Under the pieces are notes generated by a model. It had not been told where the DNA came from and ran no database searches. It worked only from the letters and a program-made list of their open reading frames with translations. The translations under genes and the position numbers were made by a program. DNA of 43,093 nt from Alphaproteobacteria bacterium (lineage in GTDB: Bacteria > Pseudomonadota > Alphaproteobacteria > JAQWUY01), in assembly GCA_029250225.1 (NCBI GenBank), contig JAQWUY010000003.1:1-43093 (forward strand), written 5' to 3'. Position 1 is the stretch's first letter. Every line of letters begins with the position of its first letter. Shown here one piece after another: positions 1 to 43,093 of the stretch.

Positions 1-745
1 CCTTTTTAACATATTCAATACAATCCTCAAAACTATCAAAATCATTAACATTAATAAAACATTCTGGATTTATATAATCCTTAACATCGGGTGCTCCCCA
101 ATAAATTGGAATTGAACCAGCCGATAATGATAATAATATTCTTTCCGATAAATATCCCAATGACGATGAATTTTCAAAAGCAATTACAAATTTATAATCT
201 TTGTATATATTCATAGCCTTGTCATCCCAATCTGATACATATCTGGCTTCTGTCTTATCAAGTTTTGTATTATTTAATACACTCCCTAAACAATCAACTT
301 TTTTATAATCCATTAGTTTAATACAAAAAACTTTACGGGCTTTTGCTCGTTGATTAGAATACATAAAAGCACAAAATTTAGTTTTTGGCGAATTTTTTAA
401 TTCTTTAAATTCATCATATGATTTTTTATTAATCATTGAATTAAAACAAGAAAAATGAAAAATACAACTGCAATGTTTTGTATTTGGATATCCGTGAATT
501 TGATTTGAGCCAAGTGAAATGTCAGCATATTTATGATTTAAAACCATATTTTCAGTGCCAAAAAATATTTTAAAGCAATCATATTTAAGGTGTGAACTAA
601 GATAATCACCAGAAACAACCACATCTGGATTTTCTTCAACTATTTCTATATCGTATGTTTTTCTTAAAATATCATATAATGTATTACTTGTATTTTTATC
701 TACATTGTTAAAACCATCGATGTATTTAATTCTTAATTTTCTCAT
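1..745 (-). CDS. GT10 family fucosyltransferase, C-terminus cut by window edge
   Basis: The frame opens at an ATG at 745 and runs 248 codons to the window edge without a stop, so the C-terminus is missing. Visible hallmarks of the alpha-1,3/1,4-fucosyltransferase family (GT10) are an N-terminal half with KIFFGTEN (about 59-66) and a donor-binding block, FVIAFENSSSLGYLSER (186-202), followed by AGSIPIYWGAPDV (209-221) and CFINVNDF (229-236). In known members the GDP-fucose motif reads YVTEK; here it is YLSER, so the usual Lys is Arg. The family moves fucose from GDP-fucose to GlcNAc or Glc in Lewis-type glycans, usually at the cytoplasmic side of LPS assembly. The start lies 6 bp after the fcl stop, with AAAGGA about 11 nt upstream, so the two genes are probably co-transcribed and the donor-making enzyme is made next to its user. 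Acceptor specificity cannot be read from sequence. Confidence 0.85.
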   Translation of the reverse strand, partial: MRKLRIKYIDGFNNVDKNTSNTLYDILRKTYDIEIVEENPDVVVSGDYLSSHLKYDCFKIFFGTENMVLNHKYADISLGSNQIHGYPNTKHCSCIFHFSCFNSMINKKSYDEFKELKNSPKTKFCAFMYSNQRAKARKVFCIKLMDYKKVDCLGSVLNNTKLDKTEARYVSDWDDKAMNIYKDYKFVIAFENSSSLGYLSERILLSLSAGSIPIYWGAPDVKDYINPECFINVNDFDSFEDCIEYVKK

Positions 746-751
746 TTTCAA

Positions 752-1690
752 TTAATCCTTTTTAGTTAAAAAATCAGAATACATTTTTTGCAAGCCAATT
801 TTTAAATCTGTTTTCGCATGCCAACCCAAATTATTTATTTTTGTGCTGTCTAGTAACTTTCTTTTAATACCATCAGGCCTATCAGCATTCCAATCTATTT
901 TACCCGTAAAGCCAACAATATCACAAATATTTTTTACTAATTCTTTAATTGTTATATCATTGCCAACACCAATATTTATAGGTTCGTAGCCAGAGTAATT
1001 ATCAGCTAAGAAAACCAATCCATCTGCACAATCTTCGGAAAAAATAAATTCACGCATTGGTTTTCCCGAGCCCCAAACTTCCACATATTCATCATTGCTA
1101 GTTTTCGCATTGTGTATCCTATCTAATAATGTAGGAATTACATTACCATTTTCTTGTATATATTTATCTTTTAACCCGTATATATTACAAGGGATGACAG
1201 AAATTGCATCAAAACCATACTGTTTTTTATAAAATTGACACATTTTTATACCAGAAAGCTTTGCAACTGAGTAAGATTCATCTGTTGTTTCCAACTTACC
1301 TGATAAAATATAATTTTCAGCCATCATTTCGCCACAACTTTTTGGATATAGACTACTAGTGGCAACAAATATTAACTTTTTAACACCATATTTATAGGCA
1401 TAATGAATAATATTATTTTGTATGGACATATTTTCATATATGAATTCTGCTGGAAAGTCCATATTTGCTTTTATGCCACCAACACGCGCGGCAACCAAAA
1501 ACACACAATCAATTTTTTCAGATTTAAATAAATTTTCTACATCAGATTGAATTGTCAAATCCAATTCATTTCTGGTTCGAGTAATAATATTTTCAACACC
1601 TTCTGATTTCAATCTTCTGGTAATTGCACTACCCAACATACCTGCATGACCAGCTACATATATATTTTTGTATTTATTTATCAAACTCAT
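752..1690 (-). CDS. fcl: GDP-L-fucose synthase
   Basis: 312 residues, the normal length for GDP-4-keto-6-deoxy-D-mannose 3,5-epimerase/4-reductase, the NADPH-dependent last step to GDP-L-fucose in the cytoplasm. It is an extended SDR: the nucleotide-binding GxxGxxG is AGHAGMLG (13-20), a serine pair sits in TSSLYP (111-116), and the catalytic YxxxK is YSVAK, Tyr140 and Lys144. RVGGIKAN and the MREFIFSEDCADG block are typical of Fcl. The ATG at 1690 is preceded by GAGG six bases upstream. The preceding enzyme, Gmd (GDP-mannose 4,6-dehydratase), is not in the window and would have to lie elsewhere, perhaps left of the edge. The fucosyltransferase that would use the product follows 6 bp downstream. 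The call is secure; colitose-type alternatives are less likely given the GT10 neighbour. Confidence 0.95.
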   Translation of the reverse strand: MSLINKYKNIYVAGHAGMLGSAITRRLKSEGVENIITRTRNELDLTIQSDVENLFKSEKIDCVFLVAARVGGIKANMDFPAEFIYENMSIQNNIIHYAYKYGVKKLIFVATSSLYPKSCGEMMAENYILSGKLETTDESYSVAKLSGIKMCQFYKKQYGFDAISVIPCNIYGLKDKYIQENGNVIPTLLDRIHNAKTSNDEYVEVWGSGKPMREFIFSEDCADGLVFLADNYSGYEPINIGVGNDITIKELVKNICDIVGFTGKIDWNADRPDGIKRKLLDSTKINNLGWHAKTDLKIGLQKMYSDFLTKKD

Positions 1691-1794
1691 AAAAAACCTC
1701 GAACATTATTTAGCAATTAATATACCACATTATAATTAAAAATAAAAATAAAAAAGATAATTAAGGTAATTTATATTATTATTTTTAGTATTAT

Positions 1795-2529
1795 TTACTT
1801 ACCATCAACTATACGAGATATTTTATAAGAGAATTGTTTTTTTATTTGATAACACAACCAATTCCAAAATCCAAATTGTCCAAACATTGATTTTTTACCT
1901 GTGCGATTATTTTCCAAATACGACAGTTCTATTTTAGGATGATTTACAATGCGTGGGATAATCGCCACTGTATTTGTAATATTATTTATATTCACGCCCC
2001 AATCAGAAGCCCAAGAAATTGGAATAATCGATTCATATAATCTTTTTGCAGTTTCAAGTGTTAAATAATAGCCAACCGCACCGTTTGGTGTTTTGACAAG
2101 TTTTACCATATTATATTGTTTAAAGAATTTGTTTTTACTGCCATACATAGCCCTTGCATACAAATGGTACAAATAAATAAAACCTTTACCTGAATTTTCA
2201 CACAATTTATTTTTTACCATCTCGGCAAAATCGTCACCAAGTATACAATCATCTTCCAATATAATGGCATTATCAATATTTTCATCAATAATTTTTTTGC
2301 AAACCAATGCATGTGATAATGCACAGGCAATTTCACTGTCTGATATGTCCGCACCAATGCGTTTTTTAGCCAATTTTCTATCCACCATAGATTCATATTT
2401 ATTTGGCAAGCCTTGTCGTCCATCAATAGCATCGAAAAATTCAAATGCAAGGCCGAGACTTTTCATTTGAGATTCCATTTCTTTTCTTCTATCTTTTGAA
2501 TCTTTTAAGCTAATTACAAATATTTTCAT
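1795..2529 (-). CDS. Glycosyltransferase family 25 (LOS/LPS galactosyltransferase type)
   Basis: 244 residues that open directly with the GT25 signature MKIFVISLKDSKDRR, followed by FFDAIDGR (31-38), the CALSH motif (69-73) and the acidic ILEDDC motif (90-95) that stands in for DxD. GT25 enzymes such as LgtB and Lex2B add beta-linked galactose, sometimes glucose, to lipooligosaccharide. With galE and a fucose branch nearby, a galactosyltransferase making a LacNAc-type acceptor is the natural guess, but donor and linkage are inference. No membrane segment is evident; the basic C-terminus could bind the inner membrane. It has its own 104-bp gap to fcl downstream, and I see no strong ribosome site before the ATG. 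Confidence 0.85.
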   Translation of the reverse strand: MKIFVISLKDSKDRRKEMESQMKSLGLAFEFFDAIDGRQGLPNKYESMVDRKLAKKRIGADISDSEIACALSHALVCKKIIDENIDNAIILEDDCILGDDFAEMVKNKLCENSGKGFIYLYHLYARAMYGSKNKFFKQYNMVKLVKTPNGAVGYYLTLETAKRLYESIIPISWASDWGVNINNITNTVAIIPRIVNHPKIELSYLENNRTGKKSMFGQFGFWNWLCYQIKKQFSYKISRIVDGK

Positions 2530-2671
2530 TTATCTGATTTCTTGATTTTTTTATCTTTAAAGTAACTTTACAATATATATATTAGTGTGATATTACAAGT
2601 CAAATCAATAACATATTAGAATTAAGTTCATACGACAAACAAGAATAGGGTAGATATTGGAATAAAAATAA

Positions 2672-3301
2672 ATGTATATTATAAAACTAACCAATAAAAT
2701 AAATAATATTATAACTTTAAGCATATTAAATATAATGTTATTAGGTGCTTTTTTATTATATTTTCTATCCAATAAAAATATTGAAATATATATGTTATTT
2801 ATAATATATTTAACTTTATTTTCTATATACAATCAATATAAAAGCGATGTGCTTATACGAATTCATCTAAAAAGAATGTTAATATTATTTTGTATATTTT
2901 TTTGTATTTTAGCAATAGAGTATATTTTATCATACCATCTTACAATGGCGGTAAATCACGATTATTTACTTGATACTGGACGCCCTCCACAAGGTAAGAC
3001 TATAAAAGGATTTGAACAAGAATATTTAGCTTATATAGAAAAATTTCCTGAATATAAAAACGGCTTTATGTACTTTATATGGCTAATAATTTTTATATTT
3101 CGTTGTATTTTTTATATATGCATTAGTGCATTCTTTATCTATCCATCATACACTATACGCTTTATTACGAAGCGAGTTTTTAGGCAAAAAAATGTTATAT
3201 GCTCTAAGGAAATACTATTTATGTTACCTATTTTTACTCCGATGATTATATATATTTTTTATATATTAAATATTTTTATTATTTCAAATCATTTTCAGTA
3301 G
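2672..3301 (+). CDS. Unknown multi-pass membrane protein
   Basis: 209 residues with about five hydrophobic segments (roughly 11-34, 37-53, 70-90, 133-160 and 185-207) and a polar loop at 92-130 containing DTGRPPQGKTIKGFEQEY, the only stretch that looks selected for chemistry. I recognise no family. It is the sole plus-strand gene in the glycan block and its last 23 bases overlap the 3' end of the ispD-like gene on the other strand. The ribosome site is poor (GGA about 12 nt before the ATG), and the coding sequence is extremely AT-rich, so part of the hydrophobicity may reflect base composition. A long frame with a plausible loop argues that it is real. A role in polysaccharide export or acylation is possible only by location. 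Confidence 0.55.
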   Translation: MYIIKLTNKINNIITLSILNIMLLGAFLLYFLSNKNIEIYMLFIIYLTLFSIYNQYKSDVLIRIHLKRMLILFCIFFCILAIEYILSYHLTMAVNHDYLLDTGRPPQGKTIKGFEQEYLAYIEKFPEYKNGFMYFIWLIIFIFRCIFYICISAFFIYPSYTIRFITKRVFRQKNVICSKEILFMLPIFTPMIIYIFYILNIFIISNHFQ

Positions 3302-3932
3302 TAATTTTAATATTTTTAGCATCGCCTTCAACTAAAAATATTTCCTTATTAGGTAGGTAATGTTTTACAATACTTATATCATCAGAAAAAGTTAATTTTT
3401 CCTCGTACATTTCATAAGCCTGTTTTATTATTTTATATTTAAATCCTTGTGGGGTTTGTGCCATTACAAAATTATCTCTATCAGGTATGTTTTTAACCTT
3501 ACCATTTTCAATTTCATATAATGTGTCAGTAGTGGCTAAAACACTCGCCACACAATCATAATTTTCTAATGCATTTATACAATCTTTAATAATTTTATCT
3601 GATACAAATGGGCGAACGCCATCGTGAATTAACACATTTTTTGCATCTTGAGCAACTGCCATAACTCCATTATATGCAGATTGTGAACGAGTTTTTTTGC
3701 CACCTGCAACTACACTTTCAACTTTTGAAAATTCATCCGCTATGTTTTTTGTATCATTCAAGAAATTATGATTTGCAACGACAATTATTTTATCAATCAA
3801 CTTGGATTCATTAAAAGCCCTTAGGGTATGCCACAATATAGCTTTATCATCAATTCTAACAAATTGTTTCGGCATATCAGCACCGAAACGAACACCAGAA
3901 CCACCAGATAATATAATAGCATAATTAGTCAT
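3279..3932 (-). CDS. IspD/TarI-family cytidylyltransferase
   Basis: 217 residues of the 2-C-methyl-D-erythritol-4-phosphate cytidylyltransferase family. The CTP-binding N-terminus is LSGGSGVRFGADMPKQF (8-24). It also has GGKKTRSQS (77-85), a HDGVRPFV block and TPQGF. The HDGVRPF form lies between classical IspD (HDAARP) and ribitol-phosphate cytidylyltransferases such as TarI/Bcs1 (HDSVRPF). The protein ends at KITTENDLK, roughly ten residues before most relatives. Its ATG abuts the galE stop with no spacing, so it is translationally coupled to a sugar-nucleotide gene. Two readings remain: housekeeping IspD of the MEP pathway, which many alphaproteobacteria carry as an IspDF fusion, or an enzyme making a CDP-alditol for the neighbouring glycan. 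The family is sure, the substrate is not. Confidence 0.8.
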   Translation of the reverse strand: MTNYAIILSGGSGVRFGADMPKQFVRIDDKAILWHTLRAFNESKLIDKIIVVANHNFLNDTKNIADEFSKVESVVAGGKKTRSQSAYNGVMAVAQDAKNVLIHDGVRPFVSDKIIKDCINALENYDCVASVLATTDTLYEIENGKVKNIPDRDNFVMAQTPQGFKYKIIKQAYEMYEEKLTFSDDISIVKHYLPNKEIFLVEGDAKNIKITTENDLK

Positions 3933-4925
3933 TTATTTTTTAATCCAATTCAAATGCGATGAAACCATATCATCTAAACCATACTTTGCTTGCCAATTTA
4001 ATTTTTGTTTTGCAAAATCACAATTTGCATAACACTGTGCAACATCACCATCACGAGGCGGGCAAATTTCATAAGGTATTTTTTTACCACTAGCAGTTTC
4101 AAAAGCCTTTATAACCTCTAACACACTATAACCCTTGCCCGTGCCTAGATTAATACTATCACATTGTAAATTATTTATATTTTTTAATGCCTGCATATGT
4201 CCAGAAATTAAATCCATAATATGAATATAATCTCTTATTCCTGTACCATCAGGGGTATCATAATTATCACCAAATACTGAAACCTTTTCAACCTCACCAA
4301 TTGCAACCTTGCCAACAAACGGGGCTAGGTTATTAGGTAACCCTTGCGGATTTTCACCGATTAATCCACTAGAATGTGCGCCGATTGGATTAAAATACCT
4401 TAGTATAGCAATATTATACGAATTGTTTTCTTGATATAATGCCCCTAGAATTTCCTCGCAAGCAATTTTAGTTTCACCATATGGATTTATAGCAGATAAA
4501 GAATGTTGCTCATCAATTGGTAAATATTCAGGTTTGCCATAAACCGTTGCCGATGATGAAAATACAATATCATTACAATCGTACTTTTCCATCATTTCCA
4601 AAACATTTTCCAACCCGCCAATATTATTTTTATAATACAGTTCTGGTTTTTCAATGCTTTCACCCACCGCTTTTAAAGCCGAGAAATGAATAACTGCGTC
4701 AATTTTATTTTCTTTAAAAACCGTCTCTAACTCATCATCGCAAATATCTATTTTATAAAATTTTGCTGATTTATTTGTAATTCTACTGATGTTTTTTAAT
4801 ACAGATTTATCAGAATTAATAAGATTATCAACAATAATCACATTGTAATTATTGTTTAATAACTCAACTGCCATATGCGAACCAATATAACCCGCTCCAC
4901 CTGTTAAAAGAATGTTTTTATTCAT
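3933..4925 (-). CDS. galE: UDP-glucose 4-epimerase
   Basis: 330 residues, close to the E. coli enzyme, which interconverts UDP-glucose and UDP-galactose with bound NAD. The dinucleotide motif is TGGAGYIGSH (8-17), SSSATVYG covers 123-130 and the catalytic pair is Tyr149-Lys153 in NPYGETK, with Ser124 in register with the well-studied E. coli residues. The substrate-lining RYFNPIGAHSSGLIGE and the C-terminal GTGKGYSVLEV are also canonical. It is the first gene of a minus-strand pair with the ispD-like gene (zero spacing). Its upstream region carries the left copy of the 22-bp direct repeat at 4960-4981, so whatever lies to the right was placed very near its promoter. It would supply UDP-galactose to the GT25 enzyme; some GalE proteins also act on UDP-GlcNAc. 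Confidence 0.95.
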   Translation of the reverse strand: MNKNILLTGGAGYIGSHMAVELLNNNYNVIIVDNLINSDKSVLKNISRITNKSAKFYKIDICDDELETVFKENKIDAVIHFSALKAVGESIEKPELYYKNNIGGLENVLEMMEKYDCNDIVFSSSATVYGKPEYLPIDEQHSLSAINPYGETKIACEEILGALYQENNSYNIAILRYFNPIGAHSSGLIGENPQGLPNNLAPFVGKVAIGEVEKVSVFGDNYDTPDGTGIRDYIHIMDLISGHMQALKNINNLQCDSINLGTGKGYSVLEVIKAFETASGKKIPYEICPPRDGDVAQCYANCDFAKQKLNWQAKYGLDDMVSSHLNWIKK

Positions 4926-4959
4926 AGACTAATTTATAACAACAAATAATAATAAAATC

Positions 4960-4981
4960 AAAGATAATTCCTGAGGGGTAT
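4960..4981. repeat. 22-bp direct repeat, left copy, flanking SIR2-HerA
   Basis: The 22 bases here are identical to 8586-8607 in the same orientation. The core reads AATTCCTGAGGGGTA. Bases on either side of the two copies differ, so the match is bounded. The two copies enclose exactly the sir2 and herA genes. The length is greater than normal transposase target duplications and would suit a site-specific integration core or a recombination scar; no integrase is present. Confidence 0.85.
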
Positions 4982-4993
4982 AAATATACAATA

Positions 4994-5054
4994 TGAATAC
5001 AACTTTTATATTCTCGTATTGACTTAATTAAAAATAATCTATAAGTTGTATTCA
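4994..5054 (+). promoter_or_regulatory. Inverted repeat around a possible sir2 promoter
   Basis: Perfect 12-bp arms, TGAATACAACTT at 4994-5005 and its complement AAGTTGTATTCA at 5043-5054, are 37 bp apart. Between and over them lies a possible sigma-70 promoter: TTGACT at 5019-5024 and TATAAG at 5040-5045, 15 bp apart, with the -10 element overlapping the right arm. The layout suits a regulator bound at both arms. The promoter call is tentative, because AT-rich DNA gives many such hexamers. Confidence 0.4.
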
Positions 5055-5189
5055 CATAATTTTTACAGAAATAAAGTTCATACAAAATTAGCAATCGGCA
5101 AACGGGAAAAATGATTTAGAATTACATTTTACTAAACACATTATTAAATCTTATAAGAATTTTAATGCTTGGTGTAATGATAAATAAAT

Positions 5190-5203
5190 ATGTTCTAGAA
5201 CAT
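5190..5203. promoter_or_regulatory. 14-bp perfect palindrome upstream of sir2 (operator candidate)
   Basis: ATGTTCTAGAACAT is a perfect palindrome centred about 56 bp before the sir2 ATG. It resembles operators of small HTH repressors. It is not the alphaproteobacterial LexA box, which is a direct GTTC repeat. No HTH regulator gene lies in the cassette, so the binding protein would be encoded elsewhere. Confidence 0.4.
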
Positions 5204-5252
5204 GTTAATTATTTGTGCTTTAAAATCAAGAACTTAGAATAGAAAGCAAAAA

Positions 5253-6677
5253 ATGAGTAATACAGATGTAAAAGATACGGAATATCAGCAAACCGGAAAA
5301 AATAATGATAATAAAAATCAACAAACCGAAAAAGGTATAAAATTCTATCAAGGTGAGAAAGACAAGTTTGAAAAAGATAACATTGAAAATGAAAATAAAT
5401 TAGAATACTTAAAAACATATTTTGAAGAATTGCTTAATACCCCGAACATAAATTTTTTACTTGGCTCTGGCACCAGTGCAAAAGCTATTCCCACAATGAA
5501 AGGCATACAAGAAGATTTAGAGAAAGAGCTAGAAAAAGAATATTGGAAGCTAAAAATAAAAGACCCCTTATCAGAAGAAGAATTTAAGAAGATAAAAGAA
5601 GAATATCGGAAGCTAAAAATAAAAGACCCCTTATCAGAAGAAGATTGTAAGAATTTAGAACAAATACTAGGATATTTATACTCTTATAAAGAATATTTAG
5701 AGGCATCTAATAATGCCTCTAATGATAATGATAGCACTAATGATAAACTTATTAAATTAATAGAGGGCATTATTTTTAAGAAAATTAATATTATAAGTGA
5801 TGGTACTAGTGATAATGAACATTATAAAGACACTATAAAAAATTATGAAGAATTTTATCAAAAAATTTCGCGTAGAAACATAGACTTGGCTCGTCCAAAT
5901 ATCTTTACTACCAATAACGATCTGTTTAATGAAACAGCTATGGATAATTTGAATATTAATTACAATAATGGTTTTAGTGGAGGAATAAAAAAATACTTCA
6001 ATCCAGCACAATTTAACTCTGTACTTTCGCAAAAAGTAGATTTAAATTTAGAGAAATATCAACCTATAGAAAATCTTGTAAATTTATACAAATTACACGG
6101 TTCGGTTAATTGGGTGGAAGATGAAAATAACTCAAATAAATTTTTTAATATACGGGAAACTCAATTTTTTAATACAGAGAAAAATCAATCAAATGACAAA
6201 AAAAACAAGGTACTTATTTACCCTACTCCATTAAAACAAAATAAAAGTTTAGGTTCTCCTTATACAGATTTATTACGAGAATTTCAAAAAAAATTATTGT
6301 TGCCGGATAATGTATTAATAATTATAGGTTTTAGTATGCGAGATGAACATATTAATAATATAATATACCAATCACTAACTATTAATTCATCTTTAAATAT
6401 AGTGCTTCTTGCCGACCCAGAAAATAATGGGAATTTAAAAAATTTAAACGAAATAAAAGACCCGAGAATATTTTTTATTTATGGAAAAGATAAAGAAGAA
6501 ATTCACTATTTTAAATATATTGTAGAAAAATTAATCCCTATTATAAAAGAAGATAAAGAATTGAAATTATTAAAAGAATTTAATGATAAAATTAAACAAA
6601 AAGAAGAAAATATTAAACAAAAAGAAGAAAATATTAAACAAAAAGATGAAAATATTAAACAAAAAGAAGAAAAATAA
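5253..6677 (+). CDS. SIR2-domain defence effector, partner of HerA
   Basis: 474 residues. A charged N-terminus (1-50) precedes a SIR2-like NAD-binding domain: FLLGSGTS (68-75) is the glycine-rich loop, FTTNND (218-223) corresponds to the TxNxD motif, KLHGSVNW (280-287) carries the presumed catalytic His282, and IIIGFSMRDEH (356-366) with IVLLADPE closes the Rossmann fold. Between the loop and TTNND lie a 21-residue internal duplication and an acidic low-complexity stretch (about 151-165). The C-terminus is four heptads of the type IKQKEEN (447-474), predicted to be helical. The stop overlaps the herA start by one base (TAATG), a tight two-gene unit. SIR2-HerA pairs are established anti-phage systems in which SIR2 depletes NAD and HerA assembles the complex; applying this here is by homology and gene order. 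The heptad tail is not something I know from described members. Confidence 0.88.
   Translation: MSNTDVKDTEYQQTGKNNDNKNQQTEKGIKFYQGEKDKFEKDNIENENKLEYLKTYFEELLNTPNINFLLGSGTSAKAIPTMKGIQEDLEKELEKEYWKLKIKDPLSEEEFKKIKEEYRKLKIKDPLSEEDCKNLEQILGYLYSYKEYLEASNNASNDNDSTNDKLIKLIEGIIFKKINIISDGTSDNEHYKDTIKNYEEFYQKISRRNIDLARPNIFTTNNDLFNETAMDNLNINYNNGFSGGIKKYFNPAQFNSVLSQKVDLNLEKYQPIENLVNLYKLHGSVNWVEDENNSNKFFNIRETQFFNTEKNQSNDKKNKVLIYPTPLKQNKSLGSPYTDLLREFQKKLLLPDNVLIIIGFSMRDEHINNIIYQSLTINSSLNIVLLADPENNGNLKNLNEIKDPRIFFIYGKDKEEIHYFKYIVEKLIPIIKEDKELKLLKEFNDKIKQKEENIKQKEENIKQKDENIKQKEEK
5545..5651 (+). repeat. 63-bp internal tandem duplication in sir2
   Basis: Copy one begins at 5545 and copy two at 5608. The first 37 bases of each are identical and the next few differ slightly. 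In frame it repeats the residues KLKIKDPLSEE at 100-110 and 121-131. It is a recent in-frame duplication lying between the SIR2 glycine loop and the rest of the domain. Confidence 0.85.
6591..6674 (+). repeat. Four 21-bp tandem units encoding heptads at the SIR2 C-terminus
   Basis: Units start at 6591, 6612, 6633 and 6654. Each encodes IKQK(E/D)E(N/K). Unit three has one codon change (GAA to GAT) and unit four ends slightly differently, just before the stop. Because 21 is a multiple of three, gain or loss of units would keep the herA-coupled stop in place. Confidence 0.9.
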
Positions 6678-8593
6678 TGAAAATAGGTAAAGTTATATCA
6701 ATAGAGCACGATAAATTTAAAATAAAATTATCTTCAGAAATTATAACAAATTCACTGCACATATCAGGTGAAACATATTATTTTGGTAATATTGGAGGAT
6801 ATGTCAAAATAAAAAATTCTTTAAATGAATGGATTATATGTGAAATAATTTCTATTTTTAATAATGATAATAATTCTGATGATCAATATAGTGCTTTGCC
6901 CAACAGAGACATAATAGCCAAACCTATTGGCTCCCTTTCTTCTAAAAATGATAATTTTAAATTAGGTATTAGCATTTTTCCATCTATTTATTCAAATGTT
7001 GAAATTATAACACATGAAAATATGAATCATATTTTATCTAACGACAACGAGCAAGACAGCGCAGGACAAGTACACTCACACATTAATATTGGTACTAGTA
7101 AAAATCTAATTAATTATCCTGTTAAAATCAGTATAGATAAATTATTCAATATACACAGTGCCATACTTGGAAATTCAGGAAGTGGTAAATCTAATACAAT
7201 TTCTACCATTTTACAGGCAATTATCGAGAAAAAAAATTTTAGTGCTGAGTGTGCTAAAATAGTTATTTTTGATGTTAATGGAGAATACGAAAATGCCATA
7301 GAAAATAAAAAAGAAAATGGTATAAAAATTAAATATTTTAAACCTAATATAGATAAGAAAGATATAAAAGAAATAAAGAAGACAAATCCAAAAAAAAACA
7401 TACCTAAACCATTCTACTTGCCTCATTTTTTATTAGATTTAGATGAGTGGGCTGATTTTTTATTAGCAACTGAAGCCCCACAAAAACTTTTTTTTAAGCA
7501 AGTGAGGCAAGAAAGTATTATATTGAAAAAAATAAGTAATAACAAAAAAAAATTGGGAAATTATATAAAATGCCGAATAACTTCATTAGTAGAAGAAACC
7601 TTAAAAGTAGCTGATAACGATACCTCTGTAATAACAACAAGCCGAAACCTGCTATATAAAATAGAATCAATAATAAAAAATGATAAAATTAATAAAACTG
7701 CTGGAATTGAGAAATTTATAAAAGAATTCATAGGAAAATGTAACCTTGAATATGGGCAAAATAAAGAATTAAAAAAGCATATTGATGGAATATCAAATGA
7801 TGAAAATATAAACAGAGATAAATACAATACCCTAAGAAATAAAAAGATAAAAGCTAATTCTTACTTTGACTATAAATTCATACAAACAGCAGCAGAGTGG
7901 ACTTTACTAGAAGAAGAAGCAAAAGGAAACAAAAGGATTCGTGAACACACCTCAACAATGATATCAAGACTAGAACATTTTACCCAAGACGATGAATGTA
8001 AATTTATGCGAGACGGTAATAAAATAAAATCAAAAAAAGGTTTTTATGATCAATTATTTGAAGATAATCAAATAGTTATTATAGACACCAGTGAACTAAA
8101 CCCTTATTCCTTAGAAACTCTTACTAGTGTAACATCACGAATATTATTTGATTATAAAAAAGAAGCTAACAATCGTAACAAAGAGCCTATTCATTTAATT
8201 TTAGATGAAGCACACAGGTATATAAAAAAGGATACAAAATATATAATTAAGGAAAATATATTTGAAAAAATATCTCGTGAAGGTAGAAAGTTTGCTATTT
8301 ATTTAATGGTATCATCGCAAAGGCCTTCTGAGCTATCTGAAACAGTTTTATCTCAATGTGGAAACTTCATAATACATAGAATACAAAGCCAAATAGATAT
8401 GAATTTTATAGCAAATATTATGCCTTTCTTTTCTGATGATTTTAGAAATAAAATAAAACTGTCTGTACCAGGAGAAGCCCTAATGTTTGGAAATTTCGTG
8501 CCAATGCCTTTACAGGTAAAGATAAAAAAAGCAAACCCTGAACCAAAAAGTAAAAATTGTAATATTCCTGAAGAATGGTTTAAAAAAAGATAA
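6677..8593 (+). CDS. herA: HerA-family ATPase of the SIR2-HerA defence pair
   Basis: 638 residues. An N-terminal beta-rich HAS-barrel-like region (about 1-110) is followed by a RecA/FtsK-type motor: Walker A is GNSGSGKS (165-172) and Walker B is LILDEAH (507-513), with SREGRKF and SSQRPSELSETVLSQCGNFIIHR after it, the usual HerA C-terminal signature. A lysine-rich helical insertion spans roughly 215-430. HerA proteins form hexamers that pump DNA. In housekeeping or archaeal settings they pair with NurA nuclease, but here the partner is a SIR2 protein, the defence arrangement. The start overlaps the sir2 stop by one base. The last two codons and the stop lie inside the right copy of the 22-bp direct repeat, so the boundary of the mobile unit supplies the end of the gene. 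Confidence 0.9.
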   Translation: MKIGKVISIEHDKFKIKLSSEIITNSLHISGETYYFGNIGGYVKIKNSLNEWIICEIISIFNNDNNSDDQYSALPNRDIIAKPIGSLSSKNDNFKLGISIFPSIYSNVEIITHENMNHILSNDNEQDSAGQVHSHINIGTSKNLINYPVKISIDKLFNIHSAILGNSGSGKSNTISTILQAIIEKKNFSAECAKIVIFDVNGEYENAIENKKENGIKIKYFKPNIDKKDIKEIKKTNPKKNIPKPFYLPHFLLDLDEWADFLLATEAPQKLFFKQVRQESIILKKISNNKKKLGNYIKCRITSLVEETLKVADNDTSVITTSRNLLYKIESIIKNDKINKTAGIEKFIKEFIGKCNLEYGQNKELKKHIDGISNDENINRDKYNTLRNKKIKANSYFDYKFIQTAAEWTLLEEEAKGNKRIREHTSTMISRLEHFTQDDECKFMRDGNKIKSKKGFYDQLFEDNQIVIIDTSELNPYSLETLTSVTSRILFDYKKEANNRNKEPIHLILDEAHRYIKKDTKYIIKENIFEKISREGRKFAIYLMVSSQRPSELSETVLSQCGNFIIHRIQSQIDMNFIANIMPFFSDDFRNKIKLSVPGEALMFGNFVPMPLQVKIKKANPEPKSKNCNIPEEWFKKR

Positions 8594-8607
8594 TTCCTGA
8601 GGGGTAT
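8586..8607. repeat. 22-bp direct repeat, right copy, overlapping the herA stop
   Basis: Identical to 4960-4981 over 22 bases. It covers the last two herA codons, the TAA at 8591-8593 and most of the short gap to the convergent Sel1-DUF2971 stop. Between the repeats, one copy included, the unit is 3,626 bp. Confidence 0.85.
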
Positions 8608-8614
8608 TTATTTT

Positions 8615-10666
8615 TTATTGGAATTTTATTTCTGATTTTTTAACCTCGATATCATTTGAATCGCCGAGATATCTTGCATAGAGATATTCTTTGTTCTCGA
8701 CCTTAGGAGCAATAGTTATCGATTTAAAATCAACTTCCGGAGCTTCTACATAAACCCTACTTGTATCAGAACAAGATTTAAGAACTTTTCTTTTAATGTC
8801 ATCTTTAAATGCAAATTGAACTAATCTTATTTCTTTTTCATATGCATAATCATCATATTTAATAATATGAGCTAATTCAGCTAATAATTTTGGTAATTGT
8901 TCATCGTAATCACCATTTATTATCTCATCGATTTGTTTAACTGCTTCTTGCAAATGTTTGAGCGCTTCAAATTGATCTTCAATTTTCAAATCACCTTCTT
9001 TAATTTCTGTAATTTTTTTATTTCTTGGTAAATACATTACTTCATATAAGTTTTGTAAAGTAGCTTGCTGTGAATTATCTAGATTTAAATAATTTTTTTC
9101 AGAAGAATTTTTACTAGGGTTTATTAATTTTTCAATACTCTTTTTAGTCAGGCTTAAACCGACTCCTTTTGAATTATCAGCATAGGTATTCCACATCGGT
9201 AAGTTTTCAGGGTTTCCCTTACAAAAACTTAAAATTAATGGGTAACTATCTTTATAAGTATAGTTTTTGAATTCATCGTGTTCTAAACATTCAAAAAGTG
9301 TTTTCCCTTCCATAGGGTCATTACAACCGTTAACATCACTTAACCTTAATTTGTTGACTGTCTCTTTTTCTATAACCTTTTTAAAAACTTCAAAACTAGT
9401 AAAATGAGTCAAAGAAATTTTATCAACATCCTTTATTTTCAATTCTTTTAAAACAGAGTGAATTTCAAAAACAATCTTAGCCAAAGTTGGAATTTTTTCA
9501 ATTTTGGTTTTTTCTGATTCTTTTTGTTCAGCAAAAAACTGTTTTCTTTCATCAGTAATTCCTATATTTAAAGAGTGTCTATACCATTTTACTGCTTCAT
9601 TAAAATCTGGCCCAACACCACAAGCACCTCGTTCATAAATCGTACCTAAACTAAGCTGAGCATCAGAATTACCGTTATTAGCAGATTTTTCCCACCATTC
9701 AACTGCCTTTTCATCATCTTTCCCAACCCCCTTACCATTAAAATACATAAATCCTAAATTATTTTGAGCATCGGCATTGCCCTGTTGAGCAGATTTTGTA
9801 TACCATTTAACTGCTTTATAAATATTCTCCTCAACTCCATCGCCAAGGTGATAAGCTACCCCTAAATAAAACTGAGCCTTGTCATTATCCTGTTGAGCAG
9901 ATTTTATATACCAATAAACTGCCTTTACAGGATTATTCTCAACTAATTTACCTTCATAATACAAATTCCCTAAATTACATTGAGCATCAGCATTACCTTC
10001 CCCGTTATTAGCAGATTTTTCCCACCATTTAATTGCCTGTTCATAATCTTTTTTACCTCCCCAACCATAATAATAAGCTCGCCCTAAATTAAGTTGAGCA
10101 CCGGCATAACCTTGATCAGCAGATTTTTCCCACCATTCAATTGCCTGTTTATAATCCTGTTTAACTCCGTGACCATTATAATAACAAGAACCTAAATTAT
10201 TTTGAGCAACAGCATTGCCTTGTTGAGCAGATTTTGTAAACCAATAAACTGCCTGTTTATAATCTTGATCAACTCCTTCACCATTATAATAAGCTAGCCC
10301 TAAATTACATTGAGCATTGGCATTACCTTGTTCAACAGATTTTCTGTACCATTTTACCGCTTCATCATAATCCTGTTTAACTCCCCAACCATTACTATAA
10401 GCTTTTCCTAAACGATGTTGAGCTCTAGCATTGCCCTGTTGAGCAGATTTTTTCCACCATTTAAATGCCTGTCGATAATCTTTTTTAACTCCCCAACCAT
10501 TATGATAAAATCGCCCTAGATAATATTGAATTCTTGCATTGCCTTGTTCCTCAATCTCTTTTTCCCGTTCCTTAATCTCTTTTTCCCGTTCCTTAATCTT
10601 TTTTTCCCATTCCTCAATCTTTTTTTTCAATTTATCATCATCATTATTATTATGATCGTCACTCAT
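8615..10666 (-). CDS. Sel1-repeat protein with C-terminal DUF2971 domain
   Basis: 683 residues in three parts. Residues 12-41 are a charged coiled coil with KEREKEI heptads. Residues 43 to about 369 hold nine Sel1-type helical repeats of about 36 residues (each with an LGxxYxxGxGVxxDYxxAxxWxxKSAxxG pattern), a protein-binding solenoid. From about 415 the protein matches DUF2971: LTHFTS, LRLSDVNGCNDPMEG, LSFCKG, LPMWNTYADNSKGVGL and a late EKEIRLVQFAF. DUF2971 has no function that I can name with confidence. No signal peptide, so cytoplasmic. The start at 10666 is preceded by AAAGGAAA and a good promoter at 10713-10741. It converges on herA with 21 bp between stops, so it is not in that operon, but the heptad-rich end echoes the SIR2 tail. 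Solenoid plus C-terminal effector is a common sensor-effector plan; a defence role is inference. Confidence 0.8.
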   Translation of the reverse strand: MSDDHNNNDDDKLKKKIEEWEKKIKEREKEIKEREKEIEEQGNARIQYYLGRFYHNGWGVKKDYRQAFKWWKKSAQQGNARAQHRLGKAYSNGWGVKQDYDEAVKWYRKSVEQGNANAQCNLGLAYYNGEGVDQDYKQAVYWFTKSAQQGNAVAQNNLGSCYYNGHGVKQDYKQAIEWWEKSADQGYAGAQLNLGRAYYYGWGGKKDYEQAIKWWEKSANNGEGNADAQCNLGNLYYEGKLVENNPVKAVYWYIKSAQQDNDKAQFYLGVAYHLGDGVEENIYKAVKWYTKSAQQGNADAQNNLGFMYFNGKGVGKDDEKAVEWWEKSANNGNSDAQLSLGTIYERGACGVGPDFNEAVKWYRHSLNIGITDERKQFFAEQKESEKTKIEKIPTLAKIVFEIHSVLKELKIKDVDKISLTHFTSFEVFKKVIEKETVNKLRLSDVNGCNDPMEGKTLFECLEHDEFKNYTYKDSYPLILSFCKGNPENLPMWNTYADNSKGVGLSLTKKSIEKLINPSKNSSEKNYLNLDNSQQATLQNLYEVMYLPRNKKITEIKEGDLKIEDQFEALKHLQEAVKQIDEIINGDYDEQLPKLLAELAHIIKYDDYAYEKEIRLVQFAFKDDIKRKVLKSCSDTSRVYVEAPEVDFKSITIAPKVENKEYLYARYLGDSNDIEVKKSEIKFQ
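10556..10618 (-). repeat. Three 21-bp tandem units encoding heptads at the Sel1-DUF2971 N-terminus
   Basis: Units lie at 10556-10576, 10577-10597 and 10598-10618. The first two are identical and the third has four changes. They encode the heptads KEREKEI, KEREKEI and a diverged EEWEKKI. The same period and residue type recur at the SIR2 C-terminus (6591-6674), although the DNA is different. Confidence 0.85.
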
Positions 10667-10712
10667 AGTGGTATTTCCTTTACAATTTTATGTGGTATAT
10701 TTTTAACACCAT

Positions 10713-10741
10713 TAAATATAGTAAAAGTACTTAATTCACAA
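10713..10741 (-). promoter_or_regulatory. Sigma-70 type promoter for Sel1-DUF2971
   Basis: On the minus strand TTGTGA (10741-10736) and TATTTA (10718-10713) are separated by 17 bp. The leader would be about 40 bases to the ATG at 10666. Confidence 0.5.
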
Positions 10742-10756
10742 CCATATAATAAAAAA

Positions 10757-10773
10757 AATTCCCGCGGGGGGTA
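10757..10773. repeat. Degenerate third copy of the direct-repeat core
   Basis: AATTCCCGCGGGGGGTA resembles the core AATTCCTGAGGGGTA of the repeats at 4960 and 8586, with two substitutions and two extra G. It is the most GC-rich patch in a very AT-rich gap and sits just outside the tRNA-linked repeat at 10782. If related, it would bound the Sel1-DUF2971 gene on the right as the copy at 8586 does on the left. Confidence 0.4.
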
Positions 10774-10781
10774 AAATGGGT

Positions 10782-10858
10782 AATAAAAAAGTACGCATTA
10801 ACCTTATAAAAGATTTTATGCGTACTTTTTTTAATTGATGCTAACGGCAAGATTTAAA
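10782..10858. repeat. Direct repeat of terminator plus decayed tRNA-Leu 3' end (left copy)
   Basis: By hand alignment this 77-bp stretch matches 14283-14360 at about 71 of 78 positions (six substitutions and one missing T), same orientation. It contains the bidirectional terminator and then a decayed copy of the last 20 or so bases of tRNA-Leu(UAA). A tRNA 3' end repeated away from an intact tRNA is the usual footprint of an element integrated at that tRNA. Confidence 0.75.
10785..10832. terminator. Bidirectional rho-independent terminator, copy A
   Basis: Perfect 14-bp arms at 10785-10798 and 10818-10831: six A, then GTACGCAT, complementary to ATGCGTAC followed by a T run. Either strand ends in T after the stem. 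It serves the TonB-receptor gene, which ends at 10880 on the minus strand. Confidence 0.85.
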
Positions 10859-10868
10859 ATCCTGCCGT
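10844..10868 (-). terminator. Hairpin just after the TonB-receptor stop, inside the tRNA remnant
   Basis: ACGGCAAGATTT (10844-10855) pairs with AAATCCTGCCGT (10857-10868) apart from one A-C mismatch; the innermost pairs must open because the loop is one base. It lacks its own T run but precedes copy A of the terminator. Its left arm is the copied tRNA-Leu T-arm, so it may be an accidental product of the decayed tRNA end. Confidence 0.4.
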
Positions 10869-10879
10869 ATTGTTTAGTA

Positions 10880-13027
10880 TTAGAATGAAACTTTATATCC
10901 AACCCATACAGAACGATAGCCTTTTCTCTTTTCTACTGTCGTCGTCGTCTTTTTTAACACTGATGAATGGTAGCCTTGTTTAAACAAGTTAGTAACAGAT
11001 GCATATATTGCCCCACCATTATTCAGTTCGTATTGTGCGTACACATCGACATAGTTTGTACCTTTTATAGTTGTGGTTTTTTTACCATTTACTTCAGTAC
11101 GGCCTTTCTCAAACTTAGAAGATATTGACGCATATAGGCGTTTATATTTCCAACCTATTGTAGAGTTTGCAATGAAATCTGATTGACCATTAAATATACT
11201 GATAGAACCATCTTTCTTTCTTAGTTTAGATGACATTATCGTTTGGTTTAAATCAAGACTAACAGTACCTGGGATAATTGGTTTAAGGAAATTCACATCA
11301 AATTTTTGTGAAAGTTCTAGACCTTGAACATGGCCGTTACCAACATTTTCAGGACGCAAAACTGTATAGGTTGCACTATCAATTTCTTTAGTTTCACCTG
11401 TATCAACTTCTTCTTGAATTACATTTTTGATATTTCTACGGAATATGTTTGCAGATAAATTATATTCTCCACCATTGTAGGTTACACCCATATCAAATGT
11501 GTCAGCTTTTTCCGCAAGCAAGTTAGGATTCCCGCGTTCAACTTCTGTACCCTTCGGTTCTTTTTCCCAAGGAACTAATTGTTGATAGCTAGGTCTGTTA
11601 ACTTTCTTAGAATAAGCCATTGTGAAGTTTGTCATATCGTTAAGCTTATAATTAGATATTATAGATGGTAAAAAATTCTGATTAGATGTATTTGTCGTCT
11701 CAGTCGCAGTAACACCTTTTCTCTTTATTTTTTCAAATCTAATACCTGGTAATACTGTCCAACCATTTTTAAACTTAGCTTCATTTTGAATATAAAAAGC
11801 AGTATATTTTTCATTTAAAGAATAAATCTCTTCTTTATCTTCATCTGGACTTAAAACACCCTTTTTATATACTACTATATTTCTATTATGATTGTTGTCG
11901 CGATAAACAAAACCTGTTTTGATTGTATTAATATCATCATATGGTTTTGTCATATCAGAACTTAAACGAGTTAAAGTATTTGCTTGTTTTTCAATGCTGT
12001 GTGTTTTTGCAATATTTGCTACAACACCTGTATCATTATCAATTTCATATTCATTTTTATCTTTTGTAAAATTCGTTTTAACTCTACTGATAGAGGTATT
12101 AAGATTAATATTATTAGCAAAAGTATGATCATTAACAATAGTTAAACCAGCGGTAAGCGAAGGATGTTCTCTATAATCATATTCATTCTTATCAATTGTA
12201 GTGTTTCCAGTGCCATTATTATATGCAATATTTAATTCATTTTTATCGCGTATTTTGTTTAATTTTAAATAAATAGGGCTAAAAGTAATAGTTCCTCTGT
12301 TATAAGATTTCTCTAAATTACCCATCACTCCAGTAGTGATTTTTGTTTGAGTTACAACATCTTTATCTCTCTCATAATTATTTGGAGTATCAGAATCAAT
12401 AGCAAGTTTTGTTTCGTATTTCGCATTCACATATTTAGAATTGGAAATAGAAAAATTAGCTTTTAATGTCGGGGAAATAACTTTATTCACATATAAAGAA
12501 GTTAAATGTCCATACTTTGAATTCATCGCTCCACTAGATACATCAAAAGAATATGTGTTTTTATTTGTCGGCTTTCTAGTATTCATATCAATGCGACCAC
12601 CAATACCATCTGCATTATATGATGCAGAAGCATTATTTATTATTTTCACTTCACCGATCATTGGAGTTGGAATTATATCAACTTTAAAATATCGGCTATT
12701 TTCATCACCGTACGATGGTAACTCTATTCCATCAACACTTATTCTAGTATAATTTTGATTAAGGCCGCGTAATTTAATTACTTCTTTTTCACCTGGTTTT
12801 TCAGAACTACTAATCCCTACTCCACGCTTTAAAACATCATATACAGAAAAAGAATTTACTTGTTTAGTAAAATCTTCTCTTTTAATTGAGTTGACCATAC
12901 TAGTATCTTTTTCATTTATAAGTTTTTTCGTCGTAACAACTTTGGGAAGATTTTTTTCCGCGTGCGCAGGCATTATTACCGCCAATACTGCTAGTATATA
13001 CATGTACTGTAATTTATTTTTTATCAT
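10880..13027 (-). CDS. TonB-dependent outer-membrane receptor
   Basis: 715 residues from the chosen ATG. An upstream in-frame ATG at 13063 would add 12 residues, but the ATG at 13027 has GGTAGGA about 8 nt before it and starts a clean signal peptide (MIKNKLQYMY..., cleavage near AHA-EKN). A TonB-box-like KVVTT follows. The plug domain (about 55-165) shows VYDVLKRGVGI, LRGLNQNYTRISVDGIELP, and NNASASYNADGIGGRIDM. The 22-strand barrel ends with VSF, an aromatic last residue as needed for outer-membrane insertion. These receptors import iron-siderophores, haem, B12 or sugars using TonB-ExbB-ExbD, none of which is in the window. The neighbour is a divergent ABC membrane domain, suggesting a shared substrate, unidentified. 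The gene lies between two copies of a tRNA-linked repeat and may be acquired. Confidence 0.9.
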   Translation of the reverse strand: MIKNKLQYMYILAVLAVIMPAHAEKNLPKVVTTKKLINEKDTSMVNSIKREDFTKQVNSFSVYDVLKRGVGISSSEKPGEKEVIKLRGLNQNYTRISVDGIELPSYGDENSRYFKVDIIPTPMIGEVKIINNASASYNADGIGGRIDMNTRKPTNKNTYSFDVSSGAMNSKYGHLTSLYVNKVISPTLKANFSISNSKYVNAKYETKLAIDSDTPNNYERDKDVVTQTKITTGVMGNLEKSYNRGTITFSPIYLKLNKIRDKNELNIAYNNGTGNTTIDKNEYDYREHPSLTAGLTIVNDHTFANNINLNTSISRVKTNFTKDKNEYEIDNDTGVVANIAKTHSIEKQANTLTRLSSDMTKPYDDINTIKTGFVYRDNNHNRNIVVYKKGVLSPDEDKEEIYSLNEKYTAFYIQNEAKFKNGWTVLPGIRFEKIKRKGVTATETTNTSNQNFLPSIISNYKLNDMTNFTMAYSKKVNRPSYQQLVPWEKEPKGTEVERGNPNLLAEKADTFDMGVTYNGGEYNLSANIFRRNIKNVIQEEVDTGETKEIDSATYTVLRPENVGNGHVQGLELSQKFDVNFLKPIIPGTVSLDLNQTIMSSKLRKKDGSISIFNGQSDFIANSTIGWKYKRLYASISSKFEKGRTEVNGKKTTTIKGTNYVDVYAQYELNNGGAIYASVTNLFKQGYHSSVLKKTTTTVEKRKGYRSVWVGYKVSF

Positions 13028-13178
13028 TTTTTTTCCTACCATATTAAGAATATTATTAACCATAGAAACAGGTGTTAAATAATTAGTGTTGATTAATCTA
13101 AAAATACTTGATTAGTATTGTAAGATTTTTTTGTGATTAATATATAGAACTGTAAAAGTACTTTATATCATAGATGAC

Positions 13179-13206
13179 AATATAACTATTTCTTTTTGTT
13201 TGTCAA
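13179..13206 (-). promoter_or_regulatory. Sigma-70 type promoter for the TonB receptor
   Basis: On the minus strand a perfect TTGACA (13206-13201) and TATATT (13184-13179) are 16 bp apart. The leader would be about 145 bases. I see no clear Fur box over it. Confidence 0.6.
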
Positions 13207-13246
13207 TAATATAATTAAAACAATACTTTATAAGTTATTTATATTG

Positions 13247-13273
13247 TTGACACATCTTAAAATTTCATATAGT
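13247..13273 (+). promoter_or_regulatory. Possible promoter for the ABC membrane-domain gene
   Basis: A perfect TTGACA at 13247-13252 and TATAGT at 13268-13273 are 15 bp apart, a short spacing. The two divergent -35 elements are only about 40 bp apart, so one regulator could control both genes. Confidence 0.45.
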
Positions 13274-13333
13274 ACTGCATAATAATTCTACAAAATTCAA
13301 AGTTTAAAATTTCATTAAAAATTAGGATTTACA

Positions 13334-14272
13334 ATGTTAAATATAAAAATATTCAAATACAAATTACGTTATATGTACGCGCTTGAATTGTATAAACAAA
13401 TGGTAAACCTACTTCTAAAACATCCTTGGTTATTGTTGCTTACGATATTACCTAATATTATTAATTTAATGTTAAAACCTGCTGAGGCGTGGCTAGCAAA
13501 AGAAGTGTTTAGTGAAGTTATTAAAGGTGATAATAGTTTTTTATTAACATCTTTATTACAATACATTCCTATCGTAATTGGAATATTTATCGTATTATCT
13601 TTGTTGGAAATGTCTGAAAAGATGACTGACAAAATGTTAGATGAAAGACTATATATAAGCACTCAACGACTTTGGTTTTCCCGCAAAAAAAATAATTCTA
13701 GTGTGTCCGAAGATATAAGTAAATCAGTATATGATTGTAAATTAGCCAGAAAATCTCTTGATATTTTGAAAAAAGATATTTGGGTTGTTATTGTTGGCTT
13801 ACCATCTGTTATTATTTGGCAAATATCATTAGCTGAAGAATATGTTTTGCCTTTATTAATTGTTGGTATTTTCCCTTTTTTAATCAGTCTATGTTTTGGT
13901 AAACTTATTGCAAAATATAGTAATTATTCCTTACAGTTCATCAGCTCTGTATCATCGGCCATTGCCAATAATAATGTCAAAGATATGTACACAGAACAAG
14001 AAAAATACTACAAAACAAAATTAAGTGGCGAATGGTGGCAACAATGCAGTGAGGTTTTATCTAATACCTCACATTGGTTAATTATGGCAATAATGATATT
14101 GTTATCCGTATATGATATAATTCCGTTATTACCGAAAGAACTATCTCCGCCTGATGTAGCTGCGTTTTTAGTAAACTTAAAATTAATTAACAAACCGTTT
14201 CAAGAATTAGTGGCATTATACAATGAATTGCACAAAGCCTACCCTGCAATAAAAAGAGTACTTCGCCCGTAA
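13334..14272 (+). CDS. ABC-exporter-type membrane domain without ATPase domain
   Basis: 312 residues with about five to six hydrophobic segments (near 26-45, 74-90, 150-166, 171-190, 247-268 and possibly 275-290). The pattern and the closing stretch AAFLVNLKLINKPFQELVALYNELHKAYPAIKRV resemble the last membrane helix and exit of ABC exporter halves, where the ATP-binding domain normally follows. Here the protein stops at once (VLRP, stop at 14270-14272) and 10 bp later the tRNA-linked repeat begins, so the ATPase half, about 250 residues, is absent. Either it works with an ATPase encoded elsewhere or it was cut when the cassette was formed. It is divergent from the TonB receptor with facing promoters, which suggests inner-membrane handling of the same ligand. 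No strong ribosome site (AGGATTTACA before the ATG). Family assignment is moderate. Confidence 0.6.
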   Translation: MLNIKIFKYKLRYMYALELYKQMVNLLLKHPWLLLLTILPNIINLMLKPAEAWLAKEVFSEVIKGDNSFLLTSLLQYIPIVIGIFIVLSLLEMSEKMTDKMLDERLYISTQRLWFSRKKNNSSVSEDISKSVYDCKLARKSLDILKKDIWVVIVGLPSVIIWQISLAEEYVLPLLIVGIFPFLISLCFGKLIAKYSNYSLQFISSVSSAIANNNVKDMYTEQEKYYKTKLSGEWWQQCSEVLSNTSHWLIMAIMILLSVYDIIPLLPKELSPPDVAAFLVNLKLINKPFQELVALYNELHKAYPAIKRVLRP

Positions 14273-14282
14273 ATCTATTAGA

Positions 14283-14360
14283 AATAAAAAAGTACGCATT
14301 AACCTTGTAAAAGATTTTATGCGTACTTTTTTTTAATTGGTGCCCACGGCAAGACTTGAA
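14283..14360. repeat. Direct repeat of terminator plus tRNA-Leu 3' end (right copy)
   Basis: The counterpart of 10782-10858. Here the tRNA part is intact, so this is the original and the left one the copy. The two copies are 3.5 kb apart and enclose the TonB receptor and the ABC membrane domain. Confidence 0.75.
14286..14334. terminator. Bidirectional rho-independent terminator, copy B
   Basis: The same 14-bp arms as copy A, at 14286-14299 and 14319-14332, with an eight-T run. It ends the ABC membrane-domain gene from the left and tRNA-Leu from the right. Confidence 0.85.
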
Positions 14361-14425
14361 CTTGCACGCCCATAAAGAGCGACAGATTTTAAGTCTGTTG
14401 CGTCTACCAATTCCGCCACGTGGGC
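14338..14425 (-). tRNA. tRNA-Leu, anticodon UAA
   Basis: 88 nt including an encoded CCA. The acceptor stem GCCCACG pairs with CGTGGGC, the D-arm has GGCGGAATTGGTAGAC, the anticodon loop is CTTAAAA with anticodon UAA (reads UUA/UUG), a long variable arm marks class II, and the T-arm is GTTCAAGTC. Its 3' end is the segment duplicated at 10838-10858. Confidence 0.97.
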
Positions 14426-14566
14426 TGAAATTAAGTAATGAAACCTAAATCATTGGTATGTTTTGCCACTTTTACATTTAAAAAGCAAGTGTTTTTTTAC
14501 TTTTATATCTAAAAATTATTTTTTTGTTCTTAACAATAAAATATAGAGCAATATCAACGACTAAAA

Positions 14567-15292
14567 TCAGCATTTATCGATATATGATTTAATATCCTTA
14601 TAACATAAATCTAGATTCTTTTTATTACGGCTTCGCATTACTATTTCTGTTGAAAAACCGTTGTCGTGAAATTTGGGATATGAGCCGATGGAAACATCAT
14701 CATACGATGAGGCTATTTTTGCAATAGTGTCACCTATTGTTCCCTCACTTAAATTTTCTTTAAAAATAGTATATTTGTGTACTTTAATCCCGCCTTGCAT
14801 AGTTGGCAATATATCATTAAGCATCACATTAAATATTTTTGGTATACCTGCACAAACATAAACATTTTCAACATTTGCCCCTGGTGCTATCGAAATTGAG
14901 TTATCAATTAATTTACAACCTTTTGGCATTTTAGCGAGATTAGTTCGCGTATCAGTCAAAGGCAATTCTCTTTCTTTGTAATAAGCCGATAGCCTGCGCA
15001 ATGCTTCTTGATTTTGTTCAATTTCTAGACCAAAAGCACTAGCCACACATGCAAATGTTATATCGTCGTGTGTTCCACCAATACCGCCACAAGTAAATAC
15101 ATAATCATATTTTTTTGAAAAGTGCTTAACAGTTTCAACGATAGTATCAAAGACATCACCTATTACGCGAACTTCGACTAAGTCAAATCCATACTCATCT
15201 AGGCTTTTAGCAAGAAAATTTATATTCTTATCAGCCGTTTTCCCGTTTAATATTTCATCTCCGATGACTACAAATCCGACTTTTTTAATCAT
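14567..15292 (-). CDS. Molybdopterin-binding-domain protein (CinA N-terminal / MoaB-like)
   Basis: 241 residues of the family often named competence/damage-inducible protein A, but only the N-terminal molybdopterin-binding fold. Marks are VVIGDEILNGKTADKN (7-22), the TCGGIGGTHDDIT loop and APGANVENVYVCAGIP. The C-terminal NMN-deamidase domain of full CinA is absent, as is common in alphaproteobacteria, so the biochemical role is open. The protein has no signal peptide. Its start lies 3 bp after the accC stop, making it the last gene of the aroQ-accB-accC unit. MoeA-type molybdenum insertion is unlikely because the protein is too short. The family call is sure; the function is not. Confidence 0.85.
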   Translation of the reverse strand: MIKKVGFVVIGDEILNGKTADKNINFLAKSLDEYGFDLVEVRVIGDVFDTIVETVKHFSKKYDYVFTCGGIGGTHDDITFACVASAFGLEIEQNQEALRRLSAYYKERELPLTDTRTNLAKMPKGCKLIDNSISIAPGANVENVYVCAGIPKIFNVMLNDILPTMQGGIKVHKYTIFKENLSEGTIGDTIAKIASSYDDVSIGSYPKFHDNGFSTEIVMRSRNKKNLDLCYKDIKSYIDKC

Positions 15293-15295
15293 TTT

Positions 15296-16636
15296 TTACT
15301 TTAATCCCATTAACTCTTCTAGCCAATGAATTGTATAATCACCGGATATAAAATCAGGTTCATCTAACAATTTCAAATGCAGTGGAATATTGGTTTTTAC
15401 ACCAATAATTAAGTATTCTTTTAATGCTCTTTTCATTCGTGCAATTGCAATCTCTCTGGTAGGAGCGTGAACTATTAATTTTGCAATCATACTATCGTAA
15501 TGTGGTGGTATTGAATAACCAGCATATAAATGACTATCAACCCTTACACCTAGTCCGCCTGGGGCGTGATACAATTCAACCGTGCCCGGCATTGGCATAA
15601 ATGTTTCTGGACATTCCGCATTAATTCGACATTCTATCGCGTGACCGTTAATTTTTATATCTTGCTGTTTTGCACTCAACCCATCACCACTTGCCACATT
15701 AATTTGTTCTTTGATTAAATCAAATCCTGTTATCATTTCAGTAATAGGATGTTCTACCTGAATTCTTGTATTCATCTCAATAAAGAAAAATTCACCATTT
15801 TCATATAAAAACTCAATAGTACCAGCCCCGCGATACTTCATTTTAGACATTGCTTTTACACACACATTGCCTATGTCAGTTCGGGTTTTTTCATCAATTG
15901 ATGGGCCTGATGCTTCTTCTATAACTTTTTGATGGCGACGCTGTATTGAACAATCTCTTTCAAAGAAATGTAATGCGTTACCCGTACCATCACCAAATAC
16001 TTGAATTTCAATATGACGAGGACGGCCTAAATATCTTTCCATATAAACCGCACCATCACCAAATGCAGATAATGCTTCGGTTTGACAAATATTAAATGCT
16101 TCTTCTAACTCTTCTGGGGTATTGGCAACTTTCATACCACGACCACCACCGCCAGAAGCAGCTTTTATAATCAATGGAAAACCAATTTTTTTACTCCAAG
16201 ATTTTGCATCTTTTACCGTTTTCACTTCGCCTTGTGAACCAGGGACAACAGGTATTCCTAGTTTTACCGCAGTATCTTTTGCCTTGATCTTGTCACCCAT
16301 TACACGAATATGTTCAGATGTTGGACCTACGAAAATAAAACCGTGTTCATCAACTAGTTCAGCAAATTCAGCATTTTCAGATAAAAATCCAAATCCAGGG
16401 TGAATCGCATCAACTCCTGTAATTTGTGCCGCTGTTAAAATAGATGGAATATTTAAATAAGAGTACTTAGATTGTGCAGGGCCAATACATACCGCCTCAT
16501 CAGCAATTTTTACATGCATAGAATCCGCATCAGCTGTTGAATGAACCGCTACTGTTTTAATACCTAGTTCACGGCAAGCACGAATAATTCGTACAGCAAT
16601 CTCACCTCTGTTTGCTATCAGTAATTTTTTAATCAT
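15296..16636 (-). CDS. accC: Biotin carboxylase subunit of acetyl-CoA carboxylase
   Basis: 446 residues, the full length of stand-alone AccC. It carboxylates biotin on AccB using ATP and bicarbonate, the first half of malonyl-CoA synthesis. The N-terminal domain starts KLLIANRGEIAVRIIRACRE and the ATP-grasp glycine loop is AASGGGGRGMK. ERDCSIQRRHQKVIEEAS, FIEMNTRIQVEHPITE with the catalytic Glu-Arg residues, and a C-terminal HYDSMIAKLIVHAPTR all match. It follows accB with 12 bp between genes, the near-universal accB-accC order. The carboxyltransferase subunits AccA and AccD are not in the window. Confidence 0.97.
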   Translation of the reverse strand: MIKKLLIANRGEIAVRIIRACRELGIKTVAVHSTADADSMHVKIADEAVCIGPAQSKYSYLNIPSILTAAQITGVDAIHPGFGFLSENAEFAELVDEHGFIFVGPTSEHIRVMGDKIKAKDTAVKLGIPVVPGSQGEVKTVKDAKSWSKKIGFPLIIKAASGGGGRGMKVANTPEELEEAFNICQTEALSAFGDGAVYMERYLGRPRHIEIQVFGDGTGNALHFFERDCSIQRRHQKVIEEASGPSIDEKTRTDIGNVCVKAMSKMKYRGAGTIEFLYENGEFFFIEMNTRIQVEHPITEMITGFDLIKEQINVASGDGLSAKQQDIKINGHAIECRINAECPETFMPMPGTVELYHAPGGLGVRVDSHLYAGYSIPPHYDSMIAKLIVHAPTREIAIARMKRALKEYLIIGVKTNIPLHLKLLDEPDFISGDYTIHWLEELMGLK

Positions 16637-16648
16637 TTTTAATACCTA

Positions 16649-17125
16649 CTAAGATAATATTATTAGTGGTTGGTCAAATTCAACTGGTTCACCATCGCCA
16701 ACCAATATTTCTTCTACTTTACCGTCTTTTTTCGCTGTAATTGGATTCATTACTTTCATTGCTTCTACAATAATTAAAGTATCGCCCTTTTTAACAGATT
16801 GTCCAACTTTTACAAAATTATCCGCATCTGGTGATGGGGCTAGGTATGCCGTACCTACAATAGGAGATTTTACCGCATTAGCATTATCTTGGTGTGAAAC
16901 AGGAACAGGCACTTCGGCTTTTTCCTGAACTGGTGCTTGAGGGGCAGGTTGAACAGCCTGAACAGAACTTGCAGGAGAAGAAGCAACAACATTTTCAGGT
17001 AATTTACGAATTATGCGAACATAATTTTCACCGTTTCCAACTTCAATTTCCGCTAGGTTTTCTTTATTAACTAGCTTCGATAAAGATTTAATTGTTGAAT
17101 AATCTAACTCTAATTTATTGGTCAT
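16649..17125 (-). CDS. accB: Biotin carboxyl carrier protein
   Basis: 158 residues. An N-terminal helical dimerisation region (1-45, starting [15 protein letters not shown]) is followed by a Pro/Ala/Gln-rich flexible linker (about 48-80) and a C-terminal biotinyl domain (about 85-158). The biotinylated lysine is Lys124 in the standard EAMKVMN motif. It shuttles carboxybiotin between AccC and the carboxyltransferase. The gene has a clear GGAGAT ribosome site just upstream and sits between aroQ and accC. Confidence 0.97.
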
Positions 17126-17150
17126 TATATAATCTCCTTAAATTTATTAC

Positions 17151-17579
17151 TTAACTCAAGCTTGCTTTTTCAATAGCAACCTTGTAACCCAAAAAACCAA
17201 ATCCACACACAACACCCTTAGCCACATCGGAAATGTAGCTTTTATGGCGAAATTCTTCGCGACAGTGGATATTTGAAATGTGAACTTCGTATACATCAAC
17301 AGATATAGCCAAAATGGCATCACGAATTGCAATAGATGTATGTGTATAAGCGCCCGCATTAATGATAATTGCATCATAATTTTTATCAGCATTTTGAATA
17401 GCGTCAATTATTTCGCCTTCGTGATTTGATTGTATGCACTCAATAAGTGAATTATTTTGCTTAGCCCAATTTTTACACATATTTTCCAAATCCGAAAGGC
17501 TTTCAACACCGTATAGTGATGATTCACGCTTTCCTAATAAATTTAAATTTGGCCCATTAATTAATAATATATTGTTCAT
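17151..17579 (-). CDS. aroQ: Type II 3-dehydroquinate dehydratase
   Basis: 142 residues from the ATG at 17579, giving the standard start [16 protein letters not shown]; an upstream TTG at 17594 would add five residues without a better ribosome site. The enzyme converts 3-dehydroquinate to 3-dehydroshikimate in the shikimate pathway and forms dodecamers. [18 protein letters not shown] contains the catalytic Tyr in the flexible lid; ESNHEGE is QSNHEGE here, and [15 protein letters not shown] and [19 protein letters not shown] with the catalytic His are canonical. It is first in a minus-strand operon with accB (25 bp), accC and the CinA-like gene; aroQ-accB-accC is a recurrent bacterial order. 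A strong promoter lies about 95 bp upstream. Confidence 0.96.
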
Positions 17580-17680
17580 ATGCTTTTCTAACAATAAAGT
17601 TTATGAAAAAGTTACTTAAAAAGTATCTTAATTTGCACTTGAAAATGAATTTACTACACTATTTAAGTTCAATCAACTAA

Positions 17681-17709
17681 AAAATAACAAAAAACGCGTT
17701 TTTTGTCAA
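17681..17709 (-). promoter_or_regulatory. Promoter of aroQ-accB-accC with palindromic spacer
   Basis: On the minus strand a perfect TTGACA (17709-17704) and TATTTT (17686-17681) are 17 bp apart, the optimal spacing. An 18-bp perfect palindrome, CAAAAAACGCGTTTTTTG at 17688-17705, fills the spacer, an ideal place for a repressor to block RNA polymerase. Confidence 0.65.
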
Positions 17710-17783
17710 AAATTGATAAAAATTGCTATTTTTTTGTTAAAAATCGATAAAAAACGGCCATTTTTGTTAAAAAAAGGATTTTT

Positions 17784-18413
17784 TTACTTTTTGAAGAAAA
17801 CTTTGCTAGTATCAAGTACTTTTTCCCAACCTGCACGGACTAATTCCGGATCTAGGTGTTCTTCTTGTGGGTATCCTAAACACATATATCCGATAAAATG
17901 CCAATTATCAGGTGTTTTTAGTGTTTTACATACTTTTATTGGATCAAGAATTGAAACCCAACCCATACCAATTCCGTTGGCTCTAGCTGCTAGCCATAAA
18001 TTTTCGATGGCTGTAACAACAGAATAATGTATCGTTTCGGGCATAGTTTGTCGACCTAGACCGCTACCAATATCAGATTCGTGTTCAGCAAATATTGCTA
18101 AATGAATAGGAGCTTCTTTTAAGCCAGATAATTTCAAACTACGATATAAGCTGGCTTTTTCATCGGTATATATTTTACTAGCTTTATCGTTTTCGACTTC
18201 ATAATTATGTATTATTTGTTGGCGTAAATCTTTGTCATCAACCTGAATAAATCGCCACGGTTGTGATAGGCCAACTGATGGGGCAAGCATCGCCTGTGAT
18301 ATTATTTCTTGCAAAACATTTTCATCAACAGGACGGCTTTTAAATCTTCTTACATCGCGACGCCATAAAAACAAGTCTTTTAATTGTGAGCGAAATTTTT
18401 TATCAAAATACAT
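17784..18413 (-). CDS. bluB: 5,6-dimethylbenzimidazole synthase
   Basis: 209 residues of the nitroreductase fold, but with the BluB-specific sequence: LFLWRRDVRRFKSRPV (14-29), APSVGLSQPWRFI (44-56), GLGRQTMPE (118-126), WLAARANGIGMGWVSIL (140-156) and HFIGYMCLGYP. BluB breaks down FMNH2 with oxygen to give dimethylbenzimidazole, the lower ligand of cobalamin. Asp20 and Ser154 sit where the residues shown essential in Sinorhizobium BluB (Asp32, Ser167) should lie, judged by spacing. The gene is alone, divergent from the S9 peptidase. With cbiX at the other end of the window it implies the cell makes or remodels B12 under some oxygen. The AT-rich repetitive stretch downstream (17700-17783) probably holds its terminator. 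Confidence 0.9.
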   Translation of the reverse strand: MYFDKKFRSQLKDLFLWRRDVRRFKSRPVDENVLQEIISQAMLAPSVGLSQPWRFIQVDDKDLRQQIIHNYEVENDKASKIYTDEKASLYRSLKLSGLKEAPIHLAIFAEHESDIGSGLGRQTMPETIHYSVVTAIENLWLAARANGIGMGWVSILDPIKVCKTLKTPDNWHFIGYMCLGYPQEEHLDPELVRAGWEKVLDTSKVFFKK

Positions 18414-18515
18414 TTATAATCTCCCCGATTATTATTTTATAATATAATAGCAAAACTAAAATTAATATTCAATTATATACTTTTATGATGATTAATTGTG
18501 GTATATAAAATAAAT

Positions 18516-20342
18516 ATGAAAATACTTAATTCACCATTAAACACAGAAATAATAATACAATCGCAAGATAATTTTGCGAATGCAAGGATATTTAATCATA
18601 GAATCTATTATTCTTATAAAAACAAAAAAGACACTACAATAATTTCAACTGATATAAACGGGCAAGATAGAAAATATGAATTGCCACAAGACATATATAT
18701 AGATACAGCAATTAATATTTATGGGGGAATTTGTTTTTGTCCGACTGATTTTGGCATTGTTTATTCAGATAGTAAAACAAAAGAATTATATATTGTAAAA
18801 AATCATACAGTTGAACAATTAACTTTTGACAATAAATATAATTATGCTGACATTAATTATAATAATGAAAATAAATGTATTGTATTTGTTGCCGAACAAA
18901 ACAAGGGACATTTTCCTAAACAACACATCGGACAAATTAATTTAAAAACTAAGCAATATTCAATTGTTGCAAAAGGCGCCGATTTTTACCATTCTCCCAA
19001 ATCAGAAAATAATAAAATAATATGGCTAGAATGGAATTTACCACATATGCCTTGGGATAATTCATCTGTAATATTATACGAAAATAATAAAACAAAGGTT
19101 GTGTCACAAGGAATCGGACATTTTCAACCTGAATTAATAAATGGTGATATTTATTATGCAAAAGACACAGGTTCATATTTTAATATTTTTAAAAATAATA
19201 AAAATATCTCGCCATTAAACATAGATTTTTATATGCCATTATGGGTTTATGGAATGCGAACATATACCGTGTTAGATGATAAGATTATTGCTTGTGGCGC
19301 AATAAAGGGAAATTGGCAAATAGGCGAATTAAGACAAAATAAATTTATACCATTAAAAACACAGGCGGTATATTTTGATAGCTTGCACGGCGAAAATAAT
19401 AATTTCGTCACAATTAACAGATATTCAAATAAACCATCACAGATTATATTAAACAATACACAAATAATCGATACTAGCAACCCGCTACCAGTCAATGATG
19501 ATTATATATCAAGCCCAGAAGAAATTGAATTTTATAACAACAATGATAAAGTTTATGCATATTATTACCCACCAAAAAATCCAACTAAAAACAAAGAGGA
19601 TAATGACAAGCCACCATTAATTGTTAAATCACATTCAGGCCCAACAGGACAAGCAACAACCGAGTACAACCCGAAAATACAATTCTGGACAAGTCGTGGT
19701 TTTGCCGTTCTTGATGTAAATTATTCAGGTTCAACAGGTTACGGTTCAAAATACCGTAACAGGTTAAATAATTTATGGGGTAAAATTGATGTCCAAGAAT
19801 TAGAATCTGGAGCAAAATATTGCGTTAAAAATAACCTAGCTAATCAAAATCAACTTATTATATCTGGTTCTTCGGCTGGTGGATATTCTGTATTATGCGC
19901 ATTAGCATTCGGCAATGTATTTAATGTAGGAACATCAATATACGGAATTGGCAACCTATCATCACTAGTTGAGCAAACTCATAAATTTGAAGCTAATTAT
20001 TTTGATATTTTAATCGCACCTTATAAAGATAATTTAGAATTGTATAAAAATCGTTCGCCTATTAATTTTGCACAAAATATATCAGCACCCGTTTTATTTT
20101 TACAAGGTCTTGATGATAAAGTCGTATCACCTTCACAATCAAAATTAATGTACGATAATTTAATCAAAAATAATATCCCTACTGCATTAATAAATTATGT
20201 CGGAGAAGGTCACGGATTCAAAAATCCTGAAACAAAAGCCCACGCATTAGAGGCTGAATTACAATTCTATGACTATATATTTAATAATAAAAAGCCAAAT
20301 TATGAAATAGGTAAAGTTTCAGAACTAGATTTTAACAAATAA
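18516..20342 (+). CDS. S9-family prolyl-oligopeptidase-like serine peptidase
   Basis: 608 residues from the ATG at 18516; a GTG at 18498 would add six residues and neither start has a clear ribosome site. The N-terminal half (to about 340) is rich in beta strands, like the seven-bladed propeller that gates these enzymes. The C-terminal alpha/beta-hydrolase holds SGSSAGGYS with nucleophile Ser453, an Asp in LDDKVVSP (Asp533 or 534) and His566 in GEGHGF; SHSGPTGQATTEYNP forms the oxyanion region and FWTSRGFAVLDVNYSGSTGYG precedes it. The family cleaves short peptides (acylaminoacyl- or dipeptidyl-peptidase types). No signal peptide, so cytoplasmic. It is monocistronic, divergent from bluB across 84-100 bp. 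Confidence 0.88.
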   Translation: MKILNSPLNTEIIIQSQDNFANARIFNHRIYYSYKNKKDTTIISTDINGQDRKYELPQDIYIDTAINIYGGICFCPTDFGIVYSDSKTKELYIVKNHTVEQLTFDNKYNYADINYNNENKCIVFVAEQNKGHFPKQHIGQINLKTKQYSIVAKGADFYHSPKSENNKIIWLEWNLPHMPWDNSSVILYENNKTKVVSQGIGHFQPELINGDIYYAKDTGSYFNIFKNNKNISPLNIDFYMPLWVYGMRTYTVLDDKIIACGAIKGNWQIGELRQNKFIPLKTQAVYFDSLHGENNNFVTINRYSNKPSQIILNNTQIIDTSNPLPVNDDYISSPEEIEFYNNNDKVYAYYYPPKNPTKNKEDNDKPPLIVKSHSGPTGQATTEYNPKIQFWTSRGFAVLDVNYSGSTGYGSKYRNRLNNLWGKIDVQELESGAKYCVKNNLANQNQLIISGSSAGGYSVLCALAFGNVFNVGTSIYGIGNLSSLVEQTHKFEANYFDILIAPYKDNLELYKNRSPINFAQNISAPVLFLQGLDDKVVSPSQSKLMYDNLIKNNIPTALINYVGEGHGFKNPETKAHALEAELQFYDYIFNNKKPNYEIGKVSELDFNK

Positions 20343-20351
20343 TAGTTACAA

Positions 20352-20383
20352 AAAAAGCCCCAATTATATGAGGCTCTTTTATG
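20352..20383. terminator. Weak hairpin between convergent S9 peptidase and rpmE
   Basis: AAAAGCCCC and GAGGCTCTTTT can pair with a bulge, followed by T-rich DNA on either strand. It is the only candidate terminator between the convergent genes; stem quality is poor. Confidence 0.35.
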
Positions 20384-20417
20384 TGAGGTTTTTTTAAATA
20401 TATAAATACAAATTCGA

Positions 20418-20636
20418 TTATATACCCAAATCTGAGAATTTCTTCTTGAAGCGATCCAATTGACCACCTTCCATAAGGCGTTGTTGGCCACCAGTCCAAG
20501 CAGGATGTGAAACACTATCTACATCAAGACGCATTACATCGCCTTCTTTGCCCCAAGTTGAATATGTCATGTATTCTGTTCCGTCCGTCATAACTACCTT
20601 AATCATATGGTAGTCTGGGTGAATATCTTTTTTCAT
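20418..20636 (-). CDS. rpmE: 50S ribosomal protein L31
   Basis: 72 residues, the usual size. Matches are [10 protein letters not shown] at the start, [17 protein letters not shown] in the middle and a lysine-rich [10 protein letters not shown] end. It lacks the CxxC zinc cysteines, so it is the zinc-independent kind. It binds the 50S central protuberance and bridges to the 30S subunit. The ATG at 20636 has GGTT/AAAGGTT-like sequence upstream. Monocistronic; converges on the S9 peptidase. Confidence 0.96.
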
Positions 20637-20816
20637 AATTTTAACCTTTCATTTTGGTGTGGCTTTTATACACACCGATTCTTAAAATACCTTATCTATT
20701 TAACAAAATACAAGAAAAATGCAAGTAAAATATATAAAATAATTGCACTTTATATTTAATCTTTAAAATAAATTTTAACTTGTTTTAAATATTTCTTTTT
20801 CGTATATTTCATTATT

Positions 20817-21905
20817 ATGACTAAAACACTTGATGAATTATACGATATTGCTAGTAATTACCACACAGATGAAAATCACGAAATGGCAAAATATTACTAT
20901 AAACAAGTGTTACAAATTGACCCTAAACATTATAATTCATTAAGGTGGCTTGCTGATAATTATCTTGAACAAGAAAACTATGAAACAGCAATTAAATGGT
21001 TTGAAAAAGCAAAAAAAGTAAACGACCAAGATAACAATTTATTCAATGACTTAGGGTTATGTTATTATGAAAATTGTGATTACGAAAAATCTATTAAAAA
21101 TTATAAACTAGGCCTAGAAATAAAACACGACGATGAAACCATACATTCAAATTTTGGTAAGGCATTATATGAAAGATATCTGGAAAATCAACAAGAGGCA
21201 AAACAAGATGCGAAATGGTGGTTAAATAACTTTCCAAATTCAAATGATGCACAAGTGATAGGTTCGGCAATACTGGGAAAAAACATATCAAAACAAAATA
21301 CAAAATATGTAAAACAAATATTTGATGATTTTGCCGAAGATTTTGACGAAAAATTATCAGAGCTTAACTATAAGGCTCCTGAGTACATCGCCGAAATATG
21401 GAAAAAGCATAATAAGAAACCCGTAAGTAAAATTCTTGATGCTGGTTGTGGAACTGGTTTATTATCACCACATATTACAAATTGTTGCGACCAATTATAC
21501 GGGGTTGATTTATCTAGTGAAATGCTAGAACTAGCAAAAACACGAGAACTTTATACGGATTTATTTTGTGAAGATTTAATTAAATACTTAAAGCGAAACA
21601 AAGATAGTTTTAACGGTATAATAGCAAGTGATGTATTATGTTATTTCGGTGATTTAGAAGAGGTTTTTAAATTATCTTACGATAGCTTACATTCAAATTC
21701 ATACCTTGCATTTTCTGTTGAAAAAAATCACATTGATGAACAAGATTTTTTACTAAGCCCATCAGGAAGGTATGTACATAAACAAAAATATGTAGAATAT
21801 TTACTGGAAAAAGTAGGGTTTAAAAAAGTCAAAATAATAAATAAAACATTGCGAACAGAACACGATAATCCCGTAAAAGGATTAATAACAATCGCAAAGA
21901 AATAA
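20817..21905 (+). CDS. TPR-repeat SAM-dependent methyltransferase
   Basis: 362 residues with two parts. Residues 1-150 are three to four TPR helical repeats (for instance YNSLRWLADNYLEQENYETAIKWFEKA and NLFNDLGLCYYENCDYEKSIKNY, both only part of the repeats). After a linker with YVKQIFDDFAEDFDEKL comes a class I methyltransferase: the SAM-binding motif is ILDAGCGTGLL (about 205-215), the acidic ribose-binding Asp is in YGVDLSSEML and SFNGIIASDVLCYFGDLEE carries motif IV. The combination matches predicted TPR-containing methyltransferases seen across alphaproteobacteria; the substrate is unknown, and the TPR part presumably binds a protein. Monocistronic; no signal peptide. The C-terminus ends as expected for the fold. 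Confidence 0.82.
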   Translation: MTKTLDELYDIASNYHTDENHEMAKYYYKQVLQIDPKHYNSLRWLADNYLEQENYETAIKWFEKAKKVNDQDNNLFNDLGLCYYENCDYEKSIKNYKLGLEIKHDDETIHSNFGKALYERYLENQQEAKQDAKWWLNNFPNSNDAQVIGSAILGKNISKQNTKYVKQIFDDFAEDFDEKLSELNYKAPEYIAEIWKKHNKKPVSKILDAGCGTGLLSPHITNCCDQLYGVDLSSEMLELAKTRELYTDLFCEDLIKYLKRNKDSFNGIIASDVLCYFGDLEEVFKLSYDSLHSNSYLAFSVEKNHIDEQDFLLSPSGRYVHKQKYVEYLLEKVGFKKVKIINKTLRTEHDNPVKGLITIAKK

Positions 21906-22228
21906 CTATATTTTTCAATAATTTACATATAGTAAAAATTAGAAAAGGCATACTTATTAAAGCACGCCTTTATCTAACAAAGTTATCTAACAAAGTTGTT
22001 TAACTTCTGTAAAATAATTTCATATAATACTAAAAAAAGTAGATATAGAATTATAACAATGCTGACAAGTAATAAAATTTTGACAATGGCGGATTTACTC
22101 AAAAAATAAGTATTTATACATAATCATAACAATAAATTACGCTTAAATAATTTAGAATCAGACAGCACTAAGTGAATACATTTACTACCTAGTAAAAATA
22201 TAAATATAATTAACAATAAAAAATTAAT
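21906..22228. other. 323-bp intergenic region, no gene seen
   Basis: Lies downstream of the methyltransferase and downstream of aapP (convergent), so it needs only terminators. It holds a weak hairpin at 21944-21971 and directly after it a 13-bp tandem repeat (ATCTAACAAAGTT twice, about 21972-21997). The rest is AT-rich without structure or reading frames I would defend. Confidence 0.5.
21944..21976 (+). terminator. Possible terminator after the TPR-methyltransferase
   Basis: AAAGGC (21944-21949) pairs with GCCTTT (21966-21971) over a 16-base loop, and the stem can extend inward with mismatches. The following T run is short, so confidence is low. Confidence 0.35.
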
Positions 22229-22999
22229 TTAATGTCCTAGTATTTGTGACAAGAATTCTTTTGCTCTATCGTTTTTAGGATTTTTAAAGAATGTTTCAGG
22301 GTCATTTTGTTCTAGTATTTCACCGTGATCCATAAAAATCACACGGTCAGCAACACGACGCGCAAATCCCATTTCGTGTGTTACACAAATCATAGTCATA
22401 CCTTGTTCTGCTAAATCAACCATTACATCTAGAACCTCTGAAATCATTTCAGGGTCAAGTGCAGAAGTTGGTTCATCAAATAACATAATATCAGGATTCA
22501 TACATAATGACCTAGCAATAGCAACCCTTTGTTGTTGCCCACCGGATAATTGCCCTGGAAACTTGTTTGCTTCATTTGGAATTTTTACTCTTTCCAATAA
22601 CTTCATTGCTATTTCTTCGGCTTGTTTCTTAGGCATTTTTTTAACCCAGATAGGTGCAAGAGTACAATTTTCCAATACGGTTAAATGTGGAAATAGATTA
22701 AAATGTTGGAAGCACATTCCAGCCTGAGCTCTCACTGCATTGATTGATTTAATATCATCTTTTATTTCAACACCACCCACAGATATTGAGCCTTGTTGAA
22801 ATTGTTCAAGTGCATTGACACAGCGAATAAGTGTTGATTTACCTGAACCAGAAGGCCCACAAACAACTATTTTTTCACCTTTTGTAACTTGTAAGTTAAC
22901 ATTTTTTAATGCATGGAATGAATCATACCATTTATGTAATTCTTTAATATCAATTACAACTTCTTTACTTTTTTTAGCTTTTGCTTTTTTAACTGACAT
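22229..22999 (-). CDS. aapP: General L-amino-acid ABC transporter, ATP-binding protein
   Basis: 256 residues. Walker A is GPSGSGKST (48-56), the Q-loop [15 protein letters not shown], signature [15 protein letters not shown], Walker [15 protein letters not shown] and the H-loop VTHEMGF are all intact. It belongs to the polar amino-acid (GlnQ/HisP) class. As last gene of the aapJ-Q-M-P operon it powers uptake of a wide range of L-amino acids across the inner membrane. The lysine-rich N-terminus ([12 protein letters not shown]) is a small species-specific extension. It starts 32 bp after aapM. Confidence 0.95.
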
Positions 23000-23031
23000 T
23001 TTTATTTTCCTTTTATTTTAAATGCAATAAT

Positions 23032-24132
23032 TTATTTGTATGATCTCGATAATCTTCGTTCTAAATGTAATGAATATCTAGACATTAAGTAACAAAATAC
23101 AAAAAACACTATTGCTATAAACATATAAACCTCATTTGCTAATCCAATCCACTCTCGGTTTGAAAGTGCGGCGCGACCGACACCCAATAAGTCAAACATA
23201 CCAACGATTATAACAAGAGTTGTGTCCTTAAACAAGCTAATAAATGAATTAACGATTCCTGGTATTGATATTTTTAATGCTTGTGGCAATATAATTAAAC
23301 TCATTGATTGCCAATAACTAAGCCCCATTACATCTGAGGCTTCATACTGTCCTTTTCGAATTGATTGTAATCCTCCACGGATAACCTCCGCCATATATGC
23401 TGATGCAAAGATAACAATAATAAATATTACACGAATCAATTGATCAATAATTACATCACTAGGTAAGAATAATGGTAAAAGCACAGTTGCCATAAATAAT
23501 AAGGTAATCATAGGCACACCGCGAATCAATTCAATAAACATTGTGCTAAAAAGCCTTATCGCTGGCATTTTACTGCGACGACCCAACGCTAATAATATTC
23601 CAATTGGTAGAGATAAAGCAATCCCCATTACACCAAGAGTAAGTGTTAATAACAAACCACCCATTTTTTCAGATTCAACAGGAACAAGACCAAACCCACC
23701 CCATAATAACCAAAATGCAATAAGTGGATATGTAATTGAAAACATTAAAAAATACTTGCGGTATAAAATCTTAGAATACAAAATTGGTGCAAGAGCAACC
23801 AGCAATAATAAAGATGCTAGATTCGGACGCCAATATAATTCAGGTGGATAAAAACCATATAAATATTGTGGGAATCTAGCTGTAATTACACCCCAACAAG
23901 CACCCCCTGATGTACACTGTGAGCGTTTATCTACAAAGAAATCAGCGCTAAAAAACAACCAATCAAGTGCCATCGGTAAATATGATAAAAGTAAATAAAT
24001 AAGTATTATTGTTACAATAGAATCATACCAAGTTGAAAATAAATTATTACGAATAGCCTTAAAAATACCACCTTGTGTTTTAGGTGCAGGTAAATTAGGA
24101 TGCTCACCTACTTTATATTGTAATTTATTCAT
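23032..24132 (-). CDS. aapM: General L-amino-acid ABC transporter, permease M
   Basis: 366 residues, the long type typical of AapM. The first part (about 30-165) has extra membrane helices and a periplasmic loop with paired cysteines (CTSGGACW). The C-terminal permease domain from about 165 carries the EAA loop, EASDVMGLSYWQSMSLIILP, that docks with AapP. The N-terminal QGGIFKAIRNNLFSTW is an amphipathic leader seen in the family. It pairs with AapQ, whose stop lies 4 bp upstream of the aapM start, so translation is coupled. Confidence 0.93.
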   Translation of the reverse strand: MNKLQYKVGEHPNLPAPKTQGGIFKAIRNNLFSTWYDSIVTIILIYLLLSYLPMALDWLFFSADFFVDKRSQCTSGGACWGVITARFPQYLYGFYPPELYWRPNLASLLLLVALAPILYSKILYRKYFLMFSITYPLIAFWLLWGGFGLVPVESEKMGGLLLTLTLGVMGIALSLPIGILLALGRRSKMPAIRLFSTMFIELIRGVPMITLLFMATVLLPLFLPSDVIIDQLIRVIFIIVIFASAYMAEVIRGGLQSIRKGQYEASDVMGLSYWQSMSLIILPQALKISIPGIVNSFISLFKDTTLVIIVGMFDLLGVGRAALSNREWIGLANEVYMFIAIVFFVFCYLMSRYSLHLERRLSRSYK

Positions 24133-24136
24133 TTAA

Positions 24137-25291
24137 TTACCTTTCCACAAGTTGAACTTTTTTGTTAATATAATTCATTATTGCTGAAATTAATAAACTC
24201 AACAGTAAATATGTACCCATAATCATCAATATACATTCTATTGCTTGACCTGTTTGGTTAAGAGTAATCCCACCTGTGGTCGCCGTAAGATCCATATAAC
24301 CAACAGCCACTGCTAGGGAAGAATTCTTCATCAAATTCAAATACTGACTCGTAAGTGGTGGTATTATAAGCCTTAATGCTTGTGGAATAACAACCATTTT
24401 CATCATTTGATTTCTTGTAATATTAAATGACATTCCAGCTTCTATTTGTCCCTTTGGTACAGACAAAATACCAGCCCTTACAATTTCTGCAATATGTGCA
24501 GATGTATAAACAGCAAGCCCCATCAATAAAGCAACAAATTCAGGCTTTAATGCCATACCACCTTTGAAATTAAATCCTTTTAATTCAGGAACCACCCACT
24601 CAATAGGTTGATTTGTAATAAAATAAGTAACTACCGGCAATCCTATTATTATTAATAAACTAACTAAAAATATCGGGCTTTGTTTACCTGTTTTAATATG
24701 TATCTTTTTCGCTCGCTTAACATAGAAAAAATTAATAATAATAGCTCCTATAAAAGCTATTAAAATGGCTATCGAACCTTCTATAAAAACAGGTGATGGA
24801 AAATAAAGACCACGATTTGATATAAAAATACTATCATAAATATTGATAGCTTTCTTAGCACTAGGTAATTGCAAGAACACACCAAAATACCATATGATAA
24901 TCCAAATAAGAACAGGTACATTACGCTTAAATTCAACAACTAAATATACAAGTTTTGATACTAACCAATTATTTGATAGTCGTAAAACACCCATTATAAA
25001 ACCAAGAATTGTTGCAATAAAAATACCAAGAATTGAAACAGATAAAGTATTTAACAAACCAACAAAATAAGCATCAATGTGTAAACTATCAGATGTAAAT
25101 TTAAAAAACGGGGAATATGCATCATATCCAGCTCTTGAAAATAAAAAATCAAATCCAGATGTAATGCCAATTCTGTCTAAGTTTATAATTGCATTGTTAA
25201 TAAAATAATAAAACACCACAACCAAAAATAATACCAATGTAAATTGCGATGCAATAGAGCGAAATTTTTTGTTATAAGATATATCAAACAT
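24137..25291 (-). CDS. aapQ: General L-amino-acid ABC transporter, permease Q
   Basis: 384 residues with about eight membrane helices. Helix one is near 17-35; a long periplasmic segment follows with GITSGFDFLFSRAGYD, typical of AapQ. The inner-membrane permease domain has an EAA loop, EAGMSFNITRNQMMKMVVIP, and ends with KVQLVER. With AapM it forms the channel for amino acids delivered by AapJ. It is separated from aapJ by 111 bp containing a strong hairpin, so its level is probably set below that of the binding protein. Confidence 0.93.
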   Translation of the reverse strand: MFDISYNKKFRSIASQFTLVLFLVVVFYYFINNAIINLDRIGITSGFDFLFSRAGYDAYSPFFKFTSDSLHIDAYFVGLLNTLSVSILGIFIATILGFIMGVLRLSNNWLVSKLVYLVVEFKRNVPVLIWIIIWYFGVFLQLPSAKKAINIYDSIFISNRGLYFPSPVFIEGSIAILIAFIGAIIINFFYVKRAKKIHIKTGKQSPIFLVSLLIIIGLPVVTYFITNQPIEWVVPELKGFNFKGGMALKPEFVALLMGLAVYTSAHIAEIVRAGILSVPKGQIEAGMSFNITRNQMMKMVVIPQALRLIIPPLTSQYLNLMKNSSLAVAVGYMDLTATTGGITLNQTGQAIECILMIMGTYLLLSLLISAIMNYINKKVQLVER

Positions 25292-25360
25292 TTATATTTA
25301 CTCTCATAATAAATAAATTATACAGTATATAATTTGTTTTAAGTTAAAAATAATAAAAAA

Positions 25361-25388
25361 TAGAGATGATAAATAAATATCATCTCTA
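25361..25388 (-). terminator. Hairpin-T attenuator between aapJ and aapQ
   Basis: An 11-bp perfect stem (TAGAGATGATA at 25361-25371 with TATCATCTCTA at 25378-25388), 6-base loop, and on the minus strand a run of six T right after it. It probably ends most aapJ transcripts and protects their 3' ends, giving more binding protein than permease. Confidence 0.8.
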
Positions 25389-25402
25389 AAATTTAATATC
25401 CT

Positions 25403-26407
25403 TTAACGGAATGGTGGTACATATTGTAAACCACCTTGTTTGTAAGAAGCATTTAAACCACGAGGTAAGCCTGTTTTAGCCATAGTTTTGTCATAAACTT
25501 CTTTGTAATTACCAACTTGTTTTATAATTTGATAACCAAAATCTTTGCGAACACCCAAGAACTTGCCTAAATTACCCTGATGGCCTAAAATTCTTAAAAT
25601 TTCTGAGTTCTTAGATTCTTTAAAATCATCAACATTATTAGAATTAATTCCTAATTCCTCAGCACCAATAATTGTATAAAGAGACCAACGAACAATGTCG
25701 CCCCAATTATTATCACCGTGCCTTACCGCCGGACCTAATGGTTCTTTGGAAATTAATTCAGGTAATACTTCCCAATTATCAGGATTTGGCATAGATGCTT
25801 TAACAGCCGCTAAGCCTGTCGAATCAGTAGTAAGTAAATCGCAACGGCCAGCTTTTAAAGACTTTATGGCATCATCAAATGTATCAACATTTACTGGTTC
25901 ATAACTAATTTCTGTTTTTTTGAAATATTCGGCTAAATTAAGTTCCGTAGTTGTACCAGGTTCAATACATACAGTTGCCCCATCTAATTCTTTCGCTGAA
26001 CTCACGCCAAGATCTTTATTTATTAAAAAGCCTTGTCCATCATACCAAGTAACACCAACAAAATCTAAACCCAAATCCGTAGAGCGAGATAATGTCCAAG
26101 TACTATTCCTTGATAAAACATCAGCTTCCCCAGATTGTAAAATAGTAAAACGATTTTTGGTTGTAGTTGGCATAAACTTTACTTTATTTTTATCGCCAAA
26201 AATAGCGGCTGAAATAGCACGGCAAACCTCAACATCAATTCCCTGCCATTTACCATTATCATCAGTATATGACAAACCAAAAACACCTGAATTAACAGCG
26301 CATTTTAAATATCCACGCTCTTTAACATTTTCTAAAGTATTTTCGCCTGCAAATGCACTTGACAAAGAACCAATAATAAAAGCTGAAACAGTTAATAATC
26401 TTTTCAT
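25403..26407 (-). CDS. aapJ: General L-amino-acid ABC transporter, periplasmic binding protein
   Basis: 334 residues. A signal peptide (1-20, cleavage after SSAFA) is followed by the family-3 solute-binding fold: LENVKERGYLKCAVNSGVFGLSY, the ligand-binding GIDVEVCRAISAAIFGD, LSRNSTWTLSRSTDLGLDF and a C-terminal GLPRGLNASYKQGGLQYVPPFR, which is nearly diagnostic for AapJ/BztA. It catches L-amino acids in the periplasm and hands them to AapQM. It is first in the operon; the ATG has GGGGGAT about 6 nt upstream (revcomp of ATCCCCC at 26411-26417), one of the strongest ribosome sites in the window. The promoter must lie in the 120 bp up to the atp terminator. Confidence 0.96.
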   Translation of the reverse strand: MKRLLTVSAFIIGSLSSAFAGENTLENVKERGYLKCAVNSGVFGLSYTDDNGKWQGIDVEVCRAISAAIFGDKNKVKFMPTTTKNRFTILQSGEADVLSRNSTWTLSRSTDLGLDFVGVTWYDGQGFLINKDLGVSSAKELDGATVCIEPGTTTELNLAEYFKKTEISYEPVNVDTFDDAIKSLKAGRCDLLTTDSTGLAAVKASMPNPDNWEVLPELISKEPLGPAVRHGDNNWGDIVRWSLYTIIGAEELGINSNNVDDFKESKNSEILRILGHQGNLGKFLGVRKDFGYQIIKQVGNYKEVYDKTMAKTGLPRGLNASYKQGGLQYVPPFR

Positions 26408-26530
26408 AAGTATCCCCCTATTATTTTTTTTTAGTATTATAGTTATATAAAAAAATATTTACCTAACTCGTAATATAATTTTAATCATAATTAATAAATT
26501 GTGTCAATTTAAAATCTAATGATTTCAATA

Positions 26531-26562
26531 AAAAAGAGATAGTTAAAAAACTATCTCTTTTT
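26531..26562. terminator. Terminator of the atp operon
   Basis: A perfect 14-bp stem, AAAAAGAGATAGTT at 26531-26544 with its complement at 26549-26562, and a 4-base loop. The minus strand continues with T after the stem, so it ends atpH-A-G-D-C transcripts before aapJ. The A run on the other side makes it work in either direction. Confidence 0.88.
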
Positions 26563-26625
26563 ATTTATGTTTGTTACTTTTAATATTTTATTACATACAA
26601 CCAAAAGTAATAGCTTGTAAAAAAA

Positions 26626-27033
26626 TTATTTATAAAATGGGTCTTCAACAGCTTTTAAGCGAGCTTTGGCTACATCAAGTTTTGCTTTCAAATCAGGTTT
26701 ATTTTCAGAGCTAGCATTATTAAATTCGCTTAATGCTTGATTTAATGAATCTTGCGCTTGTTTTTTATCAATATCATCTACTAATATACCCTGTTCTACT
26801 AGTATTATAACAGACTTAGCATTGACTTCAACAAAACCAGTTTCAACAAATAGTCTAGTTTCTTGATTATCATTACGAACTATAATAGTTCCAGCACGAA
26901 CTGTCCCTATTAATGGGCTGTGTCCTGCCATTACACCAATATCACCGCTTTCAGCCGGAATTATTACCATATCAGCATCCGCAGAATATAAGCTTTTTGA
27001 TGGCGATACCAATGTAAATGCAATTTTTGACAT
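26626..27033 (-). CDS. atpC: ATP synthase F1 epsilon subunit
   Basis: 135 residues. The N-terminal beta-sandwich (1-85) has FTLVSPSKSLYSADADMV and GDIGVMAGHSPLIGTVRAG; the C-terminal helices (about 90-135) end VAKARLKAVEDPFYK. This subunit sits in the central stalk and can inhibit ATP hydrolysis. Last gene of the operon, 17 bp after atpD, with the terminator about 65 bp further on. Confidence 0.95.
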   Translation of the reverse strand: MSKIAFTLVSPSKSLYSADADMVIIPAESGDIGVMAGHSPLIGTVRAGTIIVRNDNQETRLFVETGFVEVNAKSVIILVEQGILVDDIDKKQAQDSLNQALSEFNNASSENKPDLKAKLDVAKARLKAVEDPFYK

Positions 27034-27050
27034 ATTTAAATCCTATAAAA

Positions 27051-28472
<1,422 letters not shown>

Positions 28473-28487
28473 TTACTCCTTTTTAAT

Positions 28488-29390
28488 CTATAATGCTTCT
28501 GCACCAGAAATAATTTCTATCAACTCACCAGTAATTTGTGCCTGACGAGTACGGTTAAACTTAATTTGTAAATTATGAATCATATCACCTGCATTATTAG
28601 TTGCATTATCCATAGCAGTCATTCGTGCGGCTTGTTCACCAGCGAAACTTTCTAGCATTGCAGAATAAAGCTGAACAATTAAATTTTTTGGTAATAATGC
28701 CATTAATATTGCATCTTCGCTTGGGTCGTATTCATAAATTGCTTTACTATACTTTTCTTCATTACTATCTTGCTTGTCATCGTTAACTTTATCACTATCG
28801 ACAGAAGAAGCTAGTGGGATAATTTGTTTTGGTGTAGGTCGTTGCTCTAATGCATTAACAAATACATTGTAATACATAGTACAAATATCAAATTCACCAG
28901 CATTAAGCATCTCTATGATTTTAGAACTAACTATTTTTGCATGTTGATATTCAGGAACTGGTTTATTTAATTCTTCAAACGCCTCAACAATATCATTTTC
29001 AAAAACATTTTTAATTATAACATTAGCCTTACGACCAACAATTAAAAACTTTACTTTTTTTCCACTTTTCTTTAATGCCCTAGCATCATTTAAAGCACGA
29101 CGCGCTAGATTACTATTAAATCCACCACATAAACCACGATCTGATGATACAACAACAAATAAATGAACTTTATCTTGACCAGTTCCAACCAATAATGGAT
29201 TTTTTGAACTAGTTCCTTTTGATAAATTAGTAATCATTTTACTCATTTCAGTAACATAAGGACGAGATTCTTCCACATTATCAGTCGCTTTTTTCAACTT
29301 AGCAGAAGCAACCATTTTCATAGCCGAAGTAATTCGCTTTGTTGATTGCACAGATAAGATAGATGATTTTAAATCCTTTAAAGACGCCAT
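28488..29390 (-). CDS. atpG: ATP synthase F1 gamma subunit
   Basis: 300 residues. The rotor N-terminal helix MASLKDLKSSILSVQSTKRITSAMKMVASAK (only its start and end are given as marks: ASLKDLK and AMKMVASAK) and C-terminal helix (NATNNAGDMIHNLQI, FNRTRQAQITGELIEIISGAEAL in part) are canonical. SSDRGLCGGFN marks the Rossmann-like middle domain. A short acidic insert, DSDKVNDDKQDSNEEKY, lies near 205-220. Gap to atpA is 9 bp, to atpD 18 bp. Confidence 0.97.
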   Translation of the reverse strand: MASLKDLKSSILSVQSTKRITSAMKMVASAKLKKATDNVEESRPYVTEMSKMITNLSKGTSSKNPLLVGTGQDKVHLFVVVSSDRGLCGGFNSNLARRALNDARALKKSGKKVKFLIVGRKANVIIKNVFENDIVEAFEELNKPVPEYQHAKIVSSKIIEMLNAGEFDICTMYYNVFVNALEQRPTPKQIIPLASSVDSDKVNDDKQDSNEEKYSKAIYEYDPSEDAILMALLPKNLIVQLYSAMLESFAGEQAARMTAMDNATNNAGDMIHNLQIKFNRTRQAQITGELIEIISGAEAL

Positions 29391-29399
29391 TTTTAAACC

Positions 29400-30926
29400 T
29401 TACTTAAACTTATTTTTAAAGCTATCTAAAATATCTTTCAAACCTTTGATAATATCATCATTATAATCACCAGTTTTATTAATCATAGCAATAACTTTAT
29501 CATTAGTTTTAGCATATTTTAATAATTCTTGTTCAAAACGACGAACATTAGAAATATCAATATTATCTAAATAACCATTTGTTCCTGCAAAAATAACAAG
29601 AACCTGTTCACCAACAGATAACGGCGAGAATTGAGGTTGTTTCAACAACTCAACCAATCTTGCACCACGAGCAAGCAATGCTTGTGTAGCAGGGTCAAGA
29701 TCAGATGCGAATTGAGCGAATGCTTCCATCTCGCGATATTGTGCTAGTTCCAATTTGATAGTACCGGCAACTTTTTTCATTGCTTTTGTTTGTGCTGACG
29801 AACCAACACGAGATACCGATAAACCAACATTAATTGCCGGACGGATACCTTTATAGAACAAATCAGTTTCAAGGAAAATCTGCCCATCAGTAATAGAAAT
29901 TACATTAGTTGGAATAAATGCCGAAACATCATTATCTTGAGTTTCAATAACTGGTAGTGCAGTTAAAGAACCCCCACCGCAATCTTCATTTAATTTAGAA
30001 GATCTTTCAAGTAAACGAGAATGCAAGTAAAATACATCACCTGGATATGCTTCACGCCCTGGTGGACGACGAAGTAATAATGACATTTGACGATAAGAAA
30101 CCGCTTGTTTAGTTAAATCATCATATACAATCAATGCATGCATACCGTTATCACGGAAATATTCACCGATTGCTGTACCTGTATATGGTGCCAAGAATTG
30201 TAAAGGAGCAGGATCAGATGCTGTCGCGGCAACAACACAAGTATATTCCATAGCACCTTGTTCTTCTAGCACTCTAACAAGTTGAGCAACTGTTGAGCGT
30301 TTTTGACCAACAGCAACATAAATACAGTAAAGCTTTTTAGATTCATCTTTACCTTTATTAACTTCTTTCTGATTCAAAATAGTATCAAGAGCAACCGTTG
30401 ATTTACCAGTTTGACGGTCACCAATAATTAATTCCCTTTGCCCACGACCAATAGGAACAAGGCTATCAATCGCCTTAATACCTGTTTGTACTGGTTCGTG
30501 TACAGATTTTCTTGCAATAATTCCCGGAGCTTTTACCTCAACCAAATTGCGTTTTTTAGCTTTGATTGCACCTTTGCCATCTATCGGATTACCTAAACCA
30601 TCAACAACACGGCCTAATAATTCCTTGCCAACAGGAGTATCAACAATCGCACCAGAGCGTTTTACCGTATCACCTTCGCGAATTGAGCGGTCATCGCCAA
30701 AAATTACCACACCAACATTATCTGTTTCTAGGTTAAGTGCCATACCTTTTATTCCGCCTGGAAATTCAACCATTTCACCAGCTTGAACATTATCAAGTCC
30801 ATACACTCGAGCAACACCATCACCGACTGATAAAACTGTACCAACTTCGGCGACATCAGAAGTAACTTTAAAATTTGCAATTTTATCTTTTAAAATTGCT
30901 GAAATTTCAGCAGCATTTAGGGTCAT
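29400..30926 (-). CDS. atpA: ATP synthase F1 alpha subunit
   Basis: 508 residues. Walker A is GDRQTGKST (169-177), [29 protein letters not shown] carries Walker B and neighbours, and [16 protein letters not shown] contains the arginine finger that completes the beta catalytic site. This is the non-catalytic nucleotide-binding subunit. It is 4 bp downstream of atpH. Normal length and no odd residues. Confidence 0.98.
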
Positions 30927-30930
30927 ACTG

Positions 30931-31485
30931 TTAAACCCCTTTCATTTCTTGTTTTAGTTTATCCAATTTAGTTTGAGTGCAAGAATCTAGCATTTTAGAA
31001 CCGATTTTTACAATCAAACCACCAATAATAGCAGGCTTTACGATATACGAAACACGAATATCGCCACCCACAACTTCAGCAACAGCTTTTTCTACTTGCT
31101 TTGTTTGCTTAGAGCTTAGCTTGTTGGCTGAAATAACTTCAGCATTGACAATACCGTTATGCTCATCAACTAACTCCATAAACTGTTCAAGAACATTACT
31201 AAGAGCAAATTGACGACGGTTTTGACAAAGAGTCTTAATAAGACCTTTTAATTCGTCAGAAGATTTTAATTTTTTTAGAATTTCATTTAAAATTGCCTCC
31301 GCCTCATCAATTTTTAAGGCCGGAGATTTAATGACACTAGAAAGTTTGTCACTACTGTTTAATACTTTTTGTAAGGAAGATACACATTTAACAACCTTAT
31401 CAAGACTTTTATTATCAACAGATAATTTAAACAATGCGGTTGCATACCTTTTCGATACCTGTCTTAATTCACTATTTAAAGTCAT
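30931..31485 (-). CDS. atpH: ATP synthase F1 delta subunit
   Basis: 184 residues. The N-terminal helical bundle contains the family mark [12 protein letters not shown] and the C-terminal part ends [29 protein letters not shown], of which GGLIVKIG and DSCTQTKL are most conserved. It links the F1 head to the b-subunit stator. First gene of the operon, with AGTAGGAA just before the ATG. As in most alphaproteobacteria the F0 genes are not here. Confidence 0.95.
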
Positions 31486-31529
31486 TTGTTCCTACTATAT
31501 AATATTTGACTAAATACGAGCGTAATCCC

Positions 31530-31557
31530 TTGTCAAAACTGACAAAAGAAGTATAAT
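31530..31557 (+). promoter_or_regulatory. Promoter in the atpH/priA divergent region
   Basis: On the plus strand TTGTCA (31530-31535) and a perfect TATAAT (31552-31557) are 16 bp apart, pointing at priA 175 bp away. The -35 is part of an inverted repeat TTGTCA-AAAC-TGACAA (31530-31545), whose other strand offers TTGACA for atpH, although the matching -10 is poor. The remaining leader to priA holds one more inverted repeat (ATAATTTCA with TGAAATTAT, about 31686-31712). Confidence 0.5.
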
Positions 31558-31732
31558 TTCAACATTTCTAACATATTTGAATATAAAAATAAACTATATT
31601 TTAAGATTTATTTTTAATCAAAAGTCGCTTTAAGCAAATCTTTTGTAGATTATACAACCAATAATAGTGCGTAGGTATGCCGGTCATAATTTCAGTTACT
31701 AATTGAAATTATAATATGTTATAAATATTGTT

Positions 31733-33883
31733 ATGAATATCATATATGTTTTATTACCAATCCCCACATCAAGCGGTTCATATGCCTATCAAAATGACGC
31801 ACCGCTAGAAATCGGCTCGTTTGTAAAAGTTCCGCTGGGAAATCGTACGGAAGTGGGAATCGTCTGGGAAAAGACTGATGATAAAACAATCGCAAAAGAT
31901 AAAATAAAAAGTGTAATTGAAAAAATTGATATCCCGCCGTTAAATAACGATTTAATTAAAACTATAAAATTTATAAGTGGATATAATTTAACATATTTGG
32001 GTTTGGTTTTAAAAATGATATTACCAAATAAAAAAATATTATTAACCCAACAAACAGAAGAAGAATATAGCCTTAATGATTTGAATAATCAAAAAATCAC
32101 TAGTGCTAGAAAAATAGTGATAGATGAATTAAAACAACATAAATCACTAACGCAATCAGAAATAAAAAAACATGCTTCCACTTCCGTAATAAAAGGAATG
32201 CTAGACAAAAAAATAATAAATAAAAAACTAATTAAAAAAACATTTAAGCCAATTCCAATTAATCCTGATAATTTAAAAGTTCAACTAAATGACAATCAAT
32301 CACAAGCTCTAGAAAAAATAAAATCAAGTCTAGGTAAATACGCCCCTATACTGCTTGATGGTGTAACTGGTTCTGGTAAAACAGAAGTGTATTTTGAATT
32401 AATTGCCGATATAATTAAAAATGATTCTACCAAACAAATATTAGTCTTGTTACCAGAAATTGCTCTATCTAGTCAATGGTCAGAAAGATTTGAAAAAAGG
32501 TTCGGAGTTAAACCTTGCTTGTGGCATAGTGAGATAACACAACACAAAAAACAAAAAATATATAATGGCTTAATAAACAATACTATTAATGTAGTTGTGG
32601 GGGCTAGGTCTGCATTATTTTTACCGTTTAACAATTTATCCTTAATCGTAGCCGATGAAGAACACGACAATTCATATAAACAAGAAGAAACTGTATATTA
32701 TAATGCTCGTGATATTGCAATATACAGGGCATCAATTAACAAATGCCCTATAATACTTGCATCGGCCACACCATCATTAGAATCTTGGGCAAATGTTAAT
32801 GATAAAAGATATACTCGTATATCTTTGGCTAATCGCTATGGTAATTCAACCTTGCCTGAAATTCAAACCATAGACATAACAAAAGAAAAAATTGAAGCAC
32901 AAAAATTTATATCAGAAACATTACATCAACACATTGATGAAGCATTAAATCACAACCAACAAGTTTTGTTATTTTTAAATCGTAAGGGCTATGCACCTTT
33001 AACACTTTGTAATAAATGCGGGTTTAGGCATCAGTGCAATAATTGTCGTTCTTGGTTAGTAGAACATAAACGCACAAAGAGTCTTGACTGCCATCATTGC
33101 GGATATTCTATTCAACAAGATGATACTTGTCCCGAATGTGGAGCAAGTGAAATGAAAAATTGTGGCCCTGGGGTGGAGCGAATATACGAAGAAATTATAA
33201 ACAGATATCCTGATGCAAAAGTTTTTACTGCGACTAGTAAAAATCTTAATACAACAAAACTATCACAACAATTTGTTGAGGATATGAATAATAATAAAAT
33301 TGATATTGTAATTGGCACACAGGTAATTGCAAAAGGTTATGACTTTAAAAATCTTAACTTAGTAGGAATTATTGACGGCGATATGGCATTAGGTGGTGAT
33401 GACTTACGAGCTGGCGAAAGAACATTCCAAACAATCCATCAAGTATCGGGGCGTGTAGGACGAGGTGAATCAAAAGGCAAAGCATTCATACAAACAGCAA
33501 ACCCGAATCACGAGGTGATACAAGCATTAGTCCAAGACAACAGAGACGATTTTTTAAACACTGAATTAAGATATCGCAATTTATATAAACAGCCCCCTAT
33601 TAATAGATTGATTGGTATAATAATATCTGATTTTGATATGCAAAAAGCACAAAACACAGCAAAACAAATTGTAATAAATGCACCAAATATAAAGGGAATG
33701 AAAATTCTTGGGCCAACCGAACCGCAAATGGCATTTTTGCGTGGAAAACACCGCAGAAGAATTTTAATAAATGTTGAGAAAAATGTAAATTTTTCACCAA
33801 TAATAAAACAATGGTTAAGCACATTTAATAAACCTAGCTCAACAAGAATAACTGTTGATGTTGACCCGTACAGTTTTGGATAA
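31733..33883 (+). CDS. priA: Primosomal protein N' (replication restart helicase)
   Basis: 716 residues, normal length. An N-terminal DNA-binding domain (1-100, with SYAYQNDAPLEIGSFVKVPLG in part) is followed by the helicase core: Walker A GVTGSGKTE (210-218) and a DEEH box (308-311). Four CxxC pairs at Cys426 to Cys469 form the zinc-binding insert, and GTQVIAKGYDFKNL and VSGRVGRGE are late helicase motifs. PriA reloads the replisome at stalled forks. Divergent from atpH; a DUF6314-like gene follows 3 bp downstream. Confidence 0.97.
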   Translation: MNIIYVLLPIPTSSGSYAYQNDAPLEIGSFVKVPLGNRTEVGIVWEKTDDKTIAKDKIKSVIEKIDIPPLNNDLIKTIKFISGYNLTYLGLVLKMILPNKKILLTQQTEEEYSLNDLNNQKITSARKIVIDELKQHKSLTQSEIKKHASTSVIKGMLDKKIINKKLIKKTFKPIPINPDNLKVQLNDNQSQALEKIKSSLGKYAPILLDGVTGSGKTEVYFELIADIIKNDSTKQILVLLPEIALSSQWSERFEKRFGVKPCLWHSEITQHKKQKIYNGLINNTINVVVGARSALFLPFNNLSLIVADEEHDNSYKQEETVYYNARDIAIYRASINKCPIILASATPSLESWANVNDKRYTRISLANRYGNSTLPEIQTIDITKEKIEAQKFISETLHQHIDEALNHNQQVLLFLNRKGYAPLTLCNKCGFRHQCNNCRSWLVEHKRTKSLDCHHCGYSIQQDDTCPECGASEMKNCGPGVERIYEEIINRYPDAKVFTATSKNLNTTKLSQQFVEDMNNNKIDIVIGTQVIAKGYDFKNLNLVGIIDGDMALGGDDLRAGERTFQTIHQVSGRVGRGESKGKAFIQTANPNHEVIQALVQDNRDDFLNTELRYRNLYKQPPINRLIGIIISDFDMQKAQNTAKQIVINAPNIKGMKILGPTEPQMAFLRGKHRRRILINVEKNVNFSPIIKQWLSTFNKPSSTRITVDVDPYSFG

Positions 33884-33886
33884 AAT

Positions 33887-34264
33887 ATGAAAAAAGAATT
33901 ACTAACTGGAAAATGGAAATTTAACCGCCATATAACTGATAATATGATAAAGGCTGATCGTATCGCAAATGGCCAACTTGTAATTACAGAAACTAGCTGG
34001 AATGAAAAAGGCGAAATGGACGGCCAACCATTTTTTCAACAATACAAAATTAATATGCAAGATAATTTTACCGTTTTATTTAATGACGACAAAGTATTTT
34101 ATTCGTTAACTGATATCACAGCAAAACAAACTATCGAACACTTATGCGGTAGTGATTTATACCAAGGTATTTGGGAACTTACCGAGAATAAATTAAATTT
34201 GCAATGGATTGTAAAAGGCAAAACCAAAGATTATATTATGAACACTCAATATATAAAAAACTAG
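33887..34264 (+). CDS. DUF6314-like small protein
   Basis: 125 residues. LLTGKWKFNRHITD at the start, FFQQYKINMQ in the middle and HLCGSDLYQGIWEL toward the end follow the pattern of DUF6314 (G-x-W-x-x-x-R, then a HxCGxDxY box), a lipocalin-like beta fold of unknown role found in alphaproteobacteria and others. No signal peptide. It starts 3 bp after the priA stop and is probably co-transcribed with it, though no functional link is known to me. It converges on the nitroreductase-like gene, with 1 bp between stops. Confidence 0.65.
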   Translation: MKKELLTGKWKFNRHITDNMIKADRIANGQLVITETSWNEKGEMDGQPFFQQYKINMQDNFTVLFNDDKVFYSLTDITAKQTIEHLCGSDLYQGIWELTENKLNLQWIVKGKTKDYIMNTQYIKN

Positions 34265-34265
34265 T

Positions 34266-34811
34266 TTATATAAATTTTGTATATTGATTATAATCAGTTC
34301 TTTCTCTTGATTCAGGTGAACCTGTGCCAACTAACAACATACCCAATGATTTATATTCTTTTTTAGATAAACCTAAGTCTTCAAATATTGAATCTGTATT
34401 TGAATCTTCATCAAAAATACTATTCCATTTTATACAATAATTATTATTGAAAAATGATAGTTGCATCGCATACATTGCCGTAGAACCTGAATATTCAGAT
34501 TCGTAATCAGGAATTTTTTCAGATATATTTTTTTTAATAAATCCAAGAATTACCGTACCTATTCCACTACAAAGCTCATTAAATGGTTCTCGTTCAATTT
34601 TTTTAGCTTTTGTTTTATATAATAAATCTAATGCTTTTTCACGATTTTCATAATTAAATACAACAAAATGTAATGGATTTTTCTTTCCGTGAATTGGAAT
34701 AGCAGTCGTAGCTTTTAAGGCCTGATGAATATGTTCGTCACTTACTTTACCACCTGTCATTTTAGTTTGAACCGTTGAAACACGATTTTCTAGTAGTTGT
34801 TGTATTGACAA
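34266..34811 (-). CDS. Nitroreductase-family protein, TTG start
   Basis: 181 residues from a TTG at 34811. An in-frame ATG at 34859 would add 16 residues, but those codons contain a perfect AAGGAGGT (34823-34816) four bases before the TTG, so TTG is preferred; the product starts MSIQQLLENRVSTVQ. The pattern LENRVSTVQ, HIHQALKATTAIPIHGKKNPLHFVVF and a late LGMLLVGTGSPESRERTDY fits FMN-dependent nitroreductases of the small YdjA kind, though the FMN-binding residues are weaker than in BluB. Substrate unknown. It is divergent from the SH3-domain gene, with about 65 bp between starts. Family confidence is moderate to good. Confidence 0.7.
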   Translation of the reverse strand: MSIQQLLENRVSTVQTKMTGGKVSDEHIHQALKATTAIPIHGKKNPLHFVVFNYENREKALDLLYKTKAKKIEREPFNELCSGIGTVILGFIKKNISEKIPDYESEYSGSTAMYAMQLSFFNNNYCIKWNSIFDEDSNTDSIFEDLGLSKKEYKSLGMLLVGTGSPESRERTDYNQYTKFI

Positions 34812-34815
34812 AATA

Positions 34816-34823
34816 ACCTCCTT
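34816..34823 (-). promoter_or_regulatory. Perfect Shine-Dalgarno that decides a TTG start
   Basis: AAGGAGGT on the minus strand, four bases before the TTG at 34811. It falls inside the longer reading frame from 34859, which is why that start is rejected. Confidence 0.8.
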
Positions 34824-34876
34824 GTGTATGCTATAAATACTAAATAATTCACTACGCATTATGGGAAAATATATTT

Positions 34877-35395
34877 ATGATTGCAACAAAATATTTCAAA
34901 TTATTATTATTAGTTCTTATGATCTATATTGTTAATCCTTTGGCAATTAAGGCATCTACCATAAATAAATCTGTTGGTAATGTAACATCATTGCCGATAC
35001 CTAGATTCGTATCGACTAAATCAAAACCTACAAATGTAAGAACTGGACCTGGGCGCAGATACCCTATTAAATTTACATTCAGTGAAAAAGTGCCACTAAA
35101 AATAATCGATGAATATCAAGATTGGCGAAAAATCGAAGATTGGCAAGGTGAACAAGGTTGGATTCACAAAGCATTATTATCATCGCGTCGCTTGGGATTA
35201 ATTGAAAATAAAACATCACTGTATAAAACAACTAAACCATCTGGCTTAAAAGCAAGATTAGGCGAACGAATAATTGTAAAAATTGATAGTTGCGATTTAA
35301 AATGGTGTTATGTGGAAGTTTTAAATGTTGATGCCGAAGGCTACATTGACAAACGCCATATATGGGGCATAAACCAAGAAGAAATCATAGATTAA
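34877..35395 (+). CDS. Exported bacterial SH3-domain protein
   Basis: 172 residues. A signal peptide (about 1-26, MIATKYFKLL then LAIKA) is followed by two SH3-like repeats: one with NVRTGPGRRYPIKFTF and WRKIEDWQGEQGWIHKALL (about 51-100), and one with LYKTTKPSGLKARLGERI and CYVEVLNVDAEGYIDK (about 112-160). This two-domain form is widespread in alphaproteobacteria and thought to act in the periplasm, probably near peptidoglycan; its exact role is not known. A disulphide between Cys in SCDLKWC is possible. Monocistronic or with the next gene (48 bp). Confidence 0.85.
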   Translation: MIATKYFKLLLLVLMIYIVNPLAIKASTINKSVGNVTSLPIPRFVSTKSKPTNVRTGPGRRYPIKFTFSEKVPLKIIDEYQDWRKIEDWQGEQGWIHKALLSSRRLGLIENKTSLYKTTKPSGLKARLGERIIVKIDSCDLKWCYVEVLNVDAEGYIDKRHIWGINQEEIID

Positions 35396-35443
35396 AAATA
35401 ATTAAGATTGCCTCTAATAAAAATATAATATGAGGGGAGTAAA

Positions 35444-35989
35444 ATGAAGATAAAGAATTATAAAGGGATACTAATTATATTAGTATCCTTATTTTTAGTA
35501 TTAACACCTGCAAATGCAAAAGATAAATCCGATGAACAAAACTACAGCGAGGTTCAGTATAACTTAGAGGTAGCTTATGAACAAGGTGAAAGAGTAAGAA
35601 AACACGCTCTTTCTCAAACATTTAAAATTGTTTCAATGAATGCAGGTTTAACATATCAAGAAATAACAAATTTAGAAGACGAATTAGGATATAAACTAGA
35701 CCCTGATACAAAAATTAAACTTTCAAGAACAGCAGGTAAATTACTATCTACCTACCAAATCTTATTAATAGTAATATTATTCTATTTTATACTTTTTATT
35801 CCCCTAAGAAAAATTTATATAAAAATACGCAACAACAATAACATAAAAATATTTAAATCTATAATACTAATGCTAATACCAACCGTATTACTATTAGTAT
35901 TATTTGTTATTTGTTTTGCATTACTACATAAGTTAGGAATGCACATAAGCAAATATATTCTAAATCTATATATTATAAATGTGCTTTAA
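35444..35989 (+). CDS. Unknown secreted/membrane protein
   Basis: 181 residues. It has a signal peptide or first helix (about 7-25, cleavage near ANA-KDK), a charged helical region (26-100) and two membrane segments (about 104-122 and 138-160). I recognise no family. The ribosome site GAGGGGAG is strong, 5-6 nt before the ATG, which supports a real gene. It may share transcription with the SH3 gene upstream. The polar region KDKSDEQNYSEVQYNLE suggests that it faces the periplasm. Confidence 0.65.
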   Translation: MKIKNYKGILIILVSLFLVLTPANAKDKSDEQNYSEVQYNLEVAYEQGERVRKHALSQTFKIVSMNAGLTYQEITNLEDELGYKLDPDTKIKLSRTAGKLLSTYQILLIVILFYFILFIPLRKIYIKIRNNNNIKIFKSIILMLIPTVLLLVLFVICFALLHKLGMHISKYILNLYIINVL

Positions 35990-36008
35990 TTTATTGTGGG
36001 GGATAATA

Positions 36009-36083
36009 TGGAGCGGGCGATGAGATTCGAACTCACGACATCTTCGTTGGCAACGAAGTGCTCTACCACTGAGCTACGCCCGC
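36009..36083 (-). tRNA. tRNA-Gly, anticodon GCC
   Basis: 75 nt with encoded CCA. Acceptor GCGGGCG pairs with CGCCCGC, the D-arm is GCTCAGTGGTAGAGC, the anticodon loop is TTGCCAA and the T-arm is GTGAGTTCGAATCTCAT. It lies between the unknown membrane gene and trhO. Confidence 0.97.
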
Positions 36084-36229
36084 ACAAGATATCTGCAATA
36101 TACTATTTTTATATAATAATGCAAGTATTTTTTTCACATTTTCTTTAAATTATTGACTTTTTGTTGTTTTTAAACTAAATAGATAACAATCTATAAGAAT
36201 ATTTTAACTAAGAATAAAGGAGATTTGTC

Positions 36230-37237
36230 TTGAAAACAAACATGCCTAAATACTTGGTAACCGCACTGTATAAGTTCGTAAGCCTTGAAAATCTGGAGAT
36301 ATTACAAAAATCGTTAAAACAGTTTTGTTTGAACCATAAAATATACGGCACTATTTTAATAGCTGAGGAAGGTATTAATGGAACAGTTGCAGGCTCAGAA
36401 CAAGATATTGTTAAATTTCATAAATTTTTAAAATCTGATACGAGGTTTGTTGATATTGAGCACAAAGAATCTTGGGCTGATATACAACCTTTCCAAAGAA
36501 TGAAAGTTCGCCTGAAAAAAGAAATTGTGGCACTGGGCGATGATAATGTAAATCCGGCCAAAACAGTTGGTACTTATATTAAGCCGGAAAATTGGAACGA
36601 AATAATTTCCGACCTAGAAGTAATAAATATTGATACTCGCAATGACTATGAATATAACATTGGTTCATTTGAGGGGGCATTAAATCCAAATACAACTTCA
36701 TTCCGTGAATTCAAAGATTTTGTTCGTAAAAACCTTGATCCTAAAAAAGATAAAAAAGTTGCAATGTTTTGTACTGGTGGAATTCGCTGTGAAAAAGCAT
36801 CGTCATTTATGTTAAACGAAGGCTTCGAAACTGTATACCATTTAAAAGGCGGTATCTTGAAATACCTAGAAAATATTCCTGAAAAAGAAAGTATGTGGAA
36901 TGGTGATTGCTTCGTATTTGATGACCGTGTCGCTGTTACGCACGGACTAGAACAAGGAAAGCACACTGAATGCCACGCCTGCCGACTACCAATCAAACCA
37001 GAAGATATGAAAAAAGATAGCTTTGAACTAGGTGTGTCTTGTCATCACTGTATCGATAAAACCGATGCAAGTTTTAAATCCAGAATGCGCGAACGCCAAA
37101 AACAAATTGAATTGGCAAAAACTCGTGGTGAAAAACACTTTTCTTTTGAGGCTATGGAGCAAGGAAAACGCCGTAAAGAATTAAAAAGACAAATGGATAA
37201 AAAAGCAAGCAATAATTCAAGTGTAACCAACATCTAA
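36230..37237 (+). CDS. trhO: tRNA uridine-34 hydroxylase, rhodanese family
   Basis: 335 residues from a TTG at 36230; AAGGAGAT sits 5-7 nt before it, whereas the next ATG (36242) is too far from the site. An N-terminal acylphosphatase-like domain has GTILIAEEGINGTVAG; the rhodanese domain carries the catalytic Cys181 in FCTGGIRCEKAS. Then a C-terminal cysteine cluster (CHAC ... CHHC) and a basic tail follow. TrhO/YceA makes 5-hydroxyuridine at the wobble base. Family known from E. coli and B. subtilis; here stand-alone, just ahead of the glycine riboswitch. Confidence 0.93.
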   Translation: MKTNMPKYLVTALYKFVSLENLEILQKSLKQFCLNHKIYGTILIAEEGINGTVAGSEQDIVKFHKFLKSDTRFVDIEHKESWADIQPFQRMKVRLKKEIVALGDDNVNPAKTVGTYIKPENWNEIISDLEVINIDTRNDYEYNIGSFEGALNPNTTSFREFKDFVRKNLDPKKDKKVAMFCTGGIRCEKASSFMLNEGFETVYHLKGGILKYLENIPEKESMWNGDCFVFDDRVAVTHGLEQGKHTECHACRLPIKPEDMKKDSFELGVSCHHCIDKTDASFKSRMRERQKQIELAKTRGEKHFSFEAMEQGKRRKELKRQMDKKASNNSSVTNI

Positions 37238-37301
37238 AAACTATTTTATATTGATTAAAAACACAAATTGATATATCATAAAATTATCCTAATGACAAAT
37301 G

Positions 37302-37490
37302 TGGGAGAGAGTATATTTAATATACCACCGAAGGAGCAACCCCCGGGAAACTCTCAGGTACAAGGACCATATTTTGAAGGACATCTGGAAAGAGATTTAT
37401 TTCTCGCCGAAGGAGGTAAATTTTAAAAATATTATTAAAATATTTTTAAATCCAACGCTCTCAGGCTTCTATACAGACGGGAAAATGCAT
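37302..37490 (+). ncRNA. Tandem glycine riboswitch
   Basis: Two gcvT-type aptamers in series. The first (about 37302-37395) has GGGAGAGAG, CACCGAAGGAGCAACCCCC, GGGAAACTCTCAGGTACAAGG and GACC; the second (about 37386-37490) has GGAAAGAG, CGCCGAAGGAGGTAAA, an AT-rich long stem and ACGCTCTCAGGC. Both binding cores are intact. Two aptamers are known to act together on the downstream gene. The expression platform is probably the pairing ACAGAC (near 37480) with GTCTGT (near 37503), right before the gcvT ribosome site, so control may be at translation. A short open frame through this region is spurious. Confidence 0.93.
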
Positions 37491-37528
37491 ATGCATAGAA
37501 CAGTCTGTAACGAAAGGAATAAATTAAG

Positions 37529-38644
37529 ATGTCTGAACTTAAAAAAACACCCCTTTATGAATTACACCTAGAGTTAGGTGCAAAAATGGTTGAATTTACA
37601 GGTTATAGTATGCCTGTACAATATTCATTGGGTGTAATCAAAGAACACAATCACACTAGACAAAAAGCCGGCCTTTTTGATGTAAGTCATATGGGGCAAG
37701 CTTGGTTAATAGGTGAAAGCCAGTCAAAAGTTGCCAATCAACTTGAAAAATTACTACCGGCAGAGATTGAAGGTTTAGCCTCAGGAAAACAACAATACAG
37801 CCAATTATTAAATGAAAATGGCGGAGTTCTAGATGATTTAATCGTAACAAAGCCAGCCGAAGAACGATATAATGACCGTTTATATATGGTTGTAAATGCT
37901 GGTTGCAAAGATGCAGATTATGCATTAATGAGTGAAAAATTAAATGGTGTAAAAGTCCTAAGACTAGAAGATCGCGCACAAATCGCATTACAAGGGCCAA
38001 AAGCTGTTGATTGCCTAGCTAAAATTGTTTCTGGTGTGGAAAATATGAAATTTATGACATTTAAATGTTTTTCATATAACGAACACGAATTACTTATTTC
38101 TCGTTCTGGTTATACGGGTGAAGACGGTTACGAAATTTCAATTCCTGAAAATATTGCAATAGAATTTACTAAAAAATTACTAGAAATGGAAGATGTTGAA
38201 CCAATTGGTCTTGGTGCAAGAGATAGCCTTCGCCTAGAAGCAGGATTATGTCTTTACGGTAATGATCTTAATGAAACAATATCCCCTATTGATGCGGGTT
38301 TGTTATGGTCAATTGGCAAGCGTCGCCGTACAGAAGGTGGTTTTACAGGTAGTGAAAAGATTTTAAAACAAATTAAATCTGGTGTTGATAAAAAAAGAGT
38401 GGGTCTTAATATAGAAGGTAAAATGCCTTGTCGCGCAGGTACTGAAATTTTTGTTGGTGATAAAAAAGTTGGCATAATTACATCTGGTGGATTTGGGCCA
38501 ACTGTAAATCGTCCAGTTGCAATGGCATATATTGACAAAGAATTTTCAGCAATTGATACAGATGTTGTATTAAAAGTTCGCAACAAAGAAATAATTGCAA
38601 AAATATGTAAAATGCCGTTTAGCAAAAAAACATATGTAAGATAA
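37529..38644 (+). CDS. gcvT: Glycine cleavage T protein (aminomethyltransferase)
   Basis: 371 residues. It takes the aminomethyl group from GcvH to tetrahydrofolate, giving methylene-THF and ammonia. FDVSHMGQ near 50, ISRSGYTGEDGYEIS, GLGARDSLRLEAGLCLYGNDL and the C-terminal GPTVNRPVAMAYI are canonical. AAAGGA lies about 10 nt before the ATG, downstream of the riboswitch. First gene of gcvT-H-P. Confidence 0.97.
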   Translation: MSELKKTPLYELHLELGAKMVEFTGYSMPVQYSLGVIKEHNHTRQKAGLFDVSHMGQAWLIGESQSKVANQLEKLLPAEIEGLASGKQQYSQLLNENGGVLDDLIVTKPAEERYNDRLYMVVNAGCKDADYALMSEKLNGVKVLRLEDRAQIALQGPKAVDCLAKIVSGVENMKFMTFKCFSYNEHELLISRSGYTGEDGYEISIPENIAIEFTKKLLEMEDVEPIGLGARDSLRLEAGLCLYGNDLNETISPIDAGLLWSIGKRRRTEGGFTGSEKILKQIKSGVDKKRVGLNIEGKMPCRAGTEIFVGDKKVGIITSGGFGPTVNRPVAMAYIDKEFSAIDTDVVLKVRNKEIIAKICKMPFSKKTYVR

Positions 38645-38670
38645 TAAAAAAAATAAAAGGAAAATAAATA

Positions 38671-39033
38671 ATGACAAAAAAATATACAAAAGAACACGAA
38701 TGGATTGAACTAAAAGGCGATGTTGCAACTGTTGGAATTACAAATTATGCACAAGAACAAATTGGAGATGTAGTGTTTGTTGAATTACCTGAAATTGGTG
38801 ATAGTTTTAGTGCTGGGGATAATGCCTGCGTTATTGAATCTGTAAAAGCAGCATCTGATATTTATGCCCCTATAAGCGGTGAAATTGTCGAAGTAAACGA
38901 AGAGTTAGAAGCTAACTCGGCATTAGTTAACGAAGATGCCGAAGGCAGTGCGTGGATTTTTAAAATGAAAATATCTGATGAATCTGAACTAAATGACACA
39001 TTAGACGAAGAAGCATATAAAGCAATTCTTTAA
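38671..39033 (+). CDS. gcvH: Glycine cleavage H protein (lipoyl carrier)
   Basis: 120 residues. The lipoylated lysine is Lys59 in [19 protein letters not shown] at the start, [20 protein letters not shown] and [11 protein letters not shown] are the family blocks. It carries the methylamine between P, T and L proteins; L (dihydrolipoamide dehydrogenase) is shared with other complexes and not here. AAAAGGAAA precedes the ATG. Confidence 0.97.
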
Positions 39034-39063
39034 AATAAATTAAGTACATAGGATTAATAAATA

Positions 39064-41940
39064 ATGACAAAAAAATATAGTCTAAATGAACTAACAACAA
39101 ACAATGATTTTGTTAAACGACACATTGGCCCCCGCCCGCATCAACAAATTGAAATGTTAAAAGCAATCGGTTTTAATTCTTTTGAAGAAATGGCGAAAAC
39201 AATTGTGCCGAAAGATATTCTAGAAAATCGTGTAATGGATTTAAAACCTGCTATGAGTGAAGAAAGTTTACTAAACCATATGCGTGAATTAAGTTCTAAA
39301 AATAAATTAGTAAAAACTTTCATTGGACAAGGTTATTATGGAAATTTAACACCGCAAGTAATAATTCGTAATGTTCTAGAAAATCCTGGTTGGTATACAG
39401 CATACACACCATATCAAGCCGAGATTTCACAAGGTAGATTAGAAGCTATTGCCAATTTTCAAACTATGGTTTCCGACTTAACAGCTCTGGATATTGCGAA
39501 TGCATCATTACTAGACGAAGGCACAGCCGCCGCCGAAGCAATGAGTTTATGTGCAAGAAGTGCTAAAAATAAAAAAGCAAATCGTTTCTTTATTTCAACT
39601 CATTGTCACCCACAAACAATTGATGTTGTTGTTAATCGTGCTAAACACTTTAATATTGAAATAATCTTGGGTGATGAAGACCAAGAATTGCCAGATAATT
39701 TAATGGGGGCATTATTCCAATACCCTCGTACACTTGGACAAAATATAGATTGCACTACACTAGTTGAAAAATTACACGGACAAGGTGCTCTAGCAATTGT
39801 AGCAACTGACTTATTAGCATTAACAATTATGAAAACACCAGGCGATATGAACTTTGATATAGCCGTTGGTTGTGCTCAAAGATTTGGAGTGCCGTTTGGT
39901 TTTGGTGGCCCGCACGCCGGCTTCTTTGCAACTTCGAAAAAATTACAGCGCTCAATACCAGGTCGTATTATTGGTGTTAGTATTGATAAACACGGTAACC
40001 CTGCCTACCGTATGGCAATGCAGACTCGCGAACAACATATTCGCCGTGAAAAGGCTACCTCAAATATTTGTACAGCCCAAGCATTGCTAGCAATTATGGC
40101 AAACTTTTATGGTGTTTATCACGGCCCAGAAGGATTAAAGAAAATTGCCCGCCGTACCAATACCCTTACAAGAGCATTAGCAAAAGGATTAAAAGATTTA
40201 GGTTATAATATATTAAGTGATTCATTCTTTGACACAATAGCATTTAATATCGACGGAAGAAGCAAAACATTGCGACAAAAAGCCCTAGATGCTGGATATA
40301 ATATTCGCCGTGTTGATAGCTCAATAGTATCAATATCATTTGATGAAACGACTACTCCACAAGATGTAGAAAAATTATTAATTGCATTTGGTGCAAAACA
40401 AATAAACATAGAAGAATTAGCAAATTCAGCACCCGATTCAATTACAAAAGATATGAAACGAACAACTGAATTTATGGCACACCCTGTGTTTAATGAAAAT
40501 CACTCTGAAACTCAATTAATGCGATATGCTAGACAACTAGTAAACAAAGATATTGCTCTTGATAGAGCTATGATTCCGCTAGGTTCTTGTACAATGAAAT
40601 TAAATTCAGCAACAGAAATGAAACCTGTAACATTACCTGGTTTTTCAACGATTCACCCATTCGCCCCGATATCACAAACACAAGGCTATCGAACAATGAT
40701 TGAAACTTTGGAAGAGTGGTTATGTGAAATAACTGGTTACGATGCAATGAGCTTGCAACCTAATGCTGGTTCACAAGGTGAATATGCAGGCTTAATAGCA
40801 ATAAAAAGATACCACGAATCTCGCGGTGAATCCGATCGTAATATATGTTTAATTCCTATATCTGCCCACGGCACAAACCCAGCATCAGCTCAGATGGTTG
40901 GTATGAAAGTGGTTGCTGTTGCTTGTGATAACGACGGGAACATTGACATTAAAGATTTACAAGCAAAGTGTGACGAATATTCTAATACTGTATCAGCAAT
41001 TATGATTACATACCCATCTACACACGGTGTATTTGAACAAGATGTTTGCAAGGTATGCGAAATAGTCCATAATGTTGGCGGTCAAGTTTATATTGATGGT
41101 GCAAATATGAATGCACAAGTTGGGCTTACCTTCCCAGGTCATTATGGCGGAGATGTAAGCCATTTAAACCTACACAAAACATTTGCTATCCCACACGGTG
41201 GCGGAGGGCCAGGCATAGGCCCAATCGGGGTAAAATCTCATCTAGCTGATTTCCTACCAGGGCATAGACTAGTTGATAATGGCCGCGGCAAGGAAGGTGC
41301 TGTAACATCGGCGCCTTGGGGTTCTGCTAGTGTGTTAACAATTACATATGCTTATATAGCAATGCTTGGCTCAGAAGGATTAAAACATTCAACTGAACAA
41401 GCTATATGCTCGGCAAACTACATAGCTAAAAAATTAGAGCCTTATTACAGTGTATTGTACAAAGGTAAAAATGGTTATATTGCTCACGAGTGTATTATTG
41501 ACATTCGCCCGCTAGAAGAAAAATCTGGAATATCAAATGAAGATATCGCAAAAAGATTGATGGATTACGGATTCCACGCGCCGACAATGTCATTCCCTGT
41601 TGCGGGAACATTAATGATTGAACCAACAGAATCTGAAAACTTACAAGAGCTTGACCGATTTATAGAAGCAATGATTGAAATTGCCAAAGAAATTAACGAA
41701 GTAATCGATGGCAGTGCTGATAAAGAAGATAATGTATTAAAAAATGCTCCACATACAGCACAAGAAGCTTTAATTGGTGAGTGGGAACATTCGTATAGTC
41801 GTGAAAAGGCAATTTATCCAGTTAAAGGATTAATAAACAACAAAATGTGGCCAACTGTTAGCCGTATTGACAATGTTTACGGTGATCGCAACTTGTATTG
41901 CTCTTGCATACCAATGGAAGAATATGTTACAAAAAAATAA
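39064..41940 (+). CDS. gcvP: Glycine decarboxylase P protein, single-chain type
   Basis: 958 residues in one chain (alphaproteobacteria also have split PA/PB forms). Pyridoxal phosphate should be on Lys705 in HLNLHKTFAIPHGGGGPG. RHIGP at the start, EGTAAAEAM, and AHGTNPASAQM are further hallmarks. It releases CO2 from glycine and loads the rest onto GcvH. 30 bp after gcvH. Confidence 0.97.
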   Translation: MTKKYSLNELTTNNDFVKRHIGPRPHQQIEMLKAIGFNSFEEMAKTIVPKDILENRVMDLKPAMSEESLLNHMRELSSKNKLVKTFIGQGYYGNLTPQVIIRNVLENPGWYTAYTPYQAEISQGRLEAIANFQTMVSDLTALDIANASLLDEGTAAAEAMSLCARSAKNKKANRFFISTHCHPQTIDVVVNRAKHFNIEIILGDEDQELPDNLMGALFQYPRTLGQNIDCTTLVEKLHGQGALAIVATDLLALTIMKTPGDMNFDIAVGCAQRFGVPFGFGGPHAGFFATSKKLQRSIPGRIIGVSIDKHGNPAYRMAMQTREQHIRREKATSNICTAQALLAIMANFYGVYHGPEGLKKIARRTNTLTRALAKGLKDLGYNILSDSFFDTIAFNIDGRSKTLRQKALDAGYNIRRVDSSIVSISFDETTTPQDVEKLLIAFGAKQINIEELANSAPDSITKDMKRTTEFMAHPVFNENHSETQLMRYARQLVNKDIALDRAMIPLGSCTMKLNSATEMKPVTLPGFSTIHPFAPISQTQGYRTMIETLEEWLCEITGYDAMSLQPNAGSQGEYAGLIAIKRYHESRGESDRNICLIPISAHGTNPASAQMVGMKVVAVACDNDGNIDIKDLQAKCDEYSNTVSAIMITYPSTHGVFEQDVCKVCEIVHNVGGQVYIDGANMNAQVGLTFPGHYGGDVSHLNLHKTFAIPHGGGGPGIGPIGVKSHLADFLPGHRLVDNGRGKEGAVTSAPWGSASVLTITYAYIAMLGSEGLKHSTEQAICSANYIAKKLEPYYSVLYKGKNGYIAHECIIDIRPLEEKSGISNEDIAKRLMDYGFHAPTMSFPVAGTLMIEPTESENLQELDRFIEAMIEIAKEINEVIDGSADKEDNVLKNAPHTAQEALIGEWEHSYSREKAIYPVKGLINNKMWPTVSRIDNVYGDRNLYCSCIPMEEYVTKK

Positions 41941-41958
41941 ATTCAGGGGGAGTATAGA

Positions 41959-43092
41959 ATGACAAAACAAGGTATAATGATTTGTGGACACGGTAGCCGT
42001 GATAAAGACGCAGAAAAAGAATTCGGTTTAATTGCAACTGCGTTAAAAAAACGCTACGATATACCCGTTGAATACGGATTTTTAGAATACTCAGCTCCTA
42101 ACATTCATATGGGACTAGATAGTCTTGTAAAACAAGATGTAAAAGAAATATTTGCTATACCAGGAATGTTACTTGCCGCAACTCACGCTAAAAATGATAT
42201 TCCATCTGTATTGACTACATACGCAGATAAAACAAATGGATTAAAAATTCATTATGGTAATGAACTAGCCGTTGATGATAAAATGCTATCGGCACTCAAA
42301 GCACGAACCCTAGAAGCATTAAATGTAAAACAAGGTGATGATTTAACAGATACTATGCTGGTTGTTGTTGGACGCGGTACATCAGATGCAAATGCAAATT
42401 CTGATGTTTGTAAAATTACTCGCCTTTTAAATGAACAGCTAGGTTTTGGCTGGGCTGACACTGTGTATAGTGGAGTTACATATCCATCAATTGGGGTAGG
42501 CTTAGAAATGTTAATGAAACTAGGTTTTAAAAGAATTGTTGTTGCTCCTTACATTTTGTTTACTGGACGATTAATTAAGCGTATTACAAACTATATTAAT
42601 GAAGTTCAAAGCAAATACCCAGATGTGGAAATTATCCAATCTCAGTACTTAAAAGACCACGAAAAAGTAATTGATACTTTTGTAGAACGAATTGAACAAG
42701 TACGAACTGGACAAAAAAAATCAAAAGGCCTTATGGAAGACTTCCAAGAACGACTAGCAAAAGGTGAGGTACACGCACACCATCATCACGCCGAATATAA
42801 ACCTAGTAATGTTGATGAAACAGAAGAAGGTTACGGCCACTTACACGATGAAAATGGTAATCACATAGATGAAAACGGTAATATAATAGACGATGGCTCA
42901 CACCATCATCACGGACACAGTCATTCACACGATAATTCAGACAGTGGTCACACCCACCATCACGAACCGTATAAACATATTACTCACCCACTCGGGCCTC
43001 GCACAATGATAGGGACAAAAAATTGTTGTTGCTTTATGAGCCAATTCCCGCAGGAAATAATCGACGAAGAAATGAAAAAAATAAAAAAATAG
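41959..43092 (+). CDS. cbiX: Sirohydrochlorin cobaltochelatase with His-rich tail
   Basis: 377 residues, complete with its stop three bases from the window edge. It has two CbiX-type halves: the first (1 to about 120) keeps the metal-site histidines His11 in CGHGS and His76 in ATHAKND; the second (about 125-245) has VVGRGTSDANANSD, with Arg in place of His, as is common in the long form. A tail (about 265-340) holds more than twenty His in blocks such as HHHH and HSHSH with DENGN repeats between, then NCCCF near the end. It inserts Co into sirohydrochlorin for B12; a nickel or iron substrate cannot be excluded. AGGGGGAG is the ribosome site, and the 18-bp gap suggests co-transcription with gcvP. 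Confidence 0.87.
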   Translation: MTKQGIMICGHGSRDKDAEKEFGLIATALKKRYDIPVEYGFLEYSAPNIHMGLDSLVKQDVKEIFAIPGMLLAATHAKNDIPSVLTTYADKTNGLKIHYGNELAVDDKMLSALKARTLEALNVKQGDDLTDTMLVVVGRGTSDANANSDVCKITRLLNEQLGFGWADTVYSGVTYPSIGVGLEMLMKLGFKRIVVAPYILFTGRLIKRITNYINEVQSKYPDVEIIQSQYLKDHEKVIDTFVERIEQVRTGQKKSKGLMEDFQERLAKGEVHAHHHHAEYKPSNVDETEEGYGHLHDENGNHIDENGNIIDDGSHHHHGHSHSHDNSDSGHTHHHEPYKHITHPLGPRTMIGTKNCCCFMSQFPQEIIDEEMKKIKK

Positions 43093-43093
43093 T

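Follow-up and report, generated by a model that had tools for sequence, protein, structure and literature searches.

A two-gene segment between copies of a tRNA-Leu end resembles insertion with long target duplication in an alphaproteobacterial genome

The 3' end of a tRNA-Leu(UAA) gene and its terminator occur twice in a 43,093-nucleotide stretch of alphaproteobacterial DNA (the window), and two genes lie between the copies. Which process duplicated the tRNA end and placed the genes there? The original prediction took the arrangement for the footprint of an element integrated at a tRNA. We analysed the window together with the draft genome to which it belongs, which comprises 1,197,446 bases in 48 contigs, is scored 100% complete and had no second member of its genus, family or order in our comparison set.

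The intact tRNA-Leu(UAA) gene is located on the minus strand at 14338-14425 (ARAGORN; Rfam tRNA match). The proximal copy of the repeat (14283-14368) comprises the terminator, the 3' side of the acceptor and the T-arm of this tRNA. In the distal copy (10782-10866), which has the same orientation and an offset of 3,501 bp, the terminator is kept and the tRNA end is decayed. A whole-genome search aligned 10782-10858 with 14283-14360 at 91% identity over 78 columns (E = 3e-24), in agreement with the predicted repeat of about 78 bp at a distance of 3.5 kb, and a gapped alignment extends the homology a few bases into the T-arm, to about 10866/14368. On the other side the repeat extends about 55 bp beyond the tRNA and stops where the terminator ends. 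Each copy folds on the minus strand into a strong terminator hairpin (14286-14332, -19.4 kcal/mol, z -6.2; 10785-10831, -20.2 kcal/mol, z -7.3), and no shuffled sequence was equally stable. The same search located the repeat at these two places only; its minus-strand matches are the palindrome of the hairpin itself. A widespread terminator repeat was rejected as an explanation, the hairpin sequence being present in two copies genome-wide.

The changes in the distal copy are unevenly distributed. Only 1 of 51 positions is changed in the terminator versus about 8 of 28 in the tRNA part (Fisher p = 8e-4), as expected from the decay that had been noticed at first sight, and the decayed piece still forms a stem of approximately 11 pairs. 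Since the distal hairpin is situated just downstream of the receptor gene described below, directly 3' of it, it is fair to infer that it still serves as terminator of this gene. On the 5' side of the tRNA, the gene at 14567-15292 has a counterpart near tRNA-Leu(UAA) in 7 of the 29 class members with the best matches, and for this reason the tRNA 5' side with this gene is probably ancestral. A third tRNA-Leu fragment further out, of the kind left by serial tRNA-end insertions, was not found within the window. That the repeat pair marks a two-gene segment inserted at tRNA-Leu is well supported.

The first gene of this segment (10880-13063, minus strand) encodes a TonB-dependent outer-membrane receptor of 727 aa (Pfam OMP_b-brl_3, 2e-34, and Plug, 2e-13; NCBIfam), as predicted. 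It is the only TonB receptor detected in the scanned genome, and no paralogue was found at E<0.1 among the genome's own open reading frames. Searches of 385 class genomes at E 1e-30 and of the genome contig collection yielded no close relative, and all matches on plasmids were below 60% identity, mostly 20-30%. The second gene (13334-14272, plus strand) ends with its stop codon 10 bp short of the proximal repeat. It encodes a helical, apparently membrane-bound protein of 312 aa for which profile, PDB and fold searches detected no family: there was no Pfam match even at E 10 and no PDB sequence match, and the single-sequence structure model (pLDDT 43.5) was too weak to be used. The label of an ABC membrane domain could therefore not be confirmed, but the non-significant fold matches of the model include several ABC exporters, and the protein might be a divergent membrane domain of the ABC-exporter type that lacks an ATPase. 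The cassette carries no defence gene and no restriction-modification (RM) system.

One explanation is an island that a tyrosine recombinase placed at the 3' end of tRNA-Leu, with the cargo between attL and attR and the integrase later lost or acting in trans. The described genomic islands integrated at tRNAs, such as tycheposons, carry a tyrosine recombinase (xerD) and measure 4-200 kb (PMC10872708). The present locus shares with them the tRNA at one border and the repeat of its 3' end at the other; the repeat includes T-arm and 3' end, and the tRNA is kept whole. In contrast to these islands, neither the element nor the genome contains a detectable tyrosine recombinase. The missing integrase inside the element had been predicted, and genome-wide we found no match to PF00589 or PF00239, the profiles of tyrosine and serine recombinases, which do match in control genomes. 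In a genome scored as complete this argues against an island, although loss or a former helper is possible. The extension of the repeat past the tRNA to the terminator end also does not favour it.

The search for similar loci began with duplicated tRNA ends and was followed by a direct-repeat scan of 1,187,182 of the 1,197,446 bases (99%). A cassette was regarded as framed if it lay between direct repeats of which one copy or both were non-coding, and tRNA pairs were left out of the repeat statistics. The scan yielded 14 qualifying matches, including sub-repeats of one locus and three matches from a short tandem array on contig C42. All of them are less than 5 kb apart and none was found at greater spacing, which shows that the framing repeats are not dispersed repeats. 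Genome-wide we counted seven to nine framed footprints (about eight, including the one at tRNA-Leu), each with a different target and each with 1-3 genes between direct repeats of 22-147 bp that are 91-100% identical. In 920 kb from four further genomes of the class we found a single pair with a spacing of 421 bp and one dispersed family, and no gene cassettes.

This recurrence bears on a coincidental origin of the focal structure, either by a tandem duplication of tRNA end and terminator in which an unrelated gain of genes later separated the two copies, or by an error of metagenome assembly. An error is conceivable in a draft of 48 contigs. However, at least seven loci with defence cargo show this pattern, always with a spacing below 5 kb, and the repeats mostly differ by several bases, with the changes sorted by function. 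We regard a coincidence of either type as very improbable.

One of the additional cassettes is the neighbour of the tRNA-Leu cassette (10782/14283) on the same contig (C25). Here, an exact direct repeat of 22 bp is located upstream of galE (4960-4981) and again at 8586-8607, where it holds the last codons and the stop codon of herA. The enclosed genes on the plus strand encode a SIR2 defence protein of 474 aa (5253-6677; PADLOC SIR2, E 6e-132) and the HerA-like ATPase of the SIR2-HerA defence pair with 638 aa (6677-8593; PADLOC HerA, E 2e-191). They are adjacent and match the PADLOC profiles over nearly full length, in line with their assignment as SIR2-HerA. At C14 44574/46379 a single gene for a GmrSD_N protein lies between exact 41-bp copies of a tRNA-Ser terminator region with a spacing of 1,805 bp. 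A gene for a DUF4917 protein (C11 6747/8291) is framed by two copies of the 147-bp start of an acyl-CoA ligase gene (98.6% identity), and on the same contig an RM pair of Eco47II-type endonuclease and C5 methylase (C11 77274/79391) lies between 64-bp repeats after a stop codon. The repeats of the remaining cassettes comprise 30 bp from the end of zorE around a D12 methylase and a nuclease (C40 2625/4852), 66 bp around a second DUF4917 gene (C5 1/2370) and about 50 bp after tRNA-Glu around T5orf172 and a small gene (C14 97781/98226/98931). This last arrangement is complicated and may in part be a tandem duplication of the start of the T5orf172 gene itself.

The cargo of these cassettes is predominantly related to defence, with RM, GmrSD-like, DUF4917 and T5orf172 as known or candidate types. 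At E<=1e-30, defence profiles matched 7 of 9 cassettes versus 1 of 40 random genes (p = 3e-6), odds that are approximate in view of the small random sample and the candidate systems contained in PADLOC. The tRNA-Leu cassette is one of the two without a defence gene and in this respect unlike most others, and three of the eight loci (tRNA-Leu, tRNA-Ser and tRNA-Glu) are at or just after tRNA genes. Both points speak against a common origin of all cassettes, and because of them an integrase origin may apply to the focal cassette alone. The two cassettes after tRNA-Ser and tRNA-Glu fit integration at tRNAs by their position, but their repeats begin about 50 bp past the tRNA and exclude the tRNA itself. 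Moreover, equal footprints at protein genes with unrelated sequences would each need a different lost integrase. With at least seven like footprints, several of them away from tRNAs, and no detectable recombinase, the predicted insertion at tRNA-Leu stands, whereas its reading as the work of an integrase is weakened; we consider an integrase-made island rather unlikely.

A transposon or composite transposon should show common ends and a target duplication of fixed length, and neither was found. The cassettes have no shared terminal sequence and the duplication length varies from 22 to 147 bp, so that no integrase or transposase of a known type fits; DNA similarity between cassettes was absent except for the two DUF4917 genes and a stretch of 38 bp. 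The duplicated sequence belongs to the resident target, as seen for tRNA-Leu, the tRNA-Ser terminator, the 5' end of the acyl-CoA ligase gene, the 3' end of zorE and the DNA behind a stop codon. In three cassettes the last gene (herA, the DUF4917 gene on C11 and the nuclease gene on C40) ends inside the repeat, as if the junction of the incoming fragment lay close to where its final gene stops. The structure of the loci in this single genome, namely local pairs of repeats of these lengths around these contents and no detectable integrase, points to duplication of the target.

Judged from sequence, it is probable that the repeat pair at tRNA-Leu is a long target duplication and that the same process made the seven or eight other cassettes, mostly with defence genes. 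A foreign segment of about 3.4 kb with the TonB receptor and the membrane protein would have entered across the 3' end and terminator of tRNA-Leu with duplication of 79-88 bp of target, leaving tRNA and terminator whole. The distal copy would then have lost its tRNA role and decayed, the hairpin being retained, probably for the receptor gene. The same type of insertion, with 1-3 genes and a long, variable target duplication at unrelated sites, would account for the other cassettes including SIR2-HerA. As the genome contains ComEC and Ku was not found in it, our guess is that uptake of DNA, followed by RecA-assisted or illegitimate, non-site-specific joining with target duplication, is the likeliest route. 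Joining of ends of the Ku type was rejected for the lack of Ku. At the framed loci the target is intact on one side, and homologous recombination between the repeats could later remove a cassette precisely.

Two other ways to obtain these structures were considered. In a single crossover of the Campbell type, small circles with the gene and one repeat copy, released by repeat recombination in related strains, would enter the matching single-copy site. This yields exactly the observed structure, accounts for repeats that are not quite identical (91-98.6%) and is compatible with the presence of ComEC. It would explain the spread of an existing cassette but not the origin of the first target duplication, and it requires circles, whereas the DNA imported by transformation is normally single-stranded and linear. 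We therefore hold it to be quite unlikely. It is also unlikely, in our estimation, that the lineage possesses a so far unrecognised insertion activity, distinct from known integrases and transposases as well as from ordinary homologous recombination, which would set short accessory segments (mostly defence) at gene ends or terminators, duplicating 20-150 bp and breaking no resident gene.

The preferred reading, insertion with long target duplication, has precedents. Under this name, PMC1643837 describes insertions in H. pylori that are linked to RM genes, and PMC3031569 and PMC3874152 refer to RM systems whose insertion produced target duplications that are long and variable, in the order of 100 bp; between them, these citing papers point to Nobusato et al. 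2000 and Furuta et al. 2010. Six Type II RM systems of H. pylori are flanked by repeats of 65-395 bp with 86-98% within-strain identity, and only one copy of the repeat is present in strains that lack the system (PMC10423294). The loci described here correspond to this class in several points: genes lie between long, variable direct repeats of the target with lengths in the order of 100 bp, integrase and insertion-sequence ends are missing, and part of the cargo, in two other cassettes of the genome, consists of RM genes, which we counted as typical of the class but not as required. In contrast to the described cases, which concern RM systems mainly in H. pylori, the cargo is mostly other defence genes, the focal case is an outer-membrane receptor beside a tRNA, repeat lengths at some loci are lower (22-41 bp), and many cassettes are present in one genome without detectable site-specific recombinases. 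In addition, the empty site was demonstrated by strain comparison for the H. pylori Type II systems (PMC10423294), whereas our loci are known from filled sites of one genome. A search of the genome contig collection with the RM methylase for homologues framed by repeats gave no matches.

A further comparison concerns gene exchange without integrase. In competent Neisseria, minimal mobile elements, often with RM genes, are exchanged between conserved genes in an integrase-free manner. They are swapped by homology of the flanking genes and are not known to leave a target duplication. The cassettes studied here likewise contain no detectable integrase and would differ from them by the target duplication. 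The term minimal mobile elements occurs in PMC3388099 and PMC8627216.

Our results suggest that insertion with long target duplication, which is known but poorly understood and which the tRNA-Leu locus resembles more than the footprint of a tRNA integrase, extends to defence genes other than RM and to the only TonB receptor detected in the genome. A duplicated tRNA end thus need not imply an integrase. For the question of how defence genes enter streamlined, integrase-free genomes, one genome in which seven to nine framed cassettes differ in age offers a set of junctions for comparison. Because the target is duplicated, insertion into genes or tRNA ends would be harmless and reversible by recombination, a good fit for genes with frequent gains and losses.

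In the window, the two framed cassettes are separated by a gene for a Sel1-repeat and DUF2971 protein of 683 aa (8615-10666, minus strand; Pfam, and a weak match to PADLOC PDC-S31, E 4e-7). On its far side the sequence AATTCCCGCGGGG (10757-10769, plus strand) represents a third, degenerate version of the 4960/8586 repeat core; with one mismatch allowed, this core occurs three times in the window versus 0.12 expected. In view of this relative of the repeat, which was recognised post hoc, the Sel1/DUF2971 gene may tentatively be considered a possible third cassette.

In the window, the SIR2-HerA defence pair is flanked on both sides by an exact 22-bp direct repeat (4960-4981 and 8586-8607; whole locus 4960-8607), and the stop codon of herA is located inside the right copy. 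The motif AATTCCCGCGGGG at window positions 10757-10769 is related to the core of this repeat; a single further match to this motif was found beyond the window.

Similarly framed genes were identified on other contigs of the genome. Downstream of tRNA-Ser(UGA) on contig C14, a single GmrSD_N/HEC-05 gene lies between two copies of the tRNA terminator region, which are exact over 41 bp (locus C14:44437-46419; L040:9438-11420). In another region of the same contig (L042:7754-8981), downstream of tRNA-Glu, the beginning of a T5orf172 gene recurs in scattered incomplete copies, and these frame a 104-aa gene.

On contig C11 (locus L049:6747-8437), an acyl-CoA ligase gene has its initial 147 bp present twice with 98.6% identity, on either side of a DUF4917 (PDC-S21) gene, the stop codon of which falls inside the repeat. 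A second DUF4917 gene on contig C5, 68% identical in DNA to the first, has 66-bp repeats on both sides (91%; locus L133:1-2435), the left copy being interrupted by the contig end. Contig C11 additionally contains an Eco47II-type restriction endonuclease with a C5 methylase between repeats of 63-64 bp (95%; locus C11:77274-79453; L111:17274-19453). On contig C40 (L147:1-4881), a Zorya type II group of ZorA, ZorB and ZorE-like genes precedes a D12 methylase-nuclease pair. A 30-bp stretch from the end of zorE is repeated on either side of this pair, and both genes terminate with the residues QYKY.

A search of the whole genome (1,197,446 bases, scored 100% complete) with the tyrosine recombinase profile PF00589 revealed zero matches, and therefore XerC and XerD are also without a match.

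At the distal copy of the tRNA-Leu(UAA) end, the decayed tRNA fragment now forms a near-perfect inverted repeat (window 10838-10866) with a stem of about 11 pairs, which directly precedes the terminator hairpin (10785-10831, minus strand).
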